Source: Rhodospirillales bacterium Ga0074136
GTDB lineage: Bacteria > Pseudomonadota > Alphaproteobacteria > Acetobacterales > Acetobacteraceae
DNA: 64,000 nt
NCBI GenBank assembly: GCA_001464375.1
Contig: LNEW01000075.1
Span: forward strand, 1 to 64,000
Direction: 5' to 3'
Both the position numbers and the translations under genes were made by a program. The notes below the pieces were generated by a model. That model saw only the letters and a program-made list of their open reading frames with translations. It searched no databases and had not been told where the DNA came from. Numbering within the stretch: position 1 is the first letter of the stretch; each line of letters begins with the position of its first letter. Positions 1 to 64,000 of this stretch are shown piece after piece.

Positions 1-792
1 GGCGGCTACAACGAGAAGGTGAGCGCGGCGCGCGCCCGCAGCGAGGTGCTGACGCGGAAGGTCCAGACCGGCTTCGACCCCGACACCGGCAAGCCGGTCT
101 TCGAGGAACAGCCCTTGGCGCTCGAGCACTTGCCGATGATCGTGGTGGTGATCGACGAGATGGCCGATCTGATGATCGTGGCCGGCAAGGAGATCGAGGC
201 TGCGGTGCAGCGCCTGGCGCAGATGGCGCGTGCGGCGGGTATCCACGTCATCATGGCGACGCAGCGCCCGTCGGTGGATGTCATCACCGGCACCATCAAG
301 GCGAATTTCCCGACGCGGATTTCCTTTCAGGTGACGTCGAAGATCGACAGCCGCACCATCCTGGGCGAGCAGGGGGCTGAGCAGCTGTTGGGCCAGGGCG
401 ACATGCTGCACATGCCCGGCGGGCAGCGCGTGGCGCGCGTGCACGGCCCGTTTGTGAGCGACACCGAGGTGGAGCGTGTGGTGGCGTTCCTGCGTGAGCA
501 GGGCGAGCCGCAATATGTCGAGGAAGTCACCGAGGAATTGGACGAGGATGGCGCGGGTGCGCTGCCGGGGATGCTAGGCGGCAACACCGATGGCGAGGCG
601 TCGCTGTATGACCAGGCGGTGGCGCTGGTGACGCGGGAGGGCAAGGCCAGCACGTCGTTTGTCCAGCGGCACCTGAACATCGGCTACAATCGGGCGGCGA
701 AGCTGATCGAGCAGATGGAGAAGGAAGGCGTGGTGGGCGCGGCCAACCATGTGGGGAAGCGGGAAGTGTTGGCGCCGGGGCCAAGGGATTAG
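1..792 (+). CDS. ftsK: DNA translocase FtsK/SpoIIIE, C-terminal part (5' end outside window)
   Basis: In-frame from base 1; motifs [45 protein letters not shown] and a C-terminal winged-helix gamma domain ([28 protein letters not shown]). Confidence 0.95.
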
Positions 793-882
793 CCGCAGCT
801 AAGCCGTCGTCCGACACATTGGTGCATTTGACATTTCTTCCCGAGCTACCCCGGTAATCTTTATGGAAGTGGAGACCGAACA

Positions 883-1500
883 ATGGGCCGGCTGCCGTTT
901 CTGTTCATCTCATGCCTAATCGTATCCGCCTGTATAAATCCTCGTTCTTATCCTGACCCAAGTGTCCCCCCTATTAGTTATGAGGATGTGCAGAGAATTC
1001 CTAATCCTATTCGTGCCACCGTAGTTGTTCAATTTCAGCGGCAGGGCCAGCCATACCCGCGCGCTGAACCGGAGATTCGCGACACCGTGCTTCGAACGCT
1101 ACGGGGAACGGGCGTGATAATGCCGAGCGAAGGTCCGGTCGACGGTACGATCACTATACTTCTCAACAATGTCGGTGATACAAGTGATGCCGTCGCGAGA
1201 GGAGTCGGAACGGGACTCACTTTGGGCGCAGTAGGCAGTACAGTGCGCGACGGCTACGAAATGACCGTCACAATAGCCACGAGTATTGGAACTGCTTCGC
1301 GGTCCGGCATTCGTCACGGAATGTTCACCGCAATCGGGAACACGAGCCTTCCGGCAGGTGTTCAGCCGGCACCACCAATAATTGCGGTTCAAAAGGTGAT
1401 TGAGGCAATGCTCTTAGCTGCCTTGCGGGATATGCAACAATCCGGTGAGCTAAGTCGTTTGCTAAATCCGCGTGTGGCTGGTCTCGCTCTAAATCGGTGA
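883..1500 (+). CDS. Putative lipoprotein of unknown function, atypically low GC
   Basis: 205-aa ORF with lipobox-like LIVSACIN; AT-rich codon usage unlike its neighbours. Confidence 0.6.
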   Translation: MGRLPFLFISCLIVSACINPRSYPDPSVPPISYEDVQRIPNPIRATVVVQFQRQGQPYPRAEPEIRDTVLRTLRGTGVIMPSEGPVDGTITILLNNVGDTSDAVARGVGTGLTLGAVGSTVRDGYEMTVTIATSIGTASRSGIRHGMFTAIGNTSLPAGVQPAPPIIAVQKVIEAMLLAALRDMQQSGELSRLLNPRVAGLALNR

Positions 1501-1598
1501 GCCCAGCGGGACTGCCTGGCCCCGCGGCCGGGCTGCCAGCCCTGTCGGCGGGTCACAATCCGAACTGCTATCGCACCCGGTCACCATTCTGACCCAAG

Positions 1599-2216
1599 CT
1601 ACCCCTGCCGCCGGCGCCGCGCCCGCCGGAACGCAAACACCAAATGCGCCGCATACCCGCCCGCCGCGATGCCCACCACCACCCAGGCCAGAGGTTCGAC
1701 CCACTTCTCCACCCGGTCGTAGTGTTCCTCGAGGAAGTACCCCGCCAGCGCCAGGAAGGTCAGCCACACCGCCGACCCCAGCGCCGTCCACAGGTAGAAG
1801 ACGCTGCGCGGGATCTCGACCATGCCCGCCGGCACCGAGATCAGCGTCCGCACCCCCGGCAGCATCCGCCCGAAGCACAGCGCCAGCGGCCCCCAGCGCT
1901 TCAGCAGCCCGGTCGCGCGATCGAGGTCCTCCTCCTCCACCGCGAACCACTTGCCGTAGCGCGCCACCAGCGGGCGGAAGCGCTCGACACCCAGCCAGCG
2001 CCCCAGCTCGTACCACGCGATGTTGCCCACCAGCGTGCCGGCCACCGCCGCCAGCAGCAGCCACACCAGCGACAATTCTCCCCGCGCCGCGGCGAAGCCG
2101 GCCGCCGCCATGATGATCTCGGACGGGATCGGCGGGAACAGGTTCTCCAGCACCATCAGCGCGAAGACGCCGGGGTAGCCCCAGGCCGCCATCAGGTTCG
2201 ACACCCACGCGAACAT
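1599..2216 (-). CDS. DedA family membrane protein
   Basis: Motifs ENLFPPIPSEIIMAAAGF, AVAGTLVGNIAWYELGRWLG, PGVRTLISVPAGMVEIPRSVFYLWTALGSAVW. Confidence 0.9.
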   Translation of the reverse strand: MFAWVSNLMAAWGYPGVFALMVLENLFPPIPSEIIMAAAGFAAARGELSLVWLLLAAVAGTLVGNIAWYELGRWLGVERFRPLVARYGKWFAVEEEDLDRATGLLKRWGPLALCFGRMLPGVRTLISVPAGMVEIPRSVFYLWTALGSAVWLTFLALAGYFLEEHYDRVEKWVEPLAWVVVGIAAGGYAAHLVFAFRRARRRRQG

Positions 2217-3905
2217 CTATTCCACCCTGAACAGCGAGAGCGTGACCCAGCGCCCGCGGACGTAGTTCAATCCGGTGACCGAACCGAGCTCCCGCACGGC
2301 CAGCCCCCGTTCCGCCGCGGCGCGGCGGAAGGCCGCTTCCTGCCGGTCGTTCACGGCGGCAATGCGGCCGGGGCCGTCCGCCAGGAAGGCAGACGCATCC
2401 GCGCCGTCGCGCAGCAGCCGGATGCCGCCGCCCATGGCGAATTGCAGCGATGGCTCGTGGTGCCCGACCACGCCGAAGCGGTCGGCGGGCAGCCCGGGCG
2501 CGACCTCCGCCACCGTCGCGGCCAGGCGGGGCGAGAGCCACACCGCCTGCAGGCGCGGGATCACGCCCTCCAGCACCGCCGCATAGACCGGCACCACCAG
2601 GATCGCCCCGGCCAGCGCGGCGCGGCCCCACTCGGCGCGCCGCGCCATGCCCACCAGCACCCAGGTCATGACGATGCCCGCGGCCAACCCGGCCAGCGCG
2701 AAGGGCTCGATCCGCCCTTCCACCCGGAACACCGCGAAGCCCGCCAGCAGCGGCAGCCCGGTCGCGACACCGCCCAGCGCGATGCCGCCCAGCCAATCCA
2801 CCCAGCGCGGCGGCGCCCGGCGCAGCGGGTCGAGCGCCCAGCGCGCGCCCAGCAGCATCAGCGCCGGAAACGCCGGCAGCGTGTAGTGCGGCAGCTTGGT
2901 CGCCACCGCCTCGAACACCAGCCAGGTCGGCACCGCCCAGGCCAGCAGGAAGCGCACCGCGGGCTGCATCCGGTCGGTCCAGGACCCCGGCAGCGCGCGG
3001 ATCACGATCCAGGCGGACGGAAAGGCGGTGATGCCGAAGATCGCGGCATACATCCCCGGCGGGCCCCAATGCGCTTCCTCGCCGGAACTCACCTTGCCCA
3101 GCATGTCGCCGCCGATCGCCTCGGCGAAGAAGCGCCCCTCGGTGGCGATGCCGATGGCGACGAACCACGGTGCCGCGAACAGCACCATCAGCGGGATGCC
3201 CCAAGCCGGGCGCAGCGCTGCCAGCCAGGGCGCGCGCAGCCGCCACCAGCGCGCGCGGGACGTGCGGTCCATCACCGCCAGCGTGATGCCCGCCAGCAGC
3301 GGCACCATCGGCGCGATCGGGCCCTTGAGCAGCACGCCAAGGCCCAGCACCGCCCAGAACGCCGCCGCGGCCCGGGCGGAAAACGTCTCGGGCGCAAGGT
3401 AGGCGCGCCCCATCAGCCCCATGGCAATGGTGATGCTGGCCAGCATCGCGGCATCGGTCTTGGCGATGTGCGTCTCGACCACCAGCACCATGCACGGTGC
3501 CAGCATGGCCGCGGCAATGAAGGCCGCCCGCCGCCCGACCAGGAGGCGACCGAGCAGGCCGGTCGCCAGCACCGCCGCCAGCGCCCCCAGCAGCGAGGGC
3601 AGCCGATACGCCCAGATGCTGTCGCGCGCGGGAAGGCCCACCGCCTCCAGCGCATGCACCACCCCGGCCTGCGCCCAATGGATGCCGGCAGGCTTCTTGT
3701 TGCGTTCGACGTCGCCGAGGCGGATGCGCACGTAGTCGCCGCTGTCGACCATCTGGCGCGTGGCCTGGGCGAAACGCGATTCGTCGCGGTCGCCGGGCGG
3801 GATGGTGAAGAAGCCCGGCAGCCACAGCAGCAGGCACAGCGCGGCGAGCCACAGGGCCGGCCATCGCGTCTCGGGCAGCCGGTCGAGGAAGGCAGCAGCG
3901 CGCAT
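2217..3905 (-). CDS. ArnT-like / GT39 family glycosyltransferase (multi-TM)
   Basis: PPGDRDESRFAQATRQMVDSGDYVRIRLGDVERNKKPAGIHWAQ, typical of the GT39/ArnT N-terminus; multiple TM segments. Confidence 0.85.
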   Translation of the reverse strand: MRAAAFLDRLPETRWPALWLAALCLLLWLPGFFTIPPGDRDESRFAQATRQMVDSGDYVRIRLGDVERNKKPAGIHWAQAGVVHALEAVGLPARDSIWAYRLPSLLGALAAVLATGLLGRLLVGRRAAFIAAAMLAPCMVLVVETHIAKTDAAMLASITIAMGLMGRAYLAPETFSARAAAAFWAVLGLGVLLKGPIAPMVPLLAGITLAVMDRTSRARWWRLRAPWLAALRPAWGIPLMVLFAAPWFVAIGIATEGRFFAEAIGGDMLGKVSSGEEAHWGPPGMYAAIFGITAFPSAWIVIRALPGSWTDRMQPAVRFLLAWAVPTWLVFEAVATKLPHYTLPAFPALMLLGARWALDPLRRAPPRWVDWLGGIALGGVATGLPLLAGFAVFRVEGRIEPFALAGLAAGIVMTWVLVGMARRAEWGRAALAGAILVVPVYAAVLEGVIPRLQAVWLSPRLAATVAEVAPGLPADRFGVVGHHEPSLQFAMGGGIRLLRDGADASAFLADGPGRIAAVNDRQEAAFRRAAAERGLAVRELGSVTGLNYVRGRWVTLSLFRVE

Positions 3906-3986
3906 CGCGCGGGGCGTCTAGCACGCGTGCTTGCGCGGTGCCATGAAGCGGGGGCGCTGCCCCGGCATCCCCGCCGGGGGGCAGGC

Positions 3987-5267
3987 GTGCCCTCCGGACC
4001 CCGCGAGACCTTGGCCCCTCCCCCGCCTGGACTGCCCACACGACGCGCGGCGCGCGACCTGCTGGACGCGACGCTCGAACAGCACCGGCCGCTGGAGGAG
4101 GCGCTCGACGCGCTGCCCGGCCGGCTGGACCCGCGCGACCGCGCGGCGGCACACCGCATCGCCGCCATGGTGCTGCGCCGCCTGGGCAGCATCGACGAGG
4201 TGCTGTCGCCCTTCCTGCGCCGCGAACCGCCACCGCCGGCCCGCCACGCCCTGCGCATCGGCGCCGCCGAGCTGCTGCTGCTGGAGACACCGCCGCACGC
4301 CGCCGTCGCCACCGCCGTGGACCTGGCGCCAAAGGCCTTCGCCGGGCTGGTGAACGCCGTGCTGCGCAAGGTCGCGACGGAAGGGCCGGCGGCACTGGAG
4401 GGGCTCGACGCGCCGCGCCTCGACACCCCGGCCTGGCTGTGGTCGGCCTGGCATGCCGCCTATGGCCCGGCGGTGCGCGCCATCGCCGAGGCGCATCGCG
4501 GCCCGGCGCCGCTCGACCTTACCCCCGCACCGGGCGCCGAGCCGCCCTCCGGCGCCGAAATCCTGCCGACCGGCACCTGGCGCATGGCGCCGGGCACCCG
4601 CGTGACCGACCTGCCGGGCTTCGCCGAGGGCCGCTTCTGGGTGCAGGACGCCGCCGCCGCCCTGCCGGCGCTGCTGCTGAACGCGCAGCCCGGCGAACGC
4701 ATCGCCGACCTCTGTGCCGCGCCCGGCGGCAAGACCGCGCAGCTCGCCGCCGCCGGGGCCGAGGTCACGGCGGTCGAACGCGACACGACCCGGCTCGCGC
4801 GACTGGCCGAGAACCTGGCCCGGCTGGGCCTGCCCGCCACCATCGTCCAGGCCGATGCCGCCGCCTGGACACCGCCCGCGCTCTTCGATGCCATCCTGCT
4901 GGATGCGCCCTGCACCGCCACCGGCACAATCCGCCGCCACCCCGACGTGGCGCATGCCAAGCGCGCGCGGGACGTGCCGGCGGGCGCGCAGGCGCAGGCC
5001 CGGCTGCTGGCCGCCGCCGCGAAGATGCTGAAGCCCGGCGGGCGGCTGGTCTTCGCGACCTGTTCCCTGCAGCCGGAGGAAGGCGAGGCGCACCTGGCGC
5101 GCGCGGCCGCGCTGGGCCTCGAACTTATGCCCTGGACTGCCGCCGACCTGCCGGGGTTGCCGGAGGCGATCACGGCGGCGGGCTGCCTGCGCACCCGGCC
5201 GGATTTCTGGCCGGCGCGCGGTGGCATGGACGGGTTCTTCGCGGCGCGCTTCCGCCGCGCGGGCTGA
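3987..5267 (+). CDS. RsmB/NOP family class I SAM-dependent RNA methyltransferase
   Basis: Motifs VQDAAAALPALLL, ADLCAAPGGKTAQLAA, DAPCTATGTIRRHPDV, FATCSLQPEEGEAHL; in-frame GTG start at 3987 proposed (longer ORF call extends into antisense). Confidence 0.9.
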   Translation: MPSGPRETLAPPPPGLPTRRAARDLLDATLEQHRPLEEALDALPGRLDPRDRAAAHRIAAMVLRRLGSIDEVLSPFLRREPPPPARHALRIGAAELLLLETPPHAAVATAVDLAPKAFAGLVNAVLRKVATEGPAALEGLDAPRLDTPAWLWSAWHAAYGPAVRAIAEAHRGPAPLDLTPAPGAEPPSGAEILPTGTWRMAPGTRVTDLPGFAEGRFWVQDAAAALPALLLNAQPGERIADLCAAPGGKTAQLAAAGAEVTAVERDTTRLARLAENLARLGLPATIVQADAAAWTPPALFDAILLDAPCTATGTIRRHPDVAHAKRARDVPAGAQAQARLLAAAAKMLKPGGRLVFATCSLQPEEGEAHLARAAALGLELMPWTAADLPGLPEAITAAGCLRTRPDFWPARGGMDGFFAARFRRAG

Positions 5268-5280
5268 CTCGCCGCCCCGG

Positions 5281-5460
5281 TCAGTTTTTCGCGGCGGCCA
5301 GTTTGCGGACCGTGCGACGACGCGGCGCCGGCGCCTTCCGAGCCGGTCCGCCGCCAGCCAATCCGCCGGCGGACGCCGTCGACGCCACGGCGCGCAACGC
5401 CACCAGGTCCGGCAGGCGGAGCAGCGCAGTGCGCATCAACAGGTCTCGGCGGATGGACAT
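5281..5460 (-). CDS. Possible 59-aa basic small protein
   Basis: Read manually (below ORF-track cutoff): MSIRRDLLMRTALLRLPDLVALRAVASTASAGGLAGGGPARKAPAPRRRTVRKLAAAKN*. Confidence 0.3.
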   Translation of the reverse strand: MSIRRDLLMRTALLRLPDLVALRAVASTASAGGLAGGGPARKAPAPRRRTVRKLAAAKN

Positions 5461-5642
5461 CGGTTCGCGAATCCGGTGGGCGATTTGGGGCGCAACGCTT
5501 GCACACCATCATCCGTTGCATCTGAACCACTTCACGATGGCCGAACCGTGACATTGCGCACGGGGACGGATCGGGCAGCAGCGCAGGCCCGTGAGGGCGC
5601 CGCCCCGCGCCTCCAAAACCCGCCTTGCCGGGCGGCGCGGCG

Positions 5643-6284
5643 TCAGGCTGCGCCCTGGCGGGCCGCCGCGTCGCGCAGCGCGGCCATCGCCTCGCCGCGC
5701 TGGCGGATGCCGGCGACCGGCACCGGCAGCCCGGCCTCGGCCAGCGCCTGCATGACCCAGGTGTTGCAGGTGAAGCCCAGGGCGTAGCGCCGGCGCGCGG
5801 GCAGCAGCAGCCATCCGCCACCCGGCGGCGCCGGCGCCAGCGGTCCGGCGATGCTGCCCAGGATGAAGGCCGCGAGGGCGTCCAGGCCGCCCTGCGGCAG
5901 GCGCAGGGCCACGCTCTCCTCGGCGCCGGCCGGCAGGGGGCCGGCGGTGGCACGCACCGAGACCACCGCCGGGCCGCCGGTGATGGCGCCCAGCGCCTCG
6001 GTGAAGCCGGGCCGGTCGGCGCGCATCCAGTCCTCCAGCCCGAAGCCGAAGGCGAAAGCCGCGGCCAGCGGCGCGCCGGCGGCCAGCGGCGCGAGCACCC
6101 CGGCACGCACCCCGGCGGCGGGCAGGCACAGGTCGGTGTGCCAGGCCTCCGCCGCCACGGCGATGCTCTCCGCCCCGAAGGGCCGCGGCGCGGGGGCGGG
6201 GCCCGGCGCGGCGCAGGCGCCGGCCAGGGCCGCAGCGAGCAGCGTTCGGCGCGGCGCGGTCGCGGGCGGTGAATCAGGCCGCAA
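5643..6284 (-). CDS. DUF2459 family protein
   Basis: WHTDLCLPA near N-terminus and YALGFTCNTWVMQALAEAGLPV near C-terminus, typical of DUF2459. Confidence 0.65.
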   Translation of the reverse strand: MRPDSPPATAPRRTLLAAALAGACAAPGPAPAPRPFGAESIAVAAEAWHTDLCLPAAGVRAGVLAPLAAGAPLAAAFAFGFGLEDWMRADRPGFTEALGAITGGPAVVSVRATAGPLPAGAEESVALRLPQGGLDALAAFILGSIAGPLAPAPPGGGWLLLPARRRYALGFTCNTWVMQALAEAGLPVPVAGIRQRGEAMAALRDAAARQGAA

Positions 6285-6367
6285 AGAGAAGTCCTTTCTT
6301 CATCAGGGGGTATTTCTTGCTCGCCATAGATTTTCCAACTATTCCGGTGCTGAGAAGAACCAAGGCC

Positions 6368-6844
6368 TTGCCCGTGAGCCGCAAATTCGAACCCGACCAT
6401 ACCGACCGCGCCATATTGCGCCTGATCCAGAAGGATGCCGCGCTGTCCCTGGCCGATATTGCCAAGGAGGTCGGGCTGACCCCCACCCCCTGCTGGAAGC
6501 GCATCCGACGAATGGAGCAGGAGGGCGTCATCATCGGCCGGGTGGTGCTGGTGGACCCCGAGAAGGTGGGCCTTGGCGTGTCGGTCTTCGTGGCGATCGA
6601 GACCGGGGACCATTCCGCCGCCTGGATCGAACGCTTCGCCGCCACCGTCGCGAACCTGCCCGAGATCGTGGAATGCTGGCGCCTGGGCGGCGACGTGGAC
6701 TACCTGCTGCGGGTGGTCGTGCCGGACATGGCGGCCTTCGACACCTTCTATCGTCGCCTGACGGCGGATGTGCCGAGCCTGCGCAAGGTGACGTCGCGGT
6801 TTGCGATGGAGCGGGTGAAATCGACGACCGCCCTGCCGATCTGA
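6368..6844 (+). CDS. Lrp/AsnC family transcriptional regulator
   Basis: DRAILRLIQKDAALSLADIAKEVGLTPTPCWKRIRRMEQEGVI plus RAM domain; start may be TTG 6368 or GTG 6374. Confidence 0.9.
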   Translation: MPVSRKFEPDHTDRAILRLIQKDAALSLADIAKEVGLTPTPCWKRIRRMEQEGVIIGRVVLVDPEKVGLGVSVFVAIETGDHSAAWIERFAATVANLPEIVECWRLGGDVDYLLRVVVPDMAAFDTFYRRLTADVPSLRKVTSRFAMERVKSTTALPI

Positions 6845-6968
6845 TCCCGGCGGCACCAAATGCAGGCCGGCCGGCGGCGCCGCGCAGATTTCCTTTGACC
6901 GCCATTGCCGGATAGGTGAAAGCCGCGCCCGCAATGGGGCGGGCCGATCCGCTCGCGAGAGGCTCCGC

Positions 6969-8300
6969 TTGACCCGCGCGACAGCGCACCCCGCCCGCCT
7001 GGTGCCGCTCGGCTTCCTGGCCGCCATCCTGGCCGGCACCCTGCTGCTGATGCTGCCCATCGCGCGCGAGGGGCCGGGGGCCGCACCCATCCTGACAGCC
7101 CTGTTCACCGCGACCTCGGCGGTTTCGGTCACCGGGCTCGCGGTGGTGGATACGGCCACCTACTGGACCGGCTTCGGGCGCGGCGTGATCCTGGCGCTGA
7201 TACAGATCGGCGGCTTCGGCATCATGAGCAGCGCGACGCTGCTCGGCCTGGTGGTGGCGCGGCGGTTGCGGCTCACGACACGGCTGGTGGCGCAGGCCGA
7301 GACCGGTGTGCTGGCGCTGGGCGACATCGCCGCGGTGCTGCGCCTCGTGATCCTGACGACGGTGACGGTGCAGGTGCTTGTCACCGCCGCGCTGACGCTC
7401 CGGCTGCGGTTCGGCCACGGGATGACCTGGCTTGACGCCGCCTGGCACGGGCTGTTCCAGGCGGTCTCGGGCTTCAACAATGCGGGCTTCTCCACCTGGT
7501 CGGACAGCCTTATCGGCTTCGCGGCGGACCCCTTCGTGCTGGCACCGATCTGCTTCGCCGTGGTGGTGGGGGGCCTTGGCATCCCGGTGCTGTTCGACCT
7601 GCGCCGCGACCTGCGCCGGCCGGGGCGCTGGACGCTGCACACCAAGCTCACGCTGCTCGGCCTCGCGGTGCTGCTGCCCGGCGGCGCGACCGGGGTGCTG
7701 GCCTATGAATGGGGCAATCCGGCCACGCTCGGCGCCCTGCCGCCGGCCGAACGCGTCATGAACGCGCTGGTGCATTCCGTCATGCTCCGCACCGCGGGCT
7801 TCAACACGGTCGATGTGGGGCAGATGCGCGACGAGACGCTGGCGCTGTCCTGGGGGCTGATGCTGATCGGCGGCGGCAGCGCCGGCACCGCGGGCGGCAT
7901 CAAGGTGACCACCTTCCTGCTGCTGGGCCTGGTTGTCTGGGCGGTGCTGCGCGGGGAACCGGATGCCAGCGCCTATGGCCGGCGCGTCGCGGTCGAGACG
8001 CAGCGCCAGGCGCTGGCCCTGGTGCTGCTCGCGGTGGGCACGGTCGGGCTCGGCGTGATGGCGCTGCTGAGCGTGACGGAGTTCGCGCTGCGCGACGTGA
8101 TATTCGAAGCCGTCTCGGCCTTCGCCACCGTGGGTCTGTCCACCGGCATCACGCCGCAGCTGCCGCCCGCCGCGCAGGGCATTGTCATCCTGCTGATGTT
8201 CCTGGGCCGTGTCGGCGTCGTGACCATCGGCGCCGCGCTGGCCCTGCGTGCCGCCCGAGCCCCCTATCGCTACCCAGAGGAGCGCCCCATCGTTGGCTAG
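6969..8300 (+). CDS. TrkH/KtrB family potassium uptake membrane subunit
   Basis: SAVSVTGLAVVDT, AVSGFNNAGFS, LRTAGFNTVD, IGGGSAGTAGGIKVTTF; four pore-like repeats. Confidence 0.92.
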   Translation: MTRATAHPARLVPLGFLAAILAGTLLLMLPIAREGPGAAPILTALFTATSAVSVTGLAVVDTATYWTGFGRGVILALIQIGGFGIMSSATLLGLVVARRLRLTTRLVAQAETGVLALGDIAAVLRLVILTTVTVQVLVTAALTLRLRFGHGMTWLDAAWHGLFQAVSGFNNAGFSTWSDSLIGFAADPFVLAPICFAVVVGGLGIPVLFDLRRDLRRPGRWTLHTKLTLLGLAVLLPGGATGVLAYEWGNPATLGALPPAERVMNALVHSVMLRTAGFNTVDVGQMRDETLALSWGLMLIGGGSAGTAGGIKVTTFLLLGLVVWAVLRGEPDASAYGRRVAVETQRQALALVLLAVGTVGLGVMALLSVTEFALRDVIFEAVSAFATVGLSTGITPQLPPAAQGIVILLMFLGRVGVVTIGAALALRAARAPYRYPEERPIVG

Positions 8301-8958
8301 GCACCCTTCCAGCGACGCCGTCGTCGTCATCGGCCTCGGTCGCTTCGGCGGCGCGGTCGCGCAATGCCTTACGGAACTCGGGCACGAGGTGCTCGGCATC
8401 GACGAGGATGCCGCCATCGTGCAGTCCTGGGCGGACCGACTCACGCATGTCGTGCAGGCGGACACCACCGACAGCGCGACGCTCACGCGCCTCGGCGTGC
8501 AGGACTTCCCGCGCGCCGTGGTGGCGATCGGCACGGATATCGAGGCGAGTGTGCTGACCGTGCTCGCGCTGACCGAACTCAGCATGCGCGACATCTGGGC
8601 CAAGGCGCTCAGTTCCAAGCATGGCCGCATCCTCGAGCGCACCGGCGCGCACCACGTGATCTACCCCGAGGCCGACATGGGCCGGCGCGTGGCGCACCTG
8701 GTCGCGAGCAAGATGATCGATTTCATGGAGCTCGATGACGGCTTCGCCATCTGCAAGACACGCGTCCCGGCCGAGGCCGCCGGCCGGACGCTGGCGGATT
8801 GCGCCCTGCGCCGACGCTACGGCATCACCGTTGTGGGCGTGAAGCGCCCCGGCACGGGCTTCACCCATGCCACGCCCGAAACTGTGGTGGAGGCCGGGGA
8901 CACGCTGATCATCTCCGGCACCAACGAGCAGGTCGAGGCCTTCGCGGCATCGACCTGA
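8293..8958 (+). CDS. TrkA/KtrA family potassium uptake regulatory (RCK) subunit
   Basis: VVVIGLGRFGGAVAQCLTELGHEVLGIDEDA (Rossmann RCK_N) plus TrkA_C; proposed TTG start overlaps the upstream stop. Confidence 0.92.
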   Translation: MARHPSSDAVVVIGLGRFGGAVAQCLTELGHEVLGIDEDAAIVQSWADRLTHVVQADTTDSATLTRLGVQDFPRAVVAIGTDIEASVLTVLALTELSMRDIWAKALSSKHGRILERTGAHHVIYPEADMGRRVAHLVASKMIDFMELDDGFAICKTRVPAEAAGRTLADCALRRRYGITVVGVKRPGTGFTHATPETVVEAGDTLIISGTNEQVEAFAAST

Positions 8959-9117
8959 GGGGTCGTGCGCCGGGCGCCCCGACACCCGCGCAGCGCCAGG
9001 CCCCGCAATGCAAGCGCCCTCCAGCCCCCCGGCCGGTCCAGGGCCCCGGCTGGGTCTCGGGGGCAGCGCCGCGCCGCGCGGTTGTCCCCCCCCGTCACAA
9101 ACCGCTACAACACCCGC

Positions 9118-9786
9118 GTGCCCGCGCCGCTGATCGCCCCCTCGCTGCTCGCCGCCGACTTCGCCCGCCTGGGCGAGGAGGTCGAAGCCGTCGCCGCTGC
9201 CGGCGCCGATTGGCTGCACCTCGACATCATGGACGGGCATTTCGTGCCCAATATCTCCTTCGGGCCGGTCGTGGTGAAGGCGCTGCGCAAGCGTGCCGCC
9301 ATCCCCTTCGACGTGCACCTGATGATCGCGCCGGCCGACCCGTATCTCGCGGCCTTCGCCGAGGCCGGCGCCGACTGGATCAGCCTGCACCCCGAGGCCG
9401 GGCCGCATCTGCACCGCTCGCTCCAGACCATCCGCGCGCTGGGCAAGAAGGCGGGGGTGGTGCTGAATCCGGCCACGCCGGTCGATTGCGTGGCGCATGT
9501 GCTCGACATCACCGACCTGATCCTGGTGATGGCGGTGAACCCGGGCTTCGGCGGGCAGTCCTTCCTGCATTCCCAACTGGTCAAGATCGCCGAACTCCGG
9601 CGGATGATCGATGCATCGGGCTGCGACATCCGCCTGCAGGTGGATGGCGGCGTGACGGCGCAGACGGCGCCGCAATGCCTGGCCGCCGGCGCCGATGTGC
9701 TGGTGGCCGGCACCGCGGTGTTCGGGCAGGCGGATTACGCCGCCGCCATGGCCGGGCTGCGCGGCACCCGGCGGGCGGCGGCATGA
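9118..9786 (+). CDS. rpe: Ribulose-phosphate 3-epimerase
   Basis: [49 protein letters not shown] start. Confidence 0.95.
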
Positions 9787-11432
9787 TCAACATCCTGCGC
9801 GGCGCGCGGCAGAAACTGGCGCGGCTGCGCCCGGTGCGGGTGCCCGATGCACCGGCGCGGGCGTTTCGCGACCTGTGGCCCGGCGATGCCGCGCGCGGGG
9901 CGCGGCTGCTGCGCGGCGAGTTCGAGACCGCGGGCACCGCCCGGCCGCTGCGCATCGGCCTGGCCGGCGCCGAGGGCTGGGATGCGCCGTCGGGTTCGGT
10001 CACCTGGCGCGCCGCGGCGCATGGCTTCGCCTGGATGCGCGACCTGCGTGCGCTCGGCACCGATGCGGCCAGGCTGCATGCGCGGGCCCTGACCGCCGAT
10101 TGGCTCGCCCGTGGCGCCGAGGAAGCGGTGGCGGATGCGCCTGAGGTGATGGGCTCGCGCCTGTCCGCCTGGCTCGGCCACTGGGATTTCTTCGCCGCCA
10201 CCGCCGAGGACCAGTTCCGTCGCGCGGTGATGACGCGCATGGCGCAGGATGCCCGCGACCTGTCCAACGCCCTGCCGGCCGAGGCCGAGCACCGCGGCGC
10301 GCTGGCCGCGCTGAAGGGTGCCATGGCGGCGGCGATCGCGCTGGAGGAGGACGCCTATCTGCAACGCGCCGCGCGCTTCCTGCCGGCCGAGATCGAGCGC
10401 CAGTTTCACCCCGATGGCGGGCATGTGGAGCGCTCGCCGGCCATGCAGCTGGTGGCGTTGCAGGATCTGATCGAGATCCGCAACCTGATGCACGGCGCGG
10501 GCGTGGAGCCGCCGCCGCATCTGGCCGCGCTGCTCGATCGCGCCGCGCCGGCACTGCGGCTGTTCCGCCACGGCGATGGCGGGTTGGCGCTGTTCAACGG
10601 GACGCGGGATGAGTCCTCGGCGTTGATCGACCTGGTGCTGACGCAGGGGCAGGCGCGCGGGCGCGCGCCGCTCGATCTGCCCGAAAGCGGGTTCCAGCGC
10701 CTGCAGGCGGGGCGGACGCTGATCATCGCCGATACCGGCGCGCCGCCGACCGGGCGCACGGCGGCGGGCGCCGATGGCGGGTTGCCGGCGGGGGCGGATC
10801 GCTTCGCCCATGCCGGCACGCTGGCCTTCGAGATGTCGGTCGGGCGCGACCGGCTGGTCGTGAATTGCGGCGCCGCGCCGGCCGCCGAGGAAGCCTGGCG
10901 CGACGCGTTGCGCGCCACCGCGGCGCATTCCACGCTGATCCTGTCCGACACCAATTCGGCGGAGCTGCGCCCCGAGGGGCTGGGTCGTCGCCCCGAACAG
11001 GTCGAGACGGCGCGCCATGAATCGGCCGGCGCGCAATGGCTGGAAGCGAGCCATGACGGCTGGCGGCGCGCCTTCGGCGCGGTGCATCGCCGCCGGCTGT
11101 ACCTGGCGGAATCCGGCGACGATCTGCGCGGCGAGGACATGATCGAGGTCGGCGGCGACGGCGTGGTGCCGTCCTTCACGCTGCGCTTCCATCTGCATCC
11201 CGGCGTCGTGGCGTCCTTGCTGCAGGACGAGAGCGCGGCGCTGCTGCGCCTGCCATCGGGCATCGGGTGGAAGCTGCGGGCGAAGAGTGCACGGGTGGCG
11301 CTGGAGGAGAGTGTCTACATCGGCGGGGAGCCGCGCCGGTCGTCGCAGGTTGTGCTGGTGGCGGACGAGGGCGAGGCGTCGGTGCAGTGGGCGATCACGC
11401 GGGTGTCGATGGCGGGGCCGGGTGAGGGATAG
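9783..11432 (+). CDS. Heparinase II/III family protein
   Basis: [33 protein letters not shown]; start overlaps rpe stop. Confidence 0.88.
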
Positions 11433-11680
11433 CGGCACCGCGCCTCAAGCCGAGAAGGTCGCGAGCGGCGGCTTCACGTGCGCCTGCCTGGGGCTTGTCG
11501 CGAAATCAGCAGCGCAGCAGTGGCACGGCGTCGGGCCTGCCGCGCCAGCGCCTCGCGCCGATCGCCGCCGCCATGGGCGAAGGCACCGCCCCGCCGCCTG
11601 ACGACCGCGCCACCCACCGCACACCAGGCCCCACGCTTTTCACGCGACCCGCGTCATGCGCCACCGTCAGCCACTCATCG

Positions 11681-13249
11681 TCACGGCACCACCGTGAGTG
11701 ACGATGCCAGCGTGTATTCGTCCGACCTTGGCGCATAGGCCAGCCCGCGACGCGTCGCCCAGATATTCACCTGGTGATGGACCGGCAGCACCGGCGCGTC
11801 CTCCATCGCGATGCGCATCGCCTCGCGCCACAGTCGCACGCGGTCCTGCTGATCCATCGCGACCACCGCGCGTTCATAAAGCCGGTCCACCGCCGTGTTG
11901 GAATACCCGTGCCGGTTCACGGTGCCCCAGCCGCGCGTGCGGTCCTCGGTCAGCAGGACCGGCGCGAAGATGTTGTTGGGTTCGTAGGCGCTGGATTGCC
12001 AGCCGGTCATCGCCGCCGAATAGGCCCGCTGCGAGGAGCGGGGGAAGAAGATGTTCGACGGCACCGCCTCGACCCGCACGCGGATGCCGATGCGCTGCCA
12101 GAAGCCGGCGACCGCCTGCAGGATGCGCTCGTCGTTCACATAGCGGTCGTTCGGGCCGGCAAACACCAGCGTGAAGCCCTGCGCCCAGCCGGCCTCGGCG
12201 AGCAGCGCGCGGGCGCGGGCCGGGTCGAAGGAGTCGGGCTTCAGCTCGGGGTCGGCGACACCCAGGCCGATCGCCTGCATCTGGCCGGCCGGCACCGACT
12301 GGCCCTCCATGATCTGGCTGCGGATCGCCTCGCGATCGATCGCGACCGACAGCGCGCGGCGCACCCGGGGATCGCGCAGCGGGTTTCGGTCCATCGGCCG
12401 TCCGTCGACATCGAAGACACCCGGCGAGACGTCGCGCGACACATCGAGCGCGATGTAGATCAGGCGCGTCCCCGGGCTGCGCCACACCGCGACGTTCGGG
12501 TCGCGCTCCAGCATGGCGACGTCGCGCGGCGGCACGATCTCGATCAGCTGCACATCGCCGGCGCGCAACGCCGCCACGCGCGAACTGTCGTTGGCGATGA
12601 CGCGGAAGGTGATTCGCGAAAACGGCGAGGCCGGCCCGCGCCAGGCCGGGTTGCGTTCCAGCACCACGCGTTCGCCCTGGACGTATTGCACCAGGCGATA
12701 GCGGCCCGACCCGATGGCGGCGCGGCCGGCGTTGAAGTCCTGCGTCGTCGCCTCGCGCGCGATGCGTTCCGGCACGATCATCAGCGGCGGGATGTCCTCG
12801 GGCAGCAGTGGCGCGGGGCCGTGGGTGAGCAGCCGCACGGTGCGCGGGCCGGCGGCTTCCACGGCGCGCACGCGGTTGGTGTAGATGGTCAGCCGCCCCG
12901 GGCTGTTCGGCACGTTGGGCAGGCGCGCGATGGTGGCGGCGACATCGGCGGCGGTGACCGGCGTGCCGTCGGAGAACCGCGCTTCCGGGTGCAGATGGAA
13001 ATCCCAGCCGGTGCCGTCGGGCAGCATCTCCCAGCGTTCGGCGAGTGCTGCGATGGTGCGGCTGTTCTCGTCGCGCCAGACCAGCGGTTCGAAGACGTGC
13101 TGCTGCACCATGAAGGATGGCGAGTGCGCGAAGAAATGCGGGTCGAAGCTGGCCGGCGGCGCGCCGAGCGCGATCGTCACCTCCCGCGGCGCCTGGGCGG
13201 CGGCCGCGAGCGGGATGCACATGGCGAGGGCCGTGAGGATGCTGCGCAT
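11681..13249 (-). CDS. ABC transporter substrate-binding protein (peptide/nickel type, SBP_bac_5)
   Basis: Signal peptide then REVTIALGAPPASFDPHFF..., FEPLVWRDENSRTIAALAERWEMLPDGTGWDFHLHPEARFSDGTPVTAADV. Confidence 0.92.
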   Translation of the reverse strand: MRSILTALAMCIPLAAAAQAPREVTIALGAPPASFDPHFFAHSPSFMVQQHVFEPLVWRDENSRTIAALAERWEMLPDGTGWDFHLHPEARFSDGTPVTAADVAATIARLPNVPNSPGRLTIYTNRVRAVEAAGPRTVRLLTHGPAPLLPEDIPPLMIVPERIAREATTQDFNAGRAAIGSGRYRLVQYVQGERVVLERNPAWRGPASPFSRITFRVIANDSSRVAALRAGDVQLIEIVPPRDVAMLERDPNVAVWRSPGTRLIYIALDVSRDVSPGVFDVDGRPMDRNPLRDPRVRRALSVAIDREAIRSQIMEGQSVPAGQMQAIGLGVADPELKPDSFDPARARALLAEAGWAQGFTLVFAGPNDRYVNDERILQAVAGFWQRIGIRVRVEAVPSNIFFPRSSQRAYSAAMTGWQSSAYEPNNIFAPVLLTEDRTRGWGTVNRHGYSNTAVDRLYERAVVAMDQQDRVRLWREAMRIAMEDAPVLPVHHQVNIWATRRGLAYAPRSDEYTLASSLTVVP

Positions 13250-13343
13250 GGTCCGTCTCCCGTGTCGTTCGGGAGAGGCTAGGGGGCGGCGGTGGTCGGC
13301 GTCAGCGAAAATCGGGCGCAGGCGCGTCCATGCCGGACGCGCG

Positions 13344-14072
13344 TCATGGCGCGCCGAACAGCCCGGCCACCTCCGGCGCGAAGCCACTGAGCACCCGGGC
13401 GCGGCGTGGGCGCGGGTTGCGTGGCATCAGCCCGGCCATCGCCTCCGCCAGCCGCACCGCGGCCTGCGTGCCATCGACCAGCGGCACGCCGATGCGCGGC
13501 TGCAGCAGCGGTGCGATCCCAGCCAGCGGCCCGCCGGCCAGGATCACGCACTCCGCGCCGTCCTGCTCCACGCTTTCGGCACACAGTGCGGCCAGCAGGT
13601 CGAGCCGTTCCTCCGCCACCCGCCCGGGGTCGCCGCTGAAGGCCGGGCCCATGCGGAATCCGGCGCAGCGCGACGCCAGGCCGTGATGCGCCAGGCATTC
13701 CTCGAACATCGGGCGCAGCGCGGCGGTGAAGGACACCACCCCGAAGCGCCGGCCGAGCATCGCGGCCGCGTGGAAGGCGGCCTCGCTGATGCCGAGCACC
13801 GGCACGTCCAGCAATTCCTTCGCGGCATCCAGGCCCGGGTCGCCGAAGCAGGCGATCACCGCGGCGTCGTACGTCCCGCGATGCTGCGCCAGCGCGGCGA
13901 GGGTGGCCGGCCCCGCCACCAGCCAATCCGCGCGCGTGACGATCAGCGGCAGGCCGAAGGGCGCGCTGACCGCGGTGATCTCGGTGCCCGGCGCCGCGAT
14001 GGCGCGCGCCGCCGCGCCGATGCGTTCGGTCACCGCCGGCGTGGTGTTGGAATTGACCACCAGGATTCGCAT
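13344..14072 (-). CDS. Aspartate/glutamate/hydantoin racemase family protein
   Basis: MRILVVNSNTTPAVTERI, VIACFGDPGLDAAKE, ECVILAGGPLAGI. Confidence 0.88.
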   Translation of the reverse strand: MRILVVNSNTTPAVTERIGAAARAIAAPGTEITAVSAPFGLPLIVTRADWLVAGPATLAALAQHRGTYDAAVIACFGDPGLDAAKELLDVPVLGISEAAFHAAAMLGRRFGVVSFTAALRPMFEECLAHHGLASRCAGFRMGPAFSGDPGRVAEERLDLLAALCAESVEQDGAECVILAGGPLAGIAPLLQPRIGVPLVDGTQAAVRLAEAMAGLMPRNPRPRRARVLSGFAPEVAGLFGAP

Positions 14073-14195
14073 TGCCCGACCCTTGCCATGTTGCAGCGCA
14101 CACCTACCCCGTTGACCCGGCGTGCCACAAAGCGTCACAACACGGGGCCCAGTTCGAGGCAACGTCCAGGAAAAACGGCGCCGATCAACGGCGAC

Positions 14196-14227
14196 AGGCC
14201 CGCTCCCTCGGAAGAAGGAGCGGGCCT
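14196..14227. terminator. Perfect 11-bp stem, 10-nt loop hairpin in a divergent intergenic region (orphan terminator-like)
   Basis: AGGCCCGCTCC-N10-GGAGCGGGCCT followed by TGTGTTTTGG. Confidence 0.5.
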
Positions 14228-14330
14228 TGTGTTTTGGGGCGGCCTGCGATGCGCCGCGATCCCTTCCCGCCGCTCGCCGAAGGCGGCACCCTGGTCCCGA
14301 TACCGATCACGGCGAGGGGGAAACCATCCA

Positions 14331-15095
14331 ATGAAGCCTGCTGCACTCGTCACCGGCGCGCGGCGCGGGATCGGGCGCGCCACCTGCGTGGCCCTGGCCG
14401 AGAAGGGCTTCGACGTGGTCGGCGCCGACATCAGCGAGGACGGCGTGGAGCAGACGCGCGCGGCGGTGCTGGCCGCCGGCGGCAGCTTCGTGTTCGTGCA
14501 GGCCGATGTCGGCGACGTTGCGGCGCATGGCGCGCTGCTCGATGCCGCGTGGTCGGCCTTCGGCGGGCTCGAATGCCTGGCGAACATCGCCGGCGTGCAG
14601 GTGCTCAAGCGCCAGGACATGCTGGAGACCACGCCGGACTCGTGGGACCGGCTGCTCGACATCAACACGCGCGGCGTGTTCTTCCTGTCCCAGGTGCTGG
14701 CCAGGCGCATGATCGCGCCGGATGCGCCGAAGCGCGGGCACCGGTCGCTGTGCTTCGTCTCCTCGGTGAATTCCGTGATGGCGTCGTTGAACCGGGCGGA
14801 ATACTGCGTCTCCAAGGCCGGCGTGACGATGGTGGCGAAGCTGTTCGCGCTGCGCCTCGCGCACGAGGGCATCAACACCTACGACATCCAGCCCGGCATG
14901 ATCCGCACCGACATGACGCGCGAGGTGTGGGACAGCTACGCCGCCCACATCGAAGGCGGCCTCACGCCGATCCGCCGCTGGGGCGAGCCGGAGGATATCG
15001 GCCGCGCCATCGCGACGCTCGCGGCGGGCGCGATGCCGTTCTCGACCGGGCATTCCTTCCCGGTCGATGGCGGGCTGCTGATGCCGCGCTTCTGA
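14331..15095 (+). CDS. SDR family oxidoreductase (3-ketoacyl-ACP reductase-like)
   Basis: ALVTGARRGIGRATC, NIAGVQ, YCVSKAG, PVDGG. Confidence 0.9.
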   Translation: MKPAALVTGARRGIGRATCVALAEKGFDVVGADISEDGVEQTRAAVLAAGGSFVFVQADVGDVAAHGALLDAAWSAFGGLECLANIAGVQVLKRQDMLETTPDSWDRLLDINTRGVFFLSQVLARRMIAPDAPKRGHRSLCFVSSVNSVMASLNRAEYCVSKAGVTMVAKLFALRLAHEGINTYDIQPGMIRTDMTREVWDSYAAHIEGGLTPIRRWGEPEDIGRAIATLAAGAMPFSTGHSFPVDGGLLMPRF

Positions 15096-15098
15096 CGC

Positions 15099-15497
15099 TC
15101 AGGCGAGGCGCGCGGCGCGGCGCAGGGCGATGACGTACAGCTCCGCGAAGATCGCCACCGCCGCCGCCTGCACCGCCAGGAAGGCAATGCCCCAGCCATT
15201 GGGCGCCACCAGCCCCAGCAGCGGCAGGGCGGCGCATTCGACCGCCCAGAGCAGGTTGCCGCCGGCCAGCGCCCAGACCAGCCAGCGCGGCAGCGCCGCG
15301 CGCGACGCGCACCAGGCCAGCACGGCGGCATAGGGCATCAAGAACAGGCCGCAGGCGACGAGCAACGGCGCCGGCAGCGCGGTGGCCTGCGCCACCGGCG
15401 CCGCGGCGGCGACCAGCACGACGCCCATCGCGCCGCTCATCGCGGCATCGAGGGTGAGCGCGGTGCGCAGCAGGCCGGAGGTGGGGACGGTGGTCAT
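15099..15497 (-). CDS. Small multi-TM membrane protein of unknown function
   Basis: Four hydrophobic segments in MTTVPTSGLLRTALTLDAAMSGAMG...; convergent with upstream SDR. Confidence 0.6.
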   Translation of the reverse strand: MTTVPTSGLLRTALTLDAAMSGAMGVVLVAAAAPVAQATALPAPLLVACGLFLMPYAAVLAWCASRAALPRWLVWALAGGNLLWAVECAALPLLGLVAPNGWGIAFLAVQAAAVAIFAELYVIALRRAARLA

Positions 15498-15610
15498 CGC
15501 GGTGTCTCCTTCGCGTGTGGACAGCGACGACATGCCGGCGCGCGGGCGGCGAAGCGATTACCTTGCAGGTCATCGGCGCCACGCCGCGCGCCGTGCCAGG
15601 ATGCGACCAC

Positions 15611-16396
15611 ATGAGCGAATTCGGACCCCTGCTGCGCGAATGGCGAACCCGCCGGCGGCGCAGCCAGCTCGACCTGGCGCTGGAGGCGGAGGTGTCGCAG
15701 CGGCATCTGTCCTTCGTCGAATCCGGCCGCGCGCGACCGAGCCGCGAGATGGTGCTGCGCCTGTCGGAGCACCTGGCGGTGCCGCTGCGCGCACGCAACG
15801 CGCTGCTGGTCGCCGCCGGCCACGCGCCCGAATACGCCGAGCGCGCCATCGACGACCCGGCCTTGCGCCCGGCGATGGAGGCCATGCGCCTGATCCTGGA
15901 TGGCCACGAACCCTATCCGGCGCTGGCGGTGGACCGGCACTGGACGCTGGTGGCGGCGAACCGCGTGGCGCTGCGGCTGATGGATGGCGTGGCGCCGGTG
16001 CTGGCGACGCCGCCGGTCAATGTGCTGCGGCTCAGCCTGCATCCCGATGGGCTGGCGCCGCGCATCGTGAACCTGCGCGCCTGGAAGACGCATGTCCTCG
16101 ACCGGCTGCGCCGCGATGCGGATGCGTCCGGCGATCCGGCGCTTCTGACGCTGATGGAGGAGCTGGCGCGCTACCCCGCCGGGCAGGAGCCGCCACCCGG
16201 CGTGGCCGAGCGCGAGCGCGCGCTGATCGCGACACCGCTGCGCCTGCGCATCCCCGGAGGCGAGCTGGCGCTGATCGGCACCATGACGGTGTTCGGCACG
16301 GCGACCGATGTGATGCTGTCGGAACTCTCGCTCGAGACCTTCTTCCCCGCCGATGGCGAGACCGCGGCTGCGCTGCGCGCGATGGCCGCCGCCTGA
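15611..16396 (+). CDS. XRE-family helix-turn-helix regulator with MmyB-like ligand-binding domain
   Basis: LLREWRTRRRRSQLDLALEAEVSQRHLSFVESGRARPSREMVLRL plus NVLRLSLHPDGLAPRI. Confidence 0.9.
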   Translation: MSEFGPLLREWRTRRRRSQLDLALEAEVSQRHLSFVESGRARPSREMVLRLSEHLAVPLRARNALLVAAGHAPEYAERAIDDPALRPAMEAMRLILDGHEPYPALAVDRHWTLVAANRVALRLMDGVAPVLATPPVNVLRLSLHPDGLAPRIVNLRAWKTHVLDRLRRDADASGDPALLTLMEELARYPAGQEPPPGVAERERALIATPLRLRIPGGELALIGTMTVFGTATDVMLSELSLETFFPADGETAAALRAMAAA

Positions 16397-17176
16397 TCAG
16401 AAGTGTCCTTCGTCGGGGATGTTCAGCCGGGTGCCGCAGGCCTTGCAGTGCACCGCATCCGGTTCGTGGCGCGACAAGCCGCAGGACGGGCAGGCGAAGC
16501 GCACCTTGGATGGGCGGAACAGCGCCTGCGCCAGGCGCAGGAACAGCGTGACGCCGGCCAGCATGATGATGACCGAGATCATCCGCCCCGTGGTGCCGGG
16601 CAGCGTGATGTCGCCGAACCCCGTCGTGGTCAGCGCGGTGACGGTGAAATACAGCGCGTCGGCGTAGTTGCCGATATGCGGGTTCGACGCGTGCTGCGTC
16701 TCGTACACCACCGCGGTCATCACGAAGACGAACACCGACAGGTGCAGCGCCGCCAGGAAGGCTTCCTCGTGCCGGCGGAAGAAGGGGAAGTCGCGCCGCA
16801 GCGTGCCCAGCATGCGGTAGGAATGCACCAGCCGTAGGGTGCGCATCACGCGCAGGAACCCCGCACCCTCGCCGGCCAGCGGGGCCAGGAAGGACGCGAT
16901 GGCGACGATGTCGGCGATCGAGGCTGGGCGCAGCGCCTCCCGCCAGGGTAGTCGGCTGGCCGATACCCGGGCGGCGAATTCCGCCACCAGCACCAGGCCG
17001 ATCAGCACGTCGATCACCTCGACCAGCAGGGAGCGCGGCAGGAACGACGTGACCACGACGAACAGGATCGTGGCGGCATCGAACGCCAGCACGCCGTAGC
17101 GGAAGCGGCAGGCATCGCCCGCCGTGCCGTAGTACAGGTGGTGCAGCCGGTCGCGCAGGGTCGCCGCCTGCTGCAT
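16397..17176 (-). CDS. Voltage-gated-type ion (K+) channel with C-terminal zinc-ribbon
   Basis: S4-like MRTLRLVHSYRMLGTLRRD, filter TALTTTGFGDI, C-terminal CPSCGLSRHEPDAVHCKACGTRL. Confidence 0.88.
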   Translation of the reverse strand: MQQAATLRDRLHHLYYGTAGDACRFRYGVLAFDAATILFVVVTSFLPRSLLVEVIDVLIGLVLVAEFAARVSASRLPWREALRPASIADIVAIASFLAPLAGEGAGFLRVMRTLRLVHSYRMLGTLRRDFPFFRRHEEAFLAALHLSVFVFVMTAVVYETQHASNPHIGNYADALYFTVTALTTTGFGDITLPGTTGRMISVIIMLAGVTLFLRLAQALFRPSKVRFACPSCGLSRHEPDAVHCKACGTRLNIPDEGHF

Positions 17177-17179
17177 CGG

Positions 17180-18079
17180 TCAGTCCTTCAGGCCGGAGAG
17201 CTCGGCGACCAGCGCGCCGAGGGATGCGCAGTCATCGCCGCCATGGCCGGAATTCACCAGCGCCTCCATCATCTGCGCGGCCAGCGCCGTGGCCGGGGCG
17301 AACACGCCGTTGTCGCGCACCGCACCGAGGGCGAGGCGCATGTCCTTGCGCATGAGCTCCGCCCGGAAGCCGGGCTTGAAGTTGCGATCGAGCATGCGCT
17401 TCGCGTGGTTCTCCAGCACGAAGGACCGCGCCGACCCGCCGAGCAGCGCCTGGCGCATCAGCATCGGGTCGAGCCCGGCCTTGCGGCCCATCGCCAGCGC
17501 CTCGGCCACCGCCTGCATCGCGCTCACGATCATCAACTGGTTGGCCGATTTGCACACCTGTCCCGACCCTGCCGGGCCAAGCAGCGTGATGGTTTTCCCC
17601 ACCGCGTCGAACACCGCGCGCGCGGCGCTGAACGCCGCGTCGGCGCCGCCCACCATGCAGGTGAGCGTGCCGTCGATCGCCCCCTGTGGCCCGCCCGAGA
17701 CCGGGCTGTCCAGCAGCGGGATGCCGCGTTCGGCCAGGCGCGCGGCGAAGGCCGCCGAGGCGGCGGCTCCGATGGTCGAGAAGTCGATCACCACGGTGCC
17801 GGGGGCGGCGCCCTCGGCCACGCCGCCATCCCCGAACAGCACCGCCTCGACATCGGGCGTGTCGGGCACGCAGAGGCACACGCAGGCGGCACCCTCGGCG
17901 GCATCGGCCGCGCTGGCGGCCCACGCCGCGCCGGCGGCGACCAGTGGTTCGGCCTTGGCGCGGCTGCGCGTCGCGACCGTCAGGGCGAAGCCGGCCTTCA
18001 TGATGTTGGCCGCCATGGCGGCGCCCATCACTCCCATGCCGATGAAGGCGATGCGGGCGGGCGGCGTGATCGGGGTCAT
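17180..18079 (-). CDS. NAD(P)-dependent oxidoreductase, beta-hydroxyacid dehydrogenase family
   Basis: IAFIGMGVMGAAMAANIMKAG, DSPVSGGPQGAIDGTLT, GSGQVCKSANQLM. Confidence 0.9.
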   Translation of the reverse strand: MTPITPPARIAFIGMGVMGAAMAANIMKAGFALTVATRSRAKAEPLVAAGAAWAASAADAAEGAACVCLCVPDTPDVEAVLFGDGGVAEGAAPGTVVIDFSTIGAAASAAFAARLAERGIPLLDSPVSGGPQGAIDGTLTCMVGGADAAFSAARAVFDAVGKTITLLGPAGSGQVCKSANQLMIVSAMQAVAEALAMGRKAGLDPMLMRQALLGGSARSFVLENHAKRMLDRNFKPGFRAELMRKDMRLALGAVRDNGVFAPATALAAQMMEALVNSGHGGDDCASLGALVAELSGLKD

Positions 18080-18183
18080 GGCCAGGGTCCTCGGCGCTTT
18101 CGTGTCAGCGAAACCTTGGCGCGCCCATCGCGTTGCGCCAAGGCAGGCAGCCTTTCGGCTGTCCAGCGAAAGGAACCTCCCCC

Positions 18184-18714
18184 ATGCTCCAGAACCGTCT
18201 CCGCCTCGCCGCGATCCTCGCCGGCGCCCTGGCCGTGACCCCCGCCATGGCGCAGACGCCGGCCCCCGTCACCCCGAGCCCGACCGGCGGCCAGGCCGCG
18301 CAGCAGACCGGGCGCGTCGGCATCGGCTCGCTGCGCTGCGACGTCGCCGCCGGCACCAGCTTCATCTTCGGCTCGACGCGGCAGGTGACCTGCGTGTTCT
18401 CCCCCGTGCGCGGCAACACCGAGCGCTATACCGGCGAAATCCGCCGCTTCGGCGTGGATATCGGCTTCACCGGCGCGGCCGTGATGCTGTGGGGCGTGCT
18501 GGCGACGTCGGGCGACACGCGCCCGGGCGCCCTGGCTGGCACCTATGCCGGTGTCTCGGCGGCTGCCACCGCCGGCGTGGGCGTTGGTGCGAACGTGCTG
18601 GTGGGCGGCAGCGACCGCGGCGTCGCGCTCCAGCCCGTGAGCGTCGAGGGCAATACCGGCCTGAACATCGCGCTGGGCGTCGGCGAGCTGGTGCTGACCG
18701 CCGCGCCGAACTGA
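18184..18714 (+). CDS. DUF992 domain-containing exported protein
   Basis: Signal peptide plus RVGIGSLRCDVAAGTSFIFGSTRQVTCVFSP...ERYTGEIRRFGVDIGFT. Confidence 0.85.
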   Translation: MLQNRLRLAAILAGALAVTPAMAQTPAPVTPSPTGGQAAQQTGRVGIGSLRCDVAAGTSFIFGSTRQVTCVFSPVRGNTERYTGEIRRFGVDIGFTGAAVMLWGVLATSGDTRPGALAGTYAGVSAAATAGVGVGANVLVGGSDRGVALQPVSVEGNTGLNIALGVGELVLTAAPN

Positions 18715-18736
18715 TCGCGCGCGCCGGCGCCCGCGC

Positions 18737-19598
18737 TCAGCGCGTGGGCGTCGGCGGCGTCGTCGAATAATCGTAGAAGCCGCGCCCGGCCTTGCGGCCG
18801 AGCCAGCCGGCCTCGACGTATTTCGCCAGCAGCGGGGAGGGCCGGTACTTCGGGTCGCCGAGCCCTTCGTGGAGCACCTTCATCACGCTCAGCAGCGTAT
18901 CCAGGCCCACGAAATCAGCCAGTTCCAGCGGCCCCATCGGGTGGTTGGCGCCGAGCTTCAGCCCGTCATCGATGGCGCGCACGTCGCCCACGCCTTCCAT
19001 CAGCGCCTGGATCGCCTCGTTGATCATCGGGCACAGGATGCGGTTGACCACGAAGCCCGGCCAGTCGCCGGCCGGCACCGCGACCTTGCCCATGCGTTCG
19101 GCCAGCGCCTTCACCGCGGCGGCGGTCGCGTCGTCGGTGGCCAGGCCGCGGATGATCTCGACCAGCTTCATCATCGGCACGGGGTTGAAGAAGTGCCGGC
19201 CGATCGGTCGCGGCGGCCAGGCGCGTGATCGGGATGGACGATGTGTTCGACGCCAGGATCGCGTCGGGCTTCAGGATCGGGCAAAGCGCGGCGAAGATCT
19301 TGACCTTGATCGCCTCGTTCTCGGTCGCCGCCTCGATCACCATGTCGCAATCGGCGAAGGCGTCGTTGCTGGTGGCGGTGGCGATGCGGCCCAGCGCGGC
19401 GGCCTTGTCCTCGGCGCTCAGCAGCCCCTTCTTCACCTGCCGGTCCATGTTGCCGGACATGGTGGCCAGCGCCTTGTCGAGCGCCGCCTGCTGCACGTCC
19501 ATCAGCACGACCGACAGGCCCGACTGCGCCGCGACATGCGCGATGCCATTGCCCATCAGACCGGCGCCGATGACGCCCAGCGTCTTGATTTCGGCCAT
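18737..19598 (-). pseudogene. 3-hydroxybutyryl-CoA dehydrogenase, frameshifted (two ORFs)
   Basis: N-terminal part MAEIKTLGVIGAGLMGNGIAHVAA...[19 protein letters not shown] shifts frame at about 19200-19205; C-terminal part [17 protein letters not shown]...[18 protein letters not shown] continues in another frame. Confidence 0.85.
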
Positions 19599-19670
19599 GT
19601 CCCTGCCTCCGTCCGGTGTCCGCGCGGCAGCATAGCCCGGACGCGCCGGCACCGCCGTGGAGTGGTGATG

Positions 19671-19698
19671 AAAAACGAATGGCGCCCTTTCGGGCGCC
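19671..19698 (-). terminator. Rho-independent terminator downstream of etfBA
   Basis: On the - strand: GGCGCCC-GAAA-GGGCGCC then ATTCGTTTTT. Confidence 0.8.
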
Positions 19699-19706
19699 CC
19701 GGGGCA

Positions 19707-20633
19707 TCAGCCCTTGGCCAGTTCCGCTTCGAGTTCCGGCACCGCCTTGAACAAATCCGCCACCAGGCCGTAGTCGGCGACCTGAAAGATCGGCGCTTCC
19801 TCGTCCTTGTTGATGGCGACGATGACCTTGCTGTCCTTCATCCCCGCCAAGTGCTGGATGGCACCCGAGATGCCGATGGCGATGTAGAGGTCCGGCGCGA
19901 CGATCTTGCCTGTCTGGCCGACCTGCATGTCGTTTGGCGCATAGCCCGCATCGACCGCGGCACGCGAGGCGCCGACGGCGGCACCCAGCTTGTCCGCCAC
20001 CTTCTCGATGATGGCGAAGTTCTCGGCGGATGCCATCGCACGGCCGCCGGAGACGACGATGCGCGCGGCGGTCAGTTCCGGGCGCTCGGACTTCACGATC
20101 TCCGAGCCCAGGAAGCTGGACAGACCGGGGTCGGCGGCGGTGGGCGCGGCCTCGACCGGCGCGGACCCGCCATCGGCCGCGACCGGATCGAAGGACGCCG
20201 CGCGCACGGTGATCACCTTCGTCCCGTCGGACGACTTCACCGTCGCCATCGCGTTGCCGGCGTAGATCGGCCGCACGAAGGTGTCGGCATCGACCACGCC
20301 GGCGATGTCCGACAGGATCTGCACATCCAGCAGCGCGGCGACGCGCGGCATCACGTTCTTGCCCGCGGCGGAAGCCGGCGCCAGCAGGTGCGAATAGCCC
20401 GGCGCCATCGCCACCAGCAGTGCCGCCAGCGGTTCCGCCAGCACGGGGCCTTCCGCGCCGGTCAGCACCTTGGCCACGCCCGGCAGCTTCGCCGCGGCCG
20501 CGGCGCCGGCGGCGGCACCATCGCCGGTGACCAGCACATGCACATCGCCCAGCAGCTTCGCCGCGGCGACCGTGCTGCGCGTGGGCTGCGACACCGCGCC
20601 GTCCTTGTGGTCGGCCAGAACCAGAACCGCCAT
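19707..20633 (-). CDS. etfA: Electron transfer flavoprotein alpha subunit
   Basis: [100 protein letters not shown]. Confidence 0.97.
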
Positions 20634-20635
20634 GG

Positions 20636-21358
20636 TCAGATCACCTTCGCTTCGTTGCGCAGCACGGCCACCAGTTCCTCGACCGAGCCCACCTTGCGGC
20701 CGGCCTGGCGCTTCGCCGGTTCCTCGACCTTCAGCACGGTCAGCCGCGGCGTGACATCGACGCCGAGGTCGGCCGGCTTCACCGTCTCGATCGGCTTCTT
20801 GCGCGCCTTCATGATGTTCGGCAGCGAGGCATAGCGCGGTTCGTTCAGGCGCAGGTCGGTGGTGACGATCGCCGGCAGCTTCAGCGAGACGGTCTCGAGC
20901 CCGCCATCGACCTCGCGGGTCACCTTCAGGGCCTCGCCATCCTTCTCGATCTTGGAGGCGAAGGTGCCCTGGCCCCAGCCGAGCAGCGCGGCCAGCATCT
21001 GCCCGGTGGCGTTCATGTCGTCGTCGATCGCCTGCTTGCCCAGGATGACCAGCGTGGGGTCTTCCTTGGCCACGATCGCCTTCAGCAGCTTGGCGACGGC
21101 GAGGGGTTCCAGCACGCCGTCATGCTCGATCAGCACGCCGCGGTCGGCGCCCATGGCGAGCGCGGTGCGGATCTGCTCCTGGCAGGCCGTGGGGCCGGCG
21201 GAGACCGCGATAATCTCGGTCACCACGCCCTTTTCCTTGAGGCGCACGGCTTCCTCGACCGCGATCTCGTCGAAGGGATTCATCGACATCTTGACGTTCG
21301 CCGTCTCGACGCCGGTGCCATCCGACTTCACGCGGACCTTGACGTTGTAGTCGACCAC
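20636..21358 (-). CDS. etfB: Electron transfer flavoprotein beta subunit, apparently lacking the canonical N-terminal start
   Basis: [46 protein letters not shown]; no ATG/GTG/TTG at the expected MKVLVxVKR position, first in-frame nearby GTG is 21358. Confidence 0.85.
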
Positions 21359-21474
21359 CCGCTTGACGACCGTGTGCCTTCCGGGGCTTTGGCGCGGGGC
21401 GATGCCGCGCAGGGGGTAGAGGAAACGCGGGCGGAAAATACGGGCGGCGCCCGGGCAGGGCAAGGTTCGGCCGT

Positions 21475-21669
21475 CTAGCGCTTCATGGTCAGCAGCAGCA
21501 GGGCGAAAAGCGCCAGTGCCACGAACTGCAAGCCGATGCGCCAGCGCATCAGCTTCTGCGACCGCGCGGAATTGCCGCTGCCACCGGCCATCCCGAGGAG
21601 GCCCGCGAGCAACACGCCGACCGTCGCCAGCATGGCGATGCCGACCAGGACCGTGAGAACCGTCGTCAT
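21475..21669 (-). CDS. Small twin-TM protein, HIG1-domain-like
   Basis: 64 aa with two TM segments and [25 protein letters not shown]. Confidence 0.7.
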
Positions 21670-21690
21670 GGGACGTGACCTAACCCGGAT

Positions 21691-22899
21691 TCATCGTTTG
21701 GCAACACCCCCGCCGCCGCGGATCAGGGCTGCGCCCAGCAGCGCGGTCGCGACGCAGAAGCCGAAGCCCAGCGCATACCCGCCGGTGGCCTGGACCATGG
21801 CCGTGAAGGCCGGCGGCCCCACCAGCATGCAGGCGCCGAACACGAAGCCCGTTGCCGCCGTGGCTGCGCCGACCTGGCCGTTGGGCGCCAGGCGGGCCGT
21901 CTCGGCCAGGAACACGCCATTCCAGCCGATCGCCGTGGCCCCCATGCCCATGCCCGCCAGGGTCAGCAGGAAACCCGGCCAGTCCGGCCCGGCCAGCAGC
22001 AGCGCCGCGCCGGAGGCCGCCGCCCCCAGCCCCAGCGCGGCCAGCACCGGCGCCGCGCCGACACGGTCCGCCACCAGCCCCCATAACACGCGCCCGGCCA
22101 CCCCGGCCGCCTGGGCGAAGGCCAGGCGCAGCCCGGCCTCGGTCAGCGGCACGCCCAGCGCCTCGACCTGGAACACCACGAAAAAGGAGGAGAAGCAGAA
22201 CTGCGAAATGCCATAGAGCGCCGACATCCCGGTCATGCGGCGCAGCACCGGCACGTCGCGCAGGATGCTGAGGCTGCCCAGCGCCGCCGCCCAGGCCGCC
22301 CCCAGGCTGCCCAGCCGCGCGCTGCGGTCGCGTTCCGCATCCAGCGCGCCGCGCAGCGGCTGCAACACCAGCGCCGAGGCCGCCAGGAACACCGCCACCG
22401 CCAGCACCCCCGCCCGCCAGCCCCACACCGCCGCGATGGCGGGCGTGGCGGCCGCGATCAGCATCGCACCCGCCGGCACGCCGCATTGCTTCAGGCTGAA
22501 GATCAGCGCGCGGCGGTTGGGCGGCGCCTTCTGCGCCAGCAGATGGCTGCCCGCCGGCGTGACCGGCCCATGCCCGAGGCCGCCCAGCACCGCCGAGAGC
22601 GCCAGCGCCACCGGATGCCCCAGCGCGGCCACCGCCACCGCCGCCCCGCACACGACCAGCCCCGCCTGCAGCACCCTGATGCCGCCATAGCGGCGGATGA
22701 AGGCCCCCGCCAGCGGCCCCGAGACCAGCGCCCCGCCATAGACCAGCGCCGTATGCACCCCCGCCAGTGCCGCAGGAATGCCCACTTCGGCCGCTATCGC
22801 AGGTGCGAGCACGGGCACCGCCAGGAATACCCCCATGCCCGCGAGATGCGTCCCGAGCAGGGCGAGCATCACGGTCCAGACGGAAGGTGCTTTCATCAT
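21691..22899 (-). CDS. MFS transporter
   Basis: About 12 TM segments; GPLAGAFIRRYGGIRVLQ; start assigned to MMKAPSVW. Confidence 0.85.
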   Translation of the reverse strand: MMKAPSVWTVMLALLGTHLAGMGVFLAVPVLAPAIAAEVGIPAALAGVHTALVYGGALVSGPLAGAFIRRYGGIRVLQAGLVVCGAAVAVAALGHPVALALSAVLGGLGHGPVTPAGSHLLAQKAPPNRRALIFSLKQCGVPAGAMLIAAATPAIAAVWGWRAGVLAVAVFLAASALVLQPLRGALDAERDRSARLGSLGAAWAAALGSLSILRDVPVLRRMTGMSALYGISQFCFSSFFVVFQVEALGVPLTEAGLRLAFAQAAGVAGRVLWGLVADRVGAAPVLAALGLGAAASGAALLLAGPDWPGFLLTLAGMGMGATAIGWNGVFLAETARLAPNGQVGAATAATGFVFGACMLVGPPAFTAMVQATGGYALGFGFCVATALLGAALIRGGGGVAKR

Positions 22900-22988
22900 G
22901 CTGCACTGCAATGCTGCGCCGGTCCGGCCGATCCGTAAACCGGGGATGGCGGCTTGACCCGGGCCGGGTGGATGGGGTCCCTGCCGGC

Positions 22989-25580
22989 ATGATCGGGTTC
23001 CGACGCCAAGTCTTCACGCTTTCGTGCCTTCTGCTGATGGGGTTGGCCGGGCTGCTCGCCGCGCAGACCGTCCCGGTGGAAGCACCCGAACCGCTGCCGC
23101 CGGCGGAGACCGCGCCCGCGGTGCCGGGCGGCGAGGCCGTGCCCGCGCCGCCGCCCGCGCGACCGGCGCCCGAGGCCGCGCCGCCGCGCGCCGCCGGCGA
23201 GGCGCCCGCGCAGCGCCAGGGCACGCCATCGCCCGCGCGCCAGGGCGAGAGCGCCCCCGCGCGCCAAGGCGCGACCCCCCGCCAGCCCACGGCCCCGCGC
23301 GCGACCGCGCAGCAGCCGGCCGTACTCCCGCCCGCCGCCGCGCAACCCGCCGCCACGCCCGAGCCGGCGGTGCCAGGCGCCGAGGCCGAACGCCTGCTGC
23401 GGCTGCTCCAGGATGACGCGCGGCGGGCCGAGCTGATCCGCACCCTGCAAGGACTGACCGCGGCCGGTAGCGCCACGGCCCCGGCGCCGGGCGCTGCACC
23501 CGCGCCCGCCCCGCCGCCGGCGCCCGTGGCCGCACCCGCGCCCGCCCCGCCGCCCGCGCCCGAGGAACCCGCCATCCTGGCGCCCAACACGCTGGGCGCG
23601 CAGCTGCTGCAGGGCGCCTCGCAGCGGCTGTCCGCGCTGTCGGAGCAACTGGTCGCCACCGTGCAGACCATCGCGGACCTGCCCGCCATGGTGTCCTGGC
23701 TGTCCTCCATGGCGCGCGACCCGGTCACCCAGTTCCGGGTGATCGATGCGTTGTGGAAGCTGGCGCTGGTGCTTGGCCTGGGCCTGGCGGCGGAATGGCT
23801 GGCGGTGCGGCTGCTGCGCCGCGCGCGCGACGCGCTCGATTCCCGCGCGCCGGCGGAAGGCGAGATGTTCGGCTGGCTGCGCCGCGTGCCGCTGGTGATC
23901 GCGCGGCTGTGCCTGGACCTGCTGCCGATCGCCGCCTTCGCCATCGTCTCCTATGGCGGAATCGGGCTGGTCGGGCCGCTGCCCACCACCGAGCTGGTCA
24001 TGCTCACGGTCAACAACGCCTACATGGCGTCGCGCGCGGTGATGGTGGCGTCGCGCATGCTGCTCTCCCCGGCATCGCCGATGCTGCGGCTGCTGCCGGT
24101 GGCCGACGAGACCGCGGCCTACATCACGGTCTGGCTGCGCCGCATCACCTTCGTGCTGGTGGTCGGCTACGCCACGGCCGAGGCCGGCCTGCAATTCGGC
24201 CTGCCCTGGAGCGCGTATGATTCCATCCTGCGCGTCTGCCTCCTGCTCGTGACGCTGTTCCTCATCATCGTCATCCTGCAGAACCGCGGCGCGGTATCGG
24301 ATGCGCTGCGCGCGCCCGATTTGGCGGAGGGCGGACCGGCGGAGACCCCGCGGCGGATGCTCCGCGCGCTGCGCGACCGGCTCGCGGACATCTGGCACAT
24401 CGTCGCCATCGCCTGGCTGATTGCCGCCTGGGGTGTGTGGGCGCTCGAGGTGCAGGGCGGTTTCTGGCGGCTTTCGCGCGTGTCGCTGCTGACGCTGCTG
24501 GTGCTGGGCGTGGCGAAGCTGGTCGATGTGGCCATGCGCCGGATGCTGGCCCGCGCCTTCCGCATCACGCCCGACCTCGCGCGCCGCTACCCGGGCCTGG
24601 AGACGCGGGCCAACCGCTACCTGCCGATCCTGAAGGGCACCTTGTCGACCGTCATCGGCGGCCTCGCGATCCTGCTGCTGCTCGAGGTCTGGGGCCTCGA
24701 CGCCTTCGCCTGGTTCGGCCAGGGCAAGCTGGGCAACCGGCTGGTGGGGTCGCTGGCGTCGATGGGCTTCACGCTGCTGGCGGCCATGGCGGCGTGGGAG
24801 GCGGCGAATGCCGCGATCCAGCGCCACCTGGTCAGCCTGTCGCGCGATGCCAAGGCATCGCGCAGCGCGCGCGTGCGCACGCTGCTGCCCATGCTGCGCA
24901 CGGCGCTGATGGTGACCATCGTCATCATCGTGGCCTTCATCATCCTGACCGAGATCGGCGTGAACGTGGCACCGCTGATCGCCGGTGCCGGCGTGGTCGG
25001 CATCGCCATCGGCTTCGGCTCGCAGACATTGGTGCGCGACGTCATCACCGGCATCTTCCTGTTGTTCGAGGACGCGCTGGCGGTGGGCGACGTGGTGCAG
25101 GTGGGCGGGCTGTCGGGCGTGGTGGAGCAATTGTCCATCCGGTCGATCAAGCTGCGCGCGCTCGATGGCAGCCTGCACATCATCCCGTTCAGCGCGGTGA
25201 CCACCGTGACCAACATGACGCGCGACTTTGCCTTCGCGGTGATGGACGTGAATGTCGGCTACGGCGAGGACACCGACCGGGTGACCGACGTGCTGCGCAC
25301 CGTCGCCACCGAGATGCGCGAGGACGCGAAGTGGCGCCCGGCCATCCGCGACGACCTGGATGTGATGGGCGTCGAGCGCCTGGGCGATTCCGGCGTCATC
25401 ATCCGGGTGCGCTTCAAGACCGAGCCGTCGCAGCGCTGGGCGGTGGCGCGCGAGTTGAACCGCCGCGTCAAGCGCCGCTTCGACGAACTCGGCATCGAGA
25501 TCCCGTACCCGCACCAGAAACTGGTGATGGAGCAGGCCGCGCCGCATCCGGCGGCACCGGCGCGCGCGGTGGAGGAATGA
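22989..25580 (+). CDS. MscS-family mechanosensitive ion channel with Pro/Ala-rich N-terminal domain
   Basis: GVNVAPLIAGAGVVGIAIGFGSQTLVRDVITGIFLLFEDALAVGDVVQVGGLSGVVEQLSIRSIKLR. Confidence 0.93.
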   Translation: MIGFRRQVFTLSCLLLMGLAGLLAAQTVPVEAPEPLPPAETAPAVPGGEAVPAPPPARPAPEAAPPRAAGEAPAQRQGTPSPARQGESAPARQGATPRQPTAPRATAQQPAVLPPAAAQPAATPEPAVPGAEAERLLRLLQDDARRAELIRTLQGLTAAGSATAPAPGAAPAPAPPPAPVAAPAPAPPPAPEEPAILAPNTLGAQLLQGASQRLSALSEQLVATVQTIADLPAMVSWLSSMARDPVTQFRVIDALWKLALVLGLGLAAEWLAVRLLRRARDALDSRAPAEGEMFGWLRRVPLVIARLCLDLLPIAAFAIVSYGGIGLVGPLPTTELVMLTVNNAYMASRAVMVASRMLLSPASPMLRLLPVADETAAYITVWLRRITFVLVVGYATAEAGLQFGLPWSAYDSILRVCLLLVTLFLIIVILQNRGAVSDALRAPDLAEGGPAETPRRMLRALRDRLADIWHIVAIAWLIAAWGVWALEVQGGFWRLSRVSLLTLLVLGVAKLVDVAMRRMLARAFRITPDLARRYPGLETRANRYLPILKGTLSTVIGGLAILLLLEVWGLDAFAWFGQGKLGNRLVGSLASMGFTLLAAMAAWEAANAAIQRHLVSLSRDAKASRSARVRTLLPMLRTALMVTIVIIVAFIILTEIGVNVAPLIAGAGVVGIAIGFGSQTLVRDVITGIFLLFEDALAVGDVVQVGGLSGVVEQLSIRSIKLRALDGSLHIIPFSAVTTVTNMTRDFAFAVMDVNVGYGEDTDRVTDVLRTVATEMREDAKWRPAIRDDLDVMGVERLGDSGVIIRVRFKTEPSQRWAVARELNRRVKRRFDELGIEIPYPHQKLVMEQAAPHPAAPARAVEE

Positions 25581-27094
25581 CGCGCCCGCCGCGCATCGCG
25601 CTGGCCGCGTTCATGCTCGAGAGCAACGGCCACGCGCCGCCGGCGACGCGCGCCGAATTCGAGGCTGCCTGCTGGCTGGAGGGCGCGGCGCTGGCCGCCG
25701 ACCTGGCGCGCCCCGCGCCCCGCGCGCCCACGGCGCTGACCGGCTTCATCCGCGCCATGCAGGCCGGGCGGCCCTTCGTGCCGGTGCCGCTGGTGGCCGC
25801 CGCCGCCGGCGCCTCCGGCCCGATGGAGCAGGAGGCGTTCGACCACCTGCTGCACACGATGGAGGATCGGCTGCGCGCGGCGATGCCGGTCGATGGCGTG
25901 TTCCTGTCGCTGCACGGTGCGGCATCCGCCACGGTCGAGGTCGATCCCGACGGCGTGCTGCTGGCGCGCCTGCGCGCCGTTGTCGGGCCGGATGTGCCGG
26001 TGATCGCGACGCTCGACCTGCATGCGAATGTCTCGCACGCCATGGTCGAGAACGCCGATGTGCTGGTCGCCTTCGTCACCAACCCGCATGTGGACATGGC
26101 CGAACGCGGGGCCGAGGCGGCAGCCGCGATGCGCGCCATGCTGGGCGGGATGCGCCCGCGCAGCGGCTTCGTGAAGCTGCCGATGATCCCGCCCGCCACC
26201 AGCCAGAACACCGATGCGGGACCCTATGCCGATGCCATCGCCTTCGGGCGCGGCTTCCTCGACCACGAGGTGATGAACGTGTCGATCTCCTCCGGCTTTT
26301 CGCTGGGGGATACGCCCAAGAACGGGCTGTCGGTGGTGGTGACCACGCGTACCGACGCGGCGCGCGCACAGGCGGTGGCGGAGGAGGTCGCGCGCTTCAT
26401 CTGGTCCTCGCGCGGGCGCTGGACGGCGCGGCTGGTGCCGCTGGCCGAGGCGGTGCGCCGCGCCAGGCAGGCCGGCGACGATCCGGGCGCGCCGGCCCTG
26501 CTGCTGGCCGACGTGGCCGACAATCCCGGCGGCGGCGGGCGCGGCAACACGGTCTGGATCCTGGAAGCCTTCCATGCCGCCGATGTGCAGGGCGCGGTGC
26601 TGGGCGTGTTCAACGATCCGGAACTCACGGCGGAGGCGCATCTGCTCGGTCCCGGCGCGCGCTTCACGGCGCATTTCAACCGTGTCGAGACCAGCCACTT
26701 CTCGCATGCCTTCGTGGCCGAGGCGGAGGTGGCGGCGCTCCATGACGGGCGCATCATCGGCCGGCGCGGGATCTATGCGGGGCGCGAGGTCGAGATGGGG
26801 CCGATGGCGCTGCTGCGCATCGGCGGCCTGCGCGTGGCGGTGGCGACGCAGCGCCGGCAATTGTGCGAGCCCGCGATGCTGGAGGCCCTGGGCCTGGACA
26901 TCGCCGCGGCGCGCAGCCTGGTAGTGAAGTCGCGCGGGCATTTCCGCGCCGGCTTCGACGAGCACTTCACATCCGACCGCATCCTGGAAGTGGACGTGCC
27001 CGGCCTGACCACCGTGATGCTGGACCGCGTGCCCTGGCGCGCCGTGCCGCGGCCGATCTGGCCGCTCGATCCGGACATCGCGTGGGCGCCCTGA
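25577..27094 (+). CDS. M81 family metallopeptidase (MlrC-like)
   Basis: MLESNGHAP, DGVFLSLHGAASATVEVDPDGVLL, ATLDLHANVS, DNPGGGGRGNTVWILEAF; ATGA overlap with upstream gene. Confidence 0.9.
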   Translation: MTRPPRIALAAFMLESNGHAPPATRAEFEAACWLEGAALAADLARPAPRAPTALTGFIRAMQAGRPFVPVPLVAAAAGASGPMEQEAFDHLLHTMEDRLRAAMPVDGVFLSLHGAASATVEVDPDGVLLARLRAVVGPDVPVIATLDLHANVSHAMVENADVLVAFVTNPHVDMAERGAEAAAAMRAMLGGMRPRSGFVKLPMIPPATSQNTDAGPYADAIAFGRGFLDHEVMNVSISSGFSLGDTPKNGLSVVVTTRTDAARAQAVAEEVARFIWSSRGRWTARLVPLAEAVRRARQAGDDPGAPALLLADVADNPGGGGRGNTVWILEAFHAADVQGAVLGVFNDPELTAEAHLLGPGARFTAHFNRVETSHFSHAFVAEAEVAALHDGRIIGRRGIYAGREVEMGPMALLRIGGLRVAVATQRRQLCEPAMLEALGLDIAAARSLVVKSRGHFRAGFDEHFTSDRILEVDVPGLTTVMLDRVPWRAVPRPIWPLDPDIAWAP

Positions 27095-27097
27095 GCG

Positions 27098-28552
27098 TCA
27101 GAACGATCCCAGAAGGCTGCCCAGCACGATCACCACCACCAGCGCCAGCATCGCGCCGACGATCGTGGTCATCACGATGTCGAGGTAGCTGTCGCGGTGG
27201 TTCGACCCGCACACGGCGAACAGCGTCACCACCGCGCCATTGTGCGGCAGCGCATCCAGCGTGCCGGCGGCGATCACGGCCACGCGGTGCATCAGCCCCG
27301 GATCGAGCCCGATCTCAGCCGCCAGCGCCATGTAGGTCGGCCCCAGCGCATCGAGCGCGATGGTCAGACCGCCCGAGGCCGAGCCGGTCAGCGCCGCCAG
27401 GATGGTCACCGCGGAGGCGAGCGACACCAGCGGCCCGCCGCCGATGCCCAGCACCCAGTCGCGCACCACCTCGAAGGCCGGCATCGCCGCCACCACCGCG
27501 CCGAAGCCGACCAGCGAGGCCACCGAGAAGATCGGCAGCACGGAGGCGTTCGCGCCGGCATCCATGGTCGCGCGCAGGGATGGCAGCCGCCAGCCGCTGA
27601 TGGCCAGCAGCACCAGGATGGCGACGAACAGCGCCACCGCCACCGACCACACGCCGGCGACGGCGCCGAGCGTCGTGCCGCCCCAGCGCGGTTCCGCCAG
27701 GAAGGCGGCATCCATGTTCGGCAGCACGACCAGCGACATCACCAGGTTGACCGCGACCACCACCACCAGCGGCAGCGCGGCCAGGATGACCGGCAATTCC
27801 TTCTGCGTGGCTTCGCTGCGATGCATCTCGGCCGGGTCGAATTCGCGCGCCACCGAGGCGCGCTCGCGGATCAGCGGGTCATCGGCGACGGCATCGACCG
27901 ACGGCGACGCGCCATCGCCGAAGCCCTCCCCGGCGGCGCGCGCGCGCGCTTCCTGGCGCTGCATCCACCACAGCCCGAAGCCCAGCATGACGGCGGAGGC
28001 GATGATGCCGAGCCCCGGCGCGGCGAAGGCCGTGGTGCCGAAGAACGGCATGGGAATGGCGTTCGGGATGGCGGGCGTGCCCGGCATGGCGGACATGGTG
28101 AAGGTGAAGGCGCCGACCGCGATCGCGCCGGGCATCAGGCGGCGCGGGATGCCGGCCTCGCGGAACAGCGCGGTCGCCATGGGCGCGAGCACGAAGATCG
28201 CGACGAACAGCGACACGCCGCCATAGGTGACCGCGGCACCCGCCAGCGCCACCGACAGGATCGCGCGCTTCGGGCCGAGCGTGACGGTCATCCAGCGCGC
28301 GATGGTGCCGACCGCGCCGGAATCCTCCATCAGCTTGCCGAACAGCGCGCCCAGCAGGAACAGCGGAAAGAACTGCGCGATGAAGCGCGCCGCGCTGTTC
28401 ATGAAGGTCTCGGTCCAGTGCGCCAGCAGCGGCTCGCCGGCGAAGACCGCGGCGATCAGCGCCGCCGCGGGGGCCAGCAGCAGCACCGACCAGCCGCGAT
28501 AGGCCAGCGCGACGAGGATCGCGAGGCCGACCAGGATGCCGAGCAGCCCCAT
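27098..28552 (-). CDS. GntP family permease
   Basis: FPLFLLGALFGKLMEDSGAVGTIARWM, TGSASGGLTIALDALGPTYM, GTLDALPHNGAVVTLFAVCG. Confidence 0.9.
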   Translation of the reverse strand: MGLLGILVGLAILVALAYRGWSVLLLAPAAALIAAVFAGEPLLAHWTETFMNSAARFIAQFFPLFLLGALFGKLMEDSGAVGTIARWMTVTLGPKRAILSVALAGAAVTYGGVSLFVAIFVLAPMATALFREAGIPRRLMPGAIAVGAFTFTMSAMPGTPAIPNAIPMPFFGTTAFAAPGLGIIASAVMLGFGLWWMQRQEARARAAGEGFGDGASPSVDAVADDPLIRERASVAREFDPAEMHRSEATQKELPVILAALPLVVVVAVNLVMSLVVLPNMDAAFLAEPRWGGTTLGAVAGVWSVAVALFVAILVLLAISGWRLPSLRATMDAGANASVLPIFSVASLVGFGAVVAAMPAFEVVRDWVLGIGGGPLVSLASAVTILAALTGSASGGLTIALDALGPTYMALAAEIGLDPGLMHRVAVIAAGTLDALPHNGAVVTLFAVCGSNHRDSYLDIVMTTIVGAMLALVVVIVLGSLLGSF

Positions 28553-28556
28553 GGCG

Positions 28557-29603
28557 TCAGACCTTCTCCAGCAGGTATTCGATCGGCAGCGTGGACCGCT
28601 TGCCGAGCGCATCGCGATGCTGCGCCAGGAACGCATCCGCCGCGCGCCGGCCCTCGTCGCGCAGCATCGTCAGGAACTCCCATTCGGCGTTGAGCTTCGA
28701 CGATGCGCCGAGTTCCGCGAGCATCGCGCTCTGCACCAGGTGGACGCGCATGCGCGCCCAATGCGCGGTCTTCTCGTTGCCGGCGTCGGCCACCGACCGC
28801 AGCAGCGCCATCATCTGCAGTTCCTTCAGCAGCACGGCGTTGAAGGCGACCTCGTTGAGCCGGTTGAGGATCTCGCGCGCGGTCTTGGGCGTACCGGGGC
28901 GCTGCACCGGGTTGATGCCGATGATGATGGTGTCGTCCGAGGCGCATTCGTCGATCAGCGGCGTCATCGTCGGGTTGCCGGAATAGCCGCCATCCCAATA
29001 GGCGTGGCCGTCGATCTCGACCGCCTGGAACATCATCGGCAGGCAGGCCGAGGCCATCAGCGCGGCCGGCGAGACATCATGGTTGCGGAACACCCGCGGG
29101 CGGCCGGTGTGCACGTTGGTGGCGGTGATGAACAGCTTGACCGGCGACTGGGCCAGGCGCTCGAAATCCACCGAATCCGCCAGGATCGCCGCCAGCGGGT
29201 TGGGCATGCCGAAATCGAGGTCGTAGGGGGAGAAGATGCGCGTCGCGATGTCCATCGCGAGATAGGCGGGCGAGGTGTCGAGCGTCCAGCGCCCGAGCAG
29301 CACGTCGAGCGGGCCGCGCTTGAGCGGGCTCATTGCCGCGGCGTCCGAGACCTTCTTCCAGAACAGCGCGAGGGCTTCGCGCGCGCCATCGGCGCCACCG
29401 GCCAGCAGGCCATGCGCCAGCACCGCCGCGTTCATCGCGCCGGCCGAGGTTCCGGAGACGGCCTCGATCTCGATCCACTCCTCCTCGAGCAGGCGGTCGA
29501 GCACGCCCCAGGTGAAGGCGCCGTGGCTGCCGCCGCCCTGCAGGGCCAGGTCGATCAGCAGCGTGTCGCGGCCCGTGGCGGGGCGGGCGGGCTTCCTGGC
29601 CAT
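28557..29603 (-). CDS. Patatin-like phospholipase family protein
   Basis: DLALQGGGSHGAFTWGVLDRLLEE, SGTSAGAMNAAV, DGGYSGNP. Confidence 0.92.
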   Translation of the reverse strand: MARKPARPATGRDTLLIDLALQGGGSHGAFTWGVLDRLLEEEWIEIEAVSGTSAGAMNAAVLAHGLLAGGADGAREALALFWKKVSDAAAMSPLKRGPLDVLLGRWTLDTSPAYLAMDIATRIFSPYDLDFGMPNPLAAILADSVDFERLAQSPVKLFITATNVHTGRPRVFRNHDVSPAALMASACLPMMFQAVEIDGHAYWDGGYSGNPTMTPLIDECASDDTIIIGINPVQRPGTPKTAREILNRLNEVAFNAVLLKELQMMALLRSVADAGNEKTAHWARMRVHLVQSAMLAELGASSKLNAEWEFLTMLRDEGRRAADAFLAQHRDALGKRSTLPIEYLLEKV

Positions 29604-29640
29604 GTCTTCGCGTCTCCTGGGACGGCAGCGCGCCCAATCA

Positions 29641-29657
29641 TTTGTGCACTGCACAAA
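29641..29657. promoter_or_regulatory. 17-bp perfect palindromic operator candidate
   Basis: TTTGTGCA-C-TGCACAAA, 38-54 bp upstream of the patatin ATG. Confidence 0.55.
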
Positions 29658-29822
29658 ACCGGCCGGACACTAGACCGTTTGGCCGGCGGGAGGGAAGCGC
29701 GCGGCAAGGCGGGGACGACGCGCACAGGGAGGGCATGCGGGGCATATGCTAGCCTGTTCCAGTCGGGCGGGCCGCTCGGTCACGCTGGCGACATGCGGCG
29801 GGTGCCGCCGGGGAGAAGCGGC

Positions 29823-31508
29823 ATGAAGCGCAAGACAGCCTCGCGATCCGGCGCCGTGGTCCTGGCCGGGCTGCTCGCCCTGTCGCCCGGCATCGCGCGC
29901 GCCCAGGGCAGCGACGCCGCCGTCATCGCCGAACTGCGCCGCCAGCTGGACGAGATGCGCCGGCGACTGGAGCAGCTGGAGGCACGCAGCACGCCCGCAC
30001 CCGCGCCGGCCACCCGCGCGCCGCGTGCGCCGGCGGTGGTGGCGGCACCCCCGGCGCGGCGCGGCACCGCCCAGGCCGAGGCCCAGGCCGCCGCCGCCGA
30101 AGCCCGTGCCGCCGCGGCGGAAGCCCGCGCGGCGCAGGCGGCGCTGGCCGCGGCACCATCGCCCTTCGCGCCGAATGTCGAGGGCCTGCAGCCGCCCGCT
30201 GTCGGCAGCCAGACCGCGACCGGCGACGCGCTACGGTCCGACCTGCCGGGCATCGCCTTCCGCGTTCCGGGCACCGACACGCAGGTGCGGCTCTACGGCT
30301 TCGCCAAGTTGACCGGCTACTACGATGTCGGCGGGCGCAACCAGACCGACGCGCCGCCGCCGCAGGGCATCCCGCTGGCTGGCAGCCAGGCTGACCAGCA
30401 GGGCGGCGATTTCGGCATGACGGCGCGGTTCAGCCGCTTCGGCTTCGACACCCGCACCCTGACCGGCTGGGGCACGCTGGAGACACGGCTGGAAGGCGAT
30501 TTCGGCGGCGGCGCCCCCACTTCGACCAATGCGGTGTTCCGGCTGCGCCAGGCCTGGGCGGAACTGGGCGACGAACGGCTGCGCGTGCTGATCGGCCAAG
30601 CCAACAGCCTGTGGAACGAAGGCGTCTTCGAGACCATCATCGACGCCACCAACCTGAACCAGTCCTTCATCCGCCAGGCGCAGATCCGCGTCACCGGTCG
30701 GCTGGCGGAGGGCGTCACGGGGATGCTGTCGATCGAGGCGCCCGAGACGTCCTACACCTCGGCCGCCGGGGCCTTCACGCCGGGCGGCAGCCTCGATGGC
30801 GGCGCCAGCCCGGCCTTCAATTCCGCGCCCGACCTGCTGGCACGCGTGTCCTGGCGGCATGACGGGGCGGAGGTGATGGGGCGCGCGCTGGTGCGGCAGC
30901 TGGAACTGCGCACCGACGGCACGGCGGCGGCGGGCGTGGCGCCGGTGTCCGACACGGCGCTGGCCTGGGGTGTCTCGGGCCTGGTGCGGCTGCCGATGCG
31001 CTGGCTCTCGGACTCCTTCGGGCCGGACGAGATCGTCGGCATGGCCTTCTATGGCGAGGGCATCGGGCGGTATTTCGCCGGGCAGAATTCAGGGCAGGAC
31101 GCGCTGACCAACCTGGGGCTGCCGGGCGTGTTGCAGGCGGGGCTCGACCCCATCCCGACCTATGGCGCGACCATCGCCTATCGGCGGTTCTGGACGGACC
31201 AGCTGCGCAGCAACGTCACCTATGCCTATGCGCGCAGCGACTTCCCCGGCTACGCCATGGGCTTCACGCCGGGGTCGGCGGCGGCGACGTCGCTCAACCG
31301 CGAATACCAGCAGGTCTTCGCGAACCTGATCTGGAGCCCCTTCGGGACGGTGCGCAACGGCGTGTTCAGCAGCGGGTGGCTCGACCTCGGGGTGGAGTAC
31401 CTGTTCACCCGGCGCGACCTGTTCGGCGGCGCGCAGGCGGGCGGGCCGGCAGGCTTCGGGCATGGCATCGCCAACCGCGTGCTGTTCGCGGCGATCGCAC
31501 GGTTCTAG
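29823..31508 (+). CDS. DcaP-like outer-membrane porin
   Basis: Signal peptide, coiled-coil/Ala-rich N-terminus, then beta-barrel-type repeats (VRLYGFAKLTGYYDV...GTLETRLEGDFGGG). Confidence 0.8.
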   Translation: MKRKTASRSGAVVLAGLLALSPGIARAQGSDAAVIAELRRQLDEMRRRLEQLEARSTPAPAPATRAPRAPAVVAAPPARRGTAQAEAQAAAAEARAAAAEARAAQAALAAAPSPFAPNVEGLQPPAVGSQTATGDALRSDLPGIAFRVPGTDTQVRLYGFAKLTGYYDVGGRNQTDAPPPQGIPLAGSQADQQGGDFGMTARFSRFGFDTRTLTGWGTLETRLEGDFGGGAPTSTNAVFRLRQAWAELGDERLRVLIGQANSLWNEGVFETIIDATNLNQSFIRQAQIRVTGRLAEGVTGMLSIEAPETSYTSAAGAFTPGGSLDGGASPAFNSAPDLLARVSWRHDGAEVMGRALVRQLELRTDGTAAAGVAPVSDTALAWGVSGLVRLPMRWLSDSFGPDEIVGMAFYGEGIGRYFAGQNSGQDALTNLGLPGVLQAGLDPIPTYGATIAYRRFWTDQLRSNVTYAYARSDFPGYAMGFTPGSAAATSLNREYQQVFANLIWSPFGTVRNGVFSSGWLDLGVEYLFTRRDLFGGAQAGGPAGFGHGIANRVLFAAIARF

Positions 31509-31722
31509 CGCATGGTCCGCGACGGCGCCGCCGTGATCGGCGGGTCGACGAAGGTTGCCGCATGATCAGAGGGGGTGGATCCTGCGGCAGGCTGCGCCGG
31601 CATCGCGAAATCGTCTTGAAGCGAAGCCTTCCCGGCGGCGGTGGCCGCGACCTAAGGTGCCGGGTCGCGTCCTGCGCCAGCGAGGCCGGGTGCGGAACCT
31701 CCCGGCCGGAGCGCTGCGCCCC

Positions 31723-32940
31723 ATGATCCTCCCCGCGATGCGATGCCTGTGGCTGCTGCCGCTCGCCCTGCTGGCGCTCGCAGGGTGCGGCAACATCGCG
31801 CGGCTGGATCCGCCGCCGCTGCGCGCCACGGAATCGGTGCCTTTCCTCGGCCTGCCCAATGCGCGGTTCTGGCTGGATGGCGACACCGCGCCGCTGACGC
31901 GCGAATGGCTGGCCATGCAGGACCGCCAGGTCGCGGCGCTGCCCCCCGCGCGCCGCGGCGTGCTGCCACCCGCCAATTTCCTGGCGCTGTCCGGCGGCGG
32001 CGACAATGGTGCCTTCGGCGCCGGGCTGATGGTCGGCTGGACGGCGTCCGGCCAGCGCCCGTCCTTCGACCTGGTGACGGGGGTATCGGCCGGCGCGCTG
32101 ATCGCGCCCTTCGCCTTCCTAGGCCCGGACTACGACCCGCAGCTGCGCGAAGTGTTCACGCAGGTCGCACCGACCGACGTGCTGATTTTCGGCAACCGGC
32201 TGCGCGCGGTGCTGTTCGGCGAGGCGCTGGCCGATACCTCGCCGCTGTACCGGCTGATCGAGCGCCACGTGAACGCCGACCTGATGGCCGGCATCGCGCG
32301 CGAATACGGGCGCGGCCGGCTGCTGCTGATCGGCACCACCAACCTCGACCTCGGGCGGCCGGTGTTCTGGAACATCGGCGCCATCGCGGCCAGCGGCCGG
32401 CCGGAGGCGCTGGAGCTGGTGCGTCGGATCCTGCTCGCCTCGGCGTCCATTCCCGGCGCCTTTCCGCCCGTGCTGGTCGATGTCGAGAGCAACGGCCGCG
32501 CCTATCAGGAAATGCATGTCGATGGCGGGGCGGCGCTGCAGCTGTTCCTGTATCCGCCGCGGCTCGACCTGCGCGCCGCGCCGGGGCGGCCCCAGCCGCG
32601 GGAGCGCACGGCCTGGGTGGTGCGCAACGGGCGGCTCGACACGGAATGGTCGAGCACCAACCGGTCGATCCTGTCGATCGCCGGGCGCGCCGCGACGACG
32701 CTGCTGCATTTCAGCGCGGTCAACGACATCGTGCGGGTCTACCTGACATCGCAGCGCGACGGGGTGCGCTTTCGCCTGGCCTATATCGGCGCGGATTTCA
32801 CCGAGACGCGCGACCAGCCCTTCGAGACGAACTTCATGCGCGCGCTGTTCGCCTATGCCGAAGCGCAGGGGCGCCAGGGCGGGCGGTGGATCGAGGCACT
32901 GCGCCCGATCGGGTCGATCGACACCACCGCGCCGCGATAG
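31723..32940 (+). CDS. Patatin-like phospholipase lipoprotein
   Basis: Lipobox LLALAGCGN; ALSGGGDNGAFGAGLM, VTGVSAGALIAPFAFLG, DGGAALQ. Confidence 0.9.
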   Translation: MILPAMRCLWLLPLALLALAGCGNIARLDPPPLRATESVPFLGLPNARFWLDGDTAPLTREWLAMQDRQVAALPPARRGVLPPANFLALSGGGDNGAFGAGLMVGWTASGQRPSFDLVTGVSAGALIAPFAFLGPDYDPQLREVFTQVAPTDVLIFGNRLRAVLFGEALADTSPLYRLIERHVNADLMAGIAREYGRGRLLLIGTTNLDLGRPVFWNIGAIAASGRPEALELVRRILLASASIPGAFPPVLVDVESNGRAYQEMHVDGGAALQLFLYPPRLDLRAAPGRPQPRERTAWVVRNGRLDTEWSSTNRSILSIAGRAATTLLHFSAVNDIVRVYLTSQRDGVRFRLAYIGADFTETRDQPFETNFMRALFAYAEAQGRQGGRWIEALRPIGSIDTTAPR

Positions 32941-33039
32941 GCCGCGACGGACGCAGGGCCAAACGCTGGAACGAGGGGAATAGCCCGTCGGCGAGGAAAC
33001 CGGATATCGTCGCGAGACGAATCACGAAAGCGCCAAGGG

Positions 33040-34428
33040 ATGTCCATGGATCAGCTCGCGGCCGTCCTCGCCCGGATCGACGCCGATGCCGATGCGGCGC
33101 TGGAGCGGCTGTTCGCGGTGCTGCGGATCAAGTCGATCTCGACCGACCCCGCCTACGCCGAGGAATGCCGACGCAATGCCGAATGGCACGCGGCGGACCT
33201 CCGCGGCATCGGTTTCGAGGCCACGGCGCGCACGACCCCCGGGCATCCCATCGTGGTGGCGCATGACCGCAGCACGCCCGGCCGATCCGCGCTGTTCTAT
33301 GGCCATTACGACGTGCAGCCGGTCGATCCGCTGGAACTGTGGGACCGCGACCCGTTCGAGCCGACCATCCAGACTCTGCCGGACGGGACGAAGATCATCA
33401 CCGGCCGCGGGTCGGCCGACGACAAGGGCCAGCTGATGGCCTTCGTCGAGGCCTGCCGCGCCTGGAAGGCGGTGACCGGCAGCCTGCCGATTCCGGTGAC
33501 GATCCTGCTGGAGGGCGAGGAGGAATCCGGTGGCGCCAGCCTGCCCGCCTTCCTGGCCGCGAACGAGGCCGAGCTGCGCGCCGATATCGGACTGATCTGC
33601 GACACCAGCATGTGGGATGCGCAGACACCTGCGATCGTGACGATGCTGCGCGGGCTGTGCGGCGAGGAGGTGACGATCCACGCCGCGGACCGCGACCTGC
33701 ATTCGGGTTTCTACGGTTCCGCCGCGGCCAACCCGAACCGCGTGCTGGCGCGCATCCTGTCGGACCTGCATGACGACGAGGGCCGCGTCACGCTGGCGGG
33801 CTTCTACGACGGCGTGCCGGAGCCGCCGGCGGAGATCGTCGCGCAGTGGGCGACGCTGGGTTTCGACGACCAGGCGTTCCTGGGGGCCGTGGGCCTTTCC
33901 GTGCCCGCGGGGGAAAAGGGCCGCAGCGCGTTGGAACAGACCTGGTCGCGCCCGACCTGCGAGATCAACGGCATGGGCGGCGGCTACCAGGGCGAGGGCT
34001 TCAAGACCGTGATCCCCGCGGTGGCCTCGGCAAAGATCAGCTTCCGGCTGGTGTTCGACCAGGACCCCCACCAGGTGCGCGACGCCTTTCGCGCGCATGT
34101 GGCGGCCCGCCTGCCGGCCGATTGCCGCGCCGAATTCAAGGAGCACGGGTCGGGCCGCGCCATCGCCTTCCCTGTGGACAACCCGGCCTTCGGCAAGGCG
34201 CGTGAGGCGCTGACCGCCGAATGGGGCAAGCCGGCGGTGTTCATCGGCGGTGGCGGGTCCATTCCCGTGACGCAGATGCTCAAGACATCGCTGGGGATGG
34301 ATGTGGTGCTGGCCGGCTTCGGCCTGGACGACGACCGCATCCACAGCCCGAACGAGAAATACAACCTGGTGAGCTTCCAGAAGGGCATCCGCTCCTGGGC
34401 GCGCATCCTGCACGCATTGGCATCCTGA
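33040..34428 (+). CDS. M20 family dipeptidase
   Basis: LFYGHYDVQPVDPLELWDRDPFEP, GRGSADDKGQLM, LLEGEEESGG. Confidence 0.93.
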   Translation: MSMDQLAAVLARIDADADAALERLFAVLRIKSISTDPAYAEECRRNAEWHAADLRGIGFEATARTTPGHPIVVAHDRSTPGRSALFYGHYDVQPVDPLELWDRDPFEPTIQTLPDGTKIITGRGSADDKGQLMAFVEACRAWKAVTGSLPIPVTILLEGEEESGGASLPAFLAANEAELRADIGLICDTSMWDAQTPAIVTMLRGLCGEEVTIHAADRDLHSGFYGSAAANPNRVLARILSDLHDDEGRVTLAGFYDGVPEPPAEIVAQWATLGFDDQAFLGAVGLSVPAGEKGRSALEQTWSRPTCEINGMGGGYQGEGFKTVIPAVASAKISFRLVFDQDPHQVRDAFRAHVAARLPADCRAEFKEHGSGRAIAFPVDNPAFGKAREALTAEWGKPAVFIGGGGSIPVTQMLKTSLGMDVVLAGFGLDDDRIHSPNEKYNLVSFQKGIRSWARILHALAS

Positions 34429-34430
34429 CC

Positions 34431-35966
34431 ATGAGCACGACCTCCGACGCACCGAAGACCGCGATGCAGAGGATGCTCGACACGGTCGAGCGCGTGGGCA
34501 ACCGCGTGCCGCATCCGGTGATGATCTTCGTCTACCTGATCGGCATCATCATCGTGCTGTCCACGCTTCTGTCGGTGTTCGGCGCGCAGGTGAACTACCA
34601 GGCCTACAACCCTGCCACCGGCAACATCGAACCCGCCTTCACCGAGGCGCGCAGCCTTCTGACCATCGAAGGCATCCGCTTCATGTACACCGGCGTGGTG
34701 GCGAACTTCATGAGCTTCACCGCGGTGGGCGTGATCATCATCGCGATGGTCGGCGTCGGCGTGGCGGAGGAGTCCGGCCTGGTGAAGGTGCTGATCCGCA
34801 AGCTGGTGATCGTCGCACCCCGCTGGGCGCTGACCTGGATCCTGACCTTCGTGGGCATCCTGTCCTCGGTCGCGGCGGATGCGGGATACCTGGTGCTGAT
34901 CCCGCTGGCGGCGGCGGCCTTCGTGTCGGTCGGGCGGCATCCGCTGGCTGGCCTGGCGGTGGGCTTCGCCTCGGTGGCGGCGGCCTTCCTGGTCAACATC
35001 CTGATCGTGCCGGTGGACGGCATCCTGACCGAGATCACCAACGACGCGATCCGCCTGGTCGATCCGACCCGGACCATCGACCTCGCGGCGAATGTCTGGT
35101 TCTCGATCGGCTCGACGCTGCTGCTCACCGTCCTGATCGTCGTCATCACCGAACGCGTGATCGAGCCGCGGCTGGGTACCTATACCGGCGACTACCAGGT
35201 GCCGGGCGAGAACGTGCTGAGCGAGGCGGAGTACCGCGGCCTGCGCTATGCCGGCTACGCGCTGCTGGCCGTGCTGGGCTTCGTGGCGCTGCTGCTGCTG
35301 CCGCCCGGCGCGCCGCTGCGCAACCCGACGACCGGCGCTATGATCAGCAACTCGCCCTTCATGAACAGCCTGATCGTGACCATCGCCCTGATCTTCGGCG
35401 TGACCGGCGCGGCCTTTGGGCGCGGCGCGGGCACGATGAAAAATTCGGGGGAGATCATCGCCGCCATCCAGAAGTCGATCGGCGGCCTGGCCGGGCTGAT
35501 CCTGCTGCTGCTGGTGATCAGCCAGTTCATCGCCTTCTTCAACTACACCAACATGGCGACGCTGGCGGCGGTCTCGGCTGCGCGGATCCTCGAGGCGCTG
35601 AACCTGCCGTCGATCGCGCTGATCATCGGCTTCGTGGTGGCGGTGTTCGGGCTCGACCTGATCATCACCGCCGCCATCGCGAAATGGGCGATTTTCGCGC
35701 CCGTGTTCGTGCCGCTGCTGATGCAGCTGGGCGTGGAGCCCGAGGTGGTGCTGGCGGCGTATCGCGTGGGCGACAGCCCGATGAACGCGATCACGCCGCT
35801 CAATGCCTATTTCGCGATGATCGTCACCTTCGCCATCAAGTACCAGAAGGAGGCCGGCGTCGGCACGGTGATCGCGCTGATGCTGCCATACGTGATCTGG
35901 ATATCCCTGGTCTGGACTGTCTTCCTGGCGGGCTGGTACCTGCTCGGCCTGCCCTGGGGTCTGTGA
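34431..35966 (+). CDS. AbgT family transporter
   Basis: NRVPHPVMIFVYLIGIIIVLS, PLTPL-like INPLNAYF region SPMNAITPLNAYFAMIVTFA; 2-nt gap from M20 gene. Confidence 0.92.
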   Translation: MSTTSDAPKTAMQRMLDTVERVGNRVPHPVMIFVYLIGIIIVLSTLLSVFGAQVNYQAYNPATGNIEPAFTEARSLLTIEGIRFMYTGVVANFMSFTAVGVIIIAMVGVGVAEESGLVKVLIRKLVIVAPRWALTWILTFVGILSSVAADAGYLVLIPLAAAAFVSVGRHPLAGLAVGFASVAAAFLVNILIVPVDGILTEITNDAIRLVDPTRTIDLAANVWFSIGSTLLLTVLIVVITERVIEPRLGTYTGDYQVPGENVLSEAEYRGLRYAGYALLAVLGFVALLLLPPGAPLRNPTTGAMISNSPFMNSLIVTIALIFGVTGAAFGRGAGTMKNSGEIIAAIQKSIGGLAGLILLLLVISQFIAFFNYTNMATLAAVSAARILEALNLPSIALIIGFVVAVFGLDLIITAAIAKWAIFAPVFVPLLMQLGVEPEVVLAAYRVGDSPMNAITPLNAYFAMIVTFAIKYQKEAGVGTVIALMLPYVIWISLVWTVFLAGWYLLGLPWGL

Positions 35967-36026
35967 TGGCGTGTCGCGGCGCGATGAGTCATAAGGACCG
36001 CCCGTTCCCGGTCCCGGAGGCTGTCC

Positions 36027-36488
36027 TTGATCGTTGCGCGCCGCCTCGTCGTGTCGGCCTTTTTCGCGGTCCTCGCCGCGCCGCCGGTGGCGCATGCGCA
36101 GCAGCGCGGCCGGGCCGACCCGAACCCCGACGGCGCGGTCGAGATCGAGCAGGTGCGCGTCGGCGTGCTGGCGGTCGGCACCTCGATCGGCGGCGGGCGG
36201 CTGCGCTTCCGCGGCGAGGAACATCGCTTCTCGGTGCGGGGCATCGAATTCGGCAGCGTGGGTGTGTCCTCGCTCTCGGCGCGCGGCGAAGTGTTCAACC
36301 TGCGGCGGCTCGAGGATTTCGCCGGCCGCTACACGGAACGCGTGGTGGCGCGCCCTTCGGGTGCGCCGGGCGGGCCCGAGACGCGCTTCCTGCGCAACCA
36401 GGCCGGCGTGGAGCTGCGCCTGCGTACCGAACGCGCCGGCGGGCAGTGGCGCTTCAACGAGGCGGGCGTGACCATCGAATTGCGCTGA
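36027..36488 (+). CDS. Secreted hypothetical protein
   Basis: Signal peptide (LVVSAFFAVLAAPPVAHAQ), 153 aa. Confidence 0.6.
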   Translation: MIVARRLVVSAFFAVLAAPPVAHAQQRGRADPNPDGAVEIEQVRVGVLAVGTSIGGGRLRFRGEEHRFSVRGIEFGSVGVSSLSARGEVFNLRRLEDFAGRYTERVVARPSGAPGGPETRFLRNQAGVELRLRTERAGGQWRFNEAGVTIELR

Positions 36489-36621
36489 GCGGGGTTTTTT
36501 GCTGCCCCCAGACGCCGGGCGGAACGCCCCCGGTTGCTTGGCTTTCGTCGGACTCTCGGCGGCGTATGACCGGGCGTCCGGCACCGGCGAAGTGCGCGTC
36601 CCGCAGCACGGCGGACGCGCG

Positions 36622-37302
36622 ATGATCGACGGCTTCCTCATCGCCAAGGCGCTGTCCTTCTGGCTGTTCGGCTTCTCGACGCTGCTCAGCATCATCAACC
36701 CCTTCGGCGTGGCGTTCGTCTTCCACGACATGACGCGCTGGCTGACGGCGCGGGAACGCTCGCGCCTGGCGCGGCAGATCGCCATCAACTCCTTCATCGT
36801 GCTGGTGGTCGCGCTGTTCCTCGGTTCGCGCGTGCTGTCCTTCTTCGGCATCTCGCTGGAGGCGTTGCGGATCGGCGGCGGGCTCGCGGTCGCGGCCAGC
36901 GGCTGGGTGATGCTGCGCGCCCCGCCGGAGGAATCGAAGGCGCCATCCGCCATGGACACCGCGCCGGTCGAACGCATGGCCTTCTTCCCGCTGACCCTGC
37001 CGCTGACCACCGGGCCCGGGTCGATCGCCGCCTCCATCGCGCTGGGCGCCGAGCGCACCACCTCGTCCGAGGGCGTGCTGCTGGTGAGCGCCATTTCCTC
37101 GCTGCTGGTCGCGGCCTCGGTCGCCGTCTGCATCTGGCTGTCCTATGCCTATTCCGAGTCGATCGCGCGGCGGATCGGCCCGCAGGGCACGCTGGTGGCG
37201 ACCAAGCTCACCGCCTTCCTGCTGCTGTGCATCGGCGTGCAGATCATCCTGACCGGCGTGACCGATGCGCTGCGGCCGCTGATCGCTGTACGCGCCGGGT
37301 GA
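36622..37302 (+). CDS. MarC family (NAAT) membrane protein
   Basis: FSTLLSIINPFGVAFVF, FFPLTLPLTTGPGSIAASIALGA. Confidence 0.9.
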   Translation: MIDGFLIAKALSFWLFGFSTLLSIINPFGVAFVFHDMTRWLTARERSRLARQIAINSFIVLVVALFLGSRVLSFFGISLEALRIGGGLAVAASGWVMLRAPPEESKAPSAMDTAPVERMAFFPLTLPLTTGPGSIAASIALGAERTTSSEGVLLVSAISSLLVAASVAVCIWLSYAYSESIARRIGPQGTLVATKLTAFLLLCIGVQIILTGVTDALRPLIAVRAG

Positions 37303-37306
37303 AAGC

Positions 37307-39139
37307 ATGAACACCGACCTCCTCATCGTCCTGGCGCTGCTCGGCGCTGCCATCGCCATGTTCATCGCGAACAAGCCCCGCATGGATGCGGTGGGGCTGC
37401 TGATGATCGTGCTGCTGCCCTTCACCGGGGTGCTCACGGTGAACGAGGCGCTGGCCGGCTTCGCCGACCCGTCCATCATCCTGATCGCGGCGTTGTTCGT
37501 GATCGGGGAGGCGTTGGTGCGCACCGGCACCGCGCAGCAGATCGGCGATTTCCTGAACGCGAAGTCCGGCGGCAACGAGACGCGGCTGCTGGTCCTGCTG
37601 ATGGTCGCCGGCGCCGGCCTCGGCGCCTTCATGTCGTCCACCGCGGTGGTCGCGATCTTCATCCCGATCGTGCTGCGCATCTGCCAGAATACCGGTGCAT
37701 CGCCCAGCCAGCTGATGATGCCGCTGTCCGTCGCGGCGTTGATCAGCGGCATGATGACGCTGGTCGCTACCGCGCCGAACCTGGTGGTCAGTGCCGAGCT
37801 GGTGCGCCAGGGCCATGCCGGATTCTCGTTCTTCGCCTTTGCGCCCTTCGGCGTGCCCATCCTGGTGCTGGGCATCGGCTACATGCTGGTGGCCCGCCGC
37901 CTTTTGCCCGACCGCCGCCCGCCCGGGACCGACCGGCGGCGTGCGCCGAGCCTGCGCGACTGGGTGACCACCTACGGGCTCGCCGGACGGGCCTTCCGCG
38001 TGCGGATCGCCGGTGGTTCACCGCTGGTCGGCCGGCGGCTGGAGCAGCTGGCGCTGCGCAAGGAGGGCGTGAACATCCTCGCCATCGAGCGGAAGCGCAG
38101 CTTCGCGACGGAGGTGATCCGTCCGAACGGATCGACCGAACTTGCGGTCGGCGACATCGTACTGCTCGACATCCGCGCCTCCGCCGAGCGCAGGGCCGCC
38201 TGGAAGGAGGAATACCGCATCGAGACGCTGCCGTTCGAGGAGGGCGACTATTTCCTCGACCGGTCGCAGGACATCGGCATGATCGAGGCGATCATCCCGC
38301 CCGACTCGGCGCTGATCGGCAGCACGGTGCTGGAGGCGCGGGTGCGGGCGGAATACCGCCTGACCGTGATCGGCCTGCGCCACCGCCAGGACGTGGTCGG
38401 CCCCGAACTGCTCGAGACCAAGCTGAGCGCGGGCGACACGCTGCTGCTGACCGGCTTCTGGTCGGACATCAGCCACCTGCAGGCCGATGGCCACGACCTG
38501 CTGGTGCTTAACCTGCCGGCCGAACACGCCGAGCTGCTGCCGGCCGCCGGCCGCGCGCCGCAGGCGGTGGCGATCCTGGCACTCACCGTCGGGCTGATGG
38601 TGAGCGGCCTGGTGCCCAATGTGCACGCGGCGCTGATCGGCTGCCTGCTGATGGGGCTGTTCCGCTGCATCGACCTGAACAGCGCGTACCGGTCGATCTC
38701 GTGGAAAAGCCTCGTGCTGATCGTGGGCATGTTGCCCTTCTCGATCGCGCTGCAGCGCACGGGCGGCGTGGACCTGGCGGCGGATGCGGTGGTGGCGCTG
38801 GCCGGCGAAGCCGCGCCGCGCGTGCTGCTGGGGGTGATCTTCATCATCACCGCCATGCTTGGCCTGTTCATCTCCAACACCGCGACGGCGGTGCTCATGG
38901 CGCCCGTGTCGCTGGCCGTCGCGGCCGAGATCGGCGCCTCGCCCTATCCCTTCGCGATGATCGTAGCGCTGGCGGCGTCCACCGCCTTCATGACGCCGGT
39001 CTCCTCGCCGGTGAACACATTGGTGGTGGGGCCGGGCAACTACACCTTCGGCGACTTCCTGAAGGTGGGTGTGCCGTTGTCGATCGTTGTGATGCTGGTC
39101 TGCGTGCTGCTGGTGCCGATCGTCCTGCCGCTACGCTGA
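37307..39139 (+). CDS. SLC13 family permease with TrkA_C (RCK_C) domains
   Basis: MFIANKPRMDAVGLLMIVLLPFTGVL, two regulatory beta domains, SSTAVVAIFIPIV, TPVSSPVNTLVVGPGNY. Confidence 0.9.
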   Translation: MNTDLLIVLALLGAAIAMFIANKPRMDAVGLLMIVLLPFTGVLTVNEALAGFADPSIILIAALFVIGEALVRTGTAQQIGDFLNAKSGGNETRLLVLLMVAGAGLGAFMSSTAVVAIFIPIVLRICQNTGASPSQLMMPLSVAALISGMMTLVATAPNLVVSAELVRQGHAGFSFFAFAPFGVPILVLGIGYMLVARRLLPDRRPPGTDRRRAPSLRDWVTTYGLAGRAFRVRIAGGSPLVGRRLEQLALRKEGVNILAIERKRSFATEVIRPNGSTELAVGDIVLLDIRASAERRAAWKEEYRIETLPFEEGDYFLDRSQDIGMIEAIIPPDSALIGSTVLEARVRAEYRLTVIGLRHRQDVVGPELLETKLSAGDTLLLTGFWSDISHLQADGHDLLVLNLPAEHAELLPAAGRAPQAVAILALTVGLMVSGLVPNVHAALIGCLLMGLFRCIDLNSAYRSISWKSLVLIVGMLPFSIALQRTGGVDLAADAVVALAGEAAPRVLLGVIFIITAMLGLFISNTATAVLMAPVSLAVAAEIGASPYPFAMIVALAASTAFMTPVSSPVNTLVVGPGNYTFGDFLKVGVPLSIVVMLVCVLLVPIVLPLR

Positions 39140-39218
39140 TCGCGCACCCGCACGCTATGCTCGGATTGCGTGCAGTCGAAACAGCGCCCGGAACCCGCCC
39201 AGGAGCACGGATGCTGCG

Positions 39219-39680
39219 CTATTCCAGGCGCAGCGCGGCGCGCAGTTCCGCCGCGCCGGCCGGGTCCGACAGCATCGCCAGCCTCCCGGCCGCCAGCAGC
39301 GCGATGCGATGCAGCAGCGCCCGCCGCCGCGCCGGCGCCAGGCGATGCTCCGGCGCGTCGCGCAGCAGCGCGGCCTCGCGGTCCTCGGCCACCAGCAGCC
39401 CGACCTCCGCGGGCAGCAGGCCCTGCGGGAAATCGAGATCCACCGCGAAATACAGCCGGTCGCACCAGGCCCGGTAGTCCTGCCACTTCGCATCGCACAG
39501 GTAGTCCCGCGCGCAGGACTTCACCTCCAGGATGGCGAAGTCGCCCGACGGCAGCAGGGCCAGGATGTCGGCACGGCGGCCATCGGGCAGCGGCACCTGC
39601 TCGACCGGCGCCCAGCCTTGCAGGATGCAGAAGCGCGCCGCGGCGCGCGTGACGGCAAGGGTGCGGGCGGGCGCTTCCAT
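39219..39680 (-). CDS. MmcB family DNA repair protein
   Basis: MEAPARTLAVTRAAARFC...DILALLPSGDFAILEVKSCARDYLCDAKWQDYRAWCDRLYFAV. Confidence 0.85.
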   Translation of the reverse strand: MEAPARTLAVTRAAARFCILQGWAPVEQVPLPDGRRADILALLPSGDFAILEVKSCARDYLCDAKWQDYRAWCDRLYFAVDLDFPQGLLPAEVGLLVAEDREAALLRDAPEHRLAPARRRALLHRIALLAAGRLAMLSDPAGAAELRAALRLE

Positions 39681-39722
39681 GCCGTCATGTTCGCGCTTCG
39701 TTCGCGCGCTGGTCAAGGGCAG

Positions 39723-39763
39723 CCGGCCGGCCGCACCGCCGGTCGTGCCGTGCGGCCGGCCGG
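39723..39763. terminator. Strong 14-bp-stem hairpin immediately downstream of the SDR gene
   Basis: CCGGCCGGCCGCAC-N13-GTGCGGCCGGCCGG; no T-tract. Confidence 0.4.
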
Positions 39764-39768
39764 TCTGC

Positions 39769-40602
39769 TCAGCGCACCAGGCCGCTCGGCTTCGGCGTGG
39801 CGCCGACATTCCCGGCGGAGCGTCCCGCATCGACCGGCAGGGTCACGCCCGTGATCCAGCGCGCCGCCGGCGATGCCAGGAAGCACGCCGCCTCCGCCAC
39901 ATCCCAGGCGGAGCCTTCGATCTTCAGCAGCCCCGCATTCGCCCGCTGCTCGCGCAATTCGTCCGACATGCCGCGCGACGCCACCATGGGCGTGTAGACA
40001 TAGCCGGGCGCGACGGCATTCACGCGCACCAGGTCTCCGCCATGATGCGCCGCCATGGCACGCGTCATCTGCACGATGGCACCCTTGGTGGTGGCATAGA
40101 GCAGTCCCGGATGCCCGCCCTGCAGCCCGGCGATCGACGCCAGGTTCACGATCGCGCCGGCGCCCTGCCTGCGCATTTCCGGCACGGCGAACTTCGCCAT
40201 CAGCATCACCGACTTCACGTTCACCTGCATCGCGTGGTCCCAGGCGGTCTCGTCCACGGCGGTCGCGTCGCCGGGCGGGCCGCTGATGCCGACATTGTTG
40301 ACCAGGATGTCCACGCGGCCCCACAGGCGCACCGCCTCGGCGACCGCGGCGGCGCAATCGGCGGATTTCGAGACGTCACAGACCGCGCTGGCGCAGGTGC
40401 CGCCCTCGGCACGGATCATCTCCTCGGTGCCCTTCAGCCAGCCGAGCTCGACATCCAGCAGCAGCACGCGCGCGCCGCGACGGGCCAGCAGCGCCGCGAT
40501 GGCGCGCCCGTTGCCGATGGTGGTGGTGCCGGTGCCGGGGTCGCGCGACCCGGCGCCGGTGACGATGGCGACGCGACCATCGAAACGCGTGTTGTCCTGC
40601 AT
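39769..40602 (-). CDS. SDR family oxidoreductase
   Basis: AIVTGAGSRDPGTGTTTIGNGRAIAALLARRGARVLLLDVE, NNVGISGP, YATTKGAIVQMTRAMA. Confidence 0.9.
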   Translation of the reverse strand: MQDNTRFDGRVAIVTGAGSRDPGTGTTTIGNGRAIAALLARRGARVLLLDVELGWLKGTEEMIRAEGGTCASAVCDVSKSADCAAAVAEAVRLWGRVDILVNNVGISGPPGDATAVDETAWDHAMQVNVKSVMLMAKFAVPEMRRQGAGAIVNLASIAGLQGGHPGLLYATTKGAIVQMTRAMAAHHGGDLVRVNAVAPGYVYTPMVASRGMSDELREQRANAGLLKIEGSAWDVAEAACFLASPAARWITGVTLPVDAGRSAGNVGATPKPSGLVR

Positions 40603-40700
40603 GTGTCGTTCCCTCCGATGCCGCCAGCCTGCACCGGGTTGGCGGGGTTAGGAAGCCAGGGACGGTTGCGCGCGGCGCGAAGCGGGACCACCTCCGGGCC

Positions 40701-41816
40701 ATGATCCGCCGCACCCTTCTTGCCCTCACGCTCCTCGCCGCGCCGGCCGCGGCGCAGCAGGCGCCCATCGCCTCGGAACGCGCGACGTTCCGCGTGACCA
40801 CCGTCGCGCAGGGGCTTGAGCACCCCTGGGGCGCGGCCTTCCTGCCGGACGGGTCGATGCTGGTCACCGAACGGCCCGGCCGGCTGCGGCGGATCGGCAC
40901 GGATGGGCGGGTCTCGCCGCCATTGGCCGGCGTGCCGCAGGTCGAGGCCGGCGGCCAGGGCGGGCTGCTGGACGTGGCGCTGGCGCCGGATTTCGCCCGC
41001 ACGCGGGAGATCTTCCTGTGCCAGGCCGCTTCGGTGGAGGGCGGTGCGTTGACGCGGCTGGTGACTGCGCGGTTGTCACCCGCCGGTGATGCGCTGACGG
41101 GCCTGCGCCGGATACTGGATGCGACGCCGGCGCAGTCCTTCGGCCGGCTGCACTATGGCTGCCGCATCGCCTTCGGGCGCGACGGGCATCTGTATCTCTC
41201 GACGGGCGAGCGCAACGAACGGGCGCGCGCGCAACGCATGGACGACCTGGCCGGCAAGGTGATCCGCCTGACGCGCGATGGCCGCGTGCCGGCGGACAAT
41301 CCCTTCGTCGGGCAGCAGGGCGTGCGGCCGGAGATCTGGTCCTACGGCCATCGTCATCCGCAGGGGCTCGCGGTGAATCCGTGGACCGGCAGCCTGTGGG
41401 AGGCCGAGTTCGGCCCACGCGGCGGCGATGAGATCAACGTGATCCAGCGTGGCGCCAATTTCGGCTGGCCCGTGGTCAGCCACGGGCGTGAGTATTGGGG
41501 GCCGCGGATTTCGCGCGATACCGCGGCACCGAACATCGCCGAGCCGGCGCATGTGTGGGTGCCGTCCGTCAGCCCGTCCGGCATCGCTTTCTACGACGGC
41601 GCGGCGTTTCCGGGCTGGCAGCGCAGCCTGTTCGTCGCCGCGCTGAACACGCCCGGGCTGGTGCGGCTGACGACGGAGGGCGACCGCGTGACCGGGGAGG
41701 AGCGGCTGCTCTGGGGCCAGGCGCGGCTGCGCAACGTGGTGGTCGGCCCCGATGGGCGCGTGTATCTCCTGACGGATTCGCCACAGGGTGCGGTGCTGCG
41801 GCTGGATCCCGCCTGA
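40701..41816 (+). CDS. PQQ-dependent sugar dehydrogenase (soluble, secreted)
   Basis: LEHPWGAAFLPDGSMLVTERPGRLRRI, GHRHPQGLAVNPWTGSLWEAEFGPRGGDEIN. Confidence 0.92.
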   Translation: MIRRTLLALTLLAAPAAAQQAPIASERATFRVTTVAQGLEHPWGAAFLPDGSMLVTERPGRLRRIGTDGRVSPPLAGVPQVEAGGQGGLLDVALAPDFARTREIFLCQAASVEGGALTRLVTARLSPAGDALTGLRRILDATPAQSFGRLHYGCRIAFGRDGHLYLSTGERNERARAQRMDDLAGKVIRLTRDGRVPADNPFVGQQGVRPEIWSYGHRHPQGLAVNPWTGSLWEAEFGPRGGDEINVIQRGANFGWPVVSHGREYWGPRISRDTAAPNIAEPAHVWVPSVSPSGIAFYDGAAFPGWQRSLFVAALNTPGLVRLTTEGDRVTGEERLLWGQARLRNVVVGPDGRVYLLTDSPQGAVLRLDPA

Positions 41817-41855
41817 CGCTGGCGGCGGGGCCTGCGCGCCTCGTGATGGTGCGGA

Positions 41856-42659
41856 TCAGCGCCCCTCGAAGGACGGCGCGCGCTTCTCCAGCATGGAATC
41901 CACCGCCTCGCGATGGTCGCGCGTGCCGTGCGCCAGCGCCTGGTAGGCGGCGGACATCTCAAGCAGCGTCGACAGGCGCATGTGCTGGCTTTCGCGCAGC
42001 AGCCGCTTGGTCAGGCGCACCGCCTGCGGCGGGTTGACCGCGATGCGCGCCGCCATCTCCCGCGCGGCGGCCATCAGCGCGTCGGGTGCGACCACCTTCG
42101 ACACCAGGCCGCAGGCCAGCGCCTCCGCCGGCGTGATGGCATCGCCGGTCAGCGACATCTCCAGCGCCTTCGACATCCCCACCACCTTCGGCAGCAGGTA
42201 GGCGCCGCCATCGCCGGGCACGATGCCGACCTTCACGAAGGATTCCGCGAAGCGCGCGGTCTCGGAGGCGATGCGGATGTCGCACATGCAGGCGAGGTCG
42301 AGCCCCGCGCCGATCGCCGGGCCGTTGATCGCGGCGATGGTCGGCACGTCCATCTCGTACAGTGCCAACGGGATCATCTGGATGCCGAAGCGATAGGATT
42401 CGCGGACCTCGGCACCCGTCTCCCCGCGCGTGATGCCGGTCTTGTCGCGCATGCCCTTGAGGTCGCCGCCGGCGCAGAAGGACGAACCGGCGCCGGTCAC
42501 GATCACCACGCGCACATCCGGGTCGCGGTTCAGCGCGCGGCAGGCATCCGCCACCTCGGCGCATTCCGCCGCGTTCGAGATCGCGTTGCGCTTCTCCGGT
42601 CGGTTCAGCGTGAGGGTGACGATGTGGCCGTCGCGCTCGGTCTTCAGGAAGTCGGTCAT
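41856..42659 (-). CDS. Enoyl-CoA hydratase/crotonase family protein
   Basis: LNRPEKRNAIS, SSFCAGGDLKGM, AAINGPAIGAGLDLACMCDIRIAS. Confidence 0.93.
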   Translation of the reverse strand: MTDFLKTERDGHIVTLTLNRPEKRNAISNAAECAEVADACRALNRDPDVRVVIVTGAGSSFCAGGDLKGMRDKTGITRGETGAEVRESYRFGIQMIPLALYEMDVPTIAAINGPAIGAGLDLACMCDIRIASETARFAESFVKVGIVPGDGGAYLLPKVVGMSKALEMSLTGDAITPAEALACGLVSKVVAPDALMAAAREMAARIAVNPPQAVRLTKRLLRESQHMRLSTLLEMSAAYQALAHGTRDHREAVDSMLEKRAPSFEGR

Positions 42660-43666
42660 GCGGAAGGGTCCTGGTCGCGGGAGGTGAGGAAGGTCCAGAG
42701 CGGGCCGGGTGCCGATTGGACAAGCGCGCCGATGCGGGCGGACCAGAAGCGTTCGGAGCCGCCTTCCTCGCGCCAGGACCACAGCCGGCGCGTCAGGTGA
42801 TGCAGCGCGTGTTCCTCGGTGATGCCCATGGCCGCAAGGACCTGGTGCGCGATGGCGGCACCCTTCGCGGCGGCCTCGCCTGCCGTGACCTTGGCGCAGC
42901 CGATCTCGAAGGCGGCGTCGGCGATGCCGCGCGCCTCGGCGGCGCGCGCGGCGGCCGCGGCGGCGACGGAGACCGCCGAGGTTTCCGCCGCGAAGACCGC
43001 GAGCTGCTGCTGCAGCGCCTGGAAGCGCCCGATCGGGCGGCCGAACTGTTTGCGCGTGTTCGCGTGGTCCACCGCCAGCGCCAGCGCGCCCTGCATCGCG
43101 CCGGCGATCTGCGCGGAGCGCAGCAGCGCGGTCAGCGCGCGCGCGGCGTCGTTGCCCCAGGCGTTGGGCAGCGTTCCCTCGGCGATCGGCGCGCTGGTGC
43201 CGGCCAGCGTGTCGCGGGGTTCGCGCGCGATATTGCTGCCCTGCGTCCAGTGCTGCGCCGCGGCGGCGTGCAGCGCGACGCGCGCGCCATCCACGATCAC
43301 GACATGCGCGGCGTGACGCCCCCACGGGACGGGCGCGCCTGCGGCCGCGAAGCTCAGCAGGCCCGGCGGGGCGTCGATGCCGGCGGCGGCCAAGAGCGCC
43401 GCCGCACCGATCCCTTCCGCCAGCGGCACCGGTGCGCCGGCGCGGCCCAGGGCTTCCAGCAGCGGCATGACATCCGGCAGGCCGAGCCCGGCGCCACCGC
43501 GCGCCTCCGGCACCAGCGCACCGCCAAGGCCGAGCGCATCGAGCGCGTCCCACGCCGCGCGCGGGAATTCTCCGGCTTCGAGCGCACGCAAGGTCGCCAC
43601 ATCCGCCGCATCCGCCAGCGCGCGCGTGGCCTGGTCCGCGAGTTCCGCGGCGATCGACGTGTCCAT
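42656..43666 (-). CDS. Acyl-CoA dehydrogenase family protein
   Basis: NTRKQFGRPIGRFQALQQQLA, GITEEHALHHLTRRLWSW; 4-nt overlap with downstream crotonase. Confidence 0.9.
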   Translation of the reverse strand: MDTSIAAELADQATRALADAADVATLRALEAGEFPRAAWDALDALGLGGALVPEARGGAGLGLPDVMPLLEALGRAGAPVPLAEGIGAAALLAAAGIDAPPGLLSFAAAGAPVPWGRHAAHVVIVDGARVALHAAAAQHWTQGSNIAREPRDTLAGTSAPIAEGTLPNAWGNDAARALTALLRSAQIAGAMQGALALAVDHANTRKQFGRPIGRFQALQQQLAVFAAETSAVSVAAAAAARAAEARGIADAAFEIGCAKVTAGEAAAKGAAIAHQVLAAMGITEEHALHHLTRRLWSWREEGGSERFWSARIGALVQSAPGPLWTFLTSRDQDPSA

Positions 43667-44832
43667 CAGCGCAGCCCCAATTCGCGCGCGATGATGCCAC
43701 GCATGATCTCCCGCGTGCCGCCGCGCAGCGAGAAGGTCGGTGTGATCTGCGTCAGGTAGTCGTGCATGCGGCGCATCGGCTCGGGCATGGTGTCCACGTC
43801 GCGCAGCGCGCGCATCGCGCCCGGCAGCGCCTGTTCGAAGTCGTTGCCGAGGTCCTTCACCAGGGCGGCCTGGCGCACCGGGTCGGCGCCATCCTGCAGC
43901 ATGCCGGCAATGGCGGTGGACATGGCGCGCAGGGTCCACAACCGCGCCACCTCGCGCCCCAGCGCGGGTGCCGCCACGGCGTCGTCGCGCAGCGCGTCCA
44001 GCGACGATTCCAGCAGCGGATGGGACGACATGTAGCGGTCCGGCCCGCTGCGCTCGAAGGCGAGTTCCGACGTGGCCTGCGCCCAGCCCGCGCCTTCCTG
44101 GCCGACCAGCGCGTCCTCGGGCAGGCGGACGTCGTCGAAGGTGATTTCGTTGAAGCCCTGCTCGCCGACCAGGTCGCGGATCGGGCGGATGGTCACGCCC
44201 GGCGCGCGCAGATCCACCAGCACCTGCGACAGGCCCTGGTGCTTCGATCCGCCTTCCGGCGCGGGGGATGTGCGCACCAGCGCGATCATCCAGTCACACA
44301 GGTGACCGAAGGTCGTCCAGATCTTGCGTCCGTTGAGCAGCCAGCCGCCCTCGATGCGGTCGGCGCGCGTGCGCAGGGAGGCGAGGTCGGATCCGGAATC
44401 CGGTTCCGACAATCCGATGCAGAAGGCGAGGTCGCCGCGTGCGATGCCCGGCAGGAATCGTTCGCGCTGCGCCTGCGTGCCCAGGCGCAGGATCAGCGGG
44501 CCGGACTGCCGGTCGCCGATCCAGTGCGCGCCGACCGGCGCGCCGGCGGCGAGCATCTCCTCCAGCACGATGTTACGGTCGAGGAAGCTGCGTTCGGCCC
44601 CGCCGTATTGCTTCGGCCAGCACATGCCGATCCAGCCGCGGGCGCCCACTGCGCGGGTGAAGTCGCGGTCGAAACCCATCCAGGACCGGGCGCGTATTTC
44701 GGGCGTCCAGCGATGGTCGTGCTCCGCGATGAAGGCACGCACCTCCGCGCGCAACGCGGCGGCACCGGGCGGCGGATCCCTGAGGTCAAATCGCAATCCG
44801 GTCATGCCTGTCGATGCTCCCTTGGCGGTCAA
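43666..44832 (-). CDS. Acyl-CoA dehydrogenase family protein
   Basis: CWPKQYGGAERSFLDRNIVLEEML, LSEPDSGSDLASLRTRADR, GREIMRGIIARELGLR-type C-terminus. Confidence 0.92.
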   Translation of the reverse strand: MTAKGASTGMTGLRFDLRDPPPGAAALRAEVRAFIAEHDHRWTPEIRARSWMGFDRDFTRAVGARGWIGMCWPKQYGGAERSFLDRNIVLEEMLAAGAPVGAHWIGDRQSGPLILRLGTQAQRERFLPGIARGDLAFCIGLSEPDSGSDLASLRTRADRIEGGWLLNGRKIWTTFGHLCDWMIALVRTSPAPEGGSKHQGLSQVLVDLRAPGVTIRPIRDLVGEQGFNEITFDDVRLPEDALVGQEGAGWAQATSELAFERSGPDRYMSSHPLLESSLDALRDDAVAAPALGREVARLWTLRAMSTAIAGMLQDGADPVRQAALVKDLGNDFEQALPGAMRALRDVDTMPEPMRRMHDYLTQITPTFSLRGGTREIMRGIIARELGLR

Positions 44833-44868
44833 TGCCCAACGGCCAGAAACAGGAGGGGGTTACCGCTG

Positions 44869-46077
44869 TCAGACAACGCCCGCCGCCCGTGCCGCCGCGA
44901 TCTCCGCCGCATCCATCCCCGCGAATTCCGCCAGCACCGCATCGGTATCCCCGCCCGGCGCGGGAATGCCGTGCCGATAGCTCACCGGTGTCGCGCCCAT
45001 CCGCAGCGGAGACCCCGGCACGCGCACCGTGCCGCCGGCGTGATGCGGCACTTCCACGATCATGCCGCGCGCCTGCACATGTGGGTCGGCCTCGACGTCG
45101 CGTGCCGTGTTGATGGGGCCGCTGGTGATCTTCGCCGCCTCCAGCCGCGCGAGCCATTCGGCGCGCGGGCGCGTGCGCAGCAGGGTGCGCATGCGGTCGA
45201 GCAGCGCCGCGCGATGTTCGGACCGGTCCCGCGCGCGCTTGAAGCGCGGGTCTTCCGCCCATTCCGGGTGGCCGAGCGCATCGGCCAGGCGGATGAATTC
45301 CCGGTCGTTCAGCACGCCGATGACGAATTTCGAATCCGACCCGTCGAAGACCCCGTAGGGCACCGCGACCGGGCTGTCGTTGCCGCTGCGCGGAAAGATG
45401 TGCCCGGCATTCAGCCAGGACGACATCGGCGCCTGCATCAGCGACATCATGGTCTCGAGCAACGAGACCTCGATCGCCTGGCCCTCGCCGGTCGCGTCGC
45501 GATGGCGCAGCGCGGCCAGGATGGCGACGGTGGCGGCGAAGCCGGTGAACATGTCGGCCACCGGCACGCCGACGCGCTGCGGCCCACCGCCCGGCGTGCC
45601 GTCGGCCTCGCCGGTCACTTCCATCAGCCCCGCCATGGCCTGCGCCACGAAATCGTAGCCCGAGCGACCGGCATAGGGCCCGTCCTGGCCGAAGCCGGTG
45701 ATGGAGCAGTAGATCAGGCGGGGGTTAACGGCGCGCAGGTCGGTATGGGACAGGCCGTAGCGCGCCAGCGTCCCGGTGCGGAAATTCTCGATCAGCACAT
45801 CGGCGCGCCCGGCCATGCGCTTCAGGATCGCAGCACCCTCCGGCTTCGCGAAATCCACCGACACGGACCGCTTGTTGCGGTTCAGCGCGACGAAATAGGT
45901 GCTGTCGTCGCTGCCCGGCACGAAGGGCGGGCCCAGCGCGCGCAGGTCGTCGCCGTCGCCATGGCGTTCCACCTTGGCGATGTCGGCGCCGAGGTCGCCC
46001 AGCATCTGCGCGCAGAGCGGCCCCGCCACGACCCGCGTCAGGTCCACCACGCGCAGGCCATCCAGCGCCCCGGCCAT
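44869..46077 (-). CDS. CaiB/BaiF family CoA transferase
   Basis: GLRVVDLTRVVAGPLCAQMLGDLGADIAKVE, LNRNKRSVSVDF, NFRTGTLARYGL. Confidence 0.95.
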   Translation of the reverse strand: MAGALDGLRVVDLTRVVAGPLCAQMLGDLGADIAKVERHGDGDDLRALGPPFVPGSDDSTYFVALNRNKRSVSVDFAKPEGAAILKRMAGRADVLIENFRTGTLARYGLSHTDLRAVNPRLIYCSITGFGQDGPYAGRSGYDFVAQAMAGLMEVTGEADGTPGGGPQRVGVPVADMFTGFAATVAILAALRHRDATGEGQAIEVSLLETMMSLMQAPMSSWLNAGHIFPRSGNDSPVAVPYGVFDGSDSKFVIGVLNDREFIRLADALGHPEWAEDPRFKRARDRSEHRAALLDRMRTLLRTRPRAEWLARLEAAKITSGPINTARDVEADPHVQARGMIVEVPHHAGGTVRVPGSPLRMGATPVSYRHGIPAPGGDTDAVLAEFAGMDAAEIAAARAAGVV

Positions 46078-46252
46078 GCATCCTCCGATTCCTCAACGGG
46101 GCCCAGGGTGGCGCAGGACGGGCGGTGGGGAAAGCCCGGCGGGACGGGGGAGGGGTTTGCTGGCGTCGTGCAAACGCCGCGGACAGGTAGCACGCCCAGG
46201 ACAGCGCCGCGGCGGTGGACGCCATGGTATCTTCCGTGCTGCCGTTGCCGTC

Positions 46253-46969
46253 ATGAAACGCATCCTGCTCGCGGCCCTGGTGCTGCTGCCGTTGCCCGCC
46301 CTGGCGCAACCGTCCTTCGACTGCGCCCGCGCCCGCGCCTGGGACGAACGCGTGATCTGCGCCCAGGCCGATTTGGCGGAGCTGGACCGCCGCATCGCCG
46401 CCGCGTGGCGCGCCGCAACGGAACGCGCGACCCCGGAGCAGCGCGCGAGGCTGCAGAGCGAACAGCGCGCCTGGCTGGCGGAGCGCCGCGCCTGCGAAGG
46501 CCCCGCGGCGCGCGAGGCGCAATCCTGCGTCCGCCGCGCCATGCGTGCCCGTGCGCGTGACCTGGAGGCCGCGGTGGCGGGGGGCGGTTCCGGGACCAGC
46601 AGCTCGGGCGCGCCGGCCGAGCCCGCCAAGCCGCCGCCCGCCGCCGTAGCGCCGGCCGCCGCGCTGGGCGCGGTGAACTGCCCAGCCACGACGGGCTGGG
46701 CGGCGCTGCGGATCTGCACCACGCCGGGCATGCGGGAACTGGATGCCGCGGTGGTGCGCGATGCCGTGGCGGCGCGCGCCCGCTTCGCCAGTCAGCCCGC
46801 CGCGCTGAGCGAGATCGAGGCGCTGCTGACCCGCTACCTGGCCGAGCGCGAGGGCTGCGGCCGCGCGCCCGGCCGCGTTCCGGTCGACTGCCTGCAGGAG
46901 ACGATGGAGGAGGTGCGGGCCGAACTGCGCCGCCGCGCGCCCCCCGCGCCGGCGCCGCGCGCGGGTTGA
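46253..46969 (+). CDS. Secreted LprI-like (lysozyme inhibitor LprI family) protein, two domains
   Basis: Signal peptide; FDCARARAWDERVICAQADLAELDRRIAAAWR...QRAWLAERRAC and a second VNCPATTGWAALRICTTPGMRELDAAV repeat. Confidence 0.75.
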   Translation: MKRILLAALVLLPLPALAQPSFDCARARAWDERVICAQADLAELDRRIAAAWRAATERATPEQRARLQSEQRAWLAERRACEGPAAREAQSCVRRAMRARARDLEAAVAGGGSGTSSSGAPAEPAKPPPAAVAPAAALGAVNCPATTGWAALRICTTPGMRELDAAVVRDAVAARARFASQPAALSEIEALLTRYLAEREGCGRAPGRVPVDCLQETMEEVRAELRRRAPPAPAPRAG

Positions 46970-47075
46970 CCCGCGCGTCCCTTCCGCCGGCGCTGGTCCT
47001 GGTGGTTCCGCTTCCATCGTACCACCAAGCCGGAGAGCAGCATGATCCGGGGGCGGTGCTCAACGCCGCGTGCAG

Positions 47076-48689
47076 TCAGTCCGGTGCGGCGATGCCGCGG
47101 CGCAGCTCGAATTTCTGGATCTTGCCGGTCGCGGTCTTGGGCAGCGGGCCGAAGGTGACGTGGCGTGGCGCCTTGAAATGCGCCAGGTGCGTGCGGCAAT
47201 GCGCGATGATGTCGGCCGCCGCGGTGTTGGCGCCTGGCTTCAGCGTCACGAAGGCGTGCGGCACCTCGCCCCATTTCGCGTCCGGCTGCGCGACGACGGC
47301 GGCTTCCATCACGTCGGGGTGGCGGTACAGCGCCTCCTCGACTTCGAGGGAGGAAATGTTCTCGCCGCCGGAGATGACGATGTCCTTGGCGCGGTCCTTG
47401 ACCTCGATGTAGCCGTCGGGGTGCAGCACGCCGAGATCGCCGGTGCGGAACCACCCGTCCACGAAGGCGGCGGCGTTCGCGCGCGGATTGCGCAGGTAGC
47501 CCTTCATCACCGTATTGCCGCGCAGTGCGATCTCGCCGAGCGTCGCGCCATCGGGTGGCACGCGCGCGCCGGTCTCCTGGTCGACCACCGTGGCGTCCTC
47601 GAGCGTGGGTAGCGGCACGCCCTGGCGCGCCATGAAGGCGGCCCTGCCGGCCAGGTCGAGAGACGCGAGTTCCGGCTGCCAGGCACACAGCAGCGAAGGC
47701 CCGTAGCACTCCGTCAGGCCGTACAGGTGCGTGACCTCGAAGCCCAGGCGCTCCATCGCCGCGATCACCGGCGAGGGCGGCGCGGCGCCGCCGGTGGCGA
47801 TGCCGACACGGTGGGAAAAGCTTCGCCGCTGGTCCTCGGGCGCGTGGATCAACATGGTCAACACGACCGGGGCGGCGCACAGGTGCGTGACGCTGTGTTC
47901 GGCGACCAGGGCGAAGATGCGCGCCGGTTCGACCCGACGCAGGCAGACATGCGTGCCGCCCTGCAGGGTGACCGCCCAGGTATAGGTCCAGCCATTGCAG
48001 TGGAACATCGGCAGCGTCCAGAGATAGACGCTCTGCGCGTTGAGCCCGAAGGCCAGCGCATTGCCGCAGGCGTTCAGGTAGGCGCCGCGATGGTGCACCA
48101 CGACACCCTTCGGATCGCCCGTGGTGCCGGAGGTGTAGGACAACGAGATCGCCGCCCATTCATCCGGCGGCGGCTGCACGGGGAAGCCAGGGTCGCCGGT
48201 CGCGAGGAAGGCCTCATAGGCTGTGGCGTCGATCGCCGCGCCGCCCGGGCCTTCCGGATCGTCCACGACCACGAGGCGGGGGGCGTTCGCGACGCCGTCC
48301 AGCGCGGCAGCCACCAGCGCGGCGAATTCGCGATCCAGCAGCAGCACCCGCGCGCCGGAATGGTCGAGGATGAAGCGCACCGTCGGCGCATCGAGGCGCG
48401 TGTTCACCGGGCACAGCACGGCATGCGCCATGGGCACCGCCATGTGCGCCTCGAGCATCTCCGGGGTGTTCGGCAACAGCGCGGCGACCACATCGCCGGG
48501 CGCCACGCCGGCGCGTCGCAGCGCGGAGGCGAGGCGCCGGCTGCGGTCCAGGTACTGCGCGTAGGTCACGCGCCGCGCGCCATGGATGATGGCGGTACGG
48601 CCGGGCCACACGCGCGCCGCGCGCGCCAGGAACGATACCGGCGAGAGCGCGACGTGGTTCGCCGCCGATTTCGGCAGGTCGTCGTCCAT
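47076..48689 (-). CDS. AMP-dependent acyl-CoA synthetase/ligase (LvaE-like)
   Basis: ISLSYTSGTTGDPKGVVVHHRGAYLN, GYIEVKDRAKDIVISGGENISSLEVEEAL, KTATGKIQKFELR. Confidence 0.95.
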   Translation of the reverse strand: MDDDLPKSAANHVALSPVSFLARAARVWPGRTAIIHGARRVTYAQYLDRSRRLASALRRAGVAPGDVVAALLPNTPEMLEAHMAVPMAHAVLCPVNTRLDAPTVRFILDHSGARVLLLDREFAALVAAALDGVANAPRLVVVDDPEGPGGAAIDATAYEAFLATGDPGFPVQPPPDEWAAISLSYTSGTTGDPKGVVVHHRGAYLNACGNALAFGLNAQSVYLWTLPMFHCNGWTYTWAVTLQGGTHVCLRRVEPARIFALVAEHSVTHLCAAPVVLTMLIHAPEDQRRSFSHRVGIATGGAAPPSPVIAAMERLGFEVTHLYGLTECYGPSLLCAWQPELASLDLAGRAAFMARQGVPLPTLEDATVVDQETGARVPPDGATLGEIALRGNTVMKGYLRNPRANAAAFVDGWFRTGDLGVLHPDGYIEVKDRAKDIVISGGENISSLEVEEALYRHPDVMEAAVVAQPDAKWGEVPHAFVTLKPGANTAAADIIAHCRTHLAHFKAPRHVTFGPLPKTATGKIQKFELRRGIAAPD

Positions 48690-48694
48690 CGCCG

Positions 48695-49162
48695 TCAGCC
48701 CTTGGCCAGCGCGCGCGGGGCGCTGACGGCGCAGCGCGCGCGTGTCAGCGCGTCGAGCAGTGCGGCGGCGTGCGCATGGCCTGGCGTGCCGCGGTCGAAG
48801 CCCCCGGCCCGGATCGTCGCGGCGTAGGCGCGCGGGTCGCCGCCCATGCCGGCCAGCACGGCGCTTTGCCAGGCGGGGCTCTGCGCCGCTTCGCGCTCGG
48901 CGATCGCGATGGCGTTCGCCACCATGCGCGCGGCAAAGACCTTCGAGGGCGGAAGCTGGGGAAGCAGGTCGTTCAGCAGGGTTTCGCGCGGCGTGCGCAT
49001 GTCGCGATTCTGCGCCCCGTCCGGGGCGGCGATAATCAAGGCAGTCGCTGCCATCTGCGCGACGTGGCGCAGTTCGGCCGGCAGCGCGGGCAGCAATTCG
49101 TTCAGCAGCACGTCCCGCGCGGTGGCCAGCAGGTCCTCGGCACCTGGTTCCTCACGCAGCAT
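48695..49162 (-). CDS. DUF6285-like protein (LvaB-like accessory)
   Basis: 155 aa between ligase and APH kinase; ARDVLLNELLPALPAELRHVAQMAATALIIAAP. Confidence 0.65.
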   Translation of the reverse strand: MLREEPGAEDLLATARDVLLNELLPALPAELRHVAQMAATALIIAAPDGAQNRDMRTPRETLLNDLLPQLPPSKVFAARMVANAIAIAEREAAQSPAWQSAVLAGMGGDPRAYAATIRAGGFDRGTPGHAHAAALLDALTRARCAVSAPRALAKG

Positions 49163-50138
49163 CGCGGGTCTCCACCATGCGCAGGATCTCCCATTCGAGG
49201 GCGGGGACCATGTGGCCGGTCAGTGCCAGTTCCAGGCTGCGCTCGACGCCGGAGATGTGGCGTTCCGCCTGGTCCACCGCGATCGAGGCCCAGCGGATAT
49301 GCGCGGCCACTTCCCACCAGCGCACGCGGGAATCGTCGACCGCACCGTAGCCTTCGTACAGCGCGGCGCGCGGGCCGATCCCCCCGGCCTCCTGCGCGTC
49401 GTTGCCGAAGCGCCAGCACTTCGCACAGAGCCAGCCGAGGTCGGCGTGCGGGTCGCTCCAGAGCGAGAATTCCCAATCCAGCACGGCGGTGACGCCATGC
49501 TCGTCCAGCATGATGTTGCCGGTGCGGAAGTCGTTGTGGACCAGCACGGCGGGCATCGGCGGCGGTGCGGTGCGCTCGAGGTGCCGCAGCCCCCATTCCA
49601 GGACAGGGCGCGGCGTGCGCTGGCGGTCGAGCGCGGCGTGCTGGTCGATGATGAAGGCGCGGCAGGGGTCGTCCGGCGGCGTGCCGAGGAAGGCCAGGTC
49701 CGCGCGCGGCGGCGTGATGGAGTGGATGCGCGCCATCTCCCGCCCCAGCGCGCGCGCGCAGGCAGCGCGCCCGCCGCCCAGGGTTTCGCTGCGCACCACG
49801 CGATGGCCGGCCGCGGTGCCGGCGACGCGCTTCATCACGAAAAAGGGTGCGCCGAGCACGCGGGCGTCCTCGCACAGGAACAGCGGCTGCGGCACCGTCA
49901 CGCCGGCGCTGAAGGCCGCGTGCAGCAGCGCATATTCCTCCGCCCGCCCGTGGCTGACGGCGAGCGTTGCCGCGTTGTCGGTGCGCAGCACCCAGGCACG
50001 CCCGCCCGAGATATCCAGCGCCCAGTTCTGCTGGATGGCGCCGCCCGACAGCAGCGCGGCGCTCTCGATCACCAGCGACGCGTCGCCGGTCGCGCCGCGC
50101 AGCCAGGCGGTCAGCCGGGCGCGGCGCGCTTCATCCAT
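49152..50138 (-). CDS. Phosphotransferase family protein (APH/ACAD11-N-like, LvaA-like)
   Basis: LVHNDFRTGNIMLDEHGVTAVLDWEFSLWSDPHADLGWLCAKCW. Confidence 0.92.
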   Translation of the reverse strand: MDEARRARLTAWLRGATGDASLVIESAALLSGGAIQQNWALDISGGRAWVLRTDNAATLAVSHGRAEEYALLHAAFSAGVTVPQPLFLCEDARVLGAPFFVMKRVAGTAAGHRVVRSETLGGGRAACARALGREMARIHSITPPRADLAFLGTPPDDPCRAFIIDQHAALDRQRTPRPVLEWGLRHLERTAPPPMPAVLVHNDFRTGNIMLDEHGVTAVLDWEFSLWSDPHADLGWLCAKCWRFGNDAQEAGGIGPRAALYEGYGAVDDSRVRWWEVAAHIRWASIAVDQAERHISGVERSLELALTGHMVPALEWEILRMVETRDAA

Positions 50139-51342
50139 GCCCGGCCTGGCCCCAGCGGAAGAAGCCGTCGCCCTCCGCGCGCAGGATGTTCGCCAGCACC
50201 ATGCGGTGGACTTCCGACGCACCATCCACCAGCCGCGCCTGGCGGGCGTAGCGGTAGATCCATTCGATCACCGTGTCCTTGGAATAGCCGCGCGCACCGA
50301 GCAGTTGCAGCGCCGTGTCGACGGATTTCTGCAGCGCATCGGCGACGACGATCTTCGCCATCGACACCTCCTTGCGCGCGAAGGACCCCTGGTCGAGCGC
50401 CCAGGCGGCGCGCATGGTCAGCAGCCGGCCGATCTCGATCTCCATCGCGGCCTGTCCCACCAGGCCCTGCACGCTTTCGCGGTCGACCAGCTTCATGCCG
50501 AAGGAATCGCGCTGCTTGATGCGCTCCATCGCGATCTCGAGCGACCGCCGTGCCAGCCCCGTCCAGCGCATGCAATGCGTCAGCCGGGCCACGCCCAGGC
50601 GCCATTGCGTGAGCTTCAGCCCGTCGCCGACATTCAGCAGGCGCTGGTCGTCGGGAATCTCCAGCCCGTCGAAGGCCAGTTCGCAATGCCCGCCATGTTC
50701 CTCCGGGCCCATGATGGGGATGCGGCGCACGATGCTCCAGCCCGGCGTATCGGCATCGAACAGGAAGGCGGTCAGGCCCTTGCGTTCGTCCTCCGAGGTG
50801 CGCGCGATGATGATGAAGATCTTCGCGTTGCCAGCCCCGGTGATGTAGTGCTTGCGCCCGGTGATGCGCCAGCGGTCGTTGCCGATCATCTCGGCCTTCG
50901 TGTAGGTCAGGCCGGGGTCGGACCCGCAGCCATCCGGTTCGGTCATCGCGAAGGCCGACTGCGCCGCGCCATCGACGATCGGCTGCAGCCAGCGCGGCTT
51001 CATCGCCTCCGGCAGCACCTCGTCGAGGATCATCATGTTGCCGTCGTCGGGCGCGGCGGAGTTGAACACGACGGGACCGAAGATGGAGCGGTTCATCTCC
51101 TCGTAGCAGGCGGCCATGCCGATGCGCGGCAGTTCCATGCCGCCCAGGCGCCTGGGCATCTGCAACGCCCACAGCCCCTCGGCCTTCGCCGCGCGGCGCA
51201 TCTCGACCAGCACATGCGGCGCGATGTTGTCGTGCTCGTCGTAGTTGGCGCGGTCGGATTCCAGCGGGATCAGGCGGTCATCGACGAAGCGGCGGATGCG
51301 GATGCGGACATCCTCGATCTCGACGGGCAGCACGAAATCCAT
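50131..51342 (-). CDS. Acyl-CoA dehydrogenase family protein (LvaC-like)
   Basis: FAMTEPDGCGSDPGLTYTKAEMIGNDRWRITGRKHYITGAGNAKIFIIIART, LGARGYSKDTVIEWIYRYARQARLVDGASEVHRMVLA. Confidence 0.93.
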   Translation of the reverse strand: MDFVLPVEIEDVRIRIRRFVDDRLIPLESDRANYDEHDNIAPHVLVEMRRAAKAEGLWALQMPRRLGGMELPRIGMAACYEEMNRSIFGPVVFNSAAPDDGNMMILDEVLPEAMKPRWLQPIVDGAAQSAFAMTEPDGCGSDPGLTYTKAEMIGNDRWRITGRKHYITGAGNAKIFIIIARTSEDERKGLTAFLFDADTPGWSIVRRIPIMGPEEHGGHCELAFDGLEIPDDQRLLNVGDGLKLTQWRLGVARLTHCMRWTGLARRSLEIAMERIKQRDSFGMKLVDRESVQGLVGQAAMEIEIGRLLTMRAAWALDQGSFARKEVSMAKIVVADALQKSVDTALQLLGARGYSKDTVIEWIYRYARQARLVDGASEVHRMVLANILRAEGDGFFRWGQAGHG

Positions 51343-51354
51343 GGCGCAGCGTTC

Positions 51355-52122
51355 CTAGAGCGGGTTGACCGAATGCCCGCCATCCACCGTGACCGTGGCA
51401 CCCGTCATGTGCGCACCGGCGGCGGAGGCGAGGAGCAGCAGCGGACCGGTGAGATCATCCGGCGACCCCAGCCGCCGCTGCGGGATGCGCTTGACCATCG
51501 CCTGGCCAGGCTCCGAGGCGAAGTAGTCGCGGTTGATGTCGGTCGCGACATAGCCTGGCGCGATGGCGTTCACGCGGATGGAAAACCGCGCCAGTTCCAC
51601 CGCCATCTGGCGCGTCAGGTGCAGCAGCCCGGCCTTGGCGGCGGTGTAGCCCGCCACGCCCGGGATGGTGCGCTGCCCCAGTACGGAGGCGATGTTGATG
51701 ATGGACCCTGGTTGCTTCGCCGCCGCCAGGCGCTTCGCCGCCTCCTGCCCCACCAGGAAGCAGCCGCGCAGGTTCACGGCCATGACGCTGTCCCAGTCAT
51801 TGATGCCCTGTTGCAGCAGCGGCTTCGTCACCGCGATGCCGGCATTGTTCACCAGGATGTCGCAGGGACCGCCGAGCGCCGCCTCGGCAGCATCGAAGGC
51901 GGCGGGGATGGTGGCGGGATCGGTGACGTCGAGCGGCACGGCGGCGGCGCGCGCGCCCAGTTCCGCGGCCAGCGCGGATGTCGCCTCGACGCGGCGCGCC
52001 GCCAACGCCACCTGCGCCCCCGCCCCATGCAGGACGCGCGCGAAATGCGCGCCCAGCACGCCCGAGGCGCCCGTCACCAGCGCCCGGCGGCCTTCCAGCG
52101 AGAACAGCGCGGCGATGTCCAT
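51355..52122 (-). CDS. SDR family oxidoreductase
   Basis: ALVTGASGVLGAHFARVL, NNAGIAVTKPLLQQGINDWD, YTAAKAGLLHLTRQMAVEL. Confidence 0.92.
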   Translation of the reverse strand: MDIAALFSLEGRRALVTGASGVLGAHFARVLHGAGAQVALAARRVEATSALAAELGARAAAVPLDVTDPATIPAAFDAAEAALGGPCDILVNNAGIAVTKPLLQQGINDWDSVMAVNLRGCFLVGQEAAKRLAAAKQPGSIINIASVLGQRTIPGVAGYTAAKAGLLHLTRQMAVELARFSIRVNAIAPGYVATDINRDYFASEPGQAMVKRIPQRRLGSPDDLTGPLLLLASAAGAHMTGATVTVDGGHSVNPL

Positions 52123-52208
52123 GCGTCACTCTCCCGCCGGCAGGCGTGCCACCCGTTGCGCCGGCCCGCAAGCCCCGCGATGCTGCCCCCCGGCACAGGA
52201 GAGACAGC

Positions 52209-52952
52209 ATGACCGTCAGGACCGCGCTGGTGACCGGCGCGCAGCAGGGGATCGGCGCTGCCGCGGCTCGTGCCTTCGCCGCGGCCGGCTACGACGTGGC
52301 GGTGAACTGGCTTGACGACAAGGACGCGGCCGAGGCGGTCGCTGCCGATATCCGCGCCGCCGGGCGACGCGCCGTGCTGGTGCAGGGCAGCGTCGGCACG
52401 GCGACGGAGTGCGCCGCGCTGGTGCAGGCGGCGCTGGATGGTCTCGGGCGCATCGACGTGCTGGTGAACAATGCCGGCATCTTCCCGCGCGTCGACTTCC
52501 TGTCGATGACCGAGGCGGACTGGGACCGCGTGCTGGACGTGAACCTCAAGGGCAGCGCCTTCTGCGCGCAGGCCGCCGCGCGGCACATGGTGGCGGCCGG
52601 GATCAGGGGGGTGATCCTGAACCTCTCCTCCTCCTCGGTGCGCGGGGCGGTGCTCGGCGTGCATTATTCGGCGACCAAGACAGGGGTCATCGGCATCACG
52701 CGGTCGATGGCGCTGGCGCTGGCGCCGCATGGTATCCGCGTCAACGCCATCGCGCCCGGACTGACCGATACGGCGCAGCCGCGTTACGGCAACACCGATG
52801 CGGAACTGGCCGAGATCGCCAGGACGCTGCCGCTCGGCCGCATGGGACGGCCCGAGGAGATCGCCGGGCTGATGACCTACCTGGCGTCCGACGCCGCGGA
52901 GTGGATCACCGGCCAAGTCTACCACATCAACGGCGGCGTCTATTTGGCCTGA
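52209..52952 (+). CDS. 3-ketoacyl-ACP reductase-like SDR
   Basis: ALVTGAQQGIGAAAARAF, VNNAGIFPRVDF, YSATKTGVIGITRSMALAL. Confidence 0.92.
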   Translation: MTVRTALVTGAQQGIGAAAARAFAAAGYDVAVNWLDDKDAAEAVAADIRAAGRRAVLVQGSVGTATECAALVQAALDGLGRIDVLVNNAGIFPRVDFLSMTEADWDRVLDVNLKGSAFCAQAAARHMVAAGIRGVILNLSSSSVRGAVLGVHYSATKTGVIGITRSMALALAPHGIRVNAIAPGLTDTAQPRYGNTDAELAEIARTLPLGRMGRPEEIAGLMTYLASDAAEWITGQVYHINGGVYLA

Positions 52953-53009
52953 CGCAAGGCGCGACCCGGTCGGCTGTGGCAGACTGCGATGTTCACGATG
53001 GAGGTGGCG

Positions 53010-53327
53010 ATGCGACTCCTGACCCTGTTCGGCCTGCTGGCAACCCTGGCCACCCCGGCGCTGGCGCAGCTCGAGCCTGGCGATGCCCAGGCCGGCCGCG
53101 GCCTGGCCGCGAACTGGTGCGCCAATTGCCATCGCATCGCCCCCGGCGGGCCAGGGCCGGCGACCGACGCGGCGGCATCCTTCGCCAGCATCGCCGCCAT
53201 GCCCTCGACCACCTCGATGTCGCTGCGCGTCTTCCTCCAGACGCCGCATGCCGGCATGCCGGACTACCGGCTGACGCGCGAGCAACTCGACGACGTGGTC
53301 GCATACCTGCTGTCGCTGCGGCGCTGA
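53010..53327 (+). CDS. Small c-type cytochrome
   Basis: Signal peptide, CANCHRIAPGG, M-containing C-terminus (HAGMPDYRLTREQLDDVVAYLLSLRR). Confidence 0.88.
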   Translation: MRLLTLFGLLATLATPALAQLEPGDAQAGRGLAANWCANCHRIAPGGPGPATDAAASFASIAAMPSTTSMSLRVFLQTPHAGMPDYRLTREQLDDVVAYLLSLRR

Positions 53328-53388
53328 TCGCGCGGTCTGGCGCCCCTCCGCGTCCCGCGCTACCCAAAGCGGAACATCCGTGGGGGAA

Positions 53389-54456
53389 ATGCGCGTGTCC
53401 AATGATCGCTTCCGCATCGGCTACCTGATCAAGGTGCCGCATCCGTCGTTCCTGGAAACGGCGGCGAAGGACCCGGCGCTCGAGCTGGTGCGCCTGACGC
53501 TGGACGATGGCGAGGACGCGGCGCTGAACATCCTCGCCACGTGCCGGGGCTACTACGTGCGCGCCTCGCGCGACGAATTGCCCAAGCCCTTCCATGTCAA
53601 CGACGCGCTCCTGGGGCGGCTGCCGAATTTGCTGATGGCCGCGTCGCAGGGTGCCGGCTACGACACCATCGAACCCGCCGCCTGCACCCGTGCCGGCGTG
53701 CTGCTGGTGAACCAGGCCGGTGGCAATGCCGAGGCGGTGGCCGAACACGCCGTCGGCATGATGCTCGCGCTGCTCAAGCGCTTCCCGGAATGCCACGCGG
53801 CGATGCGCGAGGGCCGCGCCCAGCGGCGCGAGGAATTCATGGGCCGCAACCTGCTCGGCAAGACGGTGGGGCTGATCGGCATCGGCAATGTCGGCACGCG
53901 CACCGCCGCGATCCTGCACGCCGCCTTCCAGTGCCGCGTGCTGGCCTACGATCCCTATGTGGATGCCGCGACCGTCGCCGACCGGGGCGCCGAGAAATGC
54001 GACGACCTCGCGGCCATGCTGGCGCAGTGCGACATCGTCTCCATCCACTGCCCGCTCACGCCCGAGAGCCGGGCGATGATGGCGGCGAATTCCTTTGCCG
54101 CCATGAAGCCGGGCTCGGTGCTGGTGACCACCGCGCGCGGGTCGATCCATGACGAGGGCGCGCTGCTGTCGGCGCTGAAGTCCGGCCACATCGCCGCCGC
54201 GGGCCTCGACGTGTGGGAACAGGAACCGCCGCCGGCGGACCATCCGCTGCTGTCGCACCCGGCCGTGATCTGCACCCAGCACACCGCGGGCGTCACGCAT
54301 GAAAGCCGTTCGATGATCACGCGGATCGCGGCGGAAGCCTTTTCGGCCTTCGCCGCCGGCCGTTTCCCGCCGCGCATCATCAACCCCGAGGTCAAGGCCC
54401 GCGTTGCCGAACGCTACCGCGCCGCGCTGGGGCGCGACATCACGGACCACGCGTGA
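53389..54456 (+). CDS. D-isomer-specific 2-hydroxyacid dehydrogenase family protein
   Basis: LLGKTVGLIGIGNVGTRTAAILHAAFQCRVLAYDPYVD, CDIVSIHCPLTPESRAMM, TTARGSIHDEGAL. Confidence 0.92.
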   Translation: MRVSNDRFRIGYLIKVPHPSFLETAAKDPALELVRLTLDDGEDAALNILATCRGYYVRASRDELPKPFHVNDALLGRLPNLLMAASQGAGYDTIEPAACTRAGVLLVNQAGGNAEAVAEHAVGMMLALLKRFPECHAAMREGRAQRREEFMGRNLLGKTVGLIGIGNVGTRTAAILHAAFQCRVLAYDPYVDAATVADRGAEKCDDLAAMLAQCDIVSIHCPLTPESRAMMAANSFAAMKPGSVLVTTARGSIHDEGALLSALKSGHIAAAGLDVWEQEPPPADHPLLSHPAVICTQHTAGVTHESRSMITRIAAEAFSAFAAGRFPPRIINPEVKARVAERYRAALGRDITDHA

Positions 54457-54494
54457 CCTGATCCGGCTTGGCGCGGCGGCACGGGCGCGGGAGG

Positions 54495-55658
54495 ATGGCG
54501 GCGATGACCCCCTCCCGCCCGTTGACCGTCGCCGTGCTGGGCACGACGCAGACCCTGTCCTGGGCGTCGTCCTACTACATCCCGGCCATCCTGGCGGCGC
54601 CGATCGCCGCCGAATTCGGTGTCTCCCGCGCCACCATCTTCGGCGTGTTCTCCGGCGCGCTGCTGCTGACCGCCTTCCTCGGGCCGATGGCGGGCCGTGC
54701 CATCGACACGCGCGGCGGGCGCGACGTGCTGGCGGTGTCGAACATCGTCTTCGCCATCGGGCTGCTTCTGATGGGGCTGTCCCCGGGGCCGGTGGTGTTC
54801 TGCCTGGCCTGGGCCGTGATGGGCGTGGCGATGGCGATGGGCCTGTACGACGCCGCCTTCGCGACGCTGGCCGGGCTCTATGGCAAGGAGGCGCGCGCCA
54901 GCATCACCGGCATCACGCTGATCGCCGGCTTCGCCAGCACGGTGGGCTGGCCGGCCACCGCGCTGATGGAAGCCGAATGGGGCTGGCGCGGTGCGTGTTT
55001 CGGCTGGGCGGCGCTGCACATCGTGCTGGGTCTGCCGCTGAACCGGCTGCTGGTGCCGCGCGCGCCGCCGCCTGAAAAGGCCGCCGCCGCGGCCGGTGAT
55101 GCCGGGCCGCCGCCGCGCGGGCGCGACATGGCGCTGATCGCCTTCGTGCTGGCGACAGCGGGGTTCAGCGCGGCCGCGCTGGGCGCCCACCTGCCGGGGC
55201 TGCTGCAGGCGGCGGGCGCGACGGCGGTGGCGGCGGTGGCGGCCGGCGCGTTGCTCGGCCCGGCGCAGGTCGGCGCGCGCATCCTGGAATTCACCTTCCT
55301 GCGCAAGGTCTCCCCGCTGGTCTCGGCGCGCATCGCCGCGTCGCTGCATCCGGTCGCGGTGGTGGTGCTGCTGGCCGGCGGCGCGCCGATGGCGGCGATC
55401 TTCGTGCTGATCCATGGCGCGGGGAACGGCATGCTGACCATCACGCGCGGCACGCTGCCGCTCGCGGTGTTCGGCCCCGTCGGCTACGGGCAGCGGCAGG
55501 GCTTCATCACCGCGCCGGCGCGCGCCGCGCAGGCGCTGGCACCCTTCGGCTTCGGGCTGCTGGTGGATGCCGTGGGGGCGCAGGCGTTGTGGCTGACGGC
55601 GGGGCTGGGCGCGGTGGCGTTGGCGGCGCTGTTCCTGCTGCGGCTGCCCTCGCGCTGA
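54495..55658 (+). CDS. MFS transporter
   Basis: SWASSYYIPAILAAPIAAEFGVSRATIFGVFSGALLLTAFLGPMAGRAID. Confidence 0.88.
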   Translation: MAAMTPSRPLTVAVLGTTQTLSWASSYYIPAILAAPIAAEFGVSRATIFGVFSGALLLTAFLGPMAGRAIDTRGGRDVLAVSNIVFAIGLLLMGLSPGPVVFCLAWAVMGVAMAMGLYDAAFATLAGLYGKEARASITGITLIAGFASTVGWPATALMEAEWGWRGACFGWAALHIVLGLPLNRLLVPRAPPPEKAAAAAGDAGPPPRGRDMALIAFVLATAGFSAAALGAHLPGLLQAAGATAVAAVAAGALLGPAQVGARILEFTFLRKVSPLVSARIAASLHPVAVVVLLAGGAPMAAIFVLIHGAGNGMLTITRGTLPLAVFGPVGYGQRQGFITAPARAAQALAPFGFGLLVDAVGAQALWLTAGLGAVALAALFLLRLPSR

Positions 55659-55704
55659 AGGATCGTTTCAGGGGCCGGCCGGTGCCCGCCGGTCGGACAA
55701 TGCG

Positions 55705-56433
55705 CTACCGCGGCAGTGTCTCGACAAAATACTCGTAGTTGTCGGCGTTCTCGGCGGCGCGCGCCGCATTCTCCTTGGCCAGCGTCAGCGCGCCGGTGGG
55801 GCGATAGGCATGGTCGCGCGTATTGGCGGCCAGATGCGACGCTTCGTGGATCAGGATGCCCCAGCGGCTGTCGGTGCCGTCCATGCGCGCGCGGAAGAAG
55901 GGCGGGCACAGCCCCAGCACCATGTCGCGTTCGCGCGCATAGGCGAAGCGCCCGCCCGGGCAGCCCGGCGGATCGTTGCAGCGAATGGCCACGCCCGCCA
56001 TGTCGTCCAGGCGCGCGGCGGTCAGTTCCAGCGTCATGCGGATGGTCTTGCGCGGTGCATTGCCGAACCAGCGGCGGACATGCGGGTGGTCGGGCTCGTC
56101 GCGCACCAGGCGGACCGCCTCGCGGATGCGGGTGCGCGCCATGGCCAGGGCTTCGTCGATCACCGGCTGGTGGTGTTCGGCCGTGCAGGCGGGGCCGGGG
56201 ATGTCGGCGGGGCCGAGTTCGAGCGGCGGCGGCTTGTCGCGCGGTGCCTCGACCACCAGCACCTGGCGATTGGGCTCCAGCGGCGGTGGCTTGGCGGTCG
56301 GCAATTCCGTGACGGGCGCCGCGCCATCGCTGGGCGGCGATGGCGCGTCCGCTCCCTGGCCCATCGCCGGCAGGGCGAGCAGCCACAGGGTGGCCGCGAT
56401 GGGCCACCGGCGGCGGCGTCGAAGGGTCGGCAT
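55705..56433 (-). CDS. Secreted M35 (aspzincin)-like metallo-endopeptidase, copy A
   Basis: Signal peptide; WGILIHEASHLAANTRDHAYR (HExxH plus downstream D) and ENADNYEYFVETLPR. Confidence 0.75.
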   Translation of the reverse strand: MPTLRRRRRWPIAATLWLLALPAMGQGADAPSPPSDGAAPVTELPTAKPPPLEPNRQVLVVEAPRDKPPPLELGPADIPGPACTAEHHQPVIDEALAMARTRIREAVRLVRDEPDHPHVRRWFGNAPRKTIRMTLELTAARLDDMAGVAIRCNDPPGCPGGRFAYARERDMVLGLCPPFFRARMDGTDSRWGILIHEASHLAANTRDHAYRPTGALTLAKENAARAAENADNYEYFVETLPR

Positions 56434-56503
56434 GGCGCACTGGATCACGCGCCGAACCAAGCACGCTGTCCAGCGCCGCGCCAGACTTGCGCGCGACGGC
56501 TGG

Positions 56504-57361
56504 TCACCGCCCCGGCAGGGTTTCGACGAAGAGCATGAAGTTGTCCGCATTCTCCGCCGCGCGGGCCCCGTTCTCCCGGGCCAGGGCCAGGGCCGCGACG
56601 CGGCCATAGGCGTGGTCCCTGGTCTCGGCGGCGAAATGCGTCGCCTCATGCACCAGGATGCCCCAACGCGTGCCGGTGCCCGTCATGCCGGCGCGGAAGA
56701 AGGGCGGGCAGACGCCCAGCACCTGCCCTTCGTCCAGCCGATAGCTGGCGGCGGGGCGGCCCTGCGCGTCGAACAGCGTGCGCGACATGGTCCGCGCATA
56801 GGCGGTGACCTGGCCGGTGCAGCGCGCCGGGTCGTTGCAGTGGAATTCGACGCCGGCGGTGCTGGCCAGCCGCGTGCCGGTGCGCTGCAGCACAACCAGC
56901 ACCAGCCCGGGCGGCGCGGTGCCGAACCACAGGCGGACATGCGGATGGTCGGGCCGGTCGTGCAGCAGGCGGATGGCGGCGGCGATGCGGGCCCCGGCTT
57001 CGACCAGCGCGGTGTTGACGACAGTGACCTGCTGCGTGTTGCAGGGGGCGGCCGTCGCGTTCGGCAGCGCCGCGCCAGGCGGCGCGGAGGGCTGCACCGG
57101 CGAGAGGATCCGCGGGAGAGACAGGGGCGCCGGGGCTGGTTCGTCGGTGGGTGAAATCACCCGCGGCAGGCCTCGCCCCTGCGCCGGCGGATCCAGGGGC
57201 GAGATCACTTGCGGCATGCGGTGCTGGAGCGGGGGCTCGGGCGGCGGCTTGCCGGGCGCCGGCTGCGCCACGGCCGGCGCGGCCGCCAGCAGCATTGCTG
57301 CGATCACCTGCCAGCGCCGCGCGGCGCTGGCAGGTCGTGGCGACGCCGCACCGGGCGTCAC
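56504..57361 (-). CDS. Secreted M35 (aspzincin)-like metallo-endopeptidase, copy B
   Basis: WGILVHEATHFAAETRDHAYG and ENADNFMLFVETLPGR; GTG start overlaps the Crp stop. Confidence 0.72.
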   Translation of the reverse strand: MTPGAASPRPASAARRWQVIAAMLLAAAPAVAQPAPGKPPPEPPLQHRMPQVISPLDPPAQGRGLPRVISPTDEPAPAPLSLPRILSPVQPSAPPGAALPNATAAPCNTQQVTVVNTALVEAGARIAAAIRLLHDRPDHPHVRLWFGTAPPGLVLVVLQRTGTRLASTAGVEFHCNDPARCTGQVTAYARTMSRTLFDAQGRPAASYRLDEGQVLGVCPPFFRAGMTGTGTRWGILVHEATHFAAETRDHAYGRVAALALARENGARAAENADNFMLFVETLPGR

Positions 57362-58077
57362 TGCCCGTCCCGTGGCCCCGCCGCCACCGCCGCCAGGCCG
57401 GCTTCGTCCAGCACGAACAGGAAGGCCTTCTCGGTGTCGTAGGACACCAGGTTCGAGGCCCGCCAGGCATTCAGGATGGAGATGATGCTGCGCGTCGTCG
57501 CGCCCAGCAGGTCGGCGAGGTCCCCCTGCCGGAACCGCGCGGCGAGCCGCGTGCCCTTGTCGGTCTTCACGCTGTCCGCCTTGAGCAAGTACATCACCTG
57601 CCGCGCCAGCCGCACTTCGAGTGGCGCGAAGGTGGCGTCCTGCAGCAGGCCGAAGGTTCGCCGCAGCCGCATCGACAGCAGCCGCGCCAGCGCCAGGCCC
57701 AGCGCGGGCTCGCTCTGCGCGGTCTCGAGGAAGGCGGTGGCGGGGATGCGCGCCAGCTTCACCTCGCCGATCACCACCGCGTCGGCGCTGCGCGTGGCGC
57801 CATCCAGCACGCCGATCTCGCCGAACACGTCGCCGGCGCGGAATACTTCCACCATCAGGCGCTTGGCGGCGTTGTCCGGGGCGCCCACGCGCACCCGCCC
57901 ACGGCCCTCGAGCACGGCATAGACGGCATCCGGCGCGTCGCCCTGGGAGAACAGCGGGGCGCCATCGGCGGGTGCGACACGGCGCGCGCCCTCGGCCAGG
58001 CGCGCGAGGGCGGGCGGCGGCAGGTCCCGGAACAGCGCGATGCGGCCGAGCTCCTCGGCCAGGCGCGGATCGCTCAT
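57358..58077 (-). CDS. Crp/Fnr family cyclic-nucleotide-binding transcriptional regulator
   Basis: FRAGDVFGEIGVLDGATRSADAVVIGEVKLARI (cNMP pocket) and RQGDLADLLGATTRSIISILNAWRASNLVSYD (HTH). Confidence 0.92.
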   Translation of the reverse strand: MSDPRLAEELGRIALFRDLPPPALARLAEGARRVAPADGAPLFSQGDAPDAVYAVLEGRGRVRVGAPDNAAKRLMVEVFRAGDVFGEIGVLDGATRSADAVVIGEVKLARIPATAFLETAQSEPALGLALARLLSMRLRRTFGLLQDATFAPLEVRLARQVMYLLKADSVKTDKGTRLAARFRQGDLADLLGATTRSIISILNAWRASNLVSYDTEKAFLFVLDEAGLAAVAAGPRDGQ

Positions 58078-59795
58078 TCCATCTCCTCCTCGGCGCCCGA
58101 CCGGCGCAGCGCGTACAAGGGCAGGGACCCGAAGCCCTTCGCCGTCGGGATGCGGCCGGCATAGTCGCAGGCGAGGCCGGACCCACGGGGCAGCAGCGCG
58201 ACCTCGCAGGCGAAGGCTTCGGTCGCGAAGATGCGCCCGGGCGGCGTCACGGGCTCGATCCGCGCGGCGCGCGTCATCGCCCGGCCGGAGAACTTGTCGG
58301 CGTGCTGCACGGCGTCGTGCACCGGCAGAAGCGGGCCGAAATCGATCGCGAAGCGGGGGTGGATCGGCGGGTCCTGCTCGGCCAGCGCGGCGCGCATGTC
58401 GAAGGCGCAGGCGGCGGCGGCGGCGACCTCGTCGAAGGTGATCTGCACGGCGTCGCCCCAGGCGTTGCGGTAGGTCGCCGGATGGCGGTCGAGCGCCGCG
58501 CCCATCGCCGCCAACGGGCCTTCGTAGAAGGTGGCGAGGCCGGCATCGTCCAGCGCGCTGAAGCGCGGCAGGTCGCCGAACAGCACCGCCATGGGCCGCC
58601 GCCGCGCCGGCGGCAGGCCGTTGCCGCTGCTATCGCGCGGCCAGGGCCAGGGAATCTGCAGCGACCGCCCGCCGGCACCGGTCCAGGATGCCACATCGGC
58701 CCCGGTGCCCGCCGCGCCGCGCGCCGGCTGGCCATCCCACGAGGCCACCTGCACCGCCGGCCCGTCGCGGTGGCGCGCATGCAGCCGCGCCAGGCCCATG
58801 GCGCGGCGGCCCGCCAGGGCCAGGTGCAGGTCGTCGTCGGGGAAGGGCCGCTCATCCAGCTGGATGATGCGCAGGTGCGGCAGCAGGGCGCGGAAGCGCG
58901 CCACCCAGCGCTCGCCGGCCGGCGCCACCGAATCGGCCTCGTAGGTGTCGGGGTCGCAGGGCAGCACGGCGGTGGGCGCGATGCCGGCGCGCAAAAGTGC
59001 CTCGACCGCCAGGATGTCGAAGCCGGCGGCGAGCCCGCCGAAGGCCGCGCCGACATGCTCGGCGGCGATGCGGGCGTCGAGCGCGGCGGCGATGCCGACC
59101 TCGAGCGCCTCGTCGTCCTGCCCGGGCTTGGGCATGTGGCCGGTATAGTGCAGCACCGCGGGCACGCGCAGCACATCGACGAAATCCGGCGAAAGGCCGA
59201 GCGCGACGGCCTCGCGCCGCATCTGCCGGCGGGTGGTGGCGCGCGCCGAGATGTCGGCGCCGGCGCGCAATTCGGCTTCCTCCAGCGCGCGGCGGCATTC
59301 CTCCAGCCGGCCGGCGAGCAGCAGGGCCTCGGCCTCGGTTGCGGCCGACCAGTAGTTGCCGGTGTCGCGATGGTTCGCCAGGACCTGGCGGGCGATCATC
59401 GCGGCGCTGTGCGGGTCCCCGCTGAGCAGCCGCAGCGCGGCGGCGTTCACGCCGTGCCAGCCGGAATCGTGGATGCGCCACAGCGCCGCGTAGCGCTGCG
59501 TCGCTTCGGCCAGGAGCGGTCCGCGCACCGCCGCCGGCTGCTCGAAGGCGCGGTCCTTGATGAGGCGCGCGCCGAGCATGCCGATCTCGGGATCGGTTTC
59601 GGCATCCAGCCGCAGCCGGTTGAACAGGTCGAGCGCCATGGCCGTGGCGCCGGCGCGCGCGATGGTCAGCGTGGCGCGATAGCGCAGCGCGGCATCCTCG
59701 GGATGCTCGACCAGCGCGGCCATGGCCCTGTCATGGGCGGAAAACAGGAGGCCCTCGGCCTCCAGCGCCAGGACCTCCGCAAGCGGGTCGGACAT
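58074..59795 (-). CDS. TPR - SLOG-like nucleotide-sensor - class III adenylate/guanylate cyclase domain fusion
   Basis: N-terminal helical repeats; HYTGHMPKPG...GGLAAGFDILAVEALLRAG...SVAPAGERWVARF; C-terminal AVLFGDLPRFSAL, RNAWGDAVQITFD, SGRAMTRAARIEPVTPPGRIFATEAFA. Confidence 0.8.
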   Translation of the reverse strand: MSDPLAEVLALEAEGLLFSAHDRAMAALVEHPEDAALRYRATLTIARAGATAMALDLFNRLRLDAETDPEIGMLGARLIKDRAFEQPAAVRGPLLAEATQRYAALWRIHDSGWHGVNAAALRLLSGDPHSAAMIARQVLANHRDTGNYWSAATEAEALLLAGRLEECRRALEEAELRAGADISARATTRRQMRREAVALGLSPDFVDVLRVPAVLHYTGHMPKPGQDDEALEVGIAAALDARIAAEHVGAAFGGLAAGFDILAVEALLRAGIAPTAVLPCDPDTYEADSVAPAGERWVARFRALLPHLRIIQLDERPFPDDDLHLALAGRRAMGLARLHARHRDGPAVQVASWDGQPARGAAGTGADVASWTGAGGRSLQIPWPWPRDSSGNGLPPARRRPMAVLFGDLPRFSALDDAGLATFYEGPLAAMGAALDRHPATYRNAWGDAVQITFDEVAAAAACAFDMRAALAEQDPPIHPRFAIDFGPLLPVHDAVQHADKFSGRAMTRAARIEPVTPPGRIFATEAFACEVALLPRGSGLACDYAGRIPTAKGFGSLPLYALRRSGAEEEME

Positions 59796-60007
59796 CGGGC
59801 CTCGGCCGCGGGGGTGGAACGCGATCCTAGGGGGGACATGCCGGGCCGGCAACGTGTGCGTGTTTGCGGGATCGGCACCGGCCGGCTCGCCCACCCGGCC
59901 GCTTATGAGGATATGCTGTGGCGGGCCGGGCCGGGACCGCTCTCTCATCGTGCCGCATGGCGCGCCCGCGCAGCCTGTGCGAGAACGCAATCGTTCCGGA
60001 AGACGCC

Positions 60008-61273
60008 ATGCCGCACGACGTATTCCTCAGCTATGCGTCCGCCGACCGCGCCGCAGCGGATGCGGTTTGCGCGGCGCTGGAGACGCGCGGCATCCGCTGC
60101 TGGGTCGCCCCGCGCGACGTGCCGGCCGGCGCCGACTGGGGCGAGGCGATCCTGACCGCGATCGGCCGCGCGCATGCCATGGTGCTGGTGCTGTCGCGCC
60201 ACACCGCGGCCTCCGTGCATGTCAGGAACGAGGTTGTGACCGCGGTCTCGCAATCCCTGGCCCTGGTGCCCGTGCGCATCGAGGATTGCCAGCCGGGCGG
60301 CGCGCTGCGCCTGCACCTTGCGGGGTCGCATTGGCTGAACGTGTATCCCGCGCCGATCGACCAGCATGCCGATGCGCTGGCCGGCGGGGTCCGCCTGGCG
60401 CTGGCGGCGGATGCGACCATCGAGATTCCACGCGCCCAGGCGGCGGCGATGGTGGCCGCGGCGCGGGCCAGTGCCGCTGCCGGCGCGGACCGGGCCGGGG
60501 CGGTGGCGGCGGCGCGCCAGCGGGCCCATCCCGAGCGGCCCGTGGACCCGGGGGCGGTGCGACCCGAACACAAGGCGGCCCCGACTGCGCAGCCCCCGGC
60601 ACGGCGCGACCCGTCCGGGACGGCGCCAGCGAAGCGCGCGGACGGCACGCCAGCGCCGCACCTGCCGACGCCACGGCGCGGGCTCGGCATCGCGGTGGCG
60701 ATCGGCGGGCTCGTACTGCTGTGCGCGGCAGTCGCGGTTGCCTGGTTCTATGAGCCCCGGCTGAAGGGGCTGTTGGGCGCGACAGCCGCGTCGCCGGCGG
60801 ACACGCCTGCCGCACCGCCGGCGGCGCACCTTGTCGCAGCGTCCGGCGCCGCCGCGCCTCCTCCCGCGGGGCTTGGCGCTCCGACGCCGCCGGTGCCCTC
60901 CGCCCCCTCGCCCTTCATCGCCGCCCAGCCGGCATCGCCGCCGCGCAGCATGACGCAGGCGCCGCCGCCGCGCCCGATGCCCGCGCCCGCACGGGCGGCG
61001 CGCGTGATGAATGGCGCGACCACCACCATCGCCCAGTTGTTCGTCGCGCGGGTCGACGACGGGGTCGGGCACGAGGACTGGCTGGGCCAGGCGCAGATCA
61101 CGCCGGGCAATACGGTACTCCTGCGCCCGCCCGCCGGGCAGGGTTGCCTGTTCAACATCCGCGTCGTCTATGTTGGCGGCAGGACCGAGGATCGTCCGGG
61201 AGTTGACCTTTGCGCCGCACCCGATCTGCGTTTCGAGGGAAGCAAGGGCGCCGGTGGACCCTCGCCGCGCTGA
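60008..61273 (+). CDS. Membrane-anchored TIR-domain protein with Pro-rich linker and C-terminal beta domain
   Basis: HDVFLSYASADRAAADAVCAALETRGIRCWVAPRDVPAGADWGEAI; TM GLGIAVAIGGLVLLCAAVAVAWFY; C-terminal NGATTTIAQLFVARVDDGVGHEDWLGQAQITPGNTVLLRPPAGQGCLFNIRVVYVGGRTEDRPGVDLC. Confidence 0.88.
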   Translation: MPHDVFLSYASADRAAADAVCAALETRGIRCWVAPRDVPAGADWGEAILTAIGRAHAMVLVLSRHTAASVHVRNEVVTAVSQSLALVPVRIEDCQPGGALRLHLAGSHWLNVYPAPIDQHADALAGGVRLALAADATIEIPRAQAAAMVAAARASAAAGADRAGAVAAARQRAHPERPVDPGAVRPEHKAAPTAQPPARRDPSGTAPAKRADGTPAPHLPTPRRGLGIAVAIGGLVLLCAAVAVAWFYEPRLKGLLGATAASPADTPAAPPAAHLVAASGAAAPPPAGLGAPTPPVPSAPSPFIAAQPASPPRSMTQAPPPRPMPAPARAARVMNGATTTIAQLFVARVDDGVGHEDWLGQAQITPGNTVLLRPPAGQGCLFNIRVVYVGGRTEDRPGVDLCAAPDLRFEGSKGAGGPSPR

Positions 61274-61578
61274 GCCTGCTCGCCGTACCGGCCTTGGCGC
61301 AGGACCAGCGGCCACGCACCTTCACGCTGATGAATGGCGGGGCCGCCGCGGTGGTCGCCGTGGAGGTGTCGCCGAGCGGCCAGGCCCGATTCGGCGACTC
61401 GATGATCGGCCGGGTCGAATTGCCGCCGGGCAACGCGCTGCACATGACGCCGCCCCCTGGCACGCCATGCCTCAACGACCTGCGCATCCGCTGGGCCGAT
61501 GGCCGCATCGAGCAGCGCGTGCGGGAGGATCTGTGCCAGCCCCAACGCATGATCCGCCTGACCCCATCTGCCAATTGA
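61210..61578 (+). CDS. Small secreted protein with the same beta domain as the TIR protein C-terminus
   Basis: Signal peptide (RRWTLAALSLLAVPALAQ) then NGGAAAVVAVEVSPSGQARFGDSMIGRVELPPGNALHMTPPPGTPCLNDLRIRWADGRIEQRVREDLC; TTG start overlapping the TIR gene. Confidence 0.7.
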   Translation: MRRTRSAFRGKQGRRWTLAALSLLAVPALAQDQRPRTFTLMNGGAAAVVAVEVSPSGQARFGDSMIGRVELPPGNALHMTPPPGTPCLNDLRIRWADGRIEQRVREDLCQPQRMIRLTPSAN

Positions 61579-61588
61579 AGGGAATGCC

Positions 61589-63280
61589 ATGACCGGCGAC
61601 TGGACCGCCCGCGCGGGTACGCGCTTCACGACCCAGAAGCGCCCGGCCATGGGCACGCGCGGCATGGTGGTGACCAACCATCCGCTGGCCTCGGCCGCGG
61701 GCGCCGAGATGCTGGCGGCCGGCGGCAATGCCTTCGACGGCGCGATCGCGGCGCTGTTCACGCTCACGGTGGTCGAACCGATGATGGTCGGGCTGCTGGG
61801 CGGCGGCACGGCACATCTGCGTCTGGCCGACGGCACGCATACCGTGATCGACGGCATGGCGCGCTGCGCCGCCGCCGCACGGCCGGACATGTTCACTCCC
61901 GCGCAGGCGGAGAACCCGCGCAACCTGGAGGCGGTGGGCCGCGTGAACGCGGTGGGCGGGTTGTCGGTGGCGACGCCGGGCAACCTCAAGGCGTGGTGCG
62001 AGATACTTGAGCGCTTCGGCAGCATGCCGCTGGCGGATGTGATGGCGCCGGCGATCCGGCATGCCGAGCGTGGCTATCGCGCCACGCCATACCTGGCGGA
62101 ATGCGCGGCCGAGGCAGCGCCGGACCTGGCCAAGGACCCCGCCATCGCGGCGATCTACCTGCCCGGCGGGTCGCCGCTGAAGCCCGGGCATCGCGTGGTG
62201 CAGGGCGATTATGCGCAGACGTTGAAGACCATCGCGCAGCAGGGCGCGGCGGCGATCGGCGGCGCGCTGGGCGCGGCGGTGGCCGAGGGCATCGCGCGTG
62301 CCGGCGGCATCGTCACCGCCGCGGACATGATCGACTACCGCACCATCGAGCGCGTGCCGCTGCGTGGGCCATACCGCGACGTGGAGGTGGTGTTGCCGCC
62401 GCCGCCGGCGTCGTCCGGCGTGCATGTGCTGCAGATGCTGAACATCCTGTCGGGGTGGGATCTGCGCGCGCTCGGCTTCGGGTCCGCCGACACGCTGCAT
62501 CTGCTGGCCGAGGCGCTCAAGATCGCCTTTGCGGATCGTGCGGCGGCGTCGGGCGATCCGGCCTTCGTGGATGTGCCAGTGGAGCGGCTGGTTTCGGCGA
62601 CGTACGGCGCGGAGCGGCGGGCGCGCATCGACATGGCGCGGGCCCAGGATTGGGCGGCGGGGATCGCCTCCGCCGAGAGCCCGCACACCACGCACATCAC
62701 GGTGGCGGATGGCGAGGGCGGCATCGCCTGCATGACGCAGACGATCAATTCCACCTTCGGTGCGCGCTTCATCGTGCATGGCACGGGGATGATCCCGAAC
62801 AACTACCTGGCAACCTTCGACCCACGGCCCGGGCGGGCCTTGTCGATCGCGGCGGGCAAACGGGTGACGACATCGATGGCGCCGATGATCGTGCTGCGGG
62901 GTGGCAAGCCGGCCTATGCGCTGGGGATGCCTGGTGGGTTGCGCATCTTTGGCTGCGTGATGCAGGGGATGCTGAACCTGGTGGACCACGGCATGAGCCT
63001 GCAGGAGGCGGTGGAGGCGCCGCGCCTGTGGACGCAAGGCGATGCCGTGGAGATCGAGCCGGCCTTCGACGAGGCCGTGCGGGCATCGCTGGCCGCGCGC
63101 GGCCATGTGCTGGCGCGCATGCCGCATATCGGTGGCGGCATGTGCGCGATCGGGTTCGGCGCGGATGGTGCAATGGAGGGTGCCGCCTGCTGGCGCGCCG
63201 ATGGCACCGCGGTCGGCGTCGGTGGCGGGCTTGCGCGCGAGGGCGTCCGCTTCTGGCCGGATGCCGCGGGCGTCCGCTGA
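61589..63280 (+). CDS. Gamma-glutamyltransferase family protein
   Basis: MVVTNHPLASAAGAEMLAAGGNAFDGAIAALFTLTVVEPMMVGLLGGG, HTTHITVADGEGGIACMTQTINSTFGARFI. Confidence 0.93.
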   Translation: MTGDWTARAGTRFTTQKRPAMGTRGMVVTNHPLASAAGAEMLAAGGNAFDGAIAALFTLTVVEPMMVGLLGGGTAHLRLADGTHTVIDGMARCAAAARPDMFTPAQAENPRNLEAVGRVNAVGGLSVATPGNLKAWCEILERFGSMPLADVMAPAIRHAERGYRATPYLAECAAEAAPDLAKDPAIAAIYLPGGSPLKPGHRVVQGDYAQTLKTIAQQGAAAIGGALGAAVAEGIARAGGIVTAADMIDYRTIERVPLRGPYRDVEVVLPPPPASSGVHVLQMLNILSGWDLRALGFGSADTLHLLAEALKIAFADRAAASGDPAFVDVPVERLVSATYGAERRARIDMARAQDWAAGIASAESPHTTHITVADGEGGIACMTQTINSTFGARFIVHGTGMIPNNYLATFDPRPGRALSIAAGKRVTTSMAPMIVLRGGKPAYALGMPGGLRIFGCVMQGMLNLVDHGMSLQEAVEAPRLWTQGDAVEIEPAFDEAVRASLAARGHVLARMPHIGGGMCAIGFGADGAMEGAACWRADGTAVGVGGGLAREGVRFWPDAAGVR

Positions 63281-63292
63281 CGTTCCGGCGGT

Positions 63293-63344
63293 CCAGGTGG
63301 CACTGCCACCTGGCGGGAGGGTCCGGGAGGGCAGCGCCCTCCCG
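63293..63344. terminator. Two tandem hairpins downstream of the gamma-glutamyltransferase gene
   Basis: CCAGGTGGCA-C-TGCCACCTGG then CGGGAGGGC-AGC-GCCCTCCCG followed by TTTCG. Confidence 0.65.
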
Positions 63345-63428
63345 TTTCGCCGCGCACCAGGCAATCAGGCACCGCGGTTTTAGGAAGACGTAGCGCCGCA
63401 CTGGAGCTTCGGCTGCATTCGCGGGCCT

Positions 63429-64000
63429 TCAGCCTGCCGGCAATCCGATGCGCACCCGCAGCCCCGGTGCCGCATCCTCCAGGCTGATCGCCATGCCGTG
63501 CAGGTCCGCGACCGCCCGCGCCAGCGCGAGGCCGAGGCCGCTGCCGGGGGTGGAACGCGCCGAGTCGAGCCGCTGGAACCGCCCGAAGACGCGCTCGCGC
63601 TCGGTGGCCGGGATGCCCGGGCCGTCATCGACGATGGTGATGCCTGCGGCACCGAGCGCCAGCACGACGCGGCCGCCGGCGCGCCCGTGGCGCACCGCAT
63701 TCTCCACCAGGTTCGCGAGCATCTGCGTGAGCAGCGCCGGGTCGCCGGTGATGGCGATGCCGGGCGCGATGTCTGTCACCAGGCCCTGGCCGCGTTCCTC
63801 GGCCGCCGGCGCATAGACCTCGGCGACCGATTGCGCGATGGCGGACAGGTCGACCCGCGTGAAGCCTGCGCGCTGCGTGCCGGATTCGACCTGCGCGATG
63901 CGCAGGAGTGCCGCGAAGATGTCGAGCAGCGCGTCGGCCTCCTGCTGCGCCGCCGCGATCGCTTCGGCGGTGGGCAACGTGGCGGCGGCATCGAGCCGCT
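63429..64000 (-). CDS. Sensor histidine kinase, C-terminal ATPase part (N-terminus outside window)
   Basis: LANLVENAVRHGRAGGRV (N box), VDDGPGIPATERERVFGRFQRLDSARSTPGSGLGLALARAVADLHG (G boxes). Confidence 0.9.
   Translation of the reverse strand, partial: RLDAAATLPTAEAIAAAQQEADALLDIFAALLRIAQVESGTQRAGFTRVDLSAIAQSVAEVYAPAAEERGQGLVTDIAPGIAITGDPALLTQMLANLVENAVRHGRAGGRVVLALGAAGITIVDDGPGIPATERERVFGRFQRLDSARSTPGSGLGLALARAVADLHGMAISLEDAAPGLRVRIGLPAG

Follow-up and report, generated by a model that had tools for sequence, protein, structure and literature searches.

A locus in the genome of Rhodospirillales bacterium Ga0074136, a member of the Neoroseomonas/Roseomonas group, is explained most economically as a nucleotide-based signalling circuit that ends in transcription, in which a TIR protein, a TPR-S/SLOG/class III cyclase fusion protein (CYC) and a Crp-type regulator would form a relay. 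The probability of this reading is put at about one half. The locus lies in the window, a stretch of 64,000 nucleotides of contig LNEW01000075.1, and also encodes two M35 (aspzincin) peptidases and a small secreted beta-domain protein (SEC).

Layout and domains of the locus

All six genes proposed in the sequence-only reading were recovered at the same positions by an ORF and Pfam check (Table 1), with Pfam scores over cut-off for TPR-S, cNMP_binding with HTH_Crp_2, Aspzincin_M35 (twice) and TIR_2. The divergent gap between CYC and TIR is 212 bp (59796-60007), and the start of the SEC ORF overlaps the end of the TIR gene by 64 nt. A syntenic gamma-glutamyltransferase (GGT) gene (61589-63280) starts 10 nt past SEC and may be co-transcribed with TIR. 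Overlaps of about 4 nt had been noted at the first two junctions of the CYC operon; among the Neoroseomonas species inspected, nearly all share the cyclase/Crp ATGA, but the overlap of Crp and M35 is not conserved, the M35 start ranging from about -3 to +190 nt relative to the Crp stop in these species.

Table 1. Features of the locus, with positions in the window and the basis of each assignment
Feature	Positions	Strand	Basis or remark
M35 (aspzincin) peptidase A	55705..56433	-	Pfam PF14521 2.6e-24
M35 (aspzincin) peptidase B	56504..57361	-	Pfam PF14521 2.7e-18
Crp-type regulator	57358..58077	-	Pfam cNMP_binding + HTH_Crp_2
CYC (573 aa)	58074..59795	-	Pfam TPR-S + predicted structure
Class III nucleotidyl cyclase domain of CYC, residues 402-565	58101..58592	-	Foldseek + alignment
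SLOG domain of CYC, residues 213-382	58650..59159	-	AF2 + Foldseek
TPR-S helical sensor scaffold of CYC, residues 1-208	59172..59795	-	PF20308 + AF2 helices
Conserved sigma70-like promoter of CYC operon, TTGCCG-N17-TAGGAT	59824..59852	-	Footprint, 14 genomes
Conserved block upstream of TIR, ATGGCGC...CTGTGC.AGAA	59957..60007	+	Footprint, 14 Neoroseomonas genomes
TIR-TM-Pro/Ala linker-beta domain protein (421 aa)	60008..61273	+	TIR_2 1.2e-21; ATG at 60008
TIR domain	60008..60433	+	About 88-95% identical across the genus
C-terminal beta domain of TIR protein	60998..61234	+	Homologous to SEC
SEC	about 61210..61578	+	ORF; frame kept in 8 relatives

The TPR-S domain of CYC was matched by Pfam PF20308 (2.4e-8, 34.9 bits against a cut-off of 27.6). 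Pfam was silent on the SLOG and cyclase parts that had also been proposed for CYC; structure prediction and Foldseek found both. The AF2 model (pLDDT 81) contains TPR helices, a Rossmann domain and a cyclase domain. When the SLOG part was modelled alone (AF2 pLDDT 90.6), its best Foldseek matches were DprA (1.3e-5), the Moco carrier protein (3e-4), LOG and TRPM2/3, all of them SLOG proteins, and the predicted SLOG fold is thus confirmed by structure comparison. Its Gly-rich loop GGLAAGxDIL is conserved in an alignment of relatives, and the domain may bind an NAD-derived or nucleotide ligand. The cyclase part resembles the class III cyclases Ma1120/Rv1900c (E 3e-7) and CyaC by Foldseek, and the class III fold is present together with the catalytic Asp pair, Arg and Lys. 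D408, W446-G447-D448, R512 and K553 are invariant in the alignment of the 16-member CYC family, in which TPR-S was found in 16/16 members and Guanylate_cyc in 10/16. The cyclase is apparently active, judging from these residues. The transition-state Asn position is Thr in CYC. The residues that specify adenine or guanine are absent from the CYC alignment, with Asn at the Lys position and Arg at the Asp position, so the cyclase product is not predictable.

Relatives of the TIR protein all keep E75, which aligns with the Glu in the TIR domain of TIR-STING; the catalytic residue looks intact, and NADase activity is predicted. The ThsB_TIR Pfam match of this domain is just below cut-off (20.5 vs 21.2). 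The C-terminal beta domain was aligned with SEC by hhalign (97%, E 1e-10). No Pfam family covers the beta domain of SEC, of which about ten copies occur in several proteins of the same genome, some in tandem (other copies on C162, C152, C108 and C91 of G000).

The Crp-type regulator has the features of a Crp/Fnr regulator, namely a cNMP-binding domain (Pfam, 2.3e-16), a Crp HTH (HTH_Crp_2, 1e-8) and a phosphate cassette, FGEIGVLDGATRSA, and it was aligned with Crp family regulators of solved structure. Counted against a private circuit, the same genome has 3 PF00211 matches (other cyclases) and 11 cNMP-binding matches.

Both M35 peptidases have an apparent signal peptide, and both have the HExxH motif and third-ligand Asp of aspzincins (HEATH...D in B, HEASH...D in A), so that their active residues look intact. 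Peptidase A was aligned with the peptidyl-Lys metalloendopeptidase 1g12 (3e-15), including HExxH and Asp. A further M35 paralog lies at a separate locus (G000:C120:9097-9471), with counterparts in CYC-positive genomes of the genus and in one CYC-negative genus-mate (G949).

In the intergenic region, a consensus promoter scan gave nothing above threshold, the conserved promoter-like pair of the CYC operon included, and no clear palindrome that could serve as a Crp operator was found in the footprint. The conserved block upstream of TIR resembles a short ORF, MAxxxxLC(E/Q/K)(N/K). A leader peptide was considered and not retained, the short ORF being in frame with TIR in only 8/14 genomes and 1 nt out in 6. 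Since the TIR frame is not kept, the block could equally well be an element acting as DNA or RNA.

Conservation within and beyond the genus

The order DH-MFS-M35-Crp-cyclase on one side and TIR-SEC-GGT on the other is syntenic across Neoroseomonas/Roseomonas, with one M35 copy in some species and two in others. Within the genus the block behaves as a unit, being found in 15 genomes and missing from 8. TIR is beside CYC and M35 is nearby in 15/15 genus genomes with full CYC, and a TIR of comparable score was found in 0/8 genus-mates lacking CYC, G903 with its partial CYC match being counted among these eight. M35 is absent from 7/8 of them; the exception, G949, has two M35 genes, one of which resembles the paralog at the other locus. 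If the eight CYC-negative genomes form one clade, which is possible, one gain or one loss could account for the pattern.

Sampling at class level gave CYC relatives in 20/289 genomes, at phylum level in 24/398 and at order level in 20/250, with a few genomes shared between the samples. A TIR_2 gene lies within 5 kb of the CYC relative in 15/36 CYC-positive genomes against 0.15 expected (Poisson P 3e-25; 6e-12 counting 8 families), most relatives (21/36) having no TIR nearby. These genomes contain 225 further PF00211 matches, which served as the control; when the lists of cyclases and TIR genes were compared, none of the approximately 150 class III cyclases listed among them had a TIR within 5 kb, and the nearest was about 19 kb away. 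A Crp-type gene lies within 3 kb of CYC in 12/36 genomes against 0.9 expected, with gene-level checks on some. TIR, a CYC-family (TPR-S/SLOG) protein and Crp occur together in four families (f1, f13, f63 and f168) in differing gene orders, either as TIR-X-CYC with convergent Crp or with Crp divergent from TIR. On the CYC tree the TIR label needs 8 changes, at least 5 of them forced by well supported branches, and the Crp label needs 4. In an unrelated genome (G210), a gene for a TIR-TM-C-terminal-domain protein lies about 20-25 bp downstream of CYC. Co-occurrence beyond close relatives, the absence of which had been named in advance as grounds for abandoning the module, was therefore found in the neighbourhood survey. 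The membership first proposed was too wide: TIR, the TPR-S/SLOG(/cyclase) protein and Crp recur together, but the M35 peptidases are linked to the module only in Roseomonas kin and stand outside the conserved core as a candidate for a lineage-specific output.

The cyclase motifs are lost in several TIR-linked TPR-S/SLOG relatives (L059, L112, L115, L117, L119 and L131, a Novosphingobium plasmid). Several sphingomonad-type relatives have lost the motifs and retained TIR and Crp, so the module does not need the cyclase in all cases. The X of TIR-X-CYC is pNTSase1 in L059 (5e-43) and marginally so in L116; the nucleotide-making part of the module seems interchangeable, and the pNTSase1 beside the L059 relative suggests such an exchange. 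In the Rubritepida cluster (L021), a TIR-nSTAND1-TPR gene is found with a SEC-like secreted protein (85%), M35, CYC and Crp, the M35 and SEC-like genes standing just before CYC.

Other arrangements were also observed. In L127, a cyclase-less TPR-S/SLOG protein is flanked on both sides by TIR genes, one of them fused to a receiver domain. A SLOG-like protein (L128:8406-10199; GITGTRRIDP...LAEGADRLGAEAAL) is encoded in the vicinity of an nSTAND1 gene and a relative of the TPR-S/cyclase protein. A mobile origin was considered and rejected, with no relatives in viral contigs and plasmid relatives that are few and all distant.

Relation to known systems

The module had been proposed as undescribed, which is too strong, as TPR-S (PF20308) and its partner pNTSase1 (PF20301) are curated Pfam families. 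TIR/TPR-S immune systems, with a TPR scaffold reading NAD-derived signals, were reportedly predicted by Burroughs and Aravind in the Journal of Bacteriology in 2020. We know of no experimental test of this kind of system. The window shares with TIR/TPR-S/pNTSase1 systems a TPR-S protein adjoining TIR, and a Crp-type gene is also found in the relatives L059, L112, L114 and L116-L118. It differs in its SLOG-fused, apparently active class III cyclase, its membrane TIR with a beta domain and its M35 peptidases; TIR and TPR-S are present, and no pNTSase1 was found among the window genes scanned with Pfam.

Thoeris consists of the TIR protein ThsB and the effector ThsA (SIR2/macro/TM-SLOG). Here too a TIR enzyme is paired with a SLOG-domain protein, possibly through an NAD-derived signal, but in the window one polypeptide carries SLOG, a cyclase and TPR, and the output appears transcriptional. 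No SIR2, macro or TM domain was found on the window SLOG protein by Pfam and AF2. Pycsar consists of the class III-like cyclase PycC and a cNMP-binding effector, often with TIR. A cyclase, a cNMP-binding domain and TIR likewise share one locus in the window, but a Crp-HTH regulator carries the cNMP-binding domain, TIR is encoded separately as a membrane protein and the cyclase is fused to TPR-S/SLOG; CYC gave no PycC match, and only the cNMP-binding part of Crp matched, weakly.

GcyA/CgrA of R. centenum is a cyclase-Crp pair. To our knowledge, such pairs have no SLOG, TPR-S or TIR partner. A class III cyclase is linked to a cNMP-reading protein in Xanthomonas (XC_0250/XC_0249; PMC3770947), and the window class III cyclase is likewise linked to one. 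The window peptidases share the HExxH + D zinc site and apparent secretion with M35 aspzincins such as GfMEP (1g12) and AsaP1 and differ as short bacterial forms in a signalling operon. The locus is best called a variant of the predicted kind, its new features being the fused cyclase, the coupling to Crp, the membrane TIR and the M35 peptidases.

Proposed relay and competing explanations

In the proposed relay, the membrane TIR, with a periplasmic beta domain of the kind common to SEC, would be a receptor and a probable NAD-consuming enzyme. Its product or activity would be read by the TPR-S/SLOG part of CYC, which may bind an NAD-derived ligand and would gate the attached class III cyclase. 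The resulting cNMP, of whichever base, would be read by the Crp-type regulator of the same operon, which would adjust how the locus is expressed; in Roseomonas kin the putative targets would include the co-transcribed secreted M35 peptidases. The TIR-to-SLOG step is drawn by analogy from general knowledge of Thoeris, and an inducing signal would presumably enter at the TIR receptor. We infer the order and direction of the signalling steps, as well as any regulation of the peptidases. The stricter version with two messengers, in which an NAD-derived signal from TIR acts through SLOG/TPR-S to switch on the cyclase and cNMP then drives Crp transcription, metallopeptidases included, is tentative and rather less probable than its negation. 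If true, it would amount to a pair like that of Thoeris, with gene regulation in place of cell death as its output.

An anti-phage or conflict system, with TIR as the NAD-depleting effector, the TPR-S/SLOG-cyclase as sensor and threshold setter and Crp as autoregulator, is given roughly half the weight of the relay. TIR, SLOG and TPR-S typify conflict systems; CYC relatives in L049, L128, L056 and L021 have as neighbours nSTAND1 NTPases that carry WD40, TPR or TIR parts; and the pNTSase1 partner of L059, weakly also of L116, fits as well. The locus in Neoroseomonas is, however, a fixed syntenic chromosomal one between housekeeping-type genes, its TIR domain is strongly conserved (Table 1), no relatives were found in viral contigs and few, distant ones on plasmids, and PADLOC has no family for CYC, M35 or SEC. 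The fixed synteny and strong TIR conservation led us to lower the weight of a simple "defence island" reading; with these and the lack of mobile context, defence is possible and the less likely role.

Sensing of the envelope or of extracellular proteins is improbable. The beta domain of TIR and SEC would here sense periplasmic peptides or polymers, TIR would be a scaffold instead of an NADase, and the cNMP-Crp branch would induce secreted M35 for scavenging or remodelling. The homology of the TIR-TM-beta protein with SEC, the M35 genes in the same operon and before CYC in Rubritepida, and the stable conservation across the genus agree with it, but the catalytic Glu of TIR is kept, the module occurs without M35 outside Roseomonas kin, and SEC-like domains are common in the same genome. 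Two independent operons (cyclase-Crp-M35 and TIR-SEC-GGT), adjacent only through slow rearrangement in one genus, would suit the divergent promoters and the flanks conserved in the genus, but this already disfavoured reading is very unlikely, since the TIR linkage reappears, with the genes arranged differently, in other families and classes.

Bacterial TIR systems have mostly been investigated as suicide defences. Through a conserved TIR-SLOG-cyclase-Crp module, NAD-derived signals would feed into classical transcriptional control by cNMP, and a bacterial TIR pathway with a gene-expression output, as in plants and animals, would become open to direct test.
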